This document shows, piece by piece, positions 1 through 64,000 of a DNA stretch of 64,000 bases. Position numbers and translations under genes: made by a program. Below the pieces are notes generated by a model that ran no database searches, was not told where the DNA came from, and saw only the letters and a list, made by a program, of their open reading frames with translations. Position 1 is the stretch's first letter; every line of letters begins with the position of its first letter. This stretch comes from Polyangia bacterium (lineage in GTDB: Bacteria > Myxococcota_A > Polyangia > Fen-1088), in the NCBI GenBank assembly GCA_036268875.1, contig DATATI010000020.1, forward strand, positions 248,001 through 312,000. Reading direction: 5' to 3'.

Positions 1-1
1 G

Positions 2-1057
2 CGCTCGGGACGGCCCGAGCTGATCGGCGCCTCGGCCGTTTTGTTGGGCTTCGTGGGCGCCGCCGCCGTCGCCGCCGCCATCGGCAAGCAACTGGAAGAT
101 CCGTCGGTGTCGGCGCTGCTGCTCACCGGCGGCGGGGCGCTGACCGGCACCGTGGCCGGCGCCCTGGCCGGCAGCGTGTTGGTGCCGACGTACATCCCCG
201 ACAACCGCGCGCTGTTCATCATCGGCGCCATGTGGATCGGCGCCGCCGAAGGCGCCGGCGCAGGAATTTCCATCGAACAAACCGCGGCATCCGACGACAA
301 CAGTGACGGCACGTGCCCCGGTTGCCGGTCAGCCCTTGGTGAACGGCTGCGCGCCGCTTTCTTCGGCAGCTTGCCGGGCCTGGCGTTGGGGATCACCTCG
401 GGCGCGTTGCTGTCATCGCACGCGCCGACGTACGGACGGGTGTCGTTGATCCAGAGCGCGGCGTTGGGGGGAATCCTGGCTGGCGGGTTGGCGGCGGTGG
501 CGTTGAAGTGGAAACCGTACGGCGCGGATTGGGAACAGCAGATCACCACGCGCGCACCCGAACCAAAGTCCCCATGCGCAACTCCTGTGGGCCGGGATCC
601 GAGCAACCAAGATCAGTATCGCTGCCCCGAGCGCAGCATTCTCGATCTCACGCTGCCCTCGCTGATCGGGTTGAACGTGGGCCTTGGTGCCGGCCTGCTG
701 GGCGCGTACTTGCCCGATCAAGATCAATACGGGCCCAGCTGGACGCGCGTGCTGCTGGTTGATCTGGCCACCATCGCCGGCACGCTGGGCGGTGGGATCG
801 CCGGCTGCATCGCCGTAAAAAATTGCCTCAGCGGATACCCGACCGACGACGCCCGCGCCGCCTCGGCGGTGGCGGCGCTCAGCGGCGGCGTCCTGGGCTT
901 CGTGATCGGCGCGGTGGTCACGCGCAACACCGACAAGGGCATGACCGATCCAGGCACGACCAGCGCGTCCGGCCCCAGCGCCACCCTGACTCTCATTCCC
1001 GCGCCGCAACCACAAGGCGGCACGGTCCCGATGATCACGGCAATCGGAACGTATTAG
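2..1057 (+). CDS. Glycine-rich multi-pass membrane protein (5' truncated by window edge)
   Basis: The reading frame is open to the left edge of the window, so the true start is probably outside; the first in-frame start-like codon is a TTG at 41. About 350 residues are visible. They form several Gly/Ala-rich hydrophobic segments (around LTGGGALTGTVAGALAGSVL, the LGGILAGGLAAVAL stretch and GGVLGFVIGAVV), separated by polar loops with a CPGC pair. Small-residue packing of this kind is typical of glycine-zipper-like membrane proteins. No enzyme motif is visible and I do not recognise the family. It converges on argH with an 18-nt gap, so it says nothing about operon partners. Confidence 0.6.
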   Translation, partial: RSGRPELIGASAVLLGFVGAAAVAAAIGKQLEDPSVSALLLTGGGALTGTVAGALAGSVLVPTYIPDNRALFIIGAMWIGAAEGAGAGISIEQTAASDDNSDGTCPGCRSALGERLRAAFFGSLPGLALGITSGALLSSHAPTYGRVSLIQSAALGGILAGGLAAVALKWKPYGADWEQQITTRAPEPKSPCATPVGRDPSNQDQYRCPERSILDLTLPSLIGLNVGLGAGLLGAYLPDQDQYGPSWTRVLLVDLATIAGTLGGGIAGCIAVKNCLSGYPTDDARAASAVAALSGGVLGFVIGAVVTRNTDKGMTDPGTTSASGPSATLTLIPAPQPQGGTVPMITAIGTY

Positions 1058-1075
1058 CGCGCCGAGGCCGCTCGA

Positions 1076-2485
1076 CTAAACCGCGAAGCCCAGCGCCGTC
1101 AGCTCTGCTTCCAGCCGATCGAGCTCGCGCCGAACCGCGGTGGGCGCTGGGCCACCCGTGACGACCCGCGCGGCGACAGCGCGCGCCGGATCCAGCGCCT
1201 CCAGCACCAACGGCGTCAAGCTGGGCTCGACGGCGCGTAGCTCGTCGGCGCCGAGCGCGCGCAACGAGACCTTGCGCTGCTCGGCCAGCTTCACCAAGCG
1301 ACCGACCACCTCGTGCGCGGTTCGAAAAGGCATCCCGCGCCGGACCATCTCCTCGGCCAGATCGGTCGCGCCCAGCGCCGGATCGCCGGCTGCCTCGCGC
1401 ATGCGCTCGGTGTTGAATTCCAGGCCGGCCACCAGCCCGGGCATCACCGACAGTGACAGTCGGGCGGTTTCCACCGCGTCGTAAAGCGGCTCCTGTGACT
1501 CTTGCAGATCTTTGTTGTAGGCCAGCGGCAGACCCTTGCTGATGGTCAGCAACGCCACCAGATCGCCGATCACCCGCGCCGGCTTGGCGCGCAGAAGCTC
1601 GGCGATGTCCGGGTTGCGTTTCTGTGGCATCAGCGAGCTGCCCGAGCAATAACCTTCGCCAAGCCGCACGAACCCGAACTCCGTCGTCGACCACAGGACC
1701 AGCTCTTCACCGAAACGCGACAGGTGTACGCCGATCAGCGCACAGGCAAAAGTCAGCTCGGCGGCAAAGTCGCGATCGGAGACGGCGTCCAGGCTGTTGT
1801 GCGTGGGCTCGTCGAAGCCCAGCTCTTTCGTGGTGCGCGCGCGATCGATCGGCAACCCGGTCGCCGCCAGCGCGCCCGATCCCAGCGGCGACTGCCCCGC
1901 CCGGCGCGCGCCGTCCAGCAGCCGCCCGCGATCGCGCCCCAACATTTCGGCATACGCCAGCAGATGGTGGCCCAGGGTCACCGCCTGCGCGCGCTGCAGG
2001 TGCGTGTACCCGGGCAACAGCGTGTCGGCGTGCTCGCGCGCGCGCCGGCACAGCGCCACGCGCGTGCGATCGATGGCGGCGGCCAATTCAACGGCGGCGG
2101 CGCGGGCGTAGAGTTTGAGATCAGTCGCCACTTGATCGTTGCGGCTGCGCGCGGTGTGCAAGCGGCGGCCCGGCTCGCCGATCAATTCGATCAGGCGGCC
2201 TTCGACGTTCATGTGAATGTCTTCCAGCGCCGGATTCAGCGGGCGCGCGCCGCTCTCGAATTCTTTCGCCGCTGCGTCGAGGCCGGCGATGATCGCCTCG
2301 GCGTCGGCCGCCGAGATCAATCCGACCGCGGCCAGCATGCGGGCCTGGGCTTGACTGCCGCGGATGTCGTCGCGCAGCAAGCGGCGGTCAAAGTCCACCG
2401 ACGCGTTGAGCGCCGCGGCTGCCGGATCCATCGCGCCGTCAAACCGTGCTCCGCGTCCACCGCTGCCGGGCTTTTCCGTCGACAT
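1076..2485 (-). CDS. argH: Argininosuccinate lyase
   Basis: Last step of arginine biosynthesis: cleaves argininosuccinate to arginine and fumarate in the cytoplasm as a homotetramer. The fumarase/aspartase superfamily signature GSSLMPQKRNPD lies near residue 280 and holds the catalytic serine loop. TARSRNDQ near residue 112 and GYTHLQRAQ near residue 160 (catalytic His) are also intact. Length 469 aa is normal. The start is the ATG at 2485; a -10-like TATGAC lies only 8 nt upstream, so the mRNA may be leaderless. No other arg gene is adjacent. The family assignment is secure. Confidence 0.97.
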   Translation of the reverse strand: MSTEKPGSGGRGARFDGAMDPAAAALNASVDFDRRLLRDDIRGSQAQARMLAAVGLISAADAEAIIAGLDAAAKEFESGARPLNPALEDIHMNVEGRLIELIGEPGRRLHTARSRNDQVATDLKLYARAAAVELAAAIDRTRVALCRRAREHADTLLPGYTHLQRAQAVTLGHHLLAYAEMLGRDRGRLLDGARRAGQSPLGSGALAATGLPIDRARTTKELGFDEPTHNSLDAVSDRDFAAELTFACALIGVHLSRFGEELVLWSTTEFGFVRLGEGYCSGSSLMPQKRNPDIAELLRAKPARVIGDLVALLTISKGLPLAYNKDLQESQEPLYDAVETARLSLSVMPGLVAGLEFNTERMREAAGDPALGATDLAEEMVRRGMPFRTAHEVVGRLVKLAEQRKVSLRALGADELRAVEPSLTPLVLEALDPARAVAARVVTGGPAPTAVRRELDRLEAELTALGFAV

Positions 2486-2493
2486 TTGCCGCT

Positions 2494-2521
2494 GTCATAC
2501 CCTAAAAGCTGCACGTTTGAA
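2494..2521 (-). promoter_or_regulatory. Putative argH promoter placing the start codon near +1
   Basis: On the minus strand TTCAAA (2516-2521) and TATGAC (2494-2499) are separated by 16 nt, each matching the sigma-70 consensus at 4 of 6 positions. Only 8 nt separate the -10 element from the argH ATG, so transcription would start at or within a few bases of the start codon. No Shine-Dalgarno sequence is visible in those 8 nt. Confidence 0.4.
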
Positions 2522-2545
2522 GTGGCGAAAACAAAACCAGCACGC

Positions 2546-2551
2546 TACGAT
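2546..2551 (+). promoter_or_regulatory. Possible -10 element for the short plus-strand unit
   Basis: TACGAT matches TATAAT at 4 of 6 positions. A weak TGGCGA lies 17 nt upstream at 2523-2528. It would start a transcript near 2558, about 40 nt before the small ORF at 2600. The assignment rests on position and on the strong ribosome binding site and terminator downstream, not on the hexamers alone. Confidence 0.25.
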
Positions 2552-2599
2552 GATTTTGGGACATCCGCGAGCGACTGGCCCTAAAAGGAGGACGAGTGC

Positions 2600-2683
2600 A
2601 TGGCAAAACGAACCCTCATGAACGGTAGGGAGCCTCTTCGCCACCAGATCCGACTCGGAGTAAAGGAGCCCGAGCGGAGTTAG
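2600..2683 (+). CDS. Candidate small protein of 27 aa
   Basis: A 27-codon ORF begins MAKRTLMNGREPL and is rich in Arg/Lys. It is preceded by an excellent Shine-Dalgarno sequence, AAGGAGG at 2585-2591, 8 nt before the ATG. Such a site would be unusual by chance in a gap between genes. The ORF sits in a 395-nt gap between divergent argH and the 3' end of asnB, and a strong plus-strand terminator follows at 2831. It may be a real basic small protein, a leader peptide, or the coding part of a dual-function RNA. I know no homologue. Confidence 0.45.
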   Translation: MAKRTLMNGREPLRHQIRLGVKEPERS

Positions 2684-2830
2684 CCTCCTTCCGGACCAGC
2701 CTGTTTCGTCGTTAGTTGGTCGACGAGCCATAGACCTTCACCAGGCCTGACAGCGGGGCTCGCGCTGAATGGCCACAGATTGGGCGGCGCCCAGCGGCGC
2801 TAGCTCAGACCAGTCGGGTAGCGGACCAAG
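2684..2830 (+). ncRNA. Structured untranslated stretch between small ORF and terminator
   Basis: About 145 nt follow the small ORF before the terminator and contain no convincing ORF. A hairpin is visible (TCGTCG pairing with CGACGA around a 9-nt loop, near 2713-2733), followed by a GC-rich self-complementary stretch near 2775-2800. With the upstream ribosome binding site and downstream terminator this could be a 3' UTR or a small regulatory RNA of about 310 nt in total. It lacks the conserved cores of tmRNA, RNase P RNA and SRP RNA. Support is positional only. Confidence 0.25.
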
Positions 2831-2866
2831 GCGCGCCGGTGAGACAACTCCCGGCGCGCTTTTTTT
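2831..2866 (+). terminator. Strong intrinsic terminator
   Basis: A perfect 9-bp stem, GCGCGCCGG (2831-2839) with CCGGCGCGC (2851-2859), closes an 11-nt loop and is followed at once by seven T residues on the plus strand. The polarity means it ends a plus-strand transcript. The only plus-strand candidate upstream is the short unit at 2546-2683. On the minus strand the hairpin lacks a U tract, so it is a poorer terminator for asnB. Confidence 0.8.
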
Positions 2867-2880
2867 GCGCTGGCGCTTTG

Positions 2881-4758
2881 TTAACAGAAACGCGTGGCCC
2901 ACATTTCCAGTGTGAGCAGGGCGAAAAGTTTCCGGCCGAGGTCCTGGCCGGCCAGGTGTTGGGTCAGCAGCGCAGCGATGGTTGTCGACGACAGGCCCAG
3001 GCGTTTCACGGCGGCGCCGGTGACCAGGCGATGGCGAAGAGATTCGGTCGCCGGATCGCGCAGCCAGCGGTCGACGGGAATTTCGAAGCCGCGTTTGGGG
3101 CGATCGGTGATCGATGGGGGCAGACAGCGGCGCAACAGGCGGCGCAGCAGCGGCTTGTCCTGGCGGGCGCCGATCTTGGCGCGCGGCGAGAGGCCCAGGC
3201 CCAGCTCGACCAGGCGGCGGTCGAGCAAGGGGACGCGCACCTCCAGGCTGTGCGCCATCGACAGCTTGTCGGCCTTCAACAAAAGGTTGTCGAGCAGCAT
3301 CGACGAGAAGTCGACGTACTGCAGCCGCTGCACCGGATCCATCCCCTGCTGGTGGGCGCGCGAGAAAAGCCCATCGATGCGCGCGTGGCACGCCTCGGCG
3401 TCGGGCGCGCCCAACGCACGGCGCTCCTCGTCGGAAAAAAGTTCGAACCAGTTCAGATAGCGGGCGCTTTCAGGCAGGCGGGCAGAGTCGATCAGCTTGG
3501 CGCCGCGGCGAAGAAGGTTGCCGAAGCCTTTCGACCGCGCCGGAACGAACCGGCTGAGCGCGGAGGGGTGCGACGTGCCGGCAAAGGACGCCAGGTGGGA
3601 CGATGCCGCCAGCCAGCCCCAGAAATAGCGCGGATATCCGCCCAGCACTTCGTCGCCACCCTCGCCGGACAGGGCGACGGTGACATGGGCGCGCGTGCCC
3701 TTGCACAGGTGCCACAGCGGCAACACGGCGCTGTCGGACAGCGGGTCTTCCAGAAAACCAACGATGGTTTCCAGATCGCCCAGCGCATCGGGCCCGAGCT
3801 GGATGCGTACGTTGTCGCTGCCCACCTGGCGCGCCACCGTCGCGGCGAAGGCGGTTTCGTCGCCGCGATCCGACGCGGCGAAACCGACGGAGAACGTTCG
3901 CGGCGGCGGACGCCCATCGCGCGCGGCGTAGGCCGTCAGCGCGCTGGAGTCGAGGCCGCCCGACAAGAACACGCCGGTCGGCACGTCGGCGATCAAATGT
4001 CCGGTCACTGACGCGCTTAACCGCTGATCCAGCATCGCCAGCAAATCGTCGTCCGAAAGGCCAGACAGCCGTTCGGGCTCGAGCTCATAAAAGCGGTGCG
4101 CCGTCTCGTGGCCGGAATCCAGCGCCACCTCCAGCACGGTGGCCGGTTCCAGCTTGGTCACCCCGGCGAAGGCGGTGGCCGGCGAGGGCACATACCCCAG
4201 ACACAAAAACGAGCCTACAAAGCGCGCGTCCGCCGCCGGCCGCCCCTGACCGTCAGCGGCGAAGGCCCGCACTTCGGAGGCGAACGAAAGCTGGCCGCCG
4301 GCGCGTCGCAAATAAAGCGGCTTGATCCCGAAGCGATCGCGGGCCAAGAACAGCCGCCGCCGCGTGCGATCGACCAAAGCAAAAGCGAACATCCCTTCCA
4401 GACGCGTCACCAGCGCCTGGGCGCCCCATTGTTCATAACCGTGCACCAGCACCTCGGTGTCGCTGTGGCTGCGGAACCGGTGGCCGGCAGCCGTCAGCTC
4501 GGCGCGCAGCTCTTGAAAGTTGTACACCTCGCCGTTGTAGACAATCTGGACCGCGCCATCCTCGTTCCCCATCGGCTGATGACCGAGGGGGCTGACGTCG
4601 ATGATCGACAGGCGGCGCATCCCGATGCCGACGCCACCGTCGACGAATGTTCCGCAATCATCCGGACCGCGGTGCACAAGGGTGGCCACCATGGCGTCGA
4701 TCTCGGCGGCCGCGACACCCTTGCCGGCGAAGCGCGCGATGCCCACGATGCCGCACAT
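2881..4758 (-). CDS. asnB: Asparagine synthase, glutamine-hydrolysing
   Basis: Makes asparagine, or amidates a related carboxylate, from glutamine and ATP. The protein starts MCGIVGIARF, so after Met removal Cys2 is the N-terminal glutaminase nucleophile. RGPD, the RLSIIDVSPLGHQPM stretch and YNGEVYNF line the glutaminase site. The synthetase domain has the PP-loop SGGLDSS near residue 268 and SGEGGDE further on. Length 625 aa is typical. It is divergent from a carbamoyltransferase across 98 nt. In exopolysaccharide and secondary-metabolite clusters asnB-type genes often amidate sugar acids or peptides, so a role in glycan decoration is as plausible as amino-acid supply. That role is inference. 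Confidence 0.93.
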   Translation of the reverse strand: MCGIVGIARFAGKGVAAAEIDAMVATLVHRGPDDCGTFVDGGVGIGMRRLSIIDVSPLGHQPMGNEDGAVQIVYNGEVYNFQELRAELTAAGHRFRSHSDTEVLVHGYEQWGAQALVTRLEGMFAFALVDRTRRRLFLARDRFGIKPLYLRRAGGQLSFASEVRAFAADGQGRPAADARFVGSFLCLGYVPSPATAFAGVTKLEPATVLEVALDSGHETAHRFYELEPERLSGLSDDDLLAMLDQRLSASVTGHLIADVPTGVFLSGGLDSSALTAYAARDGRPPPRTFSVGFAASDRGDETAFAATVARQVGSDNVRIQLGPDALGDLETIVGFLEDPLSDSAVLPLWHLCKGTRAHVTVALSGEGGDEVLGGYPRYFWGWLAASSHLASFAGTSHPSALSRFVPARSKGFGNLLRRGAKLIDSARLPESARYLNWFELFSDEERRALGAPDAEACHARIDGLFSRAHQQGMDPVQRLQYVDFSSMLLDNLLLKADKLSMAHSLEVRVPLLDRRLVELGLGLSPRAKIGARQDKPLLRRLLRRCLPPSITDRPKRGFEIPVDRWLRDPATESLRHRLVTGAAVKRLGLSSTTIAALLTQHLAGQDLGRKLFALLTLEMWATRFC

Positions 4759-4841
4759 CCGCTAGCCGCCGGTTTCCATCAAACGCGGCAACATATATCA
4801 TGTGAGGCGACATTGCTGCGTCCACCGACGCCACCTGTCCC

Positions 4842-4847
4842 TATACT
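4842..4847 (+). promoter_or_regulatory. -10 element 9 nt before the carbamoyltransferase start
   Basis: TATACT matches the sigma-70 -10 consensus at 5 of 6 positions and ends 9 nt before the ATG at 4857. No good -35 hexamer is visible at 16-18 nt and no Shine-Dalgarno sequence fits in the gap. The mRNA is probably leaderless. Confidence 0.45.
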
Positions 4848-4856
4848 CACGCCACT

Positions 4857-6617
4857 ATGAATATCCTGGGCCTGAACGCCTTCCACGGAGACGCCTCCGC
4901 CGCCCTGGTGAAGGACGGCCAGCTGGTGTCGGCCATCGAAGAAGAACGCCTGAACCGGCACAAACACTGCGCGGGTTTCCCGTCGCTGGCCAGCAAGGCG
5001 GTCTTGCAGCACGGCGCGGTCGCTCCGTCCGAGCTGCAGCACGTGGCCCTCTCGCGCGATCCCAAGGCCAACCTGCACAAGAAGATCCTCTTCGCGTTAC
5101 AAAAGCGGCCGTCGTTCACCAAGATGGTGAAAAGCCGCCTGGCCAACGTGGCCAAAGTGCGCGGCGTCGACGAGGCCCTGCGCGCCGCCCTGGCCCCCGA
5201 CGGCGATCGGGTGACGGCCAAGTTCCACAACGTCGAGCACCACAAGTCGCACATCGCCAGCGCCTTCTTTGTCTCGCCGTTCGAAGAAGCGGCCTGCCTG
5301 TCCATCGATGGATTCGGCGACTTCGTGTCGACCATGCGCGGCACCGGGCGCGGCCTGGATCTGAACATCATCGACCGGATCGAGTTCCCGCACTCGGCCG
5401 GGCTTTTTTACACGGCGGTGACGCAGTTCCTGGGCTTTCACAAGTACGGCGAGGAATGGAAGATGATGGGCCTCGCCCCCTACGGCAAGCCCGCCCACGT
5501 CGCCGAGCTGCGCCACCTGATCCACACGCTGCCCGACGGGCGCTTCGAGCTGGGCCTGGATTATTTTCAACACCACACCGACGGCGTCGAGATGTCCTGG
5601 GACGAAGGCTCGCCGCGTCTCGGCCGGGTGTTCTCCGACAAGCTTGCCGAGCTGCTCGGCCCGGCGCGCGATCCCGAAGATCCGGAGTTCTTCGGCAAGT
5701 GGGCGGACATCGCGCACAGCGCGCAGATCGTTTACGAAGAAATTTTCTTCCACGTCCTGAGAGATCTGCACGCCCGCACCAAGCTGACCAGGTTGTCGCT
5801 GGCCGGCGGCTGCGCGCTGAACTCGGTGGCCAACGGCAAGATCTTCGAGCAGACGCCCTTTCGCGAGGTCTATGTGCAGCCGGCGGCCGGCGACGACGGC
5901 ACGGCCATCGGGGCGGCGTTTTATGTCCAGCACGCGGTGCTGCGGCGGCCGCGCGCCTTCGTGATGGAGCACGCGTACACCGGTCCGGCCTTCGACGACG
6001 CCGCCATCGAAATGGCGATCAACAAGGCGCGGGCCAACGGCTGGGACGCCGGCGTGTCCGTTCGCCGCGTCGACGACGAGACCTTGTACCGCGACGTCGC
6101 CACCGCCATCGCGGGCGGCCAGGTGGTCGGCTGGTTTCAGGGCGGCATGGAGTTCGGGCCGCGGGCGCTGGGCGATCGCTCGATCGTCGCCGACCCGCGC
6201 CGCGCCGACATGAAGCAGATCCTGAACACCCGCATCAAACACCGCGAGACCTACCGTCCGTTCGCCCCCAGCATCATCGAAGAAAAAGTGCACGACTTCT
6301 TCGAACGGGCAGAGCCGTCGCCGTTCATGTTGATGGTCTACAAGGTGCGACCCGAACGGCGCGCCCGCATCCCCGCCGTCACCCACGTCGACGACACCGG
6401 CCGTGTGCAGACCGTCAGCGCCAAGACCAACCCGCGTTATCACCGTTTGATCAGCGAGTTCGCCAGACAGACCGACGTCCCCCTGGTGCTGAACACCAGC
6501 TTCAACGAGCACGAACCCATCGTCGCCACGCCCGGCGAGGCCATCGCCTGCTATCTGAAGACCCGGATGGACGTGCTTGCCCTGGGCAACTGGGTCCTGT
6601 CCCGAGCGCCTTCATGA
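4857..6617 (+). CDS. Carbamoyltransferase (NodU/CmcH/TobZ family)
   Basis: Transfers a carbamoyl group from carbamoyl phosphate, usually via carbamoyl-adenylate, to a hydroxyl of a sugar or antibiotic scaffold. The N-terminal ASKHA-like domain begins MNILGLNAFHGDASAAL and includes EEERLNRHKH. The metal-binding HHKSHIAS lies near residue 129 and the DGFGDF phosphate loop follows. The C-terminal domain has EFGPRALGDRS near residue 431 and a late VLNTSFNEHEP motif. Length 586 aa is normal. Its stop overlaps the next start as ATGA, so it is translationally coupled to a lipid-linked glycan initiating transferase. This suggests carbamoylation of a surface glycan. Confidence 0.9.
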   Translation: MNILGLNAFHGDASAALVKDGQLVSAIEEERLNRHKHCAGFPSLASKAVLQHGAVAPSELQHVALSRDPKANLHKKILFALQKRPSFTKMVKSRLANVAKVRGVDEALRAALAPDGDRVTAKFHNVEHHKSHIASAFFVSPFEEAACLSIDGFGDFVSTMRGTGRGLDLNIIDRIEFPHSAGLFYTAVTQFLGFHKYGEEWKMMGLAPYGKPAHVAELRHLIHTLPDGRFELGLDYFQHHTDGVEMSWDEGSPRLGRVFSDKLAELLGPARDPEDPEFFGKWADIAHSAQIVYEEIFFHVLRDLHARTKLTRLSLAGGCALNSVANGKIFEQTPFREVYVQPAAGDDGTAIGAAFYVQHAVLRRPRAFVMEHAYTGPAFDDAAIEMAINKARANGWDAGVSVRRVDDETLYRDVATAIAGGQVVGWFQGGMEFGPRALGDRSIVADPRRADMKQILNTRIKHRETYRPFAPSIIEEKVHDFFERAEPSPFMLMVYKVRPERRARIPAVTHVDDTGRVQTVSAKTNPRYHRLISEFARQTDVPLVLNTSFNEHEPIVATPGEAIACYLKTRMDVLALGNWVLSRAPS

Positions 6618-8125
6618 GAACAGCCTTCACCGCTTTTCTCATGTCCATGCTGTGCGCCGCCGCGCTGACCCCGCTGGTGCGCACCATCGCCCTGCGACTG
6701 GGTGTCCTCGACCACGCGCTGTCGTCGCGCAAGATTCACGGACGACCGGTGCCGCGCCTGGGCGGCATCGCCATGGTGATCTCGTTCTACGTTCCCTTGC
6801 TGGCGCTGTACTTCTTCCGCAGCGAGGTGGGCCGGCTGTTCTTGATCGAAGGCAACCAGGCCATCGGCCTGTTCGTGGGCGGCATCATGATCGCCTTGCT
6901 CGGTGTCTACGACGATCTGCGGGGCGCCGGCGCCAAACGGAAATTCGCCGTGCAGTTCGCGGTGGCCGGGCTGCTTTACTACCTCGGCTTTCGCATCGAC
7001 AACCTGGCCAACCCGTTCGGAGCGCCGATTCCCCTCGGCTGGGTGGGGATGCCGTTCACGCTCTTGTGGATGGTGGGCGTCATCAATGCCATGAACTTGA
7101 TCGACGGCCTGGATGGCCTGGCGGGCGGCGTGGCGTTGGTGGCGGTGACCACCACGTTCCTCATCGCCCTGCAGCGCGGGCACCCGCTGATGATCTTGTT
7201 CTCGGCGGCGCTGGGCGGATCGATCCTGGGATTTCTGTTTTACAACTTCAACCCGGCGTCGATCTTCATGGGCGACACCGGCAGCATGTTCCTGGGGTTC
7301 GTCCTGGCCGCCAGCGCCATCCAGACCAATCAGAAATCGTCGACGGCGGTGGCGGTGCTGATCCCGGCCATTGCTCTCGGCTTGCCGATCTTGGACACGC
7401 TCTTGGCCATGAGCCGGCGGGCGGTGCGCGGCCGACCCCTGTTTCGCGCCGACAAAGAACACATTCACCACCGCTTGCTGGCCCTCGGGCTTTCGCACCG
7501 GCAAGCGGTGCTGTTTCTGTATGCCTTGTGTGTGGTGTTCGGTGCGCTGGCGTTGATGCTGACCTATGCCACCAGCGGCGAGGCAGCGGCGATCCTGGTC
7601 GTGCTGGGCATCCTGTCGTTCATGTTTCTGCGCTGGCTGGGCTACATCCAGCTGGAACAGTTCATGCCCGAACAGCGGCGGCGCAGCCGGGCCCTGCGCG
7701 CCGCCGTTCGCCCGTTCGCCGAGCGCCTGCGCCGCGCCGCCAACATCGACGAGGTGTGGACCAGCGTGCGCGAGGTGACGTCTGTGTTCGACGCCAAGTG
7801 CGTGCGCCTGGATCTCTTTTCGCGCAGCAACGGGCGGACGCCGACGCCGCTGTCCTTCGCCATGGGCTTTGACGAAGCGGCCGACGCCGGCAGCACGGCG
7901 AAGCTGTTTCGCGCCCGGTTCATCCTGGTGGGCGTCAAGCCCGACGACGGCGCGGTGGAGCTGGCCTGGGACGACGGCCGCAAGGAACTGGACCGCGACA
8001 CCGAGATCGCCATCGAACTTTTCTGCGACTACCTGGCCCAGGCCTGCGATCGGGTGCGCGAGGCGGTGGTGCCGGCGGCCGAGTCGGACAGCGGCAAGAA
8101 CGGCCATCGTTCGTTGGTCGGATAG
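6614..8125 (+). CDS. WecA/MraY-like polyprenyl-phosphate glycosyl-1-phosphate transferase with C-terminal extension
   Basis: Integral membrane enzyme that transfers a sugar-1-phosphate (GlcNAc-1-P in WecA) from a UDP-sugar to undecaprenyl phosphate, starting a lipid-linked glycan. Family motifs in order: PRLGGIAM, YDDLRGAGAKRKF, MNLIDGLDGLAGG near residue 162, FMGDTGSMFLGF, and HIHHRLLALG near residue 283. The start is the ATG at 6614, coupled by ATGA to the carbamoyltransferase. At 503 aa it is about 150 residues longer than ordinary WecA. The extra soluble C-terminal part (about 340-503) has an alpha/beta look and no motif I can name. Coupling suggests the lipid-linked sugar and the carbamoyl modification belong to the same pathway. 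Confidence 0.9.
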   Translation: MRTAFTAFLMSMLCAAALTPLVRTIALRLGVLDHALSSRKIHGRPVPRLGGIAMVISFYVPLLALYFFRSEVGRLFLIEGNQAIGLFVGGIMIALLGVYDDLRGAGAKRKFAVQFAVAGLLYYLGFRIDNLANPFGAPIPLGWVGMPFTLLWMVGVINAMNLIDGLDGLAGGVALVAVTTTFLIALQRGHPLMILFSAALGGSILGFLFYNFNPASIFMGDTGSMFLGFVLAASAIQTNQKSSTAVAVLIPAIALGLPILDTLLAMSRRAVRGRPLFRADKEHIHHRLLALGLSHRQAVLFLYALCVVFGALALMLTYATSGEAAAILVVLGILSFMFLRWLGYIQLEQFMPEQRRRSRALRAAVRPFAERLRRAANIDEVWTSVREVTSVFDAKCVRLDLFSRSNGRTPTPLSFAMGFDEAADAGSTAKLFRARFILVGVKPDDGAVELAWDDGRKELDRDTEIAIELFCDYLAQACDRVREAVVPAAESDSGKNGHRSLVG

Positions 8126-8136
8126 CCGCCCGCCCG

Positions 8137-9732
8137 TCAGCGTCGACGACGGCGGACCAAAGCGCTCCCTTCGTCCAGGCGCAACAGGCGAGCGGTAGCG
8201 AAGTAGATCGCCGCGCCGATGACGACGGGTAAAAGCGCCGCCACCGACCAGGCGAACAGCCGCGGCCCGGGCAGCGTGCCCAGGTGCGCGGACAGAAACC
8301 AGACCACCGCCGCCATCAGCGCTGCGCCAAGCCCGATCCGCAACACCGCGGAAAGAAAATCACGCGTCAGCAGACCGCCGATCTGAATCTGAAAGGCCAC
8401 CACCAGCACCAGCAGGTTGACGATGGCGGCGATGGACGTGCCCACCGCCAGCCCGACGTGGCCGAGCTGACGAAACGTCAGCAGGTTCCAGGCGACGTTG
8501 GCGGCCACCGCGCTGAGGCTGGCCAGAAGCGGCACGCGCGTCCGCCCCAGGGCATAAAACGCCGGCGCCATCACCTTGATCGCCGCGTAGGCCGCCAGGC
8601 CGATGGCGTAGCCGCTCAAGGCGCGCGCGGTCTGCAGCGTGGCATTGGGGCTGAAGCGGCCGTGTTGGTAGATGAGACGAATGATCGGCCCGCCCAGCAG
8701 GGCCAGCCCCACCGTCGACGGCACGGTGAGAAACAGGACCATGCGCAGTCCGCGGCGCAGCGTCGCCCGCATGGCGTCCCAATCCTGGGCCGCGGCGTCG
8801 CGCGCCAGATGGGTCAGCGACGTGGTCCCCACCGCCACCCCAAAAACGCCGATCGGAAGCTGCATCAACCGGAACGCGTAGCTGAGCCAGGAGATCGCCC
8901 CGTCGGAGATGAGGCTGGCGAACGACGAGTTGATCACCACGTTGATCTGCACCGCCGCCACGCCCAACGTGGCCGGCGCCATCAGCGCGGCGATCCGCCG
9001 CGTGCCTTGGTCGCGCAGGGATACATCCGGCAAAAGCCGGGGACGAAATCCCAGCCGCCACAGCGACGGCACCTGAATCCCCAGCTGCCCGAGGCCACCC
9101 ACCAACGTCAGCGCCGCCCAGGTGATCACCGCCGCGCGCGGCGACGGCGACAGCGCGTACACCGACACGCCGCCAATGATCGCCACCACGTTGAACATCG
9201 ACGAGGCCAAGGCCGGCGCGGTGTAGTGCTCTTCAGCGTTCAGCGCGCCCATGGCCACCACCGCCAGCGAAACGATGGGCAGAAAAGGCATCATGATCCG
9301 CACCAGCTGGCTGCACAGGGCGGCCTTCTCGGGCGAAAAGCCGGCCGCCACCAGCGCCACCACCGGCTGCGGAAACAGCATGGCCAAAAGCGCGACCACG
9401 CCAAGATAGATGGTCAGCGTCGACAGCACGCGGTTGGCCAGCGCGAAGGCCTCGGCGCGCGAGCGATTGCGCAGCGTCGCCACATAGGTGGGCACGAACG
9501 CCGTCGACAGCGCGCCCTCCGCGAACAGATCGCGCAGCAGATTGGGAATGCGAAAGGCGGCCAAGAACGCGTCACTGGTCGATCCGGCGCCCAGGGTCAG
9601 GGCGAACACCTGCTCGCGCACCAGACCCAAAAGGCGCGACAGCATGGTCAGGGCGCTGACCCGCCGGGCGCCGCGGGCCAGGCGATCAGTGCCGGCGGCG
9701 TCGCCCGCTTTACTGGCCTCGGCCTCGGTCAT
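8137..9732 (-). CDS. murJ: Lipid II / lipid-linked glycan flippase MurJ (MviN)
   Basis: MOP-superfamily flippase with about 14 membrane segments over 531 aa, moving lipid II or related undecaprenyl-linked precursors across the inner membrane. The family signature region SRLLGLVREQVFA, DAFLAAFRIPNLLRDLFAEG and STAFVPTY is intact near the N-terminus, including the conserved Arg residues of the central cavity. I place the start at the ATG at 9732, giving MTEAEASK; a longer frame upstream lies inside the HEAT gene. Stop and start overlap as ATGA with the upstream HEAT protein, so the two are co-translated. It converges on the WecA-like gene. Confidence 0.93.
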   Translation of the reverse strand: MTEAEASKAGDAAGTDRLARGARRVSALTMLSRLLGLVREQVFALTLGAGSTSDAFLAAFRIPNLLRDLFAEGALSTAFVPTYVATLRNRSRAEAFALANRVLSTLTIYLGVVALLAMLFPQPVVALVAAGFSPEKAALCSQLVRIMMPFLPIVSLAVVAMGALNAEEHYTAPALASSMFNVVAIIGGVSVYALSPSPRAAVITWAALTLVGGLGQLGIQVPSLWRLGFRPRLLPDVSLRDQGTRRIAALMAPATLGVAAVQINVVINSSFASLISDGAISWLSYAFRLMQLPIGVFGVAVGTTSLTHLARDAAAQDWDAMRATLRRGLRMVLFLTVPSTVGLALLGGPIIRLIYQHGRFSPNATLQTARALSGYAIGLAAYAAIKVMAPAFYALGRTRVPLLASLSAVAANVAWNLLTFRQLGHVGLAVGTSIAAIVNLLVLVVAFQIQIGGLLTRDFLSAVLRIGLGAALMAAVVWFLSAHLGTLPGPRLFAWSVAALLPVVIGAAIYFATARLLRLDEGSALVRRRRR

Positions 9733-10721
9733 GGACCTTTGGCGGGCGCGGCAGCCGAGTCGGCGGGCGGCGGTGGCGCCAGCAGATCGCGCACCGGCGA
9801 CGGCGAACCCCGACGCAGCTGATCTTCGATCTTCTTGTCGGCGGCCGTGCCGGCCGTGTTCAAGCACCCGAGCATGTCCACCGCGTCGTCAGCGGGCGTG
9901 CTGGGCTGCAGGATCAAAACCCGCGCCGTCGCGAAGGCGGCGGCCGCCGCGCCGGCGTCGATGCGACGCCCGTTCAGGAACAACGCGCGCTCGCGGCGGC
10001 ACAACGTCGCCACCGCGGCAGTCTGCACGCCCGGCGCCGGATCGCGGATGGCCTCGCTCAGCGCCGCCACCGCCGCCGTCGACAACGGCCGCACCGCTTG
10101 GGCAGCGGCGCGCCGCAACCCACCGTCGGCGTCCTTCAGGATCGGAAGCAGTTCGTCGGTGTCGTTGCAGACGCCGGTGGCGTCGGCCAGCGCCACCAGC
10201 GCGGCCAGCCGGGCGGGCGCCGCCGCCAGCCCACGCAGGGCCAACCCGCGCAGCGCCGCGCAGGCGTGTGCCACGACGTCGGGCGGCACCTCCCACAGCT
10301 CGAAGTCGGCGGCGGTCTCGCCGTTCAGGAGCTGACCCATGGTGTGCGCGGCGGCCGCCGCCACCGCCGGATCGCTCGAGGACGTCAGGTCAGCGACCGG
10401 TTCGGTCAGCAGCAGCGCCTCGCGCGAGACGGGCGCCGCTGTCAGCACCGCCAGCACCACCCGGCGATCGGTTTGCACCAAACCCTGGGTCAAACGTCCA
10501 GGCCCCATGCGCGCCACGATGCGCTCGGTGGCGCCCCGATCGCGCTGCTTGACGGCGCGAACCAGCAGTTCGAAGGGCGGCAGGGCCATGCCGGTGCGCG
10601 GGTTGATTTCAGCGCCGTGGCGGATCACCTTGGCACCGCTGCGGCCGCCGGCAACCGGACCGCCAGCCGCCAGCAGGGCCGCTATCGCGAGCGTCGTGAA
10701 CACGTCCTTCACAGTTACCAT
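9729..10721 (-). CDS. Secreted HEAT-repeat protein
   Basis: 330 aa with an N-terminal signal-peptide-like helix (around FTTLAIAALLAAGGPVAGG) and then tandem Ala/Leu-rich helical pairs of HEAT type, for example DPAVAAAAAHTMGQLL, DADGGLRRAAAQAVRPL and DPAPGVQTAAVATLC. Such solenoids usually mediate protein-protein contacts and have no catalytic residues. Several Cys residues are present (ACAALRG, VCND, LCRRE, LGCLN). It is directly upstream of and coupled to murJ, so a partner role at the envelope is possible. The specific function is unknown. Confidence 0.75.
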   Translation of the reverse strand: MVTVKDVFTTLAIAALLAAGGPVAGGRSGAKVIRHGAEINPRTGMALPPFELLVRAVKQRDRGATERIVARMGPGRLTQGLVQTDRRVVLAVLTAAPVSREALLLTEPVADLTSSSDPAVAAAAAHTMGQLLNGETAADFELWEVPPDVVAHACAALRGLALRGLAAAPARLAALVALADATGVCNDTDELLPILKDADGGLRRAAAQAVRPLSTAAVAALSEAIRDPAPGVQTAAVATLCRRERALFLNGRRIDAGAAAAAFATARVLILQPSTPADDAVDMLGCLNTAGTAADKKIEDQLRRGSPSPVRDLLAPPPPADSAAAPAKGP

Positions 10722-10826
10722 CCCGGAGGTGGGCTCGTCCTGTTTTCCGTCGTGCGGCGCCGCCGTCCGCTGCCCCGTTTCTTGCTAGGTACCCCTCAGG
10801 CAGCCTGCTAGTGTTGACGCGGCTTC

Positions 10827-11354
10827 ATGTCCGCCAAGACCCGCACCGCCAGCGCATCCCCGAACGGCGACGTCTGGCAGTCGTTCCTGACCAAGAAACG
10901 GCTGAAGTCCACCAAGCAGCGCGACCTGATCGTCGACGAGTTCATGGCCATGCGCGGCCACATCAGCCTGGACGATCTGCACGCTCTGGTGCGGGCCAAG
11001 AACCCGGCGGTGGGCTTCTCGACGGTGTACCGCACCATGCGTCTGCTGGAAGAGGCGGGCCTGGCCCACGAGCGGCACTTCGAGCAGGGCCGCACGCTGT
11101 ACGAACGGGCCGACGCCCGATCACACCATGATCACCTCATCTGCGAGAAGTGCCACCACATCATCGAGTTCGAAAACGACGCCCTGGAGGCCCTGCAGCG
11201 CAAGGTGGCCATCGGGTTCGGCTTCATCATCACCAACCACCGCCACGAGATCTACGGTCTTTGCCCCAAGGCCCGCGGCGAAGCTGACGGGTACTGCCCG
11301 GCCGAGATGGCCAAGGCGCGCTCCGGCGTGGTCAAGCTGCGCCGCAGCTCGTAG
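10827..11354 (+). CDS. fur: Fur-family metalloregulator with altered zinc site
   Basis: 175-aa DNA-binding repressor of the Fur/PerR/Zur family. A winged helix (KRLKSTKQRDLIVDEF through STVYRTMRLLEEAGL) is followed by the dimerisation domain. HHDHLICEKCHHIIEF holds regulatory-site histidines and the first structural-zinc CxxC. The second CxxC, normally YGLCxxC, reads YGLCPKA; the next Cys comes 11 residues later in DGYCP. The structural zinc site is therefore changed or rebuilt as a wide C-x10-C. The gene sits 54 nt before a putative iron operon whose promoter carries a Fur-box-like palindrome. Fur, PerR and Zur cannot be told apart from sequence; context favours iron. Confidence 0.88.
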   Translation: MSAKTRTASASPNGDVWQSFLTKKRLKSTKQRDLIVDEFMAMRGHISLDDLHALVRAKNPAVGFSTVYRTMRLLEEAGLAHERHFEQGRTLYERADARSHHDHLICEKCHHIIEFENDALEALQRKVAIGFGFIITNHRHEIYGLCPKARGEADGYCPAEMAKARSGVVKLRRSS

Positions 11355-11377
11355 CCGTCGGCGGTGAACCTTGGCTC

Positions 11378-11406
11378 TTGACCGATTTCCGCAACCGGTG
11401 TACTGA
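11378..11406 (+). promoter_or_regulatory. Putative promoter of the DUF1111-imelysin operon
   Basis: TTGACC (11378-11383) matches the -35 consensus at 5 of 6 positions and is 17 nt from TACTGA (11401-11406), a weak -10. The Fur-box-like palindrome begins 2 nt after the -10. The monohaem gene on the other strand has the same arrangement. Confidence 0.4.
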
Positions 11407-11408
11407 AA

Positions 11409-11425
11409 TTGAAAGTGATATTCAA
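11409..11425. promoter_or_regulatory. Fur-box-like operator, copy 1
   Basis: TTGAAAGTGATATTCAA is a 17-bp near-palindrome (TTGAA-N7-TTCAA) resembling Fur boxes of the TTGAAA-type. It lies just after a putative -10 element and overlaps the first codons of the DUF1111 gene. A second site with the same TTGAAAGTnAnAnTCAA pattern is found at 15555-15571 before a haem lipoprotein gene. Binding by the Fur protein encoded at 10827 is inference. Confidence 0.55.
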
Positions 11426-12692
11426 AATCCCTTTCATCGCCAGCGGCGCCCTGCCGATGGTCCTGGCGATCTGGCCGGCGGCTTGCGGCGGCGACAACAT
11501 GGCGGCGGGCAACCCCGGCGCCGGCGGCACCGGCGGGATCACGGTGATCCATGACGATCTCGGCGATCAGCCGGTGACCAAACTCAGCGGCGATCAAATC
11601 CAGATGTTTCACCTGGGCGATGGCCTGTTTGATCTGCCCTTCCGGGACAGCGACGGCCTGGGCCCGCTTTACATCCGCAACGCCTGCGGCGACTGCCATC
11701 AGAACGGCGGCCGCGGGCCCGGGTCGGTGCACAAATTTCAGATGATGGGCCCCGATGGCCAGCCGGTGGCGACGGCGCCCGAGGTGGCCTACGGCGACAC
11801 GGTTCGCCCGTACGTCGCCGGCGGCGGCCAGACGCCCATCCAGGCGCCGGCCGACGTCAACGCGCCCGACCAGCTGGTGCAAAGCGTGCGCGTCGGTCCG
11901 CCGGTCCTCGGCCGCGGCTACATCGAAGCCATCGACGACGCCGAGATCGAACGCGTCGCAGCCGAACAGGCCACGCGCACCGACGCCATCCACGGACGCA
12001 TCAACCGCGTGGTCTATCACTCTGCGGCCACCAGCCAGGCCTTCATTCACCACACCCTGGGTGAAACCGGCGTCATCGGCCGCTTCGGCCACAAGGCCCG
12101 CGTGTCCACCCTGGACGATTTCACCGCCGATGCCTTTCAAGGCGACATGGGCATGACCTCACCGCTGCGGCCGACCGAGGTGAAGAACCCCGACAATCTG
12201 CTCGACGACGGCAAGCCCGGCGTCGATCTCACCGAGGACAACGTCACCCAGGTGGCGCAGTACGTACGGTCGCTGGCCATCCCTGACCGCGATCCGGCCC
12301 TCATGCAGAGCGCCGGCCGCGCCTTGTTCGATCAAGCGCTGTGCAGCGTGTGCCACGTGCCCAGCCTGCACACGCGCGCCGACAACCCGGTGGCGGTGCT
12401 GGCGGACGTCGACGCGCCGGTGTTCAGCGACATCCTGCTGCACGACATGGGCGACGGCCTGGCCGACGATCTGCCCGACGAATCGGCCGGCCTGCGCGAG
12501 TGGCGGACGGCGCCGCTGATCGCGCTGCGCTTTCAGCACACGTTCCTGCACGATGGGCGCGCCACCACCGTCGCCGACGCCATCGCCGCCCACGCCAGCG
12601 CGGGCTCGCAGGCGAACGATTCAGTGGCCCGCTTTCAGGCGCTCAGCAAAGACGATCAGGCCAGCCTGCTGACATTCGTCCAGGGTCTTTAG
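11409..12692 (+). CDS. Dihaem c-type lipoprotein, DUF1111 / MauG-like peroxidase family
   Basis: 427-aa exported protein of the DUF1111 family (annotated as thiol oxidoreductase or dihaem peroxidase; distant MauG relative). The lipoprotein signal ends at the lipobox WPAAC near residue 26. Two haem motifs are visible, CGDCH near residue 95 within NACGDCHQNGGRGPG and CSVCH near 312. The family-typical LLHDMGDGLADDL and FLHDGRATTVADAI follow. In other bacteria this family pairs with imelysins in iron uptake, and an imelysin is the next gene. The start is uncertain: TTG at 11409 or GTG at 11415 both give a good signal peptide, while the ATG at 11457 is too close to the lipobox. Confidence 0.88.
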   Translation: MKVIFKIPFIASGALPMVLAIWPAACGGDNMAAGNPGAGGTGGITVIHDDLGDQPVTKLSGDQIQMFHLGDGLFDLPFRDSDGLGPLYIRNACGDCHQNGGRGPGSVHKFQMMGPDGQPVATAPEVAYGDTVRPYVAGGGQTPIQAPADVNAPDQLVQSVRVGPPVLGRGYIEAIDDAEIERVAAEQATRTDAIHGRINRVVYHSAATSQAFIHHTLGETGVIGRFGHKARVSTLDDFTADAFQGDMGMTSPLRPTEVKNPDNLLDDGKPGVDLTEDNVTQVAQYVRSLAIPDRDPALMQSAGRALFDQALCSVCHVPSLHTRADNPVAVLADVDAPVFSDILLHDMGDGLADDLPDESAGLREWRTAPLIALRFQHTFLHDGRATTVADAIAAHASAGSQANDSVARFQALSKDDQASLLTFVQGL

Positions 12693-12718
12693 CCCGGGCA
12701 GCAAAGGAGATCCGTCCC

Positions 12719-13768
12719 ATGAGAGCACGAACGTTCGTCATCGCCGCCGCGGGCTTCACTGCGCTGGCGCTGGCCGCCGCCGGCTGCGGCGGCGATTCGC
12801 CGCAAGAACCCGAGGATCAGGCCCTCACCCAGGTGAAAAGTTACATCACCACCAACCTGGACACGCTGGTGATGGCCACGACGCAGATCCGCGACACCGC
12901 GCCCGCCGCCGACGCCGACGGCTGGAACGCCACCGCCGACGCCGCCGCCGTCACCACCATGCGCACCGCCTGGCGCCAGGCGCGCGCCGCCTATGAACAC
13001 ATCGAAGGGGCCATCGCCGTGCTGTTCCCCGATCTCGACGTCTCCACCGACGAGCGTTACGACGCCTTCCTGGAGGAGAACGGGCCTGACGACAATCTGT
13101 TCGACGACCAGAACGTCACCGGCGTGCATGCCATCGAACGCATCCTGTGGGCCGATTCGATCCGTCCCGAGGTGGTGGCCTTCGAATCAAAGCTGGCCGG
13201 TTACAAGGCGACCGCCTTCCCGGCCAGCGCCACCGAGGCGGACGACTTCAAGAACAAGCTTGCCACCCGCCTGGTCAACGACGTCATCAGCATGCGCAGC
13301 ATGTTCACCCCCCTGGCCCTGGACCCGGGCGCCGCCTATCGCGGGGTGATCGGCTCCATCGGCGAGCAGGTGGAGAAGGTCGAAAAAGCGTCAACCGGCG
13401 AGGAGGAGTCGCGCTACGCCGACGAGACGCTGGCCGACATGCGCTCGAACCTGGCGGGCGGCGTGGCCACCGTCGACGCCTTCAAGGCCCTGCTGACGTC
13501 CAAGGCGGGCGGCGTTGATCTCGACGCCAAGATCCACGCCGGCCTGCAGCGTTTACAAGACGCTTACGACATGTTCCCGGGCGCGGCCATCCCGCCGCCG
13601 CCCGCCGACTGGAGCTCGAACATGCCGTCGGACGCCGATCTGGCCACCGACTTCGGCAAGCTGTACACCACGGTGAAAAAGGAATCCGACCAGCTGGCCC
13701 AGGACAGCACGGCGGGTCTGATGACCAACGCCGCCAGCCTGATGGGCATCCCGGTGTTGCCGCCGTGA
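12719..13768 (+). CDS. Imelysin-family iron-uptake lipoprotein
   Basis: 349-aa lipoprotein (signal MRARTFVIAAAGFTALALAA, lipobox AAGC) of the imelysin/EfeO-M75 family, an all-helical periplasmic or surface protein linked to iron acquisition. The family GxHxxE motif is present as GVHAIERILW near residue 134. The second helical-bundle half carries the usual ERY/E-rich helices around YADETLADMRSNLAGG. The start is the ATG at 12719 with AAGGAGA 7 nt upstream. Spacing from the DUF1111 gene is 26 nt and the stop overlaps the next start as GTGA. Known imelysin systems are Fur-regulated and share a DUF1111 partner, as here. Confidence 0.88.
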   Translation: MRARTFVIAAAGFTALALAAAGCGGDSPQEPEDQALTQVKSYITTNLDTLVMATTQIRDTAPAADADGWNATADAAAVTTMRTAWRQARAAYEHIEGAIAVLFPDLDVSTDERYDAFLEENGPDDNLFDDQNVTGVHAIERILWADSIRPEVVAFESKLAGYKATAFPASATEADDFKNKLATRLVNDVISMRSMFTPLALDPGAAYRGVIGSIGEQVEKVEKASTGEEESRYADETLADMRSNLAGGVATVDAFKALLTSKAGGVDLDAKIHAGLQRLQDAYDMFPGAAIPPPPADWSSNMPSDADLATDFGKLYTTVKKESDQLAQDSTAGLMTNAASLMGIPVLPP

Positions 13769-14295
13769 CGATCGAACGGGCCATCGCCATCGCCGGCGGG
13801 GCGCTGCTGCTGCTCACCTTGGGGGCAGGCTGCGGCGCGCCCCCGGTCGACGAACCACCGGCTGACGGAAGCTTCATCGCCTTCGCCCGCGACTTCGCCG
13901 ATTTTCGCAACTGGCCGTCGTCGCAGTTCGACGGCGCGGCCGACGGCAACGTGCACATCGCCGGCACCCGCACGGTGTACATCAACAAGAAACCGGCCGC
14001 CGGGTCCACCGCCTTCGACGTCGGCACGCTGATGGTCAAGACCGTCGACAGCACCGAGATCTTCGCCCGCGCCAAGCGCGGCGGGAATTACAACGTCGAC
14101 GGCGCAGTGGGCTGGGAATGGTTCGAGATGAAAGACACCGACGTTGGCCTGGCCATCGTCTGGCGCGGGATCACGCCGCCCGCTGGTTCCTGTCCTTACG
14201 GCGCCCTGGCCGGCGGCGTCTGCAACGACTGCCACAAGGCCGGCGCCGCCAATGACTTCGTGCTGTCGCCCGCTCTGCAACTGCAAGGAATGTGA
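13765..14295 (+). CDS. Cytochrome P460-like haem lipoprotein
   Basis: 176 aa. The signal is MTIERAIAIAGGALLLLTLG with lipobox GAGC. The body resembles the cytochrome P460 fold: FRNWPSSQFDG, HIAGTRTVYINK, FDVGTLMVKTV and a Trp/Tyr-rich VGWEWFEMK segment. A c-type haem site CNDCH lies near residue 153, close to the C-terminus as in P460 proteins. Whether the Lys cross-link of true P460 exists cannot be judged. The gene is coupled by GTGA to the imelysin gene and takes the place of the fourth gene (DUF1513) seen in some known imelysin operons. A redox step on iron or on a reactive species at the cell surface is inference. Confidence 0.72.
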   Translation: MTIERAIAIAGGALLLLTLGAGCGAPPVDEPPADGSFIAFARDFADFRNWPSSQFDGAADGNVHIAGTRTVYINKKPAAGSTAFDVGTLMVKTVDSTEIFARAKRGGNYNVDGAVGWEWFEMKDTDVGLAIVWRGITPPAGSCPYGALAGGVCNDCHKAGAANDFVLSPALQLQGM

Positions 14296-14298
14296 ACC

Positions 14299-15135
14299 GT
14301 GAAAACACCGCGCTGGTCCCGAACGGTCGTGTTGTTCTCTGTTTCTATTTTGCCATTTACATTATGTATCAGCGCCGCCCGCGCCAACCCGCACCCGCTG
14401 GCCTTCACCTACCCCTCCGAAACCTTGGCCAAGGAAGCGGTCGAGCTCGAGCAATACATCGACGTGACCCCGGTGCGATCAATTGACACCAGCGGCGCCG
14501 AGACGTGGTTTCCACGCACAGTCCTCACCACCGAGCTGGAGATCGGGCTGACCGACAAGCTGGAGCTGGGCCTTTACCTGCAATCCGAGACCGAGTCCGG
14601 CAGTTCGACCGGGGACAATCCGCTGATCTTGGACGGGGTCAAGCAGCGCCTGCGCTATCGTTTGGCCGACCCGGGCGCCTGGCCAGTCGACGTGGCGCTC
14701 TATCTGGAGCTGGCCGAGCTTCACGACGAGCTGGAGCTGGAAGGGAAGATCATCCTGCAACGCCGATTCGGACGGGTGCGCGCGATGGTCAACCTGTGGG
14801 GGGAGCGCGAGTTCTATTTTACCGGCGAGCGCGAGTGGGTGCTGAACCCCACCGGCGGCGTGACCATGGAGCTGACGCCGTCCTGGCACGTGGGCATCGA
14901 ATCGTGGATGCACGCCGAGTACAGCGACAGTCCGCCGCCGACGCTGGTCTCGCCGAGGTACGTCGACATCAACCGGGCGGCCGTCGTTTACGTGGGACCA
15001 AACCTGATGTGGCAGCGCGGCCGCACCTGGGTGACGTTCGCTCCCTACGTGCGCGTCGATCGTCCCGATCGACCCAGCGTGCAGTACGACATCTACGGCC
15101 GCTACTTCCTGCGGATGATCGTCGGCTTCGAATAG
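14299..15135 (+). CDS. Predicted outer-membrane beta-barrel protein of the iron locus
   Basis: 278 aa with a signal peptide (WSRTVVLFSVSILPFTLC...ANPHP). The body is alternating amphipathic strands, for example TELEIGLTDKLELGLYLQSE, VDVALYLELAELHDELELEG, RFGRVRAMVNLWGEREFYF and the terminal YDIYGRYFLRMIVGFE, which ends in an aromatic residue as expected of an outer-membrane barrel. The GTG start at 14299 has AAGGAA 8 nt upstream and is 3 nt after the P460-like gene, so it is the last gene of the operon. It could form the outer-membrane channel or support for the haem proteins. Substrate unknown. Confidence 0.7.
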   Translation: MKTPRWSRTVVLFSVSILPFTLCISAARANPHPLAFTYPSETLAKEAVELEQYIDVTPVRSIDTSGAETWFPRTVLTTELEIGLTDKLELGLYLQSETESGSSTGDNPLILDGVKQRLRYRLADPGAWPVDVALYLELAELHDELELEGKIILQRRFGRVRAMVNLWGEREFYFTGEREWVLNPTGGVTMELTPSWHVGIESWMHAEYSDSPPPTLVSPRYVDINRAAVVYVGPNLMWQRGRTWVTFAPYVRVDRPDRPSVQYDIYGRYFLRMIVGFE

Positions 15136-15157
15136 ATCGCGCTCGGCGGCGTTCGAC

Positions 15158-15550
15158 TTACCGCCGCGCCACCTTCACGTCGCGGGCCGCCAGCAGATAG
15201 TGCAAGACCGCGTTGGCCTCCGGCCCGTCCAGCTTGGCCCGGGCGGCCATCTCGTCGACGAACCGCGGCCACTTGTCGGTGGCGTAGTCGGCCGGCTGCG
15301 GCAAGGCATGGCAGGAGGCGCAGCGCGCGACGAACAGGGCGCGACCCTGGCCAAGCTCGGCCACCGTGGTGGGCTGGCCGCTTTGCGACAAGCGGGCGGC
15401 GTCGGTCTGATTCAGCACCGGCGCCGGCGCGCCGCCCAGCGAGGCGCAGCCGCCCGCCAGCAGGCCCAGCCCGGCCAGGACCTGCCAGGGTCGCTGCCAG
15501 AGCCAGGACCATCGCCTGGGCCCGGAATTCACTCGACTGCCGCCGTGCAT
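15158..15550 (-). CDS. Monohaem cytochrome c lipoprotein with Fur-box-like operator
   Basis: 130 aa from the ATG at 15550. The basic N-terminus (MHGGSRVNSGPRRW) leads into a hydrophobic stretch with lipobox LAGGC. A single haem site CASCH lies near residue 77 within LFVARCASCHALPQP, and FVDEMAARAKL precedes the C-terminus, where a Met ligand is possible. It converges on the beta-barrel gene at 22 nt. Its promoter region carries a second copy of the operator found before DUF1111, so it is probably co-regulated and may pass electrons to or from the dihaem/P460 proteins. A GTG start at 15583 is possible but would put the operator inside the gene. Confidence 0.78.
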   Translation of the reverse strand: MHGGSRVNSGPRRWSWLWQRPWQVLAGLGLLAGGCASLGGAPAPVLNQTDAARLSQSGQPTTVAELGQGRALFVARCASCHALPQPADYATDKWPRFVDEMAARAKLDGPEANAVLHYLLAARDVKVARR

Positions 15551-15554
15551 GAAA

Positions 15555-15571
15555 TTGACTCTTACTTTCAA
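15555..15571. promoter_or_regulatory. Fur-box-like operator, copy 2
   Basis: Read on the minus strand this is TTGAAAGTAAGAGTCAA, sharing TTGAAAGTnAnAnTCAA with the site at 11409-11425. It begins 5 nt downstream of a putative -10 (TGATCT, 15577-15582) and ends 4 nt before the ATG of the monohaem lipoprotein. It also lies about 85 bp before the divergent PNGase-like gene, so it might affect both. Confidence 0.55.
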
Positions 15572-15576
15572 ATTCA

Positions 15577-15605
15577 AGATCACCGGGTCTGGACGTTTCT
15601 GTCAA
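15577..15605 (-). promoter_or_regulatory. Putative promoter of the monohaem lipoprotein gene
   Basis: A perfect -35 TTGACA (15600-15605) is 17 nt from a weak -10 TGATCT (15577-15582) on the minus strand. The weak -10 next to a palindrome matches the layout at 11378-11425. Confidence 0.45.
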
Positions 15606-15622
15606 CCAGAAAGAGGCGGCGG

Positions 15623-15649
15623 TTGATTCAGCGACCGTTCGCGTACAAT
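15623..15649 (+). promoter_or_regulatory. Putative promoter of the PNGase-like gene
   Basis: TTGATT (15623-15628) and TACAAT (15644-15649; 5 of 6 matches to consensus) with a short 15-nt spacer. The -10 ends 6 nt before the ATG at 15656, pointing to a leaderless transcript. Confidence 0.4.
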
Positions 15650-15655
15650 GCGCCG

Positions 15656-16756
15656 ATGTTTTCGCCTGGCCGCAATTTCCTGCTGGCGGCGCTGCTTTGG
15701 GCGGCTGCCCCCGCGTGCAAGAGCAACACCTCGGCAGCATCGCCCGACGCCGGCGCCGACCTGCCGCCCGCCGGCCCGACCACCACCATGGTGCTCGACA
15801 ACGTCCACATCGGCAGCGACGGCACAAAACCCGATTACCACCTGGCCACCGCACCGCTGGATCTCAGCGCCGGGCCGTTCGTCCAGGCCTCGCTGTCGCT
15901 GGATCTCTCGTCGCCGTGCTTTCCCTTCGAGAAATGGCAGACCGACCGGCCACCAGCCGGACAGAACTGGCCCGCCGACTGCGATGCCTTTGATCGCAAC
16001 TTCGAGATCACCCTCGACGATCCGGTGGCGCCGGCCACCACGCCGCCCGCCATCGAGTTGACCCGAGCCATCACCCCGTTCGGCGGCCCGCTGCACATCG
16101 ACATCGACGTCACCGACATCGCCAACGGCCTGCCCGGCATGCACCGGCTGCAGGTGATGATCCCGACCTTCGCCGATCCCGCCGGCAAGGTCAGCGGATC
16201 GAACGGCGGGTGGTTCATCAGCGCCACCTTGACCACCCAGAGCGGAGCGGCGCCGCGCAAGGTGCTGGCGGTGATCCCGCTGTTCAATGGCTCGCAGACC
16301 ACGCCCGATGCGCTGCCCGCCATTCCCTTCACCGTTCCCGCCGGCGCCACCGCGGGTCGGGTCGAGTATCGCGTCACCGGCCACGGCGCCGGCGCGCCCA
16401 CGGACGGCTGCAACGGCCCCGCCGAGGAATTCTGCCACCGCACGCACAGCGTGTTCGTCGACGACGCCAAGGTGCAGGACGTCGATCCCTGGCGCGTCGA
16501 CTGCGGGGCGCTGTGCACGGTCATGCACAGCCCCGTGCTGAACAACGACTATTGCGCCGAGAATCCCTGCGGCGCCCTCGGCAGCGTGCGCGCCCCGCGG
16601 GCCAACTGGTGCCCGGGCAGCGTCTCGCGGCCTTTCAACATCGAGGCTCCGGTGCTGGGCGCGCCGGGCGACCACACCTTTCATTTCACCATCTCCAGCG
16701 TGGCGATGGACGGCACCTGGCGCATCTCGGCGGTATATTTGGCTTTCGGCAGCTAG
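15656..16756 (+). CDS. PNGase F-like (peptide-N-glycosidase F fold) lipoprotein
   Basis: 366 aa with signal MFSPGRNFLLAALLWAAAP and lipobox APAC. The body resembles the two jelly-roll domains of peptide-N4-(N-acetylglucosaminyl)asparagine amidase F, which removes N-glycans from glycoproteins. Motifs: GAPTDGCNGPAEEFCHRTHS, the DPWR...C segment, and RANWCPGSVSRPFN near the C-terminus, together with many paired Cys. The catalytic acid residues of PNGase F cannot be aligned here with certainty, so activity is not proved. It is divergent from a haem lipoprotein and precedes an ECF sigma gene by about 50 nt. Confidence 0.62.
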   Translation: MFSPGRNFLLAALLWAAAPACKSNTSAASPDAGADLPPAGPTTTMVLDNVHIGSDGTKPDYHLATAPLDLSAGPFVQASLSLDLSSPCFPFEKWQTDRPPAGQNWPADCDAFDRNFEITLDDPVAPATTPPAIELTRAITPFGGPLHIDIDVTDIANGLPGMHRLQVMIPTFADPAGKVSGSNGGWFISATLTTQSGAAPRKVLAVIPLFNGSQTTPDALPAIPFTVPAGATAGRVEYRVTGHGAGAPTDGCNGPAEEFCHRTHSVFVDDAKVQDVDPWRVDCGALCTVMHSPVLNNDYCAENPCGALGSVRAPRANWCPGSVSRPFNIEAPVLGAPGDHTFHFTISSVAMDGTWRISAVYLAFGS

Positions 16757-16808
16757 GTCTTTGGGGCGTCATTTCTCCCCGGTCGGTTCGACAAAGGATG
16801 AGAGCCTC

Positions 16809-17369
16809 GTGCGGTGGTTAGATGGTGACCCAAGCTGGCAGGCCCGCTTTCTGCGTGGAGACAAGGACGTGATGGAGCAGATCTATCGCGACACATTTCA
16901 GGAGGTGCGCGGCGCGGCCAGCGGGGTGCTGCGCGAGCCGGCCGATCGCGACGCCGTCGTACACGAGGTCTATCTGGATCTGCTATCCAGCCGTGAACTG
17001 CGCGAGAGCCACCGCGGCGGCAAGCTGGGCGCCTGGCTGGGCGCCATCGCCCGCCATCGGGCCTTAGACTTCGTGCGCCGCGAAGGCCGCCTGACCGAGC
17101 TGTCAGCCAGCGACGAGGTGGCGCCCGGCCCCGACGCCCTGGACGACTTCCGGCGCGAGCTGACGCGTTTTGCCACCCGCCTGGATCCCCAGCGACGCCG
17201 CCTGCTGGAGCTGCGCTATGTCGCCGGCATGACCCAGATGGAAGCGGCGGCGGCGATGGGAATGTCGCGTTCGACGCTGGAAGATTGGGAACGGCAGCTG
17301 AAGGAATCACTGCACGAATTCCTGGCTCCCGGCACCAGCCGCAAGGCCAGGACGGCGGCCGTCCCATGA
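16809..17369 (+). CDS. ECF-type RNA polymerase sigma factor
   Basis: 186 aa from the GTG at 16809, which has AAAGGA 10 nt upstream; a TTG at 16761 would add 16 residues but has no ribosome binding site. Sigma region 2 is visible as DAVVHEVYLDLLSS...AWLGAIARHRALDFVRREG. Region 4 is LDPQRRRLLELRYVAGMTQMEAAAAMGMSRSTLEDWERQL with its helix-turn-helix. The stop overlaps the next start as ATGA, and the next protein is a membrane zinc-finger anti-sigma candidate, the usual ECF/anti-sigma pairing. The target regulon is unknown; the PNGase-like gene upstream is a neighbour, not a proven target. Confidence 0.86.
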   Translation: MRWLDGDPSWQARFLRGDKDVMEQIYRDTFQEVRGAASGVLREPADRDAVVHEVYLDLLSSRELRESHRGGKLGAWLGAIARHRALDFVRREGRLTELSASDEVAPGPDALDDFRRELTRFATRLDPQRRRLLELRYVAGMTQMEAAAAMGMSRSTLEDWERQLKESLHEFLAPGTSRKARTAAVP

Positions 17370-18127
17370 TCTGGCTCGACGATCATCAGCTGGTCGATCG
17401 CCACTTCGCCGGCCGAGGAAACCCGACCCGCGATCGCCGCCTGTTCCAGCACCTGCGCACATGCGCGCCTTGCCGCGATCGCTATCGCACATATTCCACG
17501 CTGGAAGCGCTGCCGCCCGATGGGACCGACGAGGCGCGGGCGCGCCTGGGCCGTGGCGTCTTTCCACCGCCACGCCGGCGCGCGCTTTTGGGCGTGGGTT
17601 TCTCTTTGGTGGCGGCGTGCGCGGTGGTGCTATTCGTGGCAGTGCGCCCGTCGGACGGTTTCCGCGCCCGCGGCGGCGACGGTAGCGGCGACAACATTGC
17701 GGGCCGGCCCGCGCTGAGCATCTTTCGGGTGGCCGGCGACGGCGTCACCCGCACCCAGCGCGCCGGCAGTAGCATCCGCGCCGGCGAACCGCTGGCCTTC
17801 TCGTTCACCAACCCGCCGGCCGCCGGGTACGACCACCTGATGGTCTTCGCCGTCGACGGCGCCGGGCGGGTGTACTGGTTCTGGCCCGCCTGGACGAACC
17901 CGGCCGTTGATCCCGCGGCCACGGTGATCAGCCCCGGCACCGAACCGATGGAGCTGGGCGAATCGGTGCGCCACCCGCTGATGCCGGGCCGGATCACGAT
18001 TTACGGTTTATTTACGAACCAGGAACTGCACGTCCGCCAGGTCGAGGCGGCGCTCGCCAAGGGCTCCGGCGGCCTGGATGCGCTGGGTGGCCACGTCTGG
18101 TCAGAGACCCTGGACGTCACCCCGTAA
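17366..18127 (+). CDS. Membrane anti-sigma factor candidate: HC2 zinc finger plus DUF4384
   Basis: 253 aa. A cytoplasmic zinc-binding anti-sigma motif near residue 30 (HLRTCAPCRDRY, H-x3-C-x2-C) is followed by one membrane helix (LLGVGFSLVAACAVVLFVAV, about residues 72-91). The outer domain looks like DUF4384 (GSSIRAGEPLAFSFTN, YDHLMVFAVDGAGRVYWFWP, LMPGRITIYGLFTN). DUF4384 also occurs with caspase-like and serine/threonine kinase proteins and is thought to be a sensing or binding domain. The gene is coupled by ATGA to the ECF sigma gene, so it probably holds the sigma factor until an envelope signal is sensed. Confidence 0.8.
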   Translation: MIWLDDHQLVDRHFAGRGNPTRDRRLFQHLRTCAPCRDRYRTYSTLEALPPDGTDEARARLGRGVFPPPRRRALLGVGFSLVAACAVVLFVAVRPSDGFRARGGDGSGDNIAGRPALSIFRVAGDGVTRTQRAGSSIRAGEPLAFSFTNPPAAGYDHLMVFAVDGAGRVYWFWPAWTNPAVDPAATVISPGTEPMELGESVRHPLMPGRITIYGLFTNQELHVRQVEAALAKGSGGLDALGGHVWSETLDVTP

Positions 18128-18147
18128 GGCGATCGAAGCGTCGCCCG

Positions 18148-19935
18148 CTATGCCGCGTGGCTGTTCGTGCCGACGGGCGTCGAGCGTTTGAGGCCGCCGC
18201 CGGCGGCGAAGCGGACGGTGAAGGTGGTGCCGCGGCCGGGCTCGCTGTCGACATCGATGTGGCCGCGGTGGTCGTCGACGATGCGCGCCACCGTGGCCAG
18301 CCCCAGGCCCGAGCCGGAGACCTTGGTCGAATAGAACGGCTCGAAGATGCGTTCCAGGTGCGCCTTGTGGATGCCGGCGCCGGTGTCGCTGATGATCAGC
18401 AGTGGGTGGCCGCTGTCCTTGGACACCCGCACGCGGATCTCGCCGCCGCTGGGCATGGCCTCGGCGGCGTTGCGCACCAGGTTCCACACCACCTGGCGCA
18501 GCTGGCCCGAGGCGCCTTCCAGCGACACGTCCGGCTCGGCCGCGACGGTCAACGTGATACCCAGGCGCCGCTCTTGCTGAAAGGCGCGGGCGATCTCGCT
18601 GACCAGCTCGCCGAGATCCAGACGCTGGCGCTCTTCGGTGCGGGGCCGGGCGTAGTCGAGCAAGTCGGTGATCAGGCGATTCAAGCGATCGACCTCGCGC
18701 ACGGCGATGTCCATCAGTTGACGGCTGTCGGAGTCGGCGCCCGGCGACGTCTTCAGCATCTCCATCGAGCCTGAAATACTGGCCAGCGGGTTGCGAATCT
18801 CGTGGGCGATACCGGCGGCCAGGCGGCCGATGCTGGCCAGGCGCTCGGCGCGTTCAACTTTGATCTGCATGCGGCGCAGCTCGGTGAGATCTTGAAAGTG
18901 CAGCACGCGCCCGACGATCTTGCCCGCTGAATCCGACAGCGGCGCCGCCGAGATGCCCAGGTTGCGCACCGCCGAGTCGGGACGAACGGCGGTGATCTCC
19001 CCGCGCCGAAGGGTGCCTTCCTTGCGCAGCCCGACCAGCACGCCGGTCAGTGCCGGGAGGTGCGTGTCCAGCGACGCGCCGAACAGCAACACGCCCGGGA
19101 TGCCCAGGATCTCGCAGGCGGCGTCGTTCACCGACGTCACCCGCCCGTCGAGATCCAGCGTCACCAGGCCCGACGTCAGCGAGCGGATGGTGTTTTCGTG
19201 CAGCGTGGCCAGATCGCCGGCGTACCGTTCGTGGCGGGTCAGGCGTTCGCCCGCCTGGCGCGTCTGCGAGGCCAGGTGCGTGGCCAGCGCGCCGACGGCG
19301 GCCAGCGCGCTGACGTTCAAGGTCAGGCGCACGGCCAGCACACCGCGGGCGATGTCCCACGGGAACCACGTCTGTCCCGGCACCATCGGCAGCCAGTGTT
19401 CGTAACCGAAAAGCGAGGTGCAGACGATCAGGACCGCGCTCGACGCCGCGACCACGGCCGCGCCGCGCCGCTGCGCCAGCAGCGCCACCGCCACCACGTC
19501 GACGAAATAAAGAAAGATGAACCCGCTGTTGCCGCCGCCAGTGGCGTGCACCAGCACCGACGTCAGGACCAGATCGACGGTGATCTGCAGGTAAGCGAAG
19601 CGAATGGGATCGCGCACCCGCCGGAAGATCAGCGCGTAGACCAGACTGGCCAGGTACGTGGTGGTCAGCAGCGCGAAGGCAAAGCGTGGGAAGGGACCGC
19701 TCAGCGCCTCGCCGCCCCATTGGCTGACGGTGGCCGAGACCACGGCGACCAGCAGCAGCGTGGTCAGCGCCACCCGAAACAGCATCAGGTACTTGACCGT
19801 GCGCATCGCCTCGCGGCGACGGCGACGATCCAGCCGCGCGGCCGGCGACGTGCCCTCGTCGTCACCGTCGCTGGCCGCCGTCGGGTCGATGGGGGCGGTG
19901 GCCCGGGCGCGCAAGATCAAGCCGTCGGGGCTCAC
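18148..19935 (-). CDS. pilS: PilS-like sensor histidine kinase of the type IV pilus cluster
   Basis: 595 aa. Six membrane segments occupy about residues 47-225, as in PilS. A PAS domain (LHENTIRSLTSGLVTLDLDGRVTSVN) follows, then HisKA with AAGIAHEIRNPLASI (phospho-His) and the HATPase with NLVRNAAEAM, SDTGAGI and GSGLGLATV. It follows pilC after 5 nt, so it is the last gene of the pilB-pilT-pilC-pilS run. The usual partner PilR, an NtrC-type regulator of pilin transcription, is not next to it; the downstream neighbour is convergent. The GTG start at 19935 lacks an obvious ribosome binding site. Confidence 0.85.
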   Translation of the reverse strand: MSPDGLILRARATAPIDPTAASDGDDEGTSPAARLDRRRRREAMRTVKYLMLFRVALTTLLLVAVVSATVSQWGGEALSGPFPRFAFALLTTTYLASLVYALIFRRVRDPIRFAYLQITVDLVLTSVLVHATGGGNSGFIFLYFVDVVAVALLAQRRGAAVVAASSAVLIVCTSLFGYEHWLPMVPGQTWFPWDIARGVLAVRLTLNVSALAAVGALATHLASQTRQAGERLTRHERYAGDLATLHENTIRSLTSGLVTLDLDGRVTSVNDAACEILGIPGVLLFGASLDTHLPALTGVLVGLRKEGTLRRGEITAVRPDSAVRNLGISAAPLSDSAGKIVGRVLHFQDLTELRRMQIKVERAERLASIGRLAAGIAHEIRNPLASISGSMEMLKTSPGADSDSRQLMDIAVREVDRLNRLITDLLDYARPRTEERQRLDLGELVSEIARAFQQERRLGITLTVAAEPDVSLEGASGQLRQVVWNLVRNAAEAMPSGGEIRVRVSKDSGHPLLIISDTGAGIHKAHLERIFEPFYSTKVSGSGLGLATVARIVDDHRGHIDVDSEPGRGTTFTVRFAAGGGLKRSTPVGTNSHAA

Positions 19936-19940
19936 CGCGT

Positions 19941-21155
19941 TTAGCCGGCCTTGATGTTGCCGGCCATCTCGAAGATGGGCAGATACATCGCCACCACCAT
20001 CCCGCCGATCACCGCGCCCAGAAACACCATCATGATCGGTTCGATCAAGCTGGTCATGGACGCCACTGCCACGTCGACCTCTTCTTCGTAGAAGTCGGCG
20101 ATCTTGGACAACATCGAATCGAGGGCGCCGGTCTGCTCGCCGACGCCGATCATCTGGACCACCATGGGCGGCATGAGGCCGGTCTCCATCAAGGGTGACG
20201 CCATGTCCTTGCCCTGCGAGATCTGCTCGCGCGAGTACATGATGCCCGCCTGCACCACGGTGTTGCCGGCGGTGCGCGCGCAGATCTCCATGGCGTCCAG
20301 GATAGGCACGCCCGAGCTGAGCAAGGTGCCCATGGTGCGCGTGAACCGCGCCACCACCACCTTGCGCAGGACCGCCCCCAGCACCGGCAGCTTGAGAAGC
20401 GTGCCGTCAAAAGCCAGCCGGCCCTTGGGGCGGCGCAAGAGCATTTTCATCCCCACGCCCATGGCGATCAGCGCTGCGATGATGTACGGCAGAAATTGCG
20501 CCAGCGCGTGCGAGATATCGATGACGATCTGGGTCGGCATGGGCAACTTGCCGCCGCCGAAGTCCTTGAACATCTTTTCAAAGACCGGAATGACCTTGGT
20601 CAGAAGGATCGTCACCACGATGGCAGCGATGCAGACGATGGAGATCGGGTACATCATGGCGCCCTTCACCCGGCGCCTCAGCTTCATGGCCTTTTCCATG
20701 TAGATCGACAGCCGCTGCAGGATGCTGTCCAGGATGCCGCCCGCCTCGCCGGCCGCCACCAGATTGACGAACAGATCGTCGAAGACCTGGGGGTGCTTGG
20801 AGAGCGCATCGGACAGCGTGAAGCCGTCCTCGACGCTGGATTTGATCTGACCCAGGACCTTGCCGAAGCGCTTGTTGTCGGCCTGCGTGGAAAGGATCTC
20901 CAGGCATTGAACAATGGGCAGGCCGGCATCGATCATCGTGGCGAACATGCGCGTGAAGATCACCACGTCGGTGACCTTCACCCCGGTGCCGAACGAGATG
21001 CTGAGCTGCTTGGGCTGCTTCTTCACCATCAGCGGTGACAGCATCTGCATCTGCAGCTTCTCGTGGACGGCCTCCTCGTTGTCGGCCTCCATGACGCCCT
21101 TCTTGACGTCGCCGTTGCGCGCGCGGGCCTCCCAGACGAACGCCGTCGCCGCCAT
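19941..21155 (-). CDS. pilC: Type IV pilus inner-membrane platform protein PilC
   Basis: 404 aa, T2SF/GspF family. Two repeated cytoplasmic helical domains (FTRMFATMIDAGLPIVQCLEIL and FTRTMGTLLSSGVPILDAMEI) flank three membrane helices (MYPISIVCIAAIVVTILLTK; LPYIIAALIAMGVGMKMLL; IEPIMMVFLGAVIGGMVVAM). It anchors the pilus motor ATPases and probably turns during pilus assembly. The start is the ATG at 21155, 3 nt after pilT. Confidence 0.96.
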   Translation of the reverse strand: MAATAFVWEARARNGDVKKGVMEADNEEAVHEKLQMQMLSPLMVKKQPKQLSISFGTGVKVTDVVIFTRMFATMIDAGLPIVQCLEILSTQADNKRFGKVLGQIKSSVEDGFTLSDALSKHPQVFDDLFVNLVAAGEAGGILDSILQRLSIYMEKAMKLRRRVKGAMMYPISIVCIAAIVVTILLTKVIPVFEKMFKDFGGGKLPMPTQIVIDISHALAQFLPYIIAALIAMGVGMKMLLRRPKGRLAFDGTLLKLPVLGAVLRKVVVARFTRTMGTLLSSGVPILDAMEICARTAGNTVVQAGIMYSREQISQGKDMASPLMETGLMPPMVVQMIGVGEQTGALDSMLSKIADFYEEEVDVAVASMTSLIEPIMMVFLGAVIGGMVVAMYLPIFEMAGNIKAG

Positions 21156-21158
21156 GAT

Positions 21159-22295
21159 TTAGGCCTTGGCCGCGTTTCCGCCGGTGCGGGCCGCGCCCTG
21201 GCCGCCCGATCCCGAGGCGATGATCTGTTGCAGCTCGTTGGGGTCGCTGCTGTGACCGATGGCTTCTTCCAGGGTGATGGTCCGCTTCAAATAAAGCGCC
21301 GCCAGTGACTGATTCAACGTCTGCATGCCGGTGGTTCCCTGGCCGATCTGCATCTGCGAATAGATCTGGTGCAGCTTGTCTTCACGGATGAGGTTCCGGA
21401 TCGCCGAGTTCGGGATCATCACCTCCAGCGCCGCGCAACGGCCCTGGCCCGAGGCGCGCGGCAGCAGCGTCTGACAGACCACGCCTTCCAGCACGAACGA
21501 CAGCTGGGCGCGGATCTGCGACTGCTGGTGGGGCGGGAACACGTCGATCACGCGGTTGATGGTCTGCACCGCCGAGTTGGTGTGCAGCGTCCCGAAGCAC
21601 AGGTGGCCGGTCTCGGCGGTGGTCAGCGCCGCCTCGATGGTCTCGAGGTCGCGCATTTCGCCCACCAGAACCACGTCCGGGTCTTGCCGCAGCACCGACC
21701 GCAGCGCCTTCTTGAACGACTGCGTGTCGGTGCCGATCTCGCGCTGGTTCACCACGCAAGCCTTGTGCTGGTGCAGAAACTCGATGGGATCTTCCAGGGT
21801 GATGATGTGCTCGTGGCGCTCGGTGTTGATCTTGTCGATCATTGCCGCCAGCGTGGTCGACTTGCCCGAGCCCGTCGGGCCGGTCACCAGCACCAGGCCT
21901 CGTGGCTTGTTGCACAGCTCCTCGATCACCGGCGGCAGGTTCAACTCGTTGAAGGTGCGAATCTTGAAGGGGATGGTGCGGAAGACGGCGCCCACCGCGC
22001 CCTTCTGTTGAAAGACGTTGGCGCGAAACCGACAGAGGTTCTTCACCCCGAACGACAGATCCAGCTCCTGATCCTCCTCGAACTTCATCTTTTGCACGTC
22101 GGTGAGGATCGAATAGCAAAGCTGTTTGGTCTCCACCGGCGACAGCGGGTTCACCCGCAGCGGCACCAGGTCGCCGTCGATGCGCAGCTGCGGCGGCGAT
22201 CCCGTGGACAGGTGCAGGTCGGACGCCCCCTTGTCGACCATCGCCTTCAAAAGCTGCTGCAAATTAACTGTCTGAGGGGGGGATGCTTGCGCCAT
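21159..22295 (-). CDS. pilT: Type IV pilus retraction ATPase PilT
   Basis: 378 aa from the ATG at 22295 (MAQASPPQTVNLQQLL); upstream in-frame codons run into the pilB terminus. Hexameric ATPase that powers pilus retraction and twitching. It has the Walker A GPTGSGKST, Asp box and Walker B regions (ITLEDPIEFLH, RQDPDVVLVGEMRD) and His box TAETGHLCFGTLHTN. The PilT-specific C-terminal AIRNLIREDKLHQIYSQM motif, needed for retraction, is present. The C-terminus is Gly/Ala rich. Confidence 0.96.
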   Translation of the reverse strand: MAQASPPQTVNLQQLLKAMVDKGASDLHLSTGSPPQLRIDGDLVPLRVNPLSPVETKQLCYSILTDVQKMKFEEDQELDLSFGVKNLCRFRANVFQQKGAVGAVFRTIPFKIRTFNELNLPPVIEELCNKPRGLVLVTGPTGSGKSTTLAAMIDKINTERHEHIITLEDPIEFLHQHKACVVNQREIGTDTQSFKKALRSVLRQDPDVVLVGEMRDLETIEAALTTAETGHLCFGTLHTNSAVQTINRVIDVFPPHQQSQIRAQLSFVLEGVVCQTLLPRASGQGRCAALEVMIPNSAIRNLIREDKLHQIYSQMQIGQGTTGMQTLNQSLAALYLKRTITLEEAIGHSSDPNELQQIIASGSGGQGAARTGGNAAKA

Positions 22296-22309
22296 GTCGT
22301 TGTCTTTCG

Positions 22310-24016
22310 TCAGTCGGCTGCCGTGATGCGGGCGACCTCGTCGAACGAGCTGACGCCCGCGCACACTTTGGAAACGCCCGACATGCGCAGCGTGCGCATG
22401 CCGTTGCGAATTGCTTCGGCCTTGAGCTCGGCGCCCGAGGCGCCTTGCAAGACCAGCTCTTTGAGCGGGTCGATGAAGGTCATGACTTCATAGACGGCGA
22501 TCCGGCCTTTGTAGCCGCTGCCGCCGCACACGTTGCAGCCGGCACCTTTGAAGCAGGTGGCGGTGTCGATCTCTTCGTCTTTGGCGCCCAGATTTCGCAG
22601 CTCGTCTTTGGGCGTGGGGATGGGCTCTTTGCAGCCGGCGCAGATCTTTCGAATCAGACGCTGGGCCTCGACCAGGTTGACCGACGCGGTGACCAGGAAC
22701 GGCTCGACGCCCATGTTCAACAAACGGGTGATGGTCGACGGCGCGTCGTTGGTGTGCAACGTCGACAGCACCATGTGGCCGGTCAGCGCGGCCTTGACGG
22801 CGATCTCCGCCGTTTCGAAATCGCGGATCTCGCCGATCATGATGGTGTCCGGGTCCTGGCGCAGGAACGATCGCAGCGCGGCCGCGAAGTTCAGCCCGAT
22901 GTCGTCGTGCATCTGCACCTGGTTGATGCCGGCCAGGTTGAACTCGACCGGGTCCTCGGCAGTCGAGATGTTGTCGCTGATCTGATTCAGCTCCTGCAGG
23001 GCCGAATAAAGCGTGGTGGTCTTGCCCGAGCCGGTCGGCCCGGTCACCAGGATCATGCCGAACGGCGCCTCGATGGCTTTCTTGAAGATGGCCAGCTGTC
23101 CGGCCTCGAAACCCAGCTTGGTCATGTCCAGCTGCAGGTTTCCCTTGTCCAAAAGCCGCATGACGATCTTCTCGCCGAACAGCGTGGGCAGCACCGAGAC
23201 GCGGAAGTCCATCTCCTTGCCGCGGCCGATCTTCAATTTGATACGGCCGTCCTGGGGCAACCGCCGCTCGGCGATGTCCAGATGGGCCATGATCTTCATG
23301 CGGCTGGTCAGCGCCGCCTTCAGCTTCAAGGGCGGGGTCATCTCTTCGTGCAGGACGCCGTCGACGCGGTACCGGACGCGGTACGATTTTTCGTATGGCT
23401 CGATGTGGATGTCGCTGGCCCCTTGCTTGATGGCGTTCAGCAGGATCGCGTTGCACAGCTTGACCACCGGCGCGTCCTCGGAGGCGCGCTCCAGGTCCAG
23501 AACGTTTTCTTGTTCGCTGTCGTCCTTGGCGTACTCGACGTCCTCGTCGATGTCGTTCAACATCTCGTCGAGGTTGAAGTTCAGCGCGTCGTTCTTTTCC
23601 TCGTAATACTTGTTCAGCGCCTCGGTGATCGACACCTCCGACGCCACCGCGACCTCGATGTTGTACCCGGTGAGGAACTTCAGGTCATCGAGGGCCTGGA
23701 TGTTCGACGGGTCGGACATGGCCACGATCAGCGTCTTGTCGGCGCGGTTCACCGGCACCACGTGGTGCTTGCGGGCCACGTCTTTGGGAACCAGGCCAAT
23801 GATCTCGGCCTCGATATCGAACTCCGCCAGGTTGACCGCGATGACGCCGTACTGCTTGGCCAGAAACTGCGTCAGGTCATCTTCCTTGACCGCCCCCAGC
23901 TTGATCAGGCTGTCGCGCAGCGGTTCGCGCGACCGCTTGCTGGTTTCCTGAGCCTTTTGTAGCTGGTCCGCAGAGATGACCTGCTCTTTGACCAGAAGCT
24001 CTCCGAGCCGACTCAT
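22310..24016 (-). CDS. pilB: Type IV pilus assembly ATPase PilB
   Basis: 568 aa. The N-terminal MshEN/T2SSE_N domain (LGELLVKEQVISADQLQKA) is followed by the extension ATPase with Walker A GPTGSGKTTTLY, Asp box EDPVEFNLAGINQV, Walker B RQDPDTIMIGEIRD and His box TGHMVLSTLHTND. A zinc-binding pair CAGC ... CNVCGGSGYKGR sits in the C-terminal part, as in PilB/GspE. It powers pilus extension with PilC as platform. First gene of the pilBTCS run, 66 nt after a disordered membrane-protein gene that may belong to the same transcript. Confidence 0.96.
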   Translation of the reverse strand: MSRLGELLVKEQVISADQLQKAQETSKRSREPLRDSLIKLGAVKEDDLTQFLAKQYGVIAVNLAEFDIEAEIIGLVPKDVARKHHVVPVNRADKTLIVAMSDPSNIQALDDLKFLTGYNIEVAVASEVSITEALNKYYEEKNDALNFNLDEMLNDIDEDVEYAKDDSEQENVLDLERASEDAPVVKLCNAILLNAIKQGASDIHIEPYEKSYRVRYRVDGVLHEEMTPPLKLKAALTSRMKIMAHLDIAERRLPQDGRIKLKIGRGKEMDFRVSVLPTLFGEKIVMRLLDKGNLQLDMTKLGFEAGQLAIFKKAIEAPFGMILVTGPTGSGKTTTLYSALQELNQISDNISTAEDPVEFNLAGINQVQMHDDIGLNFAAALRSFLRQDPDTIMIGEIRDFETAEIAVKAALTGHMVLSTLHTNDAPSTITRLLNMGVEPFLVTASVNLVEAQRLIRKICAGCKEPIPTPKDELRNLGAKDEEIDTATCFKGAGCNVCGGSGYKGRIAVYEVMTFIDPLKELVLQGASGAELKAEAIRNGMRTLRMSGVSKVCAGVSSFDEVARITAAD

Positions 24017-24082
24017 GACAAGCCATAAGTCGGGTCACCAGGCCGAAAACTTTAGTGACTGTCGCCAGTTCCGGCGCTGGCG

Positions 24083-25735
24083 CTATTGCGCGAAGGGGTC
24101 GACCCAGGTCCCGCCTTTGCTCTTGGCCGGACCGTCGGATTTGCCGGTCGTCGTTGCGCTGGCGGACTTTTTTGTGCGCGTGGTCTTTGCCGACGACGAC
24201 GCCACTTTCTTGTTGCTGTCTTTGGCGCCGATGACCACCGGCGCCGGCGGTGGTGAAGGCGTCGTCCGCTCGGCGGCGGGCGGCGGCACCGCGGGGGCGA
24301 TGGCTGCGGCAGGCACGGCAGGCGCGGGCGGTGTCGCTGGCGCCGCGGTCGCTTCCGCCGCTGCAGCCGGTGGTGGCGCGCTGGACGCCGGCATGGGTGC
24401 CGGCGTCGCCGCCGGTTGATCGCTGCCGGCGGCGGGCGTCGGCGCGGGAGCGGCCTTGGCTTCCGGCGCGGGGTGCCAGCTGCTGTCAGGCGCGGGCTCG
24501 GCGCCGCCACGCCACAACACCGCGCCGATGATCAGCCCGACGCCAAACGCAGCGCCCACCACCGTGACCAGGCCACCGAGCGGCAACTGAACCTTGTTGA
24601 ACACCGCAGACGGCGTCCGCACCGGACCGGAGGCCCCCGGGACGGTGACGATCGGAATGCCTGTGCTACTGACCCGCGGGCTGGGCGTCAACGAGCTGGG
24701 CTTGGGCGTGGGCAGCCGCGCCCGCCCCGACGTCGGCGTCTTGCGGGCGGCGGGCGGCGGCAGTGGATGGCGGCCGCTGCCGCTTCCCGGGCCGGGATAC
24801 AAAGAGGACGTGGTGCGCACCGGCGAGCTGTCGGTCGCTCGGCGGCCGCCGCCGTCGTCGTCCGCTGCCGGGCGATGGCGTTCATAGTCCAGCGCCGCCA
24901 CTTCCAGCTCTTGATCCAGAAGCTCGTCGCCGTCGGAGCCGCGCGCTCGGTCGCGCAGGCGCGGCAGCGGCGTGACGGGCGTCGGCGGGCGCGATCGGCG
25001 CAGCACCCGATCGCGCTCCTCGCGTGATTGCTCCGCCAGCGATGGCTCGCTGGCTGCCGCCGAGGGCGCCGGCAATTTCAGGCTGCCACTTTGATCGCCG
25101 GCGCGGGTGGCTTCCTTGGTCTGGGCCAAAAGGCCCAGGTTCTCGGCGGTGATCACCTCGTCGGTCCGGTTGCCGCTACCGGGCGCGGTGGTGGCCTCCT
25201 CCTGTCGGGCGGTCGACCGAGCCAGGTTGGCGGTGAGTTCCTCGCGAACCGGCGTGCCGAGAAGCTCGCTGCCCGCGTCGACGCCCTCGGCGATCTTCTC
25301 GGCCGCGGCCGCCGCGGCCGCCATCGCCTCGGGCGATTCGACGTCGGTGTGCTCTTCCTTGTTATCGTCCACCAGCGCCGGCCCGGACATCGACGACGCG
25401 ACCGCTTCGGGCGACAAAGACACCGCACCGGCGTCTCCGCTGGGCGCTTCTTTTTCTGGAATAGAGCCAGTGTCGGCTTCGATGGTTTCGGCTTCGATGG
25501 TTTCGCCTTCGATGGTTTCAATGATGGGCGGCTCGACGTCGGAGGGTGAGCCTAGGTCCACGTCGGCGTCCGCCTCGGCCGTCACTTCCTCTTCGCCGCC
25601 GGGCCGGGTGGAGCCGTTGCCCGTCCCCGGCTCCGAGTCGGCCAGGATCTGATTCAGCGAACCATCGATCGACTCGTCGTCGGCGCCCGCCGTCCGTTCG
25701 CCTTCCGCCGGGCCGGGAGGATCTTTGCTGTTCAT
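24083..25735 (-). CDS. Long disordered single-pass membrane protein upstream of pilB
   Basis: 550 aa from the ATG at 25735, which has GAGGT about 9 nt upstream. Roughly the first 400 residues are low-complexity and acidic (GEEEVTAEADADVDL, an ETIE-type repeat, long Ala runs), then Pro/Ser/Arg rich. One clear membrane helix lies near residue 420 (LGGLVTVVGAAFGVGLIIGAVLW). The remainder is Ala/Pro rich and ends basic (KKVASSSAKTTRTKKSAS). No fold or motif is recognisable. It is co-directional with and 66 nt from pilB, so a scaffolding role at the pilus machine is possible but unproven. Confidence 0.65.
   Translation of the reverse strand: MNSKDPPGPAEGERTAGADDESIDGSLNQILADSEPGTGNGSTRPGGEEEVTAEADADVDLGSPSDVEPPIIETIEGETIEAETIEADTGSIPEKEAPSGDAGAVSLSPEAVASSMSGPALVDDNKEEHTDVESPEAMAAAAAAAEKIAEGVDAGSELLGTPVREELTANLARSTARQEEATTAPGSGNRTDEVITAENLGLLAQTKEATRAGDQSGSLKLPAPSAAASEPSLAEQSREERDRVLRRSRPPTPVTPLPRLRDRARGSDGDELLDQELEVAALDYERHRPAADDDGGGRRATDSSPVRTTSSLYPGPGSGSGRHPLPPPAARKTPTSGRARLPTPKPSSLTPSPRVSSTGIPIVTVPGASGPVRTPSAVFNKVQLPLGGLVTVVGAAFGVGLIIGAVLWRGGAEPAPDSSWHPAPEAKAAPAPTPAAGSDQPAATPAPMPASSAPPPAAAAEATAAPATPPAPAVPAAAIAPAVPPPAAERTTPSPPPAPVVIGAKDSNKKVASSSAKTTRTKKSASATTTGKSDGPAKSKGGTWVDPFAQ
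25475..25519. repeat. Three tandem 15-bp repeats inside the disordered gene
   Basis: Three head-to-tail copies of a 15-bp unit (GGCTTCGATGGTTTC, the third with one change) encode the repeated ETIEx peptide in the acidic tail. A likely product of slippage and a potential length-variable site. Confidence 0.8.
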
Positions 25736-25856
25736 GCCCGGTACACCTCGAAGCGCCAAGACTCCCCGGTTTCCCCCCTTCAAGTCAAGCCGCGCGCTGA
25801 CATGTGGTTGCTGGCGCCCAAACCGAAGCACCCGGACGCGTTAACCGCGATTCGCT

Positions 25857-25884
25857 TTGACAGAAGCGGGGTGCGGTCTCTAGT
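25857..25884 (+). promoter_or_regulatory. Promoter of the RlmI-type methyltransferase
   Basis: A perfect -35 TTGACA (25857-25862) and TCTAGT (25879-25884; 4 of 6) with 16-nt spacing. The -10 ends 9 nt before the GTG at 25894 and no Shine-Dalgarno sequence is present, so the transcript is probably leaderless. Confidence 0.55.
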
Positions 25885-25893
25885 GTGCCGCGC

Positions 25894-27150
25894 GTGAAGA
25901 AGCCGCCCGCCTGGTCGTCGCGCCCGCGCCAAAAAGCGCCCGGCGTCCGGATGCGCGTGGGCGAGTACCGGGTCTCGCCCGACGTCGCCGTGCGCGTGCG
26001 GGCCGGCCATCCCTGGATCTTCCGCGACGCTCTGGGCGCCCGCGGGGTCGCCGAACCGGCCGGCACGGTGGTCGACGTTCTGGCCGGCAACCGCGAATTT
26101 TTGGCCCGCGGTTTCGTGGACGAGGGCCACGCGGTGGCGGTGCGGGTCTTGACCCGCGATCCCAAGGAACGCGTGGCGCCTGGCGCCGGCGTCATCGGCG
26201 CCCGTTTCGCTCGTGCGGTCCAGCTGCGCTGGTTTGCCTTCGGCGCCGCGCGGCCCGAAGCGATGCGCCTCTTTTCGGGCGAAAGCGAGGGCCTGCCGGG
26301 CGTCACCGTCGATCGCTACGCCGAGTTCGTGGTGGTGCAATGGCTGTCGGCCGGCGCCCTGCCCTGGCGCGACGAGCTTTACGACGCCATCGCCTCGGTG
26401 ATCAAACCGCGCGGCATCTACGAGCAGCGCCGCTTCCGCCCCCTCGGCGGTCAGGCGGCGCCCGAACCGGCGGTGCGCGCGCGCGGCGACGAAGCGCCGC
26501 TGGAGATCGTGGTGCAAGACGGACCGGCGCGTTTCGGCGTCGACGTCACCGCGCCTTTGGGCGTGGGGCTGTTCCCCGACATGCGTCTCGGCTGGGCGGC
26601 GGTGGCGGCGCACGCCGCCGACCGTCGGCTGCTGAATCTGTTTTCGTACACCGGCGCGTTCTCGGTTCACGCGGCGAAGGCCGGTGCGCGCGAGGTGGTG
26701 GCGGTCGACGTGGCCGCCAAGGCGCACGCCCGCGCGCGCCGCAATTATGAATTGTCCGGACTCGACCCGGCCAAGCTGGAGACCGTCACCGGCGACGCCA
26801 TCAAGGCGATGAATCGTTTCGCCGAGCGCGGGCGACGCTTTGACCTGGTGGTCTGCGATCCGCCGACGTTTTCGCACGGGCCGGCCGGGCAATTCTCGGT
26901 GGCCAAGGATCTGGCGGCGCTGGCGGCGGCTTGCTTGTCGGTGCTGGAGCCAGGCGGCCTGCTGGTCTTCGCCACCAACTCGACCAAGGTGGCGGCGCCC
27001 GAGCTGGACCGCGCCCTGGGCGAAGGCGCCGCCGACGCGCGCGCCGAGCTGCGCATCATCGGGCGCGTCGGTCTGCCCGCTGATTTCCCGGTGGCGCCGG
27101 GATTTCCCGAGGGCAACTACCTGAAAGTGGTGGTCGGCGCCAAGCTCTGA
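25894..27150 (+). CDS. rlmI: Class I SAM-dependent rRNA methyltransferase, RlmI/RlmK-like
   Basis: 418 aa. An N-terminal PUA RNA-binding domain (VRVRAGHPWIFRDAL) is followed by a linker and a Rossmann methyltransferase domain. Motifs: LGVGLFPDMRLGW, LLNLFSYTGAFSVHAA (SAM motif I), EVVAVDVAAKA, and the catalytic-loop CDPPTFSHG. RlmI methylates C5 of a cytosine in 23S rRNA; this family also contains other m5C enzymes, so the exact target is inferred. I chose GTG at 25894 because a strong promoter ends 9 nt upstream. Another GTG at 25885 would lie before the expected transcription start. The 3' end overlaps rpoZ on the other strand. Confidence 0.85.
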   Translation: MKKPPAWSSRPRQKAPGVRMRVGEYRVSPDVAVRVRAGHPWIFRDALGARGVAEPAGTVVDVLAGNREFLARGFVDEGHAVAVRVLTRDPKERVAPGAGVIGARFARAVQLRWFAFGAARPEAMRLFSGESEGLPGVTVDRYAEFVVVQWLSAGALPWRDELYDAIASVIKPRGIYEQRRFRPLGGQAAPEPAVRARGDEAPLEIVVQDGPARFGVDVTAPLGVGLFPDMRLGWAAVAAHAADRRLLNLFSYTGAFSVHAAKAGAREVVAVDVAAKAHARARRNYELSGLDPAKLETVTGDAIKAMNRFAERGRRFDLVVCDPPTFSHGPAGQFSVAKDLAALAAACLSVLEPGGLLVFATNSTKVAAPELDRALGEGAADARAELRIIGRVGLPADFPVAPGFPEGNYLKVVVGAKL

Positions 27151-27260
27151 CCGGCGCGCGCGGGCGCGCCCGATGTTCTCTCCTTAGCGGCGGCCAGAAC
27201 GACCAGGGCGAACCGATTGTTGACGTGCTCCAAGCAATCTTCGACGGTGACACGCGCCAC
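27117..27260 (-). CDS. rpoZ: RNA polymerase omega subunit, C-terminally short
   Basis: Begins MARVTVEDCLEHVNNRFALV from a GTG at 27260 with GGAGG 5 nt upstream and a good promoter at 27307-27334. The first 28 residues match the conserved N-terminal omega segment that contacts the beta' C-terminus. After AAAKERTSG the sequence loses resemblance and stops at 47 residues, against about 80-100 in most omegas. The final 34 bp overlap the 3' end of the methyltransferase gene on the other strand. The other minus frames do not restore an omega-like tail, so this looks like a natural or recent truncation rather than a simple one-base error. Omega helps RNAP assembly and binds ppGpp in proteobacteria. 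Confidence 0.75.
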   Translation of the reverse strand: MARVTVEDCLEHVNNRFALVVLAAAKERTSGAPARAGQSLAPTTTFR

Positions 27261-27306
27261 GAGAACCTCCAGGAAGCAAAACGCAGGGCGTTTCCTGCGG
27301 CGCCGT

Positions 27307-27334
27307 AGTTTATTCAGCGCAAGTATGAAGTCAA
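27307..27334 (-). promoter_or_regulatory. rpoZ promoter
   Basis: On the minus strand TTGACT (27329-27334) and TAAACT (27307-27312) are separated by 16 nt. Matches to consensus are 5 of 6 and 4 of 6. It leaves a leader of about 40 nt ending in the GGAGG ribosome binding site of the short rpoZ, which supports that gene being expressed. Confidence 0.55.
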
Positions 27335-27484
27335 AGGCCATGGCAGACCGCGATGTTCGCGGCAGACCGCGCTTACCGTCGGACACCGTTGTTGCGTTGG
27401 CCGTCAGCAGCTCTTAAACTTTCCACTGGAACTAGATTGCCGCGCTACCTCTTGGGAGGAGGGGGCTCGGAGAAAGCACTGAAA

Positions 27485-28201
27485 ATGCCGCCGATCACAG
27501 TCAATTGGAGCGATCTGGAGATCGCTTTCGAAAGAAATTCGCCCGACCAGGAAAGTTTCCTGGACCTCGAGAACGGTGACCTGCTGGCCATCATCGAGGG
27601 CGAGCCGGACGCCGCTGCTCGCCGAGCCCGGGTGGCCGCCAACCCGAACCGTTTCCTGCGCGTCGATCCTGCCTCGTCGCGCGAGCAATATCGCTGGATG
27701 GAGCGCTTCGTGTCCTCGGTCTCCGAGCCGGCGCTGCGCGAGCGGCTGCTGATCGCCATCGACGGCAAGGGCGCTTTCCGGCGCTTCAAGGACGTCTTGC
27801 TGGCCTTCCCGGCCGAGCGCGAGCGCTGGTTCTCTTATCGATCCGAGCTGCTGCATTTCCACATTCAAACCTGGCTGGATCACATGAAGATCGAGGTGGC
27901 CAACCAGCCGCCGTGGGGCCACGTCACCCAGCCGTCCGAGCCGGTCGAGCTGCCGCGATCGATCCCCGCTGGCGAAGCCCCCGGCGAGATCCTGCGCCGC
28001 CAGGCGCGCGATCTGCTGGACGAGATCCCGGCCGCCGAGTTGCCGTCGGCGCTGGCCTTCCTGGAGTTCCTTCGTGATCGCGGGGCCAGCAACCTGCTCG
28101 GCTCCGGCAGCGAACGCCGCCCCCCCACCGCCGCCCAGCTGGCCGACGACGAGGACGACGACGATCCGTCACACGACGTCCCGGCGGCCGGCGCGCGCTA
28201 G
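27485..28201 (+). CDS. UPF0158 family protein
   Basis: 238 aa from the ATG at 27485, preceded by GGAG-rich sequence. The family pattern is clear in the first 150 residues: [63 protein letters not shown] and [24 protein letters not shown]0158 proteins are small soluble proteins of unknown function. The C-terminal 90 residues are a charged extension ending in a run of Asp/Glu (DDEDDDDP). It converges on the SCP2 gene at 7 nt. Confidence 0.82.
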
Positions 28202-28208
28202 CCGCGCT

Positions 28209-28553
28209 TTAGCTGCCGGCCATCTGCAGCAGCTTCGACAGCTTGGTGGCCAGGCTGGGATCGCCCGTGACCTTCAGTTTTCCGCTGAAAAACAGGCTCA
28301 TCGCCGCCTGCATGCCGCCGTCGACCATCGAGCGAAAGTCCGCGTCCGACGCTTCGATCGTGCACTGGGGCGATCCGCTGGCGCCCCGCGTGCACGTGGG
28401 CGGCGTCGACAAAAGGTCGACGGTCCAGGTCCCGCCGTCCTCTCCGGAGATCTTGAACAAATAAATGGCCGCCACGTCCTTGGCTCTTTCAGGGCTGGTC
28501 TGCAGCACGGCGGGGATTTTCTCATCAAAGAACGCCTTCACGGACGTGGCCAT
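28209..28553 (-). CDS. SCP2 sterol-binding-domain protein
   Basis: 114 aa, single-domain SCP2-like protein. Visible features are AVLQTSPERAKDVAAIYLFKISG, the beta-sheet WTVDLLS, CTIEASDADFRSMVDG and the C-terminal hydrophobic helix region MSLFFSGKLKVTGDPSLATKLSKLL. The fold forms a hydrophobic pocket for lipids or acyl-CoA; in bacteria the ligand is usually unknown. It follows glmU on the same strand after 24 nt, so co-transcription is likely without an obvious functional link. Confidence 0.87.
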   Translation of the reverse strand: MATSVKAFFDEKIPAVLQTSPERAKDVAAIYLFKISGEDGGTWTVDLLSTPPTCTRGASGSPQCTIEASDADFRSMVDGGMQAAMSLFFSGKLKVTGDPSLATKLSKLLQMAGS

Positions 28554-28577
28554 CGGAACCTCCGCTTCGGATAATGG

Positions 28578-30026
28578 TTACTTCTTGGGTCGGTCGGCAT
28601 AACGATTTGCGACTTTGTCAGCGTAGCCGGCTTTGTCGACCTGCGCGACGCGAGAGATGGACAGCGCCCCCGCCGGCACGTCGCCGGTCACGGTGGTACC
28701 GGCGGCGATCACCGCCCGCTTGCCCACCCGCACCGGCGCCACCAGCTGACTGTCCGATCCAATGAAGGCCTGGTCTTCGATCACCGTCGGAAATTTTTCA
28801 TAGCCATTGTAGTTGCAGGTGATGGTGCCGGCGCCGACGTTCACCTTCTCACCGATGGTGGCGTCGCCCAGATAACTGAGGTGATTGGCCTTGCTGCCGC
28901 GGCCGATGGTGGTCTTCTTGGTTTCGACGAAGTTGCCGACGTGCACCTCCGGGCCAAGGTTCGTGCCCGAGCGCAGGTGAGCGAACGGGCCGATGATCGC
29001 CTTGTCGCCGACCACCGATTCGGTGGCGATGCAGTACGGTTTGATCTGCACGCCCGCGCCCACCTCGGTGTCGATCAGGATCGTGCCGTCGTCGATGCGC
29101 GTGCCGGCGCCGACGCGCGTGCGCCCGCGCAGCGAGACGTTGCGGCCAAGCTCGACGTCTTCGCCCAGCTGCACGTCGGGCTCGACCACCGTCGACGCCG
29201 GATCGCGGAAGGTCACGTGAGTCATCCAGGCGCGATTCACCCGGGCGCGCATGATCGCCTCGGCCTCGGCCAGTTGCTGGCGATCGTTGATGCCCGAGAC
29301 GTCACCAGGGTCCGCTTCGATCCCGAAAACGCCGATGCTACGCGCCGCCTGGGCCACGATGTCGGTCAGGTACAGCTCGCCCTGGGCATTGCGGGCGTCC
29401 AGCTTGGCGGTGGCCTCGCGCAGGAACGCCGCCGGCGCGGCGTAGATTCCGGCGTTGATGTCGGCGATGCGCAGCTCCCGCGGCGACGCGTCCTTGTGTT
29501 CGACCACGCCGACGATGTTGCCGCGCTTGTCGCGCACGACGCGGCCGTACCCGGTGGGATCGGGCGGGCGGGCGGTGACCAGCGCCAGACACTGACCTTC
29601 GCGCGCCTTGGCCACCAGCGCTTCCAGGGTCTGCCGCTGCAAAAGCGGCACGTCGCCGTAGACGATGTAGACGATGCCGGCGAAATCGCCCAGCGCCGGC
29701 AAGGCCAGGCGCACCGCATGGCCGGTGCCCCGCTGCTCGGCCTGTTCGACGACGTGAAAGCTGCCGGCGCCGAAGCGCGCGCCGAGCTCGGCCTCGACGG
29801 CGGCCAGCTGGTGGCCGAGCACCGGGATGATCGGGTTGGCACCCATCTGCCTGGCCAGCGCCACCGGATACGCCACCAGCGGTCGGCCCAAAACCGCGTG
29901 CAGCACCTTGGTGCGCGCCGAACGCATGCGCGTTCCTTTGCCCGCCGCCAGCACGATGGCGGCGAGGCCGCCGTCAATTGTCGCCTTCTTCTTGCCTGTC
30001 ACCGGTTTGTTGCGCTTGGCGGCCAT
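28578..30026 (-). CDS. glmU: Bifunctional GlcNAc-1-P uridyltransferase / GlcN-1-P acetyltransferase
   Basis: 482 aa. Makes UDP-GlcNAc for peptidoglycan and LPS. The N-terminal uridyltransferase has LAAGKGTRMRS and a TKVLH motif near residue 25-45, and the GDVPLL metal site. The C-terminal left-handed beta-helix shows hexapeptide repeats (VGAGTRIDDGTILIDTEVGAG through VHVGNFVETKKTTIGRGSKA) and the acetyltransferase HLSYLGDATIGEKVNVGAGTI segment. There is a basic N-terminal tag (MAAKRNKPVTGKKKA). The WecA-like enzyme in this window would use its product if its donor is UDP-GlcNAc. Confidence 0.95.
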   Translation of the reverse strand: MAAKRNKPVTGKKKATIDGGLAAIVLAAGKGTRMRSARTKVLHAVLGRPLVAYPVALARQMGANPIIPVLGHQLAAVEAELGARFGAGSFHVVEQAEQRGTGHAVRLALPALGDFAGIVYIVYGDVPLLQRQTLEALVAKAREGQCLALVTARPPDPTGYGRVVRDKRGNIVGVVEHKDASPRELRIADINAGIYAAPAAFLREATAKLDARNAQGELYLTDIVAQAARSIGVFGIEADPGDVSGINDRQQLAEAEAIMRARVNRAWMTHVTFRDPASTVVEPDVQLGEDVELGRNVSLRGRTRVGAGTRIDDGTILIDTEVGAGVQIKPYCIATESVVGDKAIIGPFAHLRSGTNLGPEVHVGNFVETKKTTIGRGSKANHLSYLGDATIGEKVNVGAGTITCNYNGYEKFPTVIEDQAFIGSDSQLVAPVRVGKRAVIAAGTTVTGDVPAGALSISRVAQVDKAGYADKVANRYADRPKK

Positions 30027-30118
30027 GCGTCAGAACGCTACTAAATCACGACCATTTGCAAAGTCCACTGCCCGCCGCCGACGACGGGCGGGTATAGAAT
30101 CCAAAAACTCAGCGGGCC

Positions 30119-32170
30119 ATGGCAGGGTACGTCCTCATCGTTGAACGCGATCCCGACTTGCAGCGAAAGATCGGTGAGGCGTTGCGGGACGCTGGGTATG
30201 AACACGGCTCGGAGGCCGATGTGGCGTGGGCGCACCGGAGCATCGCCGGGCGCGCGCCGGACGCGGTGATCGTTGGCGAGCTGCCGGCTGACGGCGCGGC
30301 CTTTCGTTTCGCCGAGGAGCTGCGGCGCGCCCCCGATTCGCGCCGGACCCCGATCGTGTTCGTGTCCGGCCGCGCGCGCGGCGCCAGCCACCGCGCCGAG
30401 GCCCGCCGCCGCTACAGCCCCGCCGCCTGTCTGGAAGGAGCGCTGGACCCGGCCGAGCTGCTGGCGGCGCTGGCCACGCTGATCGCGCCGCTGCTCCCAC
30501 CGCCGCCGCTTCTGGTGCAAAGCCCGGCGCCGCCGGTGGCGGGCGATCCCGAGCAGCAGCGCGAGCGCCGCGACGTCGAGCGGCGGGCCAAGCGCCTGGA
30601 CGCCAGCGCCGAGCTGCGCGGCACCCTGCGGCGCACGTCGTTCGCCCATCTCTTACAAAAACTTTACGCGCAACGCGCCAGCGGATCGCTGCTGCTGCGG
30701 CGTCAGGAGACCAAGAAGATCGTCGGTTTTCAGGGCGGATATCTGCTGTCCGTGCGGTCGAACGTGCTGGCTGAATGCCTGGGACAGATCCTGGTCAGTC
30801 AGAAGCTCATCACCGAGCAAGCGCTGGCGTCGTCGGTGGCGCGGATGCAGCGCGAGAAGCGGCGGCAAGGCGAGATCCTGGTCGAGCTGGGCGCTTTGTC
30901 GCCGTACAACCTGCAGCGGGCCCTGGTCGAGCAGATCGAAGCCAAGCTATTCGAGATCTTCTCGTGGCGCGACGGCAACTTCATGTTCAAGGAAGGCACG
31001 CTGCCCGCCGACGGGAGCCGCCCTCTGGAACGATCACCGGCGGCGCTGATCCTGGAAGGCGTCCGCCGCTTTTACGACAGCGCCCGCCAGGACGCCGTGC
31101 TGGCCAGCCTGGACAACCATCCCTTGCGGCTGTCCCCCGATCCGGTTCTGCGCCTGCAAGAGATGACGTCGGATTCCAGCGAGCTCGGTTTCATTCGCTC
31201 GATCAACGGCAGCGCCCGTCTGCCGGCGATCCTGGGCAACGCCGCCCTCTCCCGCGAAAAGGCGCGGTCGTTGATCGTCGCGCTTCACGAGGCGGGAATG
31301 ATCGAGGTGGTGGAGGGCCCGCCGGCGCGCAGGCGATCCCTGGCGTCGTCGGCGGGACATCCGGTGACCAGCCGCAGCGGATCGCCGCCGCCGGTGGTCG
31401 CCCGCCCGGTCAGCAGCGGCGGCGGCCCGTACGAGGGCGTGCAGCTTTCGCTGGTGGCGATGGCCCTGCGCACACAAAGTCCGTTCTGGGCCTTGGGCGT
31501 CGAGCCGGATGCCTCGCCGGGCGACGTCGATCGCGCGTACGAAACTTTGGCCCGGCGGTTTCACGCCGATCGGTATCGCCACGCCGGCGCCGACGATCGC
31601 CGAACCGCGCGCGAGATCTTCAATCGCCTGGGCGAGGCCTACAGCATCCTGCGCGATCCAAATCGGCAGCGGCCCCCCGCCGCCAAGGCCGACGAATCCG
31701 CCGAGCCGCGGGCGCCGTCAGCGCGGCGCAAGAGCAGCGACAGCAGCGGGACGTCGTCGGTGTCGGGCAGCTTCGCCACCGGCGATTCGCTATCGACGAC
31801 GGCGGTGCGGGCCATCTACGACGCCGGCATCGATCATCTGCGGTCGCGCCGCCACCACGAAGCGGTGGAGGCTTTTCGCCAGGCTGCCCGCTTGTCGCCG
31901 GGCCAGGCCGATTTTCGCGCCGCCTTGGGCTGGGCGCTGTTCCGCGAGGCGCCGGCCGACGCGCGCGCTGGCCGCGCCGCCCTGGCCGAGCTGCGCCGCG
32001 CGCTGCAGATCGACGGCCGCAACCGCCAGGCGATGCAGTATCTGGCGCAGATCTACGAACAAACCGCGCAACCCGATCTGGCCATCAAAGAGCTGGAAAA
32101 GATCCTGGCCCTGGACCCATCCGCCAACGAAGCCGCCGACGAGCTGCGCCGCCTGCGCGATGAGAGGTGA
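30119..32170 (+). CDS. Pseudo-receiver / DUF4388 / J-domain-like / TPR protein
   Basis: 683 aa multi-domain cytoplasmic protein. Residues 1-125 look like a response-regulator receiver (VLIVERDPDLQRKIGEALRD) but the phospho-acceptor strand reads DAVIVGELP with no Asp, and the conserved Lys is missing, so it is probably a pseudo-receiver. Residues about 162-318 match DUF4388 (RGTLRRTSFAHLLQKLYAQ, SGSLLLR, EIFSWRDGNFMFKEG). A J-domain-like helix pair lies near 455-515 with HAD in place of HPD (LARRFHADRYRHA). TPR repeats fill 561-680. Proteins of this type are common in myxobacteria and probably act as signalling scaffolds. A -10-like TATAGA lies 20 nt before the ATG. Confidence 0.82.
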   Translation: MAGYVLIVERDPDLQRKIGEALRDAGYEHGSEADVAWAHRSIAGRAPDAVIVGELPADGAAFRFAEELRRAPDSRRTPIVFVSGRARGASHRAEARRRYSPAACLEGALDPAELLAALATLIAPLLPPPPLLVQSPAPPVAGDPEQQRERRDVERRAKRLDASAELRGTLRRTSFAHLLQKLYAQRASGSLLLRRQETKKIVGFQGGYLLSVRSNVLAECLGQILVSQKLITEQALASSVARMQREKRRQGEILVELGALSPYNLQRALVEQIEAKLFEIFSWRDGNFMFKEGTLPADGSRPLERSPAALILEGVRRFYDSARQDAVLASLDNHPLRLSPDPVLRLQEMTSDSSELGFIRSINGSARLPAILGNAALSREKARSLIVALHEAGMIEVVEGPPARRRSLASSAGHPVTSRSGSPPPVVARPVSSGGGPYEGVQLSLVAMALRTQSPFWALGVEPDASPGDVDRAYETLARRFHADRYRHAGADDRRTAREIFNRLGEAYSILRDPNRQRPPAAKADESAEPRAPSARRKSSDSSGTSSVSGSFATGDSLSTTAVRAIYDAGIDHLRSRRHHEAVEAFRQAARLSPGQADFRAALGWALFREAPADARAGRAALAELRRALQIDGRNRQAMQYLAQIYEQTAQPDLAIKELEKILALDPSANEAADELRRLRDER

Positions 32171-32199
32171 CATTCCTGTCACGGCGGCGCCTGTTTTTT
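32167..32199 (+). terminator. Weak terminator-like hairpin after the TPR gene
   Basis: GTGACA (32167-32172) pairs with TGTCAC (32177-32182) around a 4-nt loop, overlapping the stop codon. A run of six T residues lies at 32194-32199, 11 nt after the stem. The gap between stem and T run makes it a poor intrinsic terminator, so confidence is low. Confidence 0.25.
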
Positions 32200-32275
32200 G
32201 CGTCGCCGGGCGCGCGCGAAGGCGCAAAATGGCCTTTCCGCGCGGGGCACGCCGCTTGCCTTCTTTGATCGTCAA

Positions 32276-33079
32276 ATGATGCGCCCCCGAACGTTGACTC
32301 CTGCGCGGCGGCCAAGATCGTTCACGCCCATCTTTGATCCCTCGCGCTATCCGGCGTCGTTGCTGGCGCGTCTGATCGGTCGCTGGCAGCAGCTTTACAC
32401 CGACAAGCAGGACGCCCTGATCGCCGCCACACTGGTGACCACCGATCTGGCCCGGCTGGGCGCGCCACCGGAAATACTGGCGCTGGCGGCGCGGGTGATC
32501 GAGAGCAGCGTCCGTCACGTCGAGGTGTGCGGCCGCCTGCTGGAAGCGCTGGGCGCGGTGGCCGAACCGGCGGCGCCCGAGACCACCCGCTCGACCCTGG
32601 GCCGTGGCGAGGCCATCGACGGCCGGTGCGCGCGCGCCCTCATCACCGGGTTCACCGTCGCCGAGCCGCTGGCCGCCGCCGGCTTCGCCGCCGCGCGCTC
32701 GCTGGCCCGCGAACCGCTGGTGGCCTGGGGATTCACCGAGCTCCTGCGCGACGAAGCACGCAATGGAGCTTTCGGCGCCAAGGCCGGCGGCTGGGTGATC
32801 CGCGCGTGGGCCAACCCCGAACGCCAGGCGCTGTGGCCGGACTGCGTGGCCAAGATGGAAGCGGTGGAACGGCGACTGGGCGGACCGCTCCCGCGCGCCG
32901 CCAACGGCAACGCCCGTGGCAGCCGGGCGTCCGATCGCGAAGCCGAGGCGCTGGGAATAATCACCCCCGAAGTGAGCTGCGACGCCGTGGTCAGCGCCAT
33001 CCCCCGCTGGGTCCTACCCCAGCTGCACGCCCTCGGAATTCTGCCGCAACCCATCGCCCGCCCCGCATTCGTTCAATAG
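32276..33079 (+). CDS. All-helical protein of unknown function
   Basis: 267 aa from the first of two adjacent ATG codons (32276 and 32279). Predominantly helical, Ala/Leu/Arg rich: LLARLIGRWQQLYTDKQDAL, TDLARLGAPPEILALAARVIE, VRHVEVCGRLLEAL, FTVAEPLAAAGFAAARSLA. The Glu/His spacing in the first two helix pairs (for example IESSVRHVE) recalls ferritin-like diiron bundles, but I cannot place a full set of ligands. No signal peptide. The C-terminal 66 bp overlap a small ORF on the other strand. Ferritin-like is a guess; otherwise unknown. Confidence 0.55.
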   Translation: MMRPRTLTPARRPRSFTPIFDPSRYPASLLARLIGRWQQLYTDKQDALIAATLVTTDLARLGAPPEILALAARVIESSVRHVEVCGRLLEALGAVAEPAAPETTRSTLGRGEAIDGRCARALITGFTVAEPLAAAGFAAARSLAREPLVAWGFTELLRDEARNGAFGAKAGGWVIRAWANPERQALWPDCVAKMEAVERRLGGPLPRAANGNARGSRASDREAEALGIITPEVSCDAVVSAIPRWVLPQLHALGILPQPIARPAFVQ

Positions 33080-33202
33080 CGCCTCGCCCTCATTCTTGCG
33101 CCTCTCAAACCAGACGGCGTACACGCGGACCCCGGCCGGGCCGTCGATCAAGACAGCGCACAAGGCCCCAGCGGACAGGACGGCAGGGTATCGTAGCCGC
33201 AT
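33014..33202 (-). CDS. Candidate small membrane or secreted protein, 62 aa
   Basis: A 62-codon ORF whose ATG at 33202 has an ideal ribosome binding site, GGGAGG, 6 nt upstream. The N-terminus MRLRYPAVLSAGALCAVLI looks like a signal peptide or membrane anchor. The rest is polar with one Cys. It lies in an otherwise empty 342-nt gap and overlaps the 3' end of the upstream plus-strand gene by 66 bp. Evidence is the ribosome binding site and the N-terminal pattern only; no homologue is known to me. Confidence 0.35.
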   Translation of the reverse strand: MRLRYPAVLSAGALCAVLIDGPAGVRVYAVWFERRKNEGEALLNECGAGDGLRQNSEGVQLG

Positions 33203-33421
33203 TTGAAACCTCCCAGTTCGTTGGCGGGCACTGGTCAAGCTTCCGCGCGTGCGCACCGTATCAAGCGAATGAACGCGCCGGGCATCCCGCGCGCCCGCGT
33301 TTCGGGTCCAACGCTTTACCGAATACCTGAGCAACCGTGTCCCATTGGGATGCACACGCGGCGTGAATGAGGATTGCGAAACCAGCGAAGGGGTGGGCGG
33401 TGAGTGGGAACTAAGAGTTCC
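33203..33421. other. Intergenic stretch before the TonB-receptor operon
   Basis: Together with the small ORF to its left this makes a 342-nt gap between annotated plus-strand genes. It should contain the promoter of the operon that starts at 33422, but I see no convincing -35/-10 pair, no Fur-box-like palindrome and no riboswitch-like structure. Confidence 0.4.
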
Positions 33422-34027
33422 ATGCGTCAGCTCGCGCTCGCGGCGCTGCTCTCGGTTTTTGATGCCAGCGGCGCGCGCGCCGAAGGACCACGCCTGGCCG
33501 ACGATCGTTGGCCGGTGCAATCGACCGGGCGGCTGGGCGTGGATCTCGGTCTCAGCGTCGGATTGCCCGCCACCTGGCAGACCGGGCTTGGCACCGGCGT
33601 GGGCGGTGGCATCACCATCGGGCGCGCGCAGTCTTTGTTTGTCTGGGGCGTGCGCGCATCGTGGTCGACGGCGACCGAGTCGTCGCTGGCCTGGACCGTC
33701 ACGCATCAGGATATCCGCTTGCGCGCCGCCGCCGGCCTTCAGCGCGCCGCCGGCCGCGGGACCTTAGGATTGCGTCTGGGGGTTGGCCCGACGGTGGCGC
33801 ACGAAACCCGCACCCGCAATCAGGGCGCGCGCGCTGGCCTGACGGGAAGCGACTTGCAGACCAGCACCTTCGCCACGCTGCCGGCCGCCGATCTGGAGGC
33901 GGTGGTGAATGTTCGCGTGGCCGGCCCGTGGTTCCTCACCGTCGGCGGCGGACCGTCGCTGGCGCTGGCCGACGGATCGGCGCACGGCGGCTGGACGGCG
34001 CAGCTTGGCGCCGGGTGGTGGCCGTGA
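33422..34027 (+). CDS. Predicted small outer-membrane beta-barrel protein
   Basis: 201 aa from the ATG at 33422, with signal peptide MRQLALAALLSVFDASGARA. The mature part is a run of alternating strands (RLGVDLGLSVGLPATW, LFVWGVRASWSTAT, LRLGVGPTVAHET, LTVGGGPSLALADG, WTAQLGAGWWP) with aromatic residues at strand ends, typical of small outer-membrane barrels. First gene of a coupled set: its TGA overlaps the next GTG. Role unknown, likely an accessory to the receptor downstream. Confidence 0.65.
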   Translation: MRQLALAALLSVFDASGARAEGPRLADDRWPVQSTGRLGVDLGLSVGLPATWQTGLGTGVGGGITIGRAQSLFVWGVRASWSTATESSLAWTVTHQDIRLRAAAGLQRAAGRGTLGLRLGVGPTVAHETRTRNQGARAGLTGSDLQTSTFATLPAADLEAVVNVRVAGPWFLTVGGGPSLALADGSAHGGWTAQLGAGWWP

Positions 34028-35133
34028 GACCGACGGCGCGACTTGGCGGCGCGCTGCTGGCGGTCATCCTGCTGCCGTCGAGCTGCGGCAAGCTGCAAGG
34101 TCTGGGCGGAACCGAAGCGGCGCTGGTTTCCTTCAATGTGGTGACCGCTGGCGATCTGGCGCCGCTGCGCCCGCCCGGCGTCAGCGCCGAAAAGTCCCTG
34201 CGGGTGGCGCTGATCTGGGGAACCAACTGGCTGACCGAACCCTTCTGCGTGCTGCCCGCCGAATCAGACGAGGCCGCCGCGGTGATCACCGCCGGATGCC
34301 GCGATCCGTTCGGCTTTGTGCCGGCGCGGGTGGCGATGTCCGTGCCCATCACGCCGGGCACGCCCGCCACGCTGCCGCTGTTTGATTTGCCGACGGCGGA
34401 CGTGCTGGTCGGCGACGTCACCGCCCGGGTGGCGTACGCCAGCCTGATCGTCTTCGACGATCGCGACGGCAGCGGCACGCTGGAGCTGGCGCAGCCACAT
34501 CGGACCGCTTCTGGCCGCGACGGCGGGCCACCCATGAACGACGACACGGCTGATTCGGGCGACGTCATCTACGGCGCCAGCTTTCTGACCATGACCGCGC
34601 CCGATCAGCGGGTGGCCTACCGCGAGGGCGGGTTCGACAGCAGCAGCACGTTTTATCCGCGCAGCGGATGCCCGCCGCCACCGACTGGTTTTTCCGTGCT
34701 GGGCACGGGCGGGTTCTCGCCTGCGGCGGGGCTGTCGGCGGCGGTGATCGGAAAGTTACCGACGGAAGATCCGGCCGCCTGCACGCAGTCGGCGCCGGCA
34801 GACGCGCTGGTCACTGTGACCTTGCAAGCGCCAGCCGTGGTCGACGAAGTCGGTTGCGTCGAGCGCACCAACGACAGCAGCATTCGCTATCGCGAGCCGC
34901 CCGTCGACGCGCCCGACATCAGCGGCCGGGTGACAGCCTGCGCGCACCTGCCCACGTTCGACGCGGGCAATCAGTCAGCCCTGATTCAGTACGTGGTGTC
35001 GGGACGGTCCAGCGATCGGTGCAAGGGCCTGACGCACTACACGCTGCGCGGCTGCCGCCAGAGCGTCTCGTGCCCGGTGCCGGATTGGGACTTCACGGCC
35101 ACCCCACCCGCCTGGTGGAAGTGTCCGCAGTGA
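34024..35133 (+). CDS. Cys-containing lipoprotein in the TonB-receptor operon
   Basis: 369 aa from a GTG at 34024 (GTGA overlap with the previous stop). Signal PTARLGGALLAVILLP with lipobox PSSC. The mature part is beta-rich (EKSLRVALIWGTNWLTEPFC, RVAYASLIVFDDRDGSGTLEL) with an Asp-rich, EF-hand-like DDRDGSGTLEL loop that could bind calcium. At least nine Cys residues, several near the C-terminus (CKGLTHYTLRGC...CPVPDWDF...KCPQ), suggest disulfides. Family not recognised. It may be a surface-exposed partner of the receptor, as lipoproteins are in SusCD-like or haem systems, but no SusD motif is visible. Confidence 0.65.
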   Translation: MRPTARLGGALLAVILLPSSCGKLQGLGGTEAALVSFNVVTAGDLAPLRPPGVSAEKSLRVALIWGTNWLTEPFCVLPAESDEAAAVITAGCRDPFGFVPARVAMSVPITPGTPATLPLFDLPTADVLVGDVTARVAYASLIVFDDRDGSGTLELAQPHRTASGRDGGPPMNDDTADSGDVIYGASFLTMTAPDQRVAYREGGFDSSSTFYPRSGCPPPPTGFSVLGTGGFSPAAGLSAAVIGKLPTEDPAACTQSAPADALVTVTLQAPAVVDEVGCVERTNDSSIRYREPPVDAPDISGRVTACAHLPTFDAGNQSALIQYVVSGRSSDRCKGLTHYTLRGCRQSVSCPVPDWDFTATPPAWWKCPQ

Positions 35134-35951
35134 GCAACGGGCGTCTCGATCGAACAAAGGTCGGGCGGGTGGCCGGTGTCCTGGTGGTTTGTTTGTCGTC
35201 GCTGATGACGTTGCCGGCGGGCGCGGCGCCGGCACAGATGGCGACGCCGACACCGACCGGCACGCCGCCGGGGTCGCAGATTCCGGCGCCGCCGATGGAG
35301 GTTTCGAAAACCGACGACGAAGGCCCGCCGCGTTTGTCGCTGCCGACCGAGGCCGATCGCGACGCCTGGAAGCGCAGCGGATTTCGGCTGGCGCTGGGGC
35401 TCGGGTATGGACGCCTGGTCGGGATCAACGGCGCGCCCAGCGGACGGCTGCTGGGCGCGATCGTTCGCCTGGGCTTGCGGCTGGACGCGGACTGGTCGGT
35501 GCTGGCCTCGTTTCAATACGCGTCGGCGTCGGCGGCCAATGGATTGTCCGGGCTGCGTTTCGCCGGAACCATCGATCCGACCTGGCACGCGACGGCTCAT
35601 CTGTCGCTGGCCGTGGGCCTGGGCTTCGGCGGCATCGTCGAGGGGCGCACCAGCCGATCGGACATCGCGCCGCTTCCCAGCACCATCGATTCGTCATACA
35701 CGTTTCCGTCGTCCAACCCGCCGCTCCCGAGCTGCAGTGGCGTCGGCGTGGCCGGCCTGGCGCGCGCCGAATGGACCATCGTGCTGGGCCCGCGCGCGGC
35801 GACCCGATTCGTGCTGGAGGGCATCGGTCAATGGACGGGCTGTGTCGACGACACCGGCACGGTCGAACCGGACACCGGAAAAGCCATCGTGCGCCGGCAG
35901 TGGTGGCCGCACGTCGGAGGCACCGGCTCCTGGGAGATCATGTGGCGCTAG
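35130..35951 (+). CDS. Predicted outer-membrane beta-barrel protein
   Basis: 273 aa from a GTG at 35130, coupled by GTGA. Signal peptide VGRVAGVLVVCLSSLMTLPAGAAPA, then a Pro/Thr-rich linker. A barrel-like part has FRLALGLGYGRLVGINGAP, AIVRLGLRLDADWSVLASFQY, LSLAVGLGFGGIVEG and an aromatic end (GGTGSWEIMW). It overlaps the TonB-dependent receptor by 10 nt. It may be paralogous in style to the protein at 33422. Function unknown. Confidence 0.65.
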   Translation: MSNGRLDRTKVGRVAGVLVVCLSSLMTLPAGAAPAQMATPTPTGTPPGSQIPAPPMEVSKTDDEGPPRLSLPTEADRDAWKRSGFRLALGLGYGRLVGINGAPSGRLLGAIVRLGLRLDADWSVLASFQYASASAANGLSGLRFAGTIDPTWHATAHLSLAVGLGFGGIVEGRTSRSDIAPLPSTIDSSYTFPSSNPPLPSCSGVGVAGLARAEWTIVLGPRAATRFVLEGIGQWTGCVDDTGTVEPDTGKAIVRRQWWPHVGGTGSWEIMWR

Positions 35952-38590
35952 CTGGCCGGCGTTCGATCGGCGTGGCGGTGATCGGGCTGGCGGTTGGCCT
36001 GGCGCCCGGCGGCGCCCGGGCTCAGATCGCCGACGGCGGCGGGGGCGGCAGCGACGGTGGAGCAAACGATGGACGCGCCCAACCAGCGGACGGCGCCGTC
36101 GACGCCGGAAGTGCGCCTACCGACGCCGCACCGACGTTCGAGCAGCCGCGTCCGCTGACCGACACCAACGTCGCCTTTCCCACTGGCGCGCCGACCATCA
36201 CCGCGCCCGTGATTGTCACCGTGAAGCTGCTGGTCGACACCGCGGGCGCGGTGCAGAAGGTGACCTTGCAGACCGCGCCGCAACCGCCGTTCGACGACGC
36301 GGTGTTGACGGCCACGCACGCCTTTCGCTTCGAGCCAGGCCGTTACGGCGGCGCGCCGGTGCCGGTGGAGATCACGTTCACGCACACCTTCTTGCCGCCG
36401 CCTCCGCCCCCCCCGCCGCCCGCTGCCGGACAATCTCCCGCCACCACCGCGGTGCTGCGCGGCCGCCTGGTCGAGCTCGGCACCCGGGTGCCGGTCAGCG
36501 GCGCCACGGTGACCGCGGTGGTCGGCGATCGGCATTACAGCGTCGACGCCGATGCGCGCGGACGTTTTCGCCTGCCGCTGCCGCCAGGACCGGCGCGCGT
36601 GTCCGTCTACGCCGCCAGCCACAACCCTTTCGTCCAGCAAGAGACGCTGGCCGCGCAGCAAGAACTGGCGGTCACCTACCTGGTCGAACGCGATCGCTAT
36701 GATCCGTACGAGATCGTGATCATCAGCGACAAGCGCCGGCAGGAGGTTTCGCGCATCACCCTGCGCGGCCCGGAGATTCAGCAGGTGCCGGGGACTTTCG
36801 GCGATCCGTTTCGGGTCATCCAGACGCTGCCGGGCGTGTCGTCGGTGGTGTCGTTGCTGCCGTTTCCGGTCATTCGCGGCTCGAGCCCCAGCTCGACGGG
36901 ATTTCTCCTGGACGGCACCCGCATCCCGTTGCTGTTTCACCTTCTGTCCGGACCCAGCGTCATTCACCCGCAGTTCATCGACGAGATTCAGTTCTATCCA
37001 GGCGGCGCGCCGGCGCCATACGGCGGCTACACCGGTGGCATCGTCGACGGACGCACGGCGCGCGCCCGCCCGGACGAACACCTGCTGGACTTCGACGTCA
37101 ACCTTCTGCAGGTGGGCGGTTTCGTGCGCGAGCCGATCAAACCCATCGGCGCCACCGTCACCGCCGCCGCCCGCTATGGTTATCCGGGTTTTCTGCTGGG
37201 GCTGGCCACCAATCAGATCTCGCTTTCGTACTGGGATTATCAGCTGCGCGTCGACGGCGGCGACGCGCGCAACGGGTGGACGGCGTTTTTCTTCGGCGCC
37301 TACGACGAGCTGGACACGGTGGCGCCCACCGCCGATCCCAACAGTTCCAATCCGCCGCTAGCCCCGTCGCTGGAGTTGGGCTTTCACCGCGGCGATCTGC
37401 GCCTGCACCGCACGCAAGGGCGGCTGGAGGAGACGTATCGCCTGGTGCTGGGGTACGACCGCACGTTCAGCATGGGCACCGATTTTTCGGTGTGGACCGC
37501 CGAGCCGTCGATCGCCGTGCAGTGGACGCCAAACGATCAATTGAAATTGGCGGGCGGCGTGCTGGGCTCGGCGCACGATCTGCAGCAGGGCGCGGGCGCC
37601 ACGGCGGCCGGGTCGCCGCTGTCGACGATCACCTCGCAGCTCGGAAAGTACTACCAGGCGTCGGGCTATCTGGACGCGATCTGGCGGCCGACCCCGTCGG
37701 TGTTGATCCGGCCGGGCGTGCGCGGCGACAGCTATGAGGACAACACCGCCACCAAATCGTCCTTCGACCCGCGGCTGACCGTGCGCTACAAACTGGCCCA
37801 GCGCGATCTGCCCGACGTGGCGCCGGGCAGCGACGACAGCGCGATCTGGCTCAAGGGCAGCGCCGGCATTTACCACCAGCCACCGCGCTTCGTGCTGCCG
37901 CTGCCCGGGTTGGATCTGATGCCGCTGAAATACGGGCTGCTGCGGTCGTATCAAACCAGCCTGGGCACCGAGATACCCTTGCAAGCGAAGTTCGAATTCT
38001 CCGTCGAGGGTTTCTTCAATTACATGGACCCGACGATCTTCGATCTATCGGTGAACAGCGCCTCGGTGGTGAACACGCCGAACGCCACCCTGGTCCCGAA
38101 CAGCGTGTTCATGCCGACCACCGACGGTCAGATGATCATCGATCGGCTGACCACGCCGCAAACCGGACGCGCCTACGGGATGGAATTTTTGCTCCGACGG
38201 CAATCCAAGACCGGCGTGTTTGGCTGGGCGTCGTACACGCTGTCCCGGTCCGAGCGGCTGCGCGACGGCGAGTGGGTGAAGTACGACTTCGATCGCACGC
38301 ACCTTTTCAACCTGGTGGCCGGACTGCCGCTGTCGCGCAACTGGGACGTCGGCGTGCGCTTGCAGTACCAAAGCGGCAAACCCACCACCATCACCACCGG
38401 GTACAACGCCGCCACCGGCGACGGATATTTTCGCTTCGATCTGCGCGTGGACAAACGGGCGGTGTGGCGCAAGTGGTTGCTGGATTTCTACGTCGACATC
38501 ACCAACGCGGCCTTGTTGCCCGAAGAGGTCACGCCGGGAACAGTGATTCGGTATGTACTGCCCACAGTCGGGTTGCGGGCGCGATTCTGA
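35942..38590 (+). CDS. TonB-dependent receptor with N-terminal TonB-C-like domain
   Basis: 882 aa from the GTG at 35942. Order: signal peptide (SIGVAVIGLAVGLAPGGARA); Gly/Asp linker; TonB-C-like domain at about 67-153 (VIVTVKLLVDTAGAVQKVTL, FDDAVLTATHAFRFEP, PVPVEITFTHTF); nine prolines; carboxypeptidase-regulatory-like domain at about 170-253; possible TonB box (YEIVII); plug (QTLPGVSSVVSLLPFPVIRG, GFLLDGTRIP); and a 22-strand-type barrel ending RARF. TonB-C normally belongs to the inner-membrane energiser, not the receptor. Placed before the plug it could regulate, compete with or receive TonB. ExbB, ExbD and TonB genes follow. Substrate unknown. Confidence 0.85.
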   Translation: MALAGRRSIGVAVIGLAVGLAPGGARAQIADGGGGGSDGGANDGRAQPADGAVDAGSAPTDAAPTFEQPRPLTDTNVAFPTGAPTITAPVIVTVKLLVDTAGAVQKVTLQTAPQPPFDDAVLTATHAFRFEPGRYGGAPVPVEITFTHTFLPPPPPPPPPAAGQSPATTAVLRGRLVELGTRVPVSGATVTAVVGDRHYSVDADARGRFRLPLPPGPARVSVYAASHNPFVQQETLAAQQELAVTYLVERDRYDPYEIVIISDKRRQEVSRITLRGPEIQQVPGTFGDPFRVIQTLPGVSSVVSLLPFPVIRGSSPSSTGFLLDGTRIPLLFHLLSGPSVIHPQFIDEIQFYPGGAPAPYGGYTGGIVDGRTARARPDEHLLDFDVNLLQVGGFVREPIKPIGATVTAAARYGYPGFLLGLATNQISLSYWDYQLRVDGGDARNGWTAFFFGAYDELDTVAPTADPNSSNPPLAPSLELGFHRGDLRLHRTQGRLEETYRLVLGYDRTFSMGTDFSVWTAEPSIAVQWTPNDQLKLAGGVLGSAHDLQQGAGATAAGSPLSTITSQLGKYYQASGYLDAIWRPTPSVLIRPGVRGDSYEDNTATKSSFDPRLTVRYKLAQRDLPDVAPGSDDSAIWLKGSAGIYHQPPRFVLPLPGLDLMPLKYGLLRSYQTSLGTEIPLQAKFEFSVEGFFNYMDPTIFDLSVNSASVVNTPNATLVPNSVFMPTTDGQMIIDRLTTPQTGRAYGMEFLLRRQSKTGVFGWASYTLSRSERLRDGEWVKYDFDRTHLFNLVAGLPLSRNWDVGVRLQYQSGKPTTITTGYNAATGDGYFRFDLRVDKRAVWRKWLLDFYVDITNAALLPEEVTPGTVIRYVLPTVGLRARF

Positions 38591-38610
38591 TCTTTGAATG
38601 AGGAGCAGCG

Positions 38611-39300
38611 ATGAACAGCGGCAACAACGCGATCGATTCCCAGGTGCTGGAGCTGATGTTGCGGGCGGGGTCCAGCTGGGTGCTTTATTTGCTGATGGGT
38701 CTCAGCATCATCGCCGTGGGCGTGATGCTGGATCGGCTGTGGTTCTATCTGCGGGAACGACGGCCGGCCGGCGTCCTTGACGAAACGCTGGCGGCGCTGC
38801 GGGTGTCGGGCCCGAAGGCGGCGCTGGCCAAGCTGGCGGGCGCGCGCTCGATGGAAGCGGCGGTGGCGCGGGCCTGCCTGGATCACGCCGCGTCCGGCCT
38901 GGCGGCCGTCGAGGAACGCAAGGAGGGCGCGATCGAACGCGAGCGCGGGCGTTACGAAAAGCGGCTGGTCTTTCTGGGGACGCTGGGAAACAACGCGCCC
39001 TTCATCGGCCTTTTCGGAACGGTGCTGGGAATCATCCGGGCCTTTCACGATCTGGCCGCCAGCGCGGTGCAAGGAACGCAAGCGGTGATGTCCGGCATCG
39101 CCGAGGCGCTGGTGGCCACCGGCGTGGGCCTGCTGGTGGCGCTACCGGCGGTGGCCATGTACAACGTCTTCACCCGCCACGTCGAACGGGCGATCTCCGG
39201 CGCCGAAGTGGTGGCGCACGACATCATGGCCCTTTTGAAGACCGACGTCAGCGCCGCGGCCCCGTCGGCGCCAGCCGCCACCGCGGCGAAGGAGGCGTGA
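38611..39300 (+). CDS. exbB: ExbB/TolQ/MotA-family proton-channel protein
   Basis: 229 aa with three membrane helices: SSWVLYLLMGLSIIAVGVML near residue 20, NAPFIGLFGTVLGIIRAF near 130, and ALVATGVGLLVALPAVAMYNVF near 170. The middle helix GLFGTVLGI motif and the VATGVGLLVALPAV helix are characteristic. It works with ExbD to use the proton gradient to energise TonB. ATG with GAGGAGC 6 nt upstream. It lies 20 nt after the receptor gene and overlaps exbD at TGATG. Confidence 0.92.
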   Translation: MNSGNNAIDSQVLELMLRAGSSWVLYLLMGLSIIAVGVMLDRLWFYLRERRPAGVLDETLAALRVSGPKAALAKLAGARSMEAAVARACLDHAASGLAAVEERKEGAIERERGRYEKRLVFLGTLGNNAPFIGLFGTVLGIIRAFHDLAASAVQGTQAVMSGIAEALVATGVGLLVALPAVAMYNVFTRHVERAISGAEVVAHDIMALLKTDVSAAAPSAPAATAAKEA

Positions 39301-39725
39301 TGGCCGGGTCGACGCGCCGGCGCGGGATCATCGCGGACATCAACGTCACGCCGCTGGTGGACATCATGCTGGTGCTGCTGATCATCTTCATGCTCACCGC
39401 CAACCTGATCGCCAAGCAGGCGATCGAGGTCGAGCTGCCGCGCGCCACGCAGAGCACCACCCTGAACCCGACCACGCTGGCGGTGACCCTGACCCGTGAG
39501 GGCGCGCTTTACTTGAACGGTAAGCCGGCCACGCCCGACGAGCTGCGCCGCGAGGTCAGCGCCGCCGTCGCCCACGATCCGAAGACGCAGGCGATCATCG
39601 CCGGTGATCGGGCGGTCTCGCACGGACGGGTGGTCTGGGTGCTGGACGTGATCAAATCCCTGGGTGTCTCGTCGTTCGCCATCCAGATCGATCCGTCCGG
39701 CATGACCGCCCCCGGAGGGCCGTGA
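39300..39725 (+). CDS. exbD: ExbD/TolR-family protein
   Basis: 141 aa. The N-terminal helix holds the essential channel Asp in the motif INVTPLVDIMLVLLIIFML (Asp near residue 20), followed by a periplasmic domain with a conserved EVELPRAT start and FAIQIDPSG end. The ATG at 39300 shares its A with the exbB stop and has AAGGAGG 5 nt upstream; a GTG at 39297 is less likely. Coupled to tonB by GTGA. Confidence 0.92.
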   Translation: MAGSTRRRGIIADINVTPLVDIMLVLLIIFMLTANLIAKQAIEVELPRATQSTTLNPTTLAVTLTREGALYLNGKPATPDELRREVSAAVAHDPKTQAIIAGDRAVSHGRVVWVLDVIKSLGVSSFAIQIDPSGMTAPGGP

Positions 39726-40477
39726 CCGTCGATCGCCCCATCGTCGTTTGCATCGCGCTGTCCGTGGCTGCGCACGTGGTGTTCGCGCGCGGAATGCAGC
39801 ACCTGCCGCGTCGGCCGGACCTTCTGTCGCCGCGCAAGATCGCCATTCGAGTGATCGCGCCGCCGCCGCCGGCGGAACCTCCACCTGAACCGGCGAAGGC
39901 CGCGCCCGCGCCCGCCGAGCCGAAACCGGTGGCGCACGAACGGGCGCGCGCTCGTCCGCAGGCAGCGGCGAATCCGCAACCTCCCCGCGAGAGTCCACCG
40001 CCGCAACCGTCGCCGTCGCCGGGGGACAACACCGGCATGCCCGTCTTTGGCGTGTCAATGGAATCCACTTCGCAAGCGGGCCAGGGGCCAGCGATGCCGA
40101 TCGGCGGACCGTCGGGTCCGGCCTTCGCCGGCGGCGGTCCCAGGATGCCGGCGAAGGGTGCGGAGGGCGGTCCGCCCGTACCCGAGTACGAAGTGACCAC
40201 CATGCCCCTGCCGCAAGGCCGCTGCGTCGGCAAGTACACCGACGAGGCGCGCGAAGCCGCCGTCGAGGGCACCGTGGTGCTGGAGGTGGTGGTCGGCGCC
40301 GACGGCCGCCCGCGCGACATTCACGTGGTCAGCGGTCTCGGCCATGGTCTGACCGAGGCGGCGATCGCCGCGCTGAAGGCCTGCCGCTTCAGTCCCGGTC
40401 AGAAAAACGGCCTGGCGGTCCCGGTGCGCCTGCGCGAATTCAAGATCCGCTTTCTGCAAAACGACCAAAACGAATGA
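39722..40477 (+). CDS. tonB: TonB energy transducer
   Basis: 251 aa from a GTG at 39722. An N-terminal membrane helix (PIVVCIALSVAAHVVFA) carries the His expected of TonB/TolA-type anchors. It is followed by a Pro-rich periplasm-spanning rod (PPPPAEPPPEPAKAAP and similar) and a C-terminal TonB-C domain (EGTVVLEVVVGADGRPRDIH, GLTEAAIAALKACRFSPGQ, PVRLREFKIRF). It probes outer-membrane receptor TonB boxes. A pair of Cys residues in the C-terminal domain (RCVGKY, KACRFSP) may form a disulfide. Coupled on both sides by 4-nt overlaps. Confidence 0.92.
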   Translation: MTVDRPIVVCIALSVAAHVVFARGMQHLPRRPDLLSPRKIAIRVIAPPPPAEPPPEPAKAAPAPAEPKPVAHERARARPQAAANPQPPRESPPPQPSPSPGDNTGMPVFGVSMESTSQAGQGPAMPIGGPSGPAFAGGGPRMPAKGAEGGPPVPEYEVTTMPLPQGRCVGKYTDEAREAAVEGTVVLEVVVGADGRPRDIHVVSGLGHGLTEAAIAALKACRFSPGQKNGLAVPVRLREFKIRFLQNDQNE

Positions 40478-41205
40478 AGACGTCCGCCCGCCATCGACTG
40501 TCGGCGCCGACGATGGGGCTGATGGCGGCGACGGCGTTTTCTTTGCTGGCCCGGTCGACGGCGCCGGCGACCGCCGGCGAAATCTGCGCCGCACCCCGCG
40601 ACGCCGACGCGGTTTTGGCGACGATCGACGCCCAGCAACGGCTGGCCTGGATCGACGCGCACCTGGTGACCACGGCCCACCGAGCAAGGCTTTGGACCTG
40701 GGGCTGGAGCGCCGGCCTGGGGCTGGCCACCGCGGCCAACCTGGCGCCGCTGGCGTTCGTGTCGGCTGACCAGCGCATCGATTGGTACGTGGGCGCCGGG
40801 ACCACGGTGATCGGCATCGTGCCGTTGTTGATTGCGCCGCTAGACGTGGTGGCCGACGCCACCCAGCTTCGGCGCGCCATCGCGCAGCGACTGCCGCAAG
40901 ACGGAACGTGCGCGCTGCTGGCCGATGCCGAAGGACGCCTGGCGCGCGATGCCGGCAATCAGATCGACGGACGGCGCTGGTGGCTGCACGTCGGCAACGT
41001 TCTGCTGAACAGCGGCGTGGGCCTGTTTTTGGGACTGGGATTTCACCATTGGGGCGCCGGCGCATTGAACGCGGTCAGCGGCTCGCTGATCGGCGAGGCG
41101 ATCATCTTGACCCAGCCGACAACGAGCATCGCTGACTTCGCCGCCTATCGCGCCGGCAAAGTCTTTACGGTTTCCCCGCCAGTCGGCTATCAGGCTGCCT
41201 TTTGA
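40474..41205 (+). CDS. Membrane protein closing the TonB operon
   Basis: 243 aa; ATG at 40474 overlaps the tonB stop as ATGA. Signal-like N-terminus (TMGLMAATAFSLLA) and then three or four hydrophobic helices (WGWSAGLGLATAANLAPLAFV, WYVGAGTTVIGIVPLLIAPLD, WLHVGNVLLNSGVGLFLGLGF, GSLIGEAIILTQP). No motif is recognised. Its conserved position would make it an accessory of this Exb/Ton complex if the same order recurs in relatives. Confidence 0.62.
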   Translation: MKTSARHRLSAPTMGLMAATAFSLLARSTAPATAGEICAAPRDADAVLATIDAQQRLAWIDAHLVTTAHRARLWTWGWSAGLGLATAANLAPLAFVSADQRIDWYVGAGTTVIGIVPLLIAPLDVVADATQLRRAIAQRLPQDGTCALLADAEGRLARDAGNQIDGRRWWLHVGNVLLNSGVGLFLGLGFHHWGAGALNAVSGSLIGEAIILTQPTTSIADFAAYRAGKVFTVSPPVGYQAAF

Positions 41206-41224
41206 CCGCCCTCGGGCGCGGCGG

Positions 41225-41407
41225 CTACTCGTCTATTTTCTTGCTGACCTTGTGCTTGAGGTCGCCGACCGCTTTTCGGGCCGCTCCCCCCGCGCGCTCG
41301 CCGGCGCCTTCGGATTCCTTGTCTTTGTCACCGCTCAGAACGCCAAAGGCCTGCTTGACCCGACCTTTTATGTTTTGTGCTGCCCCTGTTTTTTGATCCC
41401 GGTTCAT
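41225..41407 (-). CDS. CsbD-like stress-response protein
   Basis: 60 aa, highly charged: MNRDQKTGAAQNIKGRVKQA, then FGVLSGDKDKESEGAGERA and a Lys-rich end. This is the CsbD-family pattern (short, hydrophilic, KGxxK/G repeats), linked in other bacteria to general stress. On the minus strand, TTGACG (41436-41441) lies 17 nt before ACATTC (41413-41418), 5 nt from the ATG, so a leaderless transcript is possible but the -10 is weak. It stands alone between two plus-strand operons. Confidence 0.78.
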   Translation of the reverse strand: MNRDQKTGAAQNIKGRVKQAFGVLSGDKDKESEGAGERAGGAARKAVGDLKHKVSKKIDE

Positions 41408-41592
41408 GCGTCGAATGTGGCAATGACCGTCACAGCGTCAAGGGCGGGCGATTTTTCGCTGCGCGGGCGGGCGGTCCGGATGCGGACAGACCGGCCAGGC
41501 CGACGCAGGCAAGAGCCCAATTATCGGCCATATTTTTCCGCGTCCGGGTGCAACGGTTCCCCGCCGGCGTCCCACTAACGGCCAGGAGTCCC

Positions 41593-43302
41593 ATGTCTGA
41601 AAGCCGTTTCATCGGATGCAGCGTTTTTGGCCTGATGATCGCGTGGTCGGCATGCAGCGGTCAGATCGGCGATTCGCCCGCTGCGGTTCCGGCCGGGACT
41701 GGCGCGAACCCCAACAAAAATGGGAGCGGCACGGCCATTCCCAGCACCGGCAGCGGCAACAGCGCCGGCTGGTACGAAGCGCTGACCGCGGCGGATTGTT
41801 CGGCGGTGCCTGCCGCGTATCCTTCGTCGCGCGTCTGGCGGCTGTCGGCGGAGCAATGGAAAAACACCGTGGCGGCCGGCCTGGGCCTGGCGCCGCCCGA
41901 CGTATCGAGCTTCCCCGCCGATCCGATCGATCCGATCTCCGGGTTCAGCAACGACGCCACCGACACCAAGGTCTCGTTCGAACTGGCCAGCGCGTATCTC
42001 GACGCCAGCGACGCGGTCGCCGCCCAGGCAGCCGGCAAAGCGCTCACGGCGCTGTCCTGTCTCGGCACGGCGCCCATCGCCGCAGCGTGCGGGGCTCTGT
42101 TCGTCGCCGACTATGGCCAACGGCTGTTTCGACGCGCGCTCACCGACGCCGAGAAGACGTCATACGCGAACTACCTGGCCAGCGAATCGGCGCTGGATCC
42201 GCCGGCGACGGCGGTGGCGACCATCCTCAAGGCGATGATGATGTCGCCGAACTTCGTCTTTCGCACCGAGCTTGGCGACAGCAAGCCAGGCGTCGTCGAT
42301 CTCACGCAAGCGGAGATCGCTTCGATGTTGTCGTACACCATCGCCGACAGTCCGCCTGACGAGCAGCTGAGCGCCGCCGCCGACAAAGGGCAGCTCTCCG
42401 ACGCGATCACGCGGCAGGCCCAGGCCTTGCGGCTGGCAGCGCTGCCGGCGGCGAAAGAAAAGCTGGCCTCGTTCTGGAACCAGTATCTGGCCCTGGGCAC
42501 GGCGCCGACCGCCGCGGGCATCGACGCCTCGATGTTCACCGAGGCGCAAAACTTCTTTGGCAAGGTGGTGTGGGATCAAAACGGCACCTTCAAGGACCTG
42601 ATGACGGCGCCCTACACCTACGCCGACGCCACGGTGGCCGCCGTCTATGGCAGCGGCACCCCGGACAGCAGCGGGCGATTGTCCCTGGATCCACAACAAC
42701 GCGCCGGCTTTCTCACCAGCGCATCGATGCTGGTGCAGACCGCCGCCGCGTCGCAGGCGGCGACGGTCATCCATCGCGGCTTGCTGGTCCGGCAGCGCGC
42801 TTTGTGCGAGACACCGCCGCCGCCGCCGCCCGACGTGCAGCGCGACCCAGCCCAGATCCAGACCGGCGGCGCCGACGCCACGGCGCGCGAGAACTACGAC
42901 CTGTTCAAGATGTCCAAGCCCGGCTGCGATGCCTGTCATTCGACGTTTCAACCGCTGGGGTTGGCGTTCGAGGCCTACGACGCCGCCGGCACGTTCCGCA
43001 CCGCATACCCCGGCGGCAAACCGATCGACACCACCGCCACCCTGGCCGGCGCGGGCGATGCCGACGGCGACTTCGCCAGCGCGGTCGACCTGATCAAGGC
43101 CATCGGCAAAAGTCAGATCGGCCAGTACTGTTTCACCGAGCAGTTCGCCCAGTTCGCTTTCGGCCGGGCCATCAACCTGGACGCCGAGGCCTGCACCATC
43201 CGCAGCATGGGCGATTTCGTGCGCGATAAAGGCGGGCAGCTGACGCAGCTGTTTGGATCCATCACCGCCGCGCCGACCGCGTTCCGGAGGTTTCACCAAT
43301 GA
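41593..43302 (+). CDS. DUF1592/DUF1588/DUF1585 cytochrome-like lipoprotein
   Basis: 569 aa. Lipoprotein signal (FIGCSVFGLMIAWSAC), then a Gly/Ser linker and the domain series seen in planctomycete and myxobacterial DUF1592 proteins. Visible segments: RLFRRALTDAEKTSYANYL...MSPNFVFRTELG; LTQAEIASMLSYTIADSPPD; RAGFLTSASMLVQTA...IHRGLLVRQRALC; haem motif CDACH near residue 445; and FTEQFAQFAFGRAI. Function is unknown; with a c-type haem site it may be an outer-surface redox protein. Start ATG at 41593 with AGGAG close upstream. Coupled by ATGA to a DUF1552 gene, its usual partner. Confidence 0.86.
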   Translation: MSESRFIGCSVFGLMIAWSACSGQIGDSPAAVPAGTGANPNKNGSGTAIPSTGSGNSAGWYEALTAADCSAVPAAYPSSRVWRLSAEQWKNTVAAGLGLAPPDVSSFPADPIDPISGFSNDATDTKVSFELASAYLDASDAVAAQAAGKALTALSCLGTAPIAAACGALFVADYGQRLFRRALTDAEKTSYANYLASESALDPPATAVATILKAMMMSPNFVFRTELGDSKPGVVDLTQAEIASMLSYTIADSPPDEQLSAAADKGQLSDAITRQAQALRLAALPAAKEKLASFWNQYLALGTAPTAAGIDASMFTEAQNFFGKVVWDQNGTFKDLMTAPYTYADATVAAVYGSGTPDSSGRLSLDPQQRAGFLTSASMLVQTAAASQAATVIHRGLLVRQRALCETPPPPPPDVQRDPAQIQTGGADATARENYDLFKMSKPGCDACHSTFQPLGLAFEAYDAAGTFRTAYPGGKPIDTTATLAGAGDADGDFASAVDLIKAIGKSQIGQYCFTEQFAQFAFGRAINLDAEACTIRSMGDFVRDKGGQLTQLFGSITAAPTAFRRFHQ

Positions 43303-44753
43303 GCCGTTCGTCTGATCTTCGCGGCGCGCGCGCCGTTCGTTTCTCGCGCCGCAGCCTGCTGCGCGGGATCGGGGCCGGGTCGGCGTTGCTGTCGCCGTTC
43401 GCCAGCCTGCGCAGCAGCCTGGCCCAGAACGCGGCCGCCGGCGGCAATCTCCTGATCTTCTTCACGCCCAACGGACACAAGCGCAGCCTGGCCGGCAGCA
43501 ACGGCAACCGCGTCTGCTTTGACGCCAGCCTGACCGGCGGGGCGATGACCCTGGGCGAATCGTTGCAGCCGCTTTTGCCGTTTCAAAGCGACGTCGCGGT
43601 GATCAAAGGGCTGAACAACAAGACGCCGACCTTCATCGCCAGCCACCAGGACATCTGCCGCATCCTCACCTGCCAGGGCCAGCCCGGCGGCGAAACCGAC
43701 GCGGGACAGTTCACCGGCTACGGTCCGTCGATCGATCAATCGATCGGCATGGCCATCAACCAGCGGCCGATCGTCGTCGCCGTCGATCCGTATCGCGACC
43801 AGCCGCACTGGCGCACCTATCTGTCGTGGCGCGCGTCGGGCGTGAACGAACCGTTCGTGAAAAATTACCAGAGCGTGTTCGCCGATCTGTTCGGCAACCT
43901 GACCGGCGCCAGCAGCACGCCCGATCAAACCGCGGCCCTGGCCCGCACGCGGGCCCGCAATCAAAGCCTGCTGGACTTCATCAAGAACGACGTCTCCACC
44001 TTCCGTACGCGCGTCGGCAGCGCCGACCGATCGCAGCTGGACGCGTATCTGGATTCGTTGCGCTCGGTCGAGCAGAAGGTGACGCAGCTGGGATCGGCGG
44101 CCACCTGCGCCACCGCCGGCGTGCAGACGGAGATCAGCGGCCTGCCGGCGAAGGCGCCCCTGCAAAACGACGACAAATCACCCGACGGCGTCGTCGATCA
44201 GATGCAAAAGCGCGGCGAAGTCTGGATGGATCTGATCGCCACCGCCTTCGCCTGCGCGTCGCGCCGGGTGGCGGTCATCCAGTGGCAGGGCGCTTCGGAA
44301 GGCTACGACGTCGGCGCCAACACCGGCTCGCCCAATCACCACAGCGTCAGCCACTACGGGTTTGGCACCAGCAGCGGCGATCGCTGGGTGGCCATCGACA
44401 CCTGGTACGCCAGCCGGCTGGCCTATCAGATGAATGCGCTCAAGACCCTGGGTGTGCTGGACAAGACCGTCATCGTGTGGGTCAGTGAGATCACCGAAGG
44501 CCACAACCAGCTGAACATGGTCACGGTGGTGGCGGGCGGGAAGGCGCTGGGGATGAAGCTGGGGCAGTACGTTGTTTACCCGTTCACCGGCCAGGAAGTG
44601 GAAGGCGCCGGCGCCATCGCCCAGGGACAGAACCCAGCCAACCGCGGGCTGAACGATCTGTGGATCACTGTCCAGCAAGCCATGGGCGTCAACCAGACCG
44701 TGTTCGGCGATCCGAAGTATTGCACCGGTCCCTTGACCGAGCTGCGCGGCTGA
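43299..44753 (+). CDS. DUF1552 protein, Tat-exported partner of DUF1592
   Basis: 484 aa. The twin-arginine signal FSRRSLLRGIGAGSALLSPF indicates export in a folded state. The body carries DUF1552 features (LLIFFTPNGH, DVAVIKGLNNKTP, PSIDQSIGMAI, AFACASRRVAVIQWQGASEGYD, VIVWVSEITEGHNQLNM), which resemble alkaline-phosphatase/sulfatase-like folds, but I cannot assign metal ligands with confidence. It overlaps the DUF1592 stop as ATGA. The pair is widespread in Planctomycetes, Verrucomicrobia and Myxococcota, where the roles of both are unknown. Confidence 0.85.
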   Translation: MSRSSDLRGARAVRFSRRSLLRGIGAGSALLSPFASLRSSLAQNAAAGGNLLIFFTPNGHKRSLAGSNGNRVCFDASLTGGAMTLGESLQPLLPFQSDVAVIKGLNNKTPTFIASHQDICRILTCQGQPGGETDAGQFTGYGPSIDQSIGMAINQRPIVVAVDPYRDQPHWRTYLSWRASGVNEPFVKNYQSVFADLFGNLTGASSTPDQTAALARTRARNQSLLDFIKNDVSTFRTRVGSADRSQLDAYLDSLRSVEQKVTQLGSAATCATAGVQTEISGLPAKAPLQNDDKSPDGVVDQMQKRGEVWMDLIATAFACASRRVAVIQWQGASEGYDVGANTGSPNHHSVSHYGFGTSSGDRWVAIDTWYASRLAYQMNALKTLGVLDKTVIVWVSEITEGHNQLNMVTVVAGGKALGMKLGQYVVYPFTGQEVEGAGAIAQGQNPANRGLNDLWITVQQAMGVNQTVFGDPKYCTGPLTELRG

Positions 44754-44893
44754 GCGGACGCCCGATTTACGCGCCTCAAACTTTCTAGAAGTTGGAAAGG
44801 AAGAACACCTAACACGAACAATGGGGGGGTGGTTAGAATCCCGGTTTCGATCGCAGCAACTGACCTGGCTGTGGTCGCGACGAGGGGGATCCG

Positions 44894-51238
<6,345 letters not shown>

Positions 51239-52825
51239 ATGCGCGCGCCCATCGACATCCTGCTGGTCGACGACGAGCCACGCAACCTGGACGCCCTGGA
51301 GGCGATCCTCACCGATCCCGGCTATCGGCTGCTGCGCGCCCTGGACGCCGACGTGGCGCTGCGCCTGCTGCTGGAGAACGACGTCGCCGCCATCGTGCTG
51401 GACATCAAGATGCCCGGGGTCAGCGGGTTCGACCTGGCCAAGATGATCAAAAACACCAAGCGGTTTCGCGAGACGCCGATCGTCTTTCTGACCGCCTACC
51501 TGATCGACGACCAGGACGTCATCGCCGGCTACGGCGCCGGCGCGGTGGATTATCTGACCAAGCCGATCAACCCGCAGATCCTGCGCCACAAGATCGCGGT
51601 CCTGGCCGATCTGTTTCGCAAGACCCGCGACCTGGCCGAGCTGAACGAAAAGCTGGAAGAGCGGGTCAAGGAGCGCACCGCCGACCTGCAAAAATCCGAA
51701 GCGGCGCTGCGCCTGGCGGCCGCCCAGAAGGATGAATTTCTGGCCGTGCTGGCCCACGAGCTGCGCAACCCGCTGGCGCCGCTGCGCATGGGCCTGGATA
51801 TCCTGCTGCGCCAGTTGACCGACGAGCCGCGGGTGCAGCGGACGCTGGCCTCGATGAATCGGCAACTGGACCACATGGTCCGCTTGATCGACGATCTGCT
51901 GGACATCTCGCGCATCAGCCGGGGCATCCTTGAATTGAAGAAAGAACCGCTGGACGTGGCCGCCGCGGTTCAATTCGCCATCGAGAACGCCCAGCCGTTC
52001 TTTCAGCGCCGCGGCCAGAATCTGGTGACCGAGCTGGCGACCGGATTCGTCGCCGACGCCGACCCGACGCGGCTGGTCCAGATCGTCGCCAACCTCTTGC
52101 ACAACGCTTCCAAGTTCACGGCGGAGGGCGGAACGATCACCATCCAGCTCGGCGGCGCGAGCGGCAGTGCGGTCATTCGCGTGACCGACAACGGCATCGG
52201 CCTGCCCACCAATCAGCTTGAACGTGTCTTCGACATGTTCGCTCGGGTCGAACGCCCGGGCGCTTCGAACGAGTCGGGCCTGGGCATCGGGCTGGCGCTG
52301 GCCCGTCGGCTGGCGCAGCTTCACGGCGGGATGTTGACCGCGTCCAGCAAGGGCGAGGGCCACGGCAGCACCTTCACGCTGTCGCTTCCGACGGTGAACG
52401 TGCCGGCCGACGCCAAGGTCACCACCAACGGCGCTGCGGCCGGCCCCGCACACACCTTGAAGGTCCTGGTCATCGAAGACAACGACGACGCCGCCGAGAC
52501 CCTGGGCTCGTGGCTGGAAGACTTTGGTCACGAGGTATCGATCGCCCGAACCGGCCGGCGCGGGATCGAGCTCGTGAAAGAGAAACAGCCCGACCTGGTC
52601 TTCTGCGATCTGGGCTTGCCGGAGATGGACGGCCTTGACGTGTGTCGCGGCGTGCGGGCGCTGATGTTGGCGGCGCAGCCGGTGATGGTGGCGCTGACCG
52701 GCTGGGGCCGGCCAGACGATCTGCGTCGGACCCGGGACGCCGGGTTCGATCACCACGTGGTCAAGCCCGTGGCGCCCGACCGCCTGCACGCCATCCTGCG
52801 CGGCATGAATTCCGCCGGCCCGTAG
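51239..52825 (+). CDS. Hybrid histidine kinase, receiver-HisKA-HATPase-receiver
   Basis: 528 aa. The N-terminal receiver ([18 protein letters not shown], acceptor Asp in VLDIKMPGV, Lys in LTKPI) is linked by a coiled coil ([20 protein letters not shown]) to HisKA ([14 protein letters not shown]) and HATPase ([32 protein letters not shown]), then a C-terminal receiver ([11 protein letters not shown]). No membrane segment or signal peptide. It starts immediately after the giant kinase stop, so the two are co-translated and probably form a phosphorelay; the third receiver of the first kinase and the N-terminal receiver here are candidates for exchange. No DNA-binding output domain is in either protein. 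Confidence 0.93.
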
Positions 52826-52865
52826 GTTGTAAGCGGCGCCTCGGAACCGGCGCCCAGGTTTGGGC

Positions 52866-52871
52866 TATACT
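52866..52871 (+). promoter_or_regulatory. -10 element before the methyltransferase gene
   Basis: TATACT, the same hexamer as before the carbamoyltransferase, ends 10 nt before the GTG at 52882. No Shine-Dalgarno sequence and no clear -35 are visible. A leaderless start is likely. Confidence 0.4.
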
Positions 52872-52881
52872 CCCGCGCATC

Positions 52882-53796
52882 GTGGCAGACAACACGACAT
52901 CGACGACGCCCGTGGTGCCAGCCGCACCGACCACGGTCGCTGGCGCTCCGGCCCGATCGAACAGCGCCCCGGTCGATGCGCGCAAGCTGGCCGAGGCCAT
53001 CGTCGCCCGCGCCGAGGGCCACTTTCACGACGAGCAACTCGGTATGGCGCGGGCCATGGGGCCGCTGCCGTTTTCTTCGGCGCCGGATCTGCAGGCGCTG
53101 GTTTCCGCCTGCTATCCGTCGACCGATCGCCCCAGCGCTCGCCCCCGCTCGGAAAATCAGTACGCGCTGATGCCGGATACCCTGGATTTCTTGCAGGCGC
53201 TGCTGGATCGCACCGCCCCCAAGCTGATCCTTGAATTCGGCAGCGGCGAATCGACCCGCCTGTTCGCCGACTGGGCATCGACCAACGACGCCCGCCTGGT
53301 CTCCGTCGAACACGAACGAAGCTGGGTGGACGAGGTGGCGCGCCGGCTAAGACCGGAGCAGCGCCAGGCGGTGACCATGGTGCATGCCCCGTTGCGTCCG
53401 GTCCGGTTGGGGCTGCGCCAGTTCCTGACCTATCGATTCTTGGACCAGCTGGCGGCGCAGGTTGCGCAAGCCGATCTGTTACTGCTGGACGGGCCGCACA
53501 TCAGCGGGCGGGAAGCGGTGCTTTACTTCGTGCTGGCCAACACCCGCCCGGGAAAGTTGATCGTCGTCGACGATTTTCGGCATTACTCGGTACGCGAGAT
53601 GCTGATCGGGATCCCGCCCGCGCTGGCCGGTTGCTTCGCCGCCGTGCCGCTGCCAGAGAACTCGCACGGTCTTTACGTGCTGCAGTGTCTGCGACAGCCG
53701 GCGGCCACCAAGGTGCCGAATCTGGGCGTGCGGCCGATCCTGCGCTCGTACTGGCGCAGCCTGCGCGACTTTCGCGTCTACGGCACCGGCGACTGA
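52882..53796 (+). CDS. Class I SAM-dependent methyltransferase-like protein
   Basis: 304 aa from the GTG at 52882. A Pro/Thr-rich N-terminal tail is followed by a Rossmann-type domain with LILEFGSGESTRLFADWA (SAM motif I), ARLVSVEHERSWVDEVARRL (acidic residue of motif II) and ADLLLLDGPH (motif IV), near residues 113-205. This resembles small-molecule or glycan methyltransferases that check for a product in glycosyltransferase clusters. No substrate can be given. It converges on an FkbM-type methyltransferase at 28 nt. Confidence 0.78.
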   Translation: MADNTTSTTPVVPAAPTTVAGAPARSNSAPVDARKLAEAIVARAEGHFHDEQLGMARAMGPLPFSSAPDLQALVSACYPSTDRPSARPRSENQYALMPDTLDFLQALLDRTAPKLILEFGSGESTRLFADWASTNDARLVSVEHERSWVDEVARRLRPEQRQAVTMVHAPLRPVRLGLRQFLTYRFLDQLAAQVAQADLLLLDGPHISGREAVLYFVLANTRPGKLIVVDDFRHYSVREMLIGIPPALAGCFAAVPLPENSHGLYVLQCLRQPAATKVPNLGVRPILRSYWRSLRDFRVYGTGD

Positions 53797-53824
53797 CGAC
53801 GCGGTCGCCGCCGGCGCCACGCGC

Positions 53825-54640
53825 TCAGGGTTTATCGGGCGACGGCAGCAGCCATTTGCCGGCCGCGCTGACCGGCAAGGTGAGCATCGGGCGAAAGAAG
53901 ACGCCTTCCAGCTGCAGCATCTGGCCGGTCGCTTCGTGGCTCCAGCCGGGTTCGACGCCCATCAACTGGTAGCCGTGGTCGGCCATGAACTCGACCATCT
54001 CCGGCAGGATGGGTTCGCCTTCGTACAGCGGATCGACGGAGACTTCCAGCTTGAAACCGCAGATGCGGCCCAGCGAGCGGCGCGCGCCCTCGACGATCTT
54101 TTTCTCGAACCCCTGCGTGTCCAGTTTGACGAACAGCGGCTGATTGGGATCGGCGTATTGCTCCAGTACGTCGTCCAAGGTCCGGATCTGCACCGTCTCT
54201 GTTCCCACGTAGGTCGAGTTCGGCGCGGCGACGGCGTGCCGGGGCAGCATCTTCAGGAACGAGCTGCTCTCTGAATTGCCGGCGATGTTGATGGTGGCCT
54301 GGCCGCTGAAATCGCCCAGGCCCATTTGCACCACGGTCCAGTCACGGTCGCCGACCGCCCGCTCTTTCAAATGGCTGAACGCCGCCGACAGCGGCTCGAA
54401 AGACACCAGTTTGCCTTGATAGCCACTCTTGCGGATGAAACTGCCGAATTGCCCGACGTTCGCCCCAACATCGAAGAGCTGCCGCACGTGGTACTGGTCG
54501 AACAGCCGCAGCATGCGCGCGACCGGATGAACGGTGTGGTGGTACCGCACGACATCGTAGCCGGCGCGCCGGAGCAACCGACGTACCGTCATCACCGCCT
54601 GGGGCGCCAAACGGCTGAAGTTGATGTTGGTAAATGCCAT
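53825..54640 (-). CDS. FkbM-family methyltransferase
   Basis: 271 aa from the ATG at 54640, with GGAGG 6 nt upstream; longer in-frame starts lie inside the next gene. FkbM motifs: QLFDVGANVGQFGSFIRKSG (SAM binding), KLVSFEPLSAAFSHLKE, VQIRTLDDVLEQY and FVKLDTQGFEKKIVEGA with LEVSVDPLYEGEP. Members methylate hydroxyls of macrolides, sugars or lipids, and are common in surface-glycan clusters. A cytoplasmic O-methyltransferase for a glycan is plausible; the substrate is unknown. Confidence 0.9.
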   Translation of the reverse strand: MAFTNINFSRLAPQAVMTVRRLLRRAGYDVVRYHHTVHPVARMLRLFDQYHVRQLFDVGANVGQFGSFIRKSGYQGKLVSFEPLSAAFSHLKERAVGDRDWTVVQMGLGDFSGQATINIAGNSESSSFLKMLPRHAVAAPNSTYVGTETVQIRTLDDVLEQYADPNQPLFVKLDTQGFEKKIVEGARRSLGRICGFKLEVSVDPLYEGEPILPEMVEFMADHGYQLMGVEPGWSHEATGQMLQLEGVFFRPMLTLPVSAAGKWLLPSPDKP

Positions 54641-54708
54641 GGGCACCTCCGCTTCCCGCCGGACCATATCATGAGTCGCCGCCGCTGTCAGGCCATGAGC
54701 GGGGCGCT

Positions 54709-55908
54709 CTACCGCGCGCCCGAAGTCTGCTTTTGAAACGACGTCGAGAAGAGAGGATGCCCGATGGTCTTGCCGACCACCAAGCGGCCGGTGCCCGCCC
54801 AGAAGACCCGCGCGCCGTCGATCGACGTCGACGCCGGCAGATCCCACGTCGTGTCGCCGGTGGCGTTGTCGTACTCCGCCAGCAACACCAGGCGCGGCGG
54901 ACCGGCGGTTGGCGTCTCGATGAACGCCAGGCTGTGGCCATCTTTGGACCAGGCCACCGCGCTGGAGATGACGCTGCGACCGCGGCGCGGATAAACCGGC
55001 GCCCCGTCGACAGCGACGAAGGCGGCATCGGACGAGCCGCCGACGAAAGCGACGTGATCCCTCTCGGCGGTGAAAGCGAAGAAACGCCCCTCGCAACGAA
55101 CCGGGCGCGCATGCGCCTGCAGTGACTGAATGATGAACAGACGCGGCGGGGACAGCGAACCGTCAGTCCCGACGGCCACTGCCCCCGCTGGCGGCGACGA
55201 TTTGGGAGCGACGTGGGCAGTCTTGCCGGCGGTCACGCGCGACGCCGCCGGCCCGGCCTTGGTGGTGGCTTTCTTTTTCCGCGCCTTGGTCCGGGCGACG
55301 GCGCGCGACTTGGTGGGGGATGGCGGCGACGACGGTTCGACCGCGGGCGGCGGCGCGGCGACCACTTCGTAAATCACCTGATCCTCGCCCAGAAACTTCA
55401 CATCCTTGGGCGGCTCGTCGCCGCCACGGACGGTGACCGGACGAAAGGCGGCGACTTTTTTCGCCTGGTTGTCGACGACCACGATCTTGAACCGCCGCGG
55501 CGGTGGCCGGCGGGCTGGTTTCTTCGCCGGCGCGGGGGGCGGCGGGGCCGGTTCGGGCGGGCCTTGCACGAAGACCGCGCGCAGCTTTCCCGGCGAGAAG
55601 ATCACCGCCGCCGGCGGGACCTGCCACTGCATGGCGATGGTTTGCCGAACGCCTTTCAGCCAATCTTTTTCGTTCACCTCCTGCATTCCGACCCCGCCCC
55701 AGGTCTCGGTGGCGGGGGCCGGCGTGGCTTCCCGAATGCCCGATTCGGGGGCAGGGGTTCCGGCCTTGGGAACCACGGTCGGCAAGGCCGCGCTGGTCGG
55801 TGGCGCGGCGCTTTCCGACGCCGCGCGCGGCGCTTTCGCTTTTGGCGGCGCGCTGGCGCACCCGACCACCAAGAGCGCGGCGCACGTCAGCCGAATCGCC
55901 CATGGCAC
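54709..55908 (-). CDS. Pro/Lys-rich lipoprotein with a beta-propeller-like C-terminus
   Basis: 399 aa from a GTG at 55908. Short signal WAIRLTCAALLVVG with lipobox VVGC. After a Pro/Ala linker comes DWLKGVRQTIAMQWQVPPAAV and a segment ending FKIVVVDNQAKKVAAFRPV, then a very basic stretch (KSRAVARTKARKKKATTK). The C-terminal part has TolB/WD-like blades (FFAFTAERDHVAFVGGSS, SSAVAWSKDGHSLAFIETP, ARVFWAGTGRLVVGK). Similar to periplasmic proteins that monitor or bind other envelope components. No named family. Same strand as the carboxypeptidase-regulatory lipoprotein 39 nt upstream, so they may be co-transcribed. Confidence 0.62.
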   Translation of the reverse strand: MPWAIRLTCAALLVVGCASAPPKAKAPRAASESAAPPTSAALPTVVPKAGTPAPESGIREATPAPATETWGGVGMQEVNEKDWLKGVRQTIAMQWQVPPAAVIFSPGKLRAVFVQGPPEPAPPPPAPAKKPARRPPPRRFKIVVVDNQAKKVAAFRPVTVRGGDEPPKDVKFLGEDQVIYEVVAAPPPAVEPSSPPSPTKSRAVARTKARKKKATTKAGPAASRVTAGKTAHVAPKSSPPAGAVAVGTDGSLSPPRLFIIQSLQAHARPVRCEGRFFAFTAERDHVAFVGGSSDAAFVAVDGAPVYPRRGRSVISSAVAWSKDGHSLAFIETPTAGPPRLVLLAEYDNATGDTTWDLPASTSIDGARVFWAGTGRLVVGKTIGHPLFSTSFQKQTSGAR

Positions 55909-55947
55909 CGCCGCAGATTACCACCGCCGCGGCCTTCCGCCGCAGGC

Positions 55948-57423
55948 TTACGGGATGATCCGCGGCGGAGCGATGGGCTTGGTGTCGTCCTGAATGCACG
56001 CCGACAGATCGAAAAACAGGAAGGCCAGCGCCTGCTCACCTTTGTTCAGCTTGGTGCCGCAGGACTGCGGGAACGGCAGGTCCGCGTTGTCGTCGTCAAA
56101 ACTGTCCGCCAGCGACGAGATGTGGGCGTCCAGGTGGACCGCTCGACCGCAGGCCTGATCGGCGGTCGAACCGGCGGGCGTGTTCACCGTGATGATGCGG
56201 GGGTGAATCGCCTTCGACGCAAATCCTGGCGACGAAGCCCAGACCTGCGCGGTCGGCATCATCGCCGCGGTGATGTTGTCAAAGACCTCCTCGGCGTCGA
56301 TCTGTCCATAGGTGACCGTGGGATCGACGACCATCATCCAATCCGCCATCGCCTTGCCCTTGGGGAACGTGGTGTCGATGACCATCGGATCTCTGCCAGG
56401 CGGCGCGCCACCCTTGATGGTCATCGCGCCGGCCAGCATGGGATCCGTGCTGTAGCGATACCAGACGTACATGAAGTCAGAGCCGAAGATGCGGCCACCA
56501 GCGGCCAGGTAGTGCGTCATCGCGTCGTAGGCCGGCCCGCCTTTTCCGTCTTGTTCCTCGCTGCACTCGCATGACAGCAACAGCATGTCGTACTTGGAAA
56601 GTTCGGTTTCGTTGCGCCACAGCGGCGTCGCCGATGTGGTGTTCGGCGGCTGCGATGACCGTCCGAAAAGGAAATCGTCTCCGGCGCCCTGGAAATAGGT
56701 CACCGCCCGGTTCTGCCCGTCCACGCCCAGCTCGGCGGCGTCGACGCCCACCTTGGTCAGCAGGCAGGCCAGGTTGTCACAACCGCCGGTGGTGACCGCG
56801 ATGCGCGGCATGTCTCCTTCTTGGCGGTTGCGCGGCAGCCGGCTGAGATTGGGATCGCTGACGGGATTGTCCTGGCATGCCGTCACCTCGGGCAGCATCA
56901 CCTGGCGCCGCCATTTACCGACCTGGACCACCAGGGGAATGTTCTTGCCGACCGGCGCGTCGGTCAGCTGAAACTTTCCTTGTTCGTTGCTGACCGCCGA
57001 GGTGACGCTGCGGACCGAGGAGCCGCCGCATCGATCGCAGCTGATGCCGTCCTTGAACGGCGGCAGCGGCGCGTTCGGCACGTAGACCTGCACGTTGTAA
57101 AGCGGCAGGGTCCCGTTCGGAGCGAAGGTCGTTCCGCTGATCGTGGTAGGGCTGCCGGTGGGGCAGACCACCTGCTGGCATTGCAGGTTCAGGCACGGCG
57201 GCGGTACGTCGACCGGTGGTACGTCGACTATGGCGGGCCGGGTATCGGTGTTGTTGCTGTCTGGCGCGGCGTCCACCGACGACGACGTTCCTCCGGTTCC
57301 GCCAGCGCCATTGCCGGTCGGCTCGCCGCCATGGCTGACGTTGGCGCAGGAAGCCAGCACCGCGACAGCCGCAAAGAGAAACATCGAACGGCCAAAGAAC
57401 TCACTGCAAAATAATTTGGTCAC
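55948..57423 (-). CDS. Carboxypeptidase-regulatory-like lipoprotein
   Basis: 491 aa from a GTG at 57423 with GGGAG 7 nt upstream; the longer frame to 57525 has no ribosome binding site. Signal FLFAAVAVLASC (lipobox LASC near residue 26), a Gly/Thr linker and a Cys-rich CLNLQCQQVVCPTG segment. A transthyretin-like module follows (ISGTTFAPNGTLPLYNVQVY...GKFQLTDAPVGKNIPLVVQVG). The C-terminal 300 residues (MPRIAVTTGGCDNLACLL, YDMLLLSCECSEE, AMTHYLAAGGRIFGSDFMYVWY) form a large domain I do not recognise. Such proteins are common on myxobacterial surfaces; function unknown. Confidence 0.78.
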   Translation of the reverse strand: MTKLFCSEFFGRSMFLFAAVAVLASCANVSHGGEPTGNGAGGTGGTSSSVDAAPDSNNTDTRPAIVDVPPVDVPPPCLNLQCQQVVCPTGSPTTISGTTFAPNGTLPLYNVQVYVPNAPLPPFKDGISCDRCGGSSVRSVTSAVSNEQGKFQLTDAPVGKNIPLVVQVGKWRRQVMLPEVTACQDNPVSDPNLSRLPRNRQEGDMPRIAVTTGGCDNLACLLTKVGVDAAELGVDGQNRAVTYFQGAGDDFLFGRSSQPPNTTSATPLWRNETELSKYDMLLLSCECSEEQDGKGGPAYDAMTHYLAAGGRIFGSDFMYVWYRYSTDPMLAGAMTIKGGAPPGRDPMVIDTTFPKGKAMADWMMVVDPTVTYGQIDAEEVFDNITAAMMPTAQVWASSPGFASKAIHPRIITVNTPAGSTADQACGRAVHLDAHISSLADSFDDDNADLPFPQSCGTKLNKGEQALAFLFFDLSACIQDDTKPIAPPRIIP

Positions 57424-57643
57424 AGTCAGCTCCCGGCGAATAAATGTTTCCTGACGGTCAAGGGGGACCCGCGCGGAAGGCGCATTTTCCGCCGGGGGGC
57501 AGGAACCGTCGCTGGCGTCGAACATAGTTCAGCGACCGGGACACAATCAAATGGATTTGCGCGGCTCGGACCTGAATGACTGCGAACTTGTCGAACAGGG
57601 TCTGATCAGTCGGCGATGCCGTGATAAGAGGGACGGCAAGCGC

Positions 57644-58423
57644 ATGCCGCCGGTCCGGCTTCTCACCATCGCGGTCAGTCACTTTTGTGAGAAGGCGCGC
57701 TGGGCCCTGGATCGCGCTGGCGTGGACTACGTCGAGCGGCGCTATCTGCCGCTGGCGCATGTGCTGCCGGTTTGGCTGGCCGGAGGCGGACACATGGTGC
57801 CGCTTTTGATCGATGGAAAGAAACCAATCCCCGATTCGACGGCCATTCTCAAACACATCGACAGTCTTCTGCCTGCCGATCAACGACTGTTCCCGATCGA
57901 GCCCGCTCTGCGAACGACAGTGGAAGAGCTGGAAGAGATCTTCGATCAGCAATTGGGACCGGCCACCCGACGATGGGCCTATTTTCATTTGTTGCCCGAG
58001 AAGTCGGTCACCTTGCCTGTCCTCCGGCGCACGACCGGTCCGCTGGGCCGGGCATCATTGCCGGTCTTCTTTCCGTTGGTGCGGCGATTGATCCGCGCCG
58101 GGTACCGCATTCACGCGGACGCGGGTGCGTCGTCGCTCCAGCGCATCCAGACCGTCTTCCAGCGGGTCAACAGCTTGCTTGAAGATGGGCGGTCGTTCTT
58201 GGCCGGCGACCGCATCTCGGCGGCGGATCTGACCTTCGCGGCGCTGTCGGCCCCGGTCCTGTTTCCCGATGAAACCGGCGCATCAATGCCTGCCATCGGG
58301 GACTTGCCCCCGGAAATGGCTCGAGCCGTCGATGCCTTCCGTCGCACGCCCGCCGGCGCTTTCGCGCTGCGCCTCTACCGAGAACACCGCCGCTTGTCGC
58401 CGCCTGCGTTAGAGAACCGTTAG
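57644..58423 (+). CDS. Glutathione S-transferase family protein
   Basis: 259 aa from the ATG at 57644. Thioredoxin-like N-terminal domain RLLTIAVSHFCEKARWALDRAG with the SHFCxKAR active-site region (Ser/Cys near residue 13-15), MVPLLIDGKKPIPDSTAILKHID with the Ser that contacts the glutathione gamma-glutamyl group, and an all-helical C-terminal domain (SLLEDGRSFLAGDRISAADLTFAAL). Myxobacteria often lack glutathione, so the thiol substrate is open. The 220-nt gap before it is divergent from the lipoprotein gene. Confidence 0.85.
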   Translation: MPPVRLLTIAVSHFCEKARWALDRAGVDYVERRYLPLAHVLPVWLAGGGHMVPLLIDGKKPIPDSTAILKHIDSLLPADQRLFPIEPALRTTVEELEEIFDQQLGPATRRWAYFHLLPEKSVTLPVLRRTTGPLGRASLPVFFPLVRRLIRAGYRIHADAGASSLQRIQTVFQRVNSLLEDGRSFLAGDRISAADLTFAALSAPVLFPDETGASMPAIGDLPPEMARAVDAFRRTPAGAFALRLYREHRRLSPPALENR

Positions 58424-58918
58424 CGGAAAGAGGTGAACGGGTTTGGCGTGAAGCCCGCGAAAGTGACGAAGTAAATCGAAAATATCTATTGGCGAGCCGG
58501 AAAGAGCCGTCACGAAGAATTCGTACACACGGGCAATCGCGACATTGTGACGAGACGGCTGCGCGATGAATCTGTTGGTCCGACCTAACGAAGTCGGGAA
58601 CTTTTGTCGACCGGTCGCCGACCAACCCCCCAGAAAAACGCGGGATTCTTGATTGATTTTTGGGTGTCCTCGCTACTAGCAAATAGCGTCACGCAGCTGG
58701 TAGTGTAGCTTCGTTCTGGGCGGCGGTGACCTGGGCGCGATTTCGAAAGAGAGCGCCGCCGAAGGTCGCCGGTGGTGGTCGCGTTGCTTCATTGAGCTTT
58801 TCGCTCCGCGATTAAACAGGGTTCCGAATATTCGCTCCCGCTCGGAGCGAGTTGTTTGCGGCTTGCGCCGCTCGTCTCCAATTTCTGCTGTTCCCCCAAC
58901 AGCGAGAAGGAACAATCG
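58424..58918. other. 495-nt gene-free stretch with lower G+C
   Basis: No convincing ORF on either strand. Visibly lower in G+C than its neighbours, with AT-rich patches such as TTGATTGATTTTTG. One hairpin, TCGCTCC (58832-58838) with GGAGCGA (58844-58850), is followed by a partial T run (GTTGTTTG) and could be an attenuator or weak terminator ahead of the cytochrome genes. It presumably carries the promoter of the operon at 58919. No tRNA, riboswitch or repeat array was recognised. Confidence 0.5.
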
Positions 58919-59665
58919 ATGGAATGCGCTGTTGTTTCTGCCTCCAACGATCGATGCTTCGGTGGCCGCCCACGGCCAGTCCCGAAAAAAAACCGAAGGT
59001 TCGGTTGCTTAATTTTGTTGGTCGGATCGTCGGTAGCCGCGTGCAACAACCTTCAACCTTTGGATCGCGGCGCGGCCACCCCGCAGGCGGCCCCCGACCC
59101 TAACACCACGCCCACCACCGCCATCCTGGCGTCCGACCGACCGATCGGCCTCAGCATTGATGACGAGACGGCGACCACCACTGATCCCTGCGTGAAGACC
59201 ACGCAAGACAAGACCGAGATCTTGACCACGTATTGCGCCCGTTGCCATTCGGGCCCCGCCGAGCAGGCCCAAGGTTTGCCCCCCTGGAACTTCGTTCTCG
59301 ATGACAACAAGCTGATCCACGAACAATTCACCCGCGAGCAACAGCCTCCGCAGCGCTACGTTGTTCCGGGCGATCCCAGCCATTCCGTCCTTTATATGCG
59401 CGTGGCCGTCATCGGCGACATGCCGCCGCAACCGACAGATCTGGGAACGCCGCGCAACCCCGCCCCTACTCTCAGCGATTTTTCCGTCCTGCGCGATTGG
59501 ATCGAGCACTGCTTGCCGGGCTCGTTGCCGCGGGGCGTTTCCGCCGGTGATGGAGATGGTGGCGACACGCCCGCCAACCCAGCAGATGGCGGCGCGCTCG
59601 ATGGTTCCTCGGACAGTGACGATTGCGAAGGAGGCTCGACGTGCACGCCGCTGGTCATGGAATAG
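58919..59665 (+). CDS. Monohaem c-type cytochrome-like lipoprotein
   Basis: 248 aa from the ATG at 58919, AAGGA 7 nt upstream. An unusually long, basic n-region (about 27 residues, GRPRPVPKKNRRFG) precedes the hydrophobic core and lipobox VAAC. One haem site CARCH near residue 106 in LTTYCARCHSGPAEQAQG; VVPGDPSHSVLYMRVAVIGDMPPQP matches the distal part of planctomycete-type cytochrome c (PSC1-like) domains. The tail is Asp/Gly rich. It overlaps the next gene by 25 nt. Electron partner unknown. Confidence 0.75.
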   Translation: MECAVVSASNDRCFGGRPRPVPKKNRRFGCLILLVGSSVAACNNLQPLDRGAATPQAAPDPNTTPTTAILASDRPIGLSIDDETATTTDPCVKTTQDKTEILTTYCARCHSGPAEQAQGLPPWNFVLDDNKLIHEQFTREQQPPQRYVVPGDPSHSVLYMRVAVIGDMPPQPTDLGTPRNPAPTLSDFSVLRDWIEHCLPGSLPRGVSAGDGDGGDTPANPADGGALDGSSDSDDCEGGSTCTPLVME

Positions 59666-61224
59666 TCGTGGCTTGGGGCGGCGCGCTGCTGGTCGCGACC
59701 GCGGCCTGCAACGACCCGCGACCCATCGACACCACCCCGTTGTCGCCGCTCGTCGAGGAGATCTGCGAAGCCAGTGCTGACTGGCTGCCGAACACGCCCG
59801 ACGTCGATCAGTACCTGCCCCTGCCTCATCCCGCCAGCGAGTGTCCGTTTTATCGCGGCGGCTGGCAGAACTTCCTCATCGCCACCCAACCGGTTGATGC
59901 CGCAGGCACGCCGGCGCTTGCCGCCTATCCGACCATCGCCACCGTGTTCCAGCCCAAGGTGCCCTACCCCGCCAATCGATCATTTCTGGGAGACATCAAA
60001 CAGGCGGGCGGACGCGAGATTGCGATCGATCAAAACGGTAACAGTCTTTATTACGGCATTCACGTCAATCAGCAATACAAGGACTTCATCGTCAACAACG
60101 GTCTGGTCACCGCCGAGGCATTGCGCGCCTATCCGGCCGATCCTCTCCAGAAGACTTTGATCTTCCCCCCCGGCGTGGTCGAGTTCAAGACCGCCTGGCA
60201 AGTGGTGCAAGGAGATCCGGCGTCCATCGCCCGGCAGACGGCTGACTTTATCAGCATGACATCCACGGTTCCGACGCTGAGCCAGGATCCGGTCAGCCAT
60301 CGCATCATCGAAGATCGGGCCCACCCCCGCACGGTGGTGGTGCGCCTCCTGGCCATTCACGTGGTGTTCACCCTGACCGGCCATCCCGAATTCATCTGGG
60401 CCAGCTTCGAGCACAGCACGGGAACGCCGGACACCAAGGCCGCCGATTTGAAGCGGGACGTCGCCCCCACCATCAGCGGAGAAAATCCCACCCAGGACGA
60501 TCCAAACAACCTGATGAACACCACAGTGGTCAGCCCCGACGATCACCTGCTTTACAAAGGCGGCACGGCCGCCAATGCCGGCAACGTGGCCATTGAAGAG
60601 ACCAAACTGAATTTGGTGGGACAGTCATTTCCCGGACAACAGACTTCGATCTATCGGATGTTTCCCGCCGCCAAATCCAATACCACTGATCCCGATGATG
60701 CCATCACGTCTTTGAATCACAACGTCGAGGCATTGTTCGCCCAGAAGGCGGGCAGCCTGGATCCCGCCGACAAGCGTGGTCACTATCGATTGGTCGGCGC
60801 CCAGTGGATGGACAAGCCGCGGTTTTTCAAAGTCGACAGTCCGCTGCAGAACGACGCCAGCAGCCCGTTCCTGGTTGATCACCAGGAACGGCAAGGGACG
60901 ATGATCGTCAGTGTGCCGGCCATCAGCCAGGATCAGCTGGGCGCCGCCATCGTCGCCGACGGCTCCGATTCGGAGTTTTCCATCCTGGCCGGCGAGGATC
61001 GCCTGTCCAGCACGGCGATGGAGTCATTCACCCAGGGGCCAAGCTCGTTCAACAACTGCTTCACCTGTCACAACACCCAGGCCATCACCGCCAACGGCAT
61101 CCCCTTGAACCGCGACAAGGCAGGCGCGCCGGTCAAGCTGATTGATCCGGGGTTCCTGAACGTCAGCCATATCATCTCTCAATTCCTGTTGGAGGAGTAC
61201 GAGGCGGCCCATGCCCAGCCATAA
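59641..61224 (+). CDS. Large lipoprotein with a C-terminal haem-binding motif
   Basis: 527 aa from a GTG at 59641, which has AAGGAGG 7 nt upstream inside the previous gene. Signal GIVVAWGGALLVATAAC. The body has ordered segments without known motifs (CPFYRGGWQNFLIATQ, GGREIAIDQNGNSLYYGIHV, FPPGVVEFKTAWQVVQ, VVVRLLAIHVVFTLTGHPEFIWASFEH). One c-type haem motif lies near the C-terminus (FNNCFTCHNTQAI, about residue 474). Proteins with this layout occur with monohaem lipoproteins in myxobacteria and are annotated only as cytochrome-like. Its coupled neighbour is the likely partner. Confidence 0.7.
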   Translation: MHAAGHGIVVAWGGALLVATAACNDPRPIDTTPLSPLVEEICEASADWLPNTPDVDQYLPLPHPASECPFYRGGWQNFLIATQPVDAAGTPALAAYPTIATVFQPKVPYPANRSFLGDIKQAGGREIAIDQNGNSLYYGIHVNQQYKDFIVNNGLVTAEALRAYPADPLQKTLIFPPGVVEFKTAWQVVQGDPASIARQTADFISMTSTVPTLSQDPVSHRIIEDRAHPRTVVVRLLAIHVVFTLTGHPEFIWASFEHSTGTPDTKAADLKRDVAPTISGENPTQDDPNNLMNTTVVSPDDHLLYKGGTAANAGNVAIEETKLNLVGQSFPGQQTSIYRMFPAAKSNTTDPDDAITSLNHNVEALFAQKAGSLDPADKRGHYRLVGAQWMDKPRFFKVDSPLQNDASSPFLVDHQERQGTMIVSVPAISQDQLGAAIVADGSDSEFSILAGEDRLSSTAMESFTQGPSSFNNCFTCHNTQAITANGIPLNRDKAGAPVKLIDPGFLNVSHIISQFLLEEYEAAHAQP

Positions 61225-62305
61225 CCAGTACGCGAAGGGCTGGTCTCGGCTGATCGTCGCCGCCGCCGTGCTGTGTTCATCGGCCGCCTTCGCCGAGGGG
61301 CGGACCGCCAAGAAAAAGGAGCCCGGGGCTGACCGACCACCCGCCGTCAGCCCGCGGGTTCGTCAACAGTGCGTGGAAGCCTACGACAACGCCAGCAAGT
61401 TCGAGCGCGGTGGGCGGTTGCGCGACGCCAAGGCGATGATGCTGGTGTGCGCCCAGCCCACCTGTGCAGGCGTCCGTCACGGCTTTCTCCGCCGAGAGTG
61501 CTTGTTTCGCCATTCTCGCCTGGAAACGGACATTCCGTCGGTCATCCCCCTGGTGAAGACGGCGGCCGGAGAGCCGGTGATCGATGTCCAGGTGATGATG
61601 GACGGCCAGGTCCTGGCCGCCCGCGCCGACGGGTTGGCGGTGTCGATCGATCCGGGCATGCACGAGTTCGTCTTCAAACAAGGGAAGACCGTCCTTGCCA
61701 CGCAGTCGCTGGTGGTGGCGCAAGGCCAGCACAACCGCCGCATCATGGTGGCATTGCCGCCGAAGGACGGCGATGAAGCGCCCACCAGCGCCGCCGCTGG
61801 ACACGACGCCGAGCCGTCGCCGGGCAAAGCGAAGGACAATCTGAAAGACGACGACGACAGCGACAGCGCCCCGGTAGCGGCTCGCAAGACAAAAAGAGAG
61901 GGCACCGCCGACGACGCCAGCGCGGAAGAAGCGCCAGCGACACATCCGGCCCCGCCACCTGGCCTTCACCTCTCTTTCGGATCAGTGGCGCTGGCCACCA
62001 TCGCCGCGGCCGGCGGCGCGGGTTTCGGTGTGCTCACTTATTGGGGCCGCAAAGACAACGCGCAACTGTCGCAATGCACGCCACACTGCCCGCAGGCCAG
62101 CGTCGATCACATCGCCAAGCTGTACCGTACGGCCAACATCGCGGGCGTGGTGGGCGGCGTCGCTCTGCTGGGCGCGATCTTGGTATTCGCCACCTCCGCG
62201 CCATCCGAACCGGAAGAAGCAACCGCCCGGCGCCACACCGCCCTTCGGCTGGGCGTGACACCCGACCGCGCGGGCGCGGTGGCGATGCTGGCCGGCTGGT
62301 TCTGA
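61211..62305 (+). CDS. PEGA-like double-pass membrane protein
   Basis: 364 aa; the ATG at 61211 overlaps the previous gene by 14 nt. Signal peptide WSRLIVAAAVLCSSAAFA. The next region has Cys residues (CVEAYDNASKFERGGRLRDAKAMMLVCAQPTCAG) in a helical pattern often seen in front of PEGA-like strands (DVQVMMDGQVLAARADGLAVSIDPGMHEFVF). A charged linker with a DDDDSD run follows, then two membrane helices (LATIAAAGGAGFGVLTYWG; TANIAGVVGGVALLGAILVFA). This is a recurrent myxobacterial architecture of unknown function. Third gene of the coupled cytochrome set. Confidence 0.7.
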   Translation: MPSHNQYAKGWSRLIVAAAVLCSSAAFAEGRTAKKKEPGADRPPAVSPRVRQQCVEAYDNASKFERGGRLRDAKAMMLVCAQPTCAGVRHGFLRRECLFRHSRLETDIPSVIPLVKTAAGEPVIDVQVMMDGQVLAARADGLAVSIDPGMHEFVFKQGKTVLATQSLVVAQGQHNRRIMVALPPKDGDEAPTSAAAGHDAEPSPGKAKDNLKDDDDSDSAPVAARKTKREGTADDASAEEAPATHPAPPPGLHLSFGSVALATIAAAGGAGFGVLTYWGRKDNAQLSQCTPHCPQASVDHIAKLYRTANIAGVVGGVALLGAILVFATSAPSEPEEATARRHTALRLGVTPDRAGAVAMLAGWF

Positions 62306-62395
62306 GTGGCGCTGAGCGCCTCGACAGCGAGGGTGAGATCCCGTCCGGACGTTCTGACGTCGTCCACGGGCATGGTCAAGGACGGCCGTCGGGCG

Positions 62396-63862
62396 TCAGA
62401 TCTTCGGTCGTCGTTCGAGGACGATGCCGGCTCGCTCCATGCGGCGATAGAGGGCCTGCCTTGAGACCCCCATTTCGGCCGCCGCTTTCGAGACGATCCC
62501 GCCCGCTCTCATGAGGGCGTCTTCGACCACCGCTCGATCCGGATCGGCAGGATCGGAACTGGCGGTCGGCGCTCGGGTCGGAGACTCGGAGGCGGCGGCG
62601 CCGCGCACGGCCGCCGAGATCGCCACTGTCGCTCGGCTGGGTTGGTGTGATGAGACGTTCCCAATGTTGAGGCCGAGGTGCTCCGGCGTGATCACCTCGC
62701 CGCCGCAGACCAGCGTGGCCCGCTGGATCCGATTCTGGAGCTCACGAACGTTCCCCGGCCATTCATGCTGCAAGAGAGCTTCGCGGGCCGGCTCGCCCAG
62801 ACGAAACGCGGCCGCGACCTTGTCCTGGCCGGGCAAGGTGGCTAAAAAGTGCTCGGCCAGCGGCAGGATGTCGTCGGGGCGATCGGCGAGCGGCGGGATC
62901 TGCAATTCGATGACGTTCAAGCGGAAGAAGAGATCTTCGCGGAACGTTCCGTCGGCGATGGCGCGGTTCAGATCGACGTTGGTCGCGCTGACGATGCGGA
63001 CGTCGACCTTGCGGGTGACGCTGGAGCCCAGCCGCTCGAATTCGCCGGTCTGCAGCACGCGCAGCAGCTTGGCCTGACCGGACGGCGACAGGTTACCGAT
63101 CTCGTCGAGAAACAACGTTCCGCCGGCGGCGGCTTCGAATCGACCGATGCGCAGCTTGGTGGCGCCGGTGAACGCGCCGGCCTCTGCGCCGAATAGCTCA
63201 GCCTCCAGCAGCTGATCCGGCAGCGCGCCCGCGTTGACTTTGACAAAGGGGCCGGCCTGGCGGCGCGAATTCGCCTGGATGATCTCGGCCAGTTTTTCTT
63301 TGCCGGCGCCGTTCGCGCCGGTGATCAAGATCGGGACGTCGGAAGCGGCCACCGTGACCGCCAGACTGACCACGCTTTGCATCTGGGCGCTGGCATAAAT
63401 CAATCCGCACAGGTCATAGCGCGCGGCCAAGGTGCGTCGCATGCGCAAGCCCTGGGCTCGGAAGCGAATGTTCTCTTGCTGCAAGCCGCGCAGCTGCAGC
63501 AGCTTGCGGACGATCCGCACCAGCTTCTCGTCGTCCCAGGGCTTGGCCATATAGTCGTTGGCCCCCTCCTTCACCAGCTGCACCGCCGTTTCGAACGAGC
63601 CCCAGGCGGTGAGAATGACGATCGGCAGATCGCCATCCAGCTGTTTCACGGCGCGAAAGAGGGCCACGCCGCTGTCACCGGTGGTGTCGTGCTGGGTGAA
63701 GTTCATGTCCTGGACGACAGCCCCGAGGTCTTCGCTGGCCACCAGGTCCAGCGCCTCCTCGGGACTGGTCGCCGTCACGGTCTCGAGGCCGTGCAAGGCG
63801 AACAGGACTTCCAGCGCGGTGCGGACCGCGGGCTGATCGTCGACGATGAGAACTTTCAACAT
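62396..63862 (-). CDS. NtrC-type sigma-54-dependent response regulator
   Basis: 488 aa. Receiver domain ([17 protein letters not shown]; acceptor Asp in VVQDMNF near residue 52; Lys in MAKPWDD), sigma-54 AAA+ domain with an unusual Walker A (GANGAGKEK instead of GESGTGKE), GAFTGA present as AGAFTGATK, Walker [11 protein letters not shown], and an Arg-finger region. The C-terminal Fis-type helix-turn-helix is [22 protein letters not shown]. It activates transcription at -24/-12 promoters when phosphorylated. No kinase is next to it inside the window; a partner may lie beyond the right edge. It is not adjacent to pilS. Confidence 0.92.
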
Positions 63863-63874
63863 GCCAACCCTACG

Positions 63875-64000
63875 CTAGCGGACGGCGAAGGTGCAGGTGT
63901 AGTTCACGAAGGTCGACACCGGACGCGCCTGCCGATCGAGCGGCGGCGACCAGCGCGAATCGCGCAGGGTTCGCCGGCAGGCTTCGCCGAAACCGCCCTG
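63875..64000 (-). CDS. TonB-C domain protein, 3' end only
   Basis: Only the last 41 codons are in the window; the gene continues past the right edge. The fragment FGEACRRTLRDSRWSPPLD...RPVSTFVNYTCTFAVR matches the last helix and final two strands of a TonB C-terminal domain, including the Cys pair typical of myxobacterial versions and the conserved RPV and NYTC segments. It lies 12 nt upstream of the response regulator gene on the same strand, so they may be co-transcribed. Whether it is a TonB or a TonB-C domain fused to another protein cannot be told. Confidence 0.7.
   Translation of the reverse strand, partial: QGGFGEACRRTLRDSRWSPPLDRQARPVSTFVNYTCTFAVR

Follow-up and report, generated by a model that had tools for sequence, protein, structure and literature searches.

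The locus at positions 10827 to 15605 of the analysed DNA is genuine and recurs in other genomes; it is a variant of the iron operons of the imelysin/di-haem kind (PA4370-4373, EfeOB), in which a di-haem lipoprotein and an imelysin are joined by a P460-like cytochrome. Our preferred reading, to which we assign a probability of roughly 60%, is an iron-starvation operon that captures iron at the outer membrane. The window, i.e., the whole stretch of 64,000 nt that was analysed, covers 248,001-312,000 of contig DATATI010000020.1 in the Polyangia bacterium assembly GCA_036268875.1. The first-pass annotation had called the gene set uncharacterised, and indeed no description of this variant was found in the literature searched.

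On the plus strand, fur, DUF1111/DHOR, imelysin, P460-like and barrel genes follow each other consecutively, and a mono-haem gene on the minus strand converges at their end. All genes and both palindromes reported by the first-pass annotation are present, on the strands given there. The features are as follows.

10827..11354, plus strand: fur, ferric uptake regulator (Pfam FUR, 4e-31)
11378..11383, plus strand: -35 element TTGACC of the di-haem gene, 37 nt before GTG 11415
11409..12692, plus strand: DUF1111/DHOR di-haem c lipoprotein (Pfam DHOR, 2e-41; two CxxCH, lipobox), with alternative starts TTG 11409 or GTG 11415
11410..11424, plus strand: Fur-like box TGAAAGTGATATTCA, overlapping both alternative di-haem starts, TTG 11409 and GTG 11415
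12719..13768, plus strand: imelysin (M75) lipoprotein with GVHAIE motif (Pfam M75, 5e-16, above cut-off)
13765..14295, plus strand: P460-like mono-haem lipoprotein, GTG start (profile and fold; Pfam 0.04, under cut-off)
14299..15135, plus strand: outer-membrane beta-barrel, 12-13 strands predicted, FapF/COG4313-like fold (AF2/Foldseek; no Pfam match)
15158..15583, minus strand: mono-haem c lipoprotein (CASCH motif, weak PF13442 cytochrome c match), with alternative starts TTG 15571 or GTG 15583
15556..15570, minus strand: second Fur-like box TGAAAGTAAGAGTCA in the mono-haem start region, two mismatches to the pattern
15600..15605, minus strand: -35 element TTGACA of the mono-haem gene, 34 nt before TTG 15571

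The P460-like gene starts across the imelysin stop codon, and 3 nt past its own stop the barrel gene begins, so that the four genes from DHOR to barrel look co-transcribed. Further along the plus strand, the window encodes a lipoprotein with a peptide-N-glycosidase F C-terminal domain (15656-16756; PF09113, 2e-16), a distant relative of which (26% identity) lies at 5779-6996 of locus L082. The gene after it (16761-17369) encodes a sigma factor of the ECF type.

A scan of 84,980 genomes, one per species, with patterns made from myxobacterial sequences, revealed 54 loci with an imelysin of the window type, and every clearly labelled one belongs to the Myxococcota. The gene caller used misses genes, and neighbourhoods were therefore cross-checked with tblastn and profiles. 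With the window included, and with profiles built from the window proteins, the DHOR gene adjoins the imelysin gene in 51 of 55 loci; a P460-like gene follows the pair directly, on the same strand, in 35 of the 55. A search of sequenced Myxococcota for the same gene order had been set beforehand as a check, and the triad recurs in order in these 35 loci. The description of the set as non-standard needs correcting at the same time: scattered families of Myxococcota have the arrangement DHOR-imelysin-P460 as their standard form, and it is normal for this group and not peculiar to the window genome. Three Sorangium cellulosum strains are among the 54 loci, and these retain the di-haem protein and the imelysin alone. 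One record titled as a Klebsiella pneumoniae MAG (L103, CAMAXZ010000002.1) carries the myxobacterial operon; the corresponding genome, G306, was placed in the window's phylum, and the record is probably mislabelled. At a further locus (L208, G154:C1 about 6016000), in a genome carrying the triad as well, the P460-like gene is divergent from a different, canonical imelysin (YHAIEFLLW), and the association of P460 and imelysin thus extends beyond the imelysin subtype of the window.

The distance matrices of the DHOR, imelysin and P460-like proteins correlate (Mantel rho 0.57, 0.35 and 0.42; 0 of 1000 permutations), as is expected of a jointly inherited unit, shared species history contributing as well. 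Co-occurrence was assessed in a phylum sample of 284 Myxococcota genomes. The window-type imelysin was matched in 16 of them (15 strong), and strong matches to the P460-like protein occur in 18, of which 14 also have the imelysin. Both proteins are found together in 14 genomes, the P460-like protein only in four and the imelysin only in one (n=284; Fisher 2e-19). In the sole imelysin-only genome a contig end interrupts the locus, and a P460-like stub begins there. The four P460-like-only genomes are of one genus, where the gene adjoins an ABC-type substrate-binding protein; this neighbour is of the branched-chain-amino-acid type (L212, L215, L216, L217). The P460-like protein had no plasmid matches. 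Were the neighbouring genes functionally unrelated, the inconstancy of the barrel, the mono-haem gene and fur would be readily understood, but order and co-occurrence statistics already contradict such a reading for the triad, and we regard it as very improbable.

The imelysin matches EfeO/Algp7/M75 structures at 6e-20 to 2e-17, and G, H and E of its GxHxxE motif are invariant in the imelysin alignment. Both CxxCH sites of the DHOR protein are invariant among 24 aligned homologues, while a PDB search with this protein returned zero matches. The biochemical function of imelysins and DUF1111 proteins is unsettled (PMC3143127). The window genome has three other DUF1111 places (C66, C75, C21).

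The third protein of the triad is a member of the P460/c'-beta superfamily, and at this level its assignment in the first-pass annotation is upheld. A profile of 43 P460-like members finds Methylococcus capsulatus cytochrome P460 in the PDB (2e-4), and hhalign gives 95%. In its AF2 model (pLDDT 87.9), the best PDB match by Foldseek is cytochrome c'-beta (prob 0.69, TM 0.49-0.54, E 0.28), a moderate match and the only sensible one. The C-terminal CxxCH is present. Within the family, identity is about 40%, and similarity to characterised P460/c'-beta members is weak.

The alignment to these proteins was fixed by the key positions published for McP460, Lys78, Asp102 and Arg50 (PMC11928373). Accordingly, Lys92 of the window protein, in the motif GTLMVK, aligns with the cross-link position Lys78, where the 43 members carry 35 K, 4 H, 3 E and 1 R. 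The Glu type, present like His in some members at this column, was called uninvestigated in a review. An invariant lysine in a KRGG motif was considered as the cross-link residue and rejected, because only the GTLMVK lysine fits the Lys78/Asp102/Arg50 spacing and is Phe in c'-beta proteins. Phe100 occupies the position of the Asp102 carboxylate (29 F, 13 H and 1 P; n=43, alignment-dependent). Superfamily membership and the lysine conserved in 35 of 43 members would also be expected of a true cytochrome P460 oxidising hydroxylamine or NO. However, the distal carboxylate of active P460s is replaced by Phe or His in 42 members, NsP460, with the lysine and without the carboxylate, does not oxidise hydroxylamine (PMC11928373), and the operon context is of the iron type. 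With the lysine kept and the carboxylate missing, hydroxylamine oxidation is unlikely, and we consider a true P460 the least credible of the alternatives discussed here. The sequence rather predicts a P460-type haem that would serve another purpose.

The end of the operon is exchangeable. Among the 54 loci, the gene after the P460-like gene encodes a barrel of the window type in eight, a different putative porin in nine (with the P460-like gene missed by the gene caller in one or two cases) and a TonB-dependent receptor in two. The alternative porin (c3) gave zero matches in a PDB sequence search, and its label as a porin thus follows solely from the appearance of its sequence. In a locus of the window's own family (L137), a TonB receptor, TonB and a barrel lie upstream of the operon and a second barrel downstream. 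Relatives of the barrel occur in 44 of 193 genomes of the class. At least 14 loci have the barrel, followed by a mono-haem lipoprotein like that of the window, without the imelysin operon, and several of these separate loci are preceded by a Fur-like box. Since the pair recurs separately, two modules come together in the window, one of di-haem/imelysin/P460 and one of barrel/mono-haem. The first-pass annotation had proposed that a P460-like cytochrome and a barrel replace the usual fourth partner, with the mono-haem protein as an addition to the set. This replacement is upheld, with the P460-like protein as third gene; the barrel turns out to be one of several exchangeable outer-membrane proteins; the mono-haem gene is present and convergent, but belongs with the barrel. 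Two tandem barrel genes were also seen at L043, beside an imelysin-DHOR-imelysin-HTTM (vitamin K carboxylase-like) cluster, which represents a second type of imelysin operon.

The AF2 model of the barrel (pLDDT 87.6) has 13 strand segments, and Foldseek matches FapF with E 2e-7 and FapF/COG4313 channels with TM 0.6-0.73 at 7-12% identity. As modelled, the barrel is an outer-membrane pore and not a clear member of a family. Together with such a pore, Gly or Ala after the lipoprotein Cys suggests that lipoproteins and pore are located at the outer membrane, where either face would fit, whereas the first-pass annotation had considered the cell surface. With its several haem-binding lipoproteins, a pore and Fur-like control, the locus might also be read as one for haem uptake, with the barrel as a haem channel and imelysin and P460-like protein as haem carriers. 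Against this, c-type CxxCH sites imply that the haem is built in, the site in imelysin structures is too small for haem barring a conformational change (PMC3143127), and the neighbours scanned show no recognised haem oxygenase or haem ABC transporter. Haem uptake therefore appears quite improbable.

As to regulation, the window Fur scores best with the Fur models of NCBIfam (82-90 bits, vs 58 for PerR and 49 for Zur; all under cut-off), matches solved Fur proteins at 5e-24, and has the metal-site motifs HHDHL and NHRHEIYG as well as CxxC. A fur gene next to the operon was seen in none of the 54 related loci; in the window, its position is incidental or local. One further Fur-family gene (C52) is present in the window genome. 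What recurs is the box: a Fur-like box scoring at least 11/14, a score reached by shuffled sequence in a few per cent of trials, lies at or near the DHOR start in 32 of 48 related loci with enough upstream sequence, and about a third of the related loci lacked a convincing one in this box scan. The claim of Fur control is thus supported to the extent that further species, too, have Fur-like boxes ahead of the operon, while an adjoining fur gene was seen in the window only.

The whole 6.15 Mb genome has a single exact match to TGAAARTNAYWTTCA, which is TGAAAGTGATATTCA. When two mismatches or fewer are allowed, forward matches number 27 and reverse matches 28, vs 9 and 7 for the reversed control, and in this search of the window's own genome the other matches are mostly intragenic. 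No other clear iron uptake gene led by such a box was found in the window genome, so that the box lacks an anchor to a known regulon there. The genome has 11 TonB plug matches and no convincing FeoB; its FeoB_N matches are weak and resemble other GTPases.

At 12 loci the box contains an in-frame start codon, typically the NTG of (N)TGAAAxT..., and consequently also codes for the beginning of the signal peptide (MRIVFK, MKIVFI, MKTVFN; LKVIFK in the window). A -35 element TTGAC or TTGAT begins 37-40 nt upstream of that start codon in 8 of the 12, including the window, where GTG 11415 is 37 nt from TTGACC 11378. For random NTG in the same loci, a -35 element at 34-42 nt occurs in 0.9% of cases. 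As box definition and start choice derive from the same data, the more independent line of evidence is the -35 spacing. With such a spacing, transcription would begin no more than a few nt from the start codon, and a Shine-Dalgarno-like sequence is mostly missing. Judged from both, the mRNA is probably leaderless and would be repressed by Fur over its start codon. In the literature searched, no paper combines leaderless transcripts, a Fur box and the start codon.

The same genes might instead protect the periplasm from peroxide or nitrosative stress, as a defence induced with iron starvation: the di-haem and P460-like proteins would then act as peroxidases or bind NO, while loose iron would be buffered by the imelysin. 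DHOR is annotated as a putative peroxidase, c'-beta proteins bind gases, and one with a polar pocket has peroxidase-like activity (PMC11928373). However, the imelysin in nearly all loci and the exchangeable outer-membrane receptors and porins point to uptake; moreover, the box resembles those of Fur, and the regulator encoded next to the operon is nearer to Fur than to PerR. We hold such a defence to be unlikely, if deserving more weight than the other alternatives.

Iron capture by an outer-membrane redox module remains our best reading; it builds on adjacency, triad order, distance correlation, co-occurrence and Fur-like boxes, and on an outer-membrane protein as last gene, TonB receptors included, in many loci. 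Known imelysin/DUF1111 operons are Fur-regulated and linked to iron uptake (PMC3143127). Iron specificity, Fur binding and redox direction are inferred, the sequence being compatible with reduction as well as with oxidation of the iron. With iron plentiful, Fe-Fur would sit on promoter and start codon of the di-haem and mono-haem genes and block both. With iron scarce, a leaderless transcript would yield three lipoproteins (DUF1111 di-haem, imelysin and P460-like) and the 12-13-strand pore, the mono-haem lipoprotein being made from its own Fur promoter. The pore, replaced in relatives by another porin or a TonB receptor, may let iron complexes through the outer membrane to its periplasmic face. 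There, the haem proteins would either change the redox state of the iron or remove its ligand, with electrons exchanged between them and supplied by the extra cytochromes; the freed iron would be bound by the imelysin for onward transport.

The mode of action of imelysin and di-haem proteins is a question that is narrowed by a clade pairing them with a P460-family cytochrome and exchangeable pores: the haem partner has the P460 lysine without the catalytic carboxylate, and a TonB receptor can take the place of the pore. In the literature searched, no paper names imelysin together with cytochrome P460. The operon suggests a job for 'half-way house' P460 proteins, and a compact Fur control with the operator over the start codon of a leaderless message. 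As a tentative proposal, a P460-type cytochrome with a lysine cross-link might be a redox enzyme of iron acquisition, in an operon where one element would serve both as Fur operator and as start codon of a leaderless lipoprotein mRNA; if true, this would be the first role of the P460 cofactor outside nitrogen chemistry.

Among known systems, PA4370-PA4373 (ICMP) of Pseudomonas aeruginosa and VC1264-1266 of Vibrio share the imelysin beside DUF1111 and the lack of an EfeU permease; both are Fur-regulated (PMC3143127), as the window operon may be, judged from its Fur-like boxes. Unlike PA4370-4373, the window has one imelysin, the di-haem gene first, the P460-like gene third, the barrel fourth and a Fur box on the start codon, and neither DUF1513 nor a second imelysin of the PA4370-4373 type is found in its operon. 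The ferrous system EfeUOB/EfeM likewise pairs an imelysin-domain protein (EfeO/EfeM) with a haem enzyme. EfeU permease and DyP-type EfeB are absent among the ten window proteins scanned, there is no cupredoxin domain, and the proteins are lipoproteins, whereas those of EfeUOB are soluble and periplasmic. With cytochrome P460/c'-beta, the P460-like protein shares the beta fold, the C-terminal CxxCH and the cross-link Lys; in contrast to the characterised members, it is a lipoprotein of an iron-type operon and has no distal carboxylate. FapF/COG4313 channels share the 12-strand barrel fold, but the window barrel is paired with haem lipoproteins.
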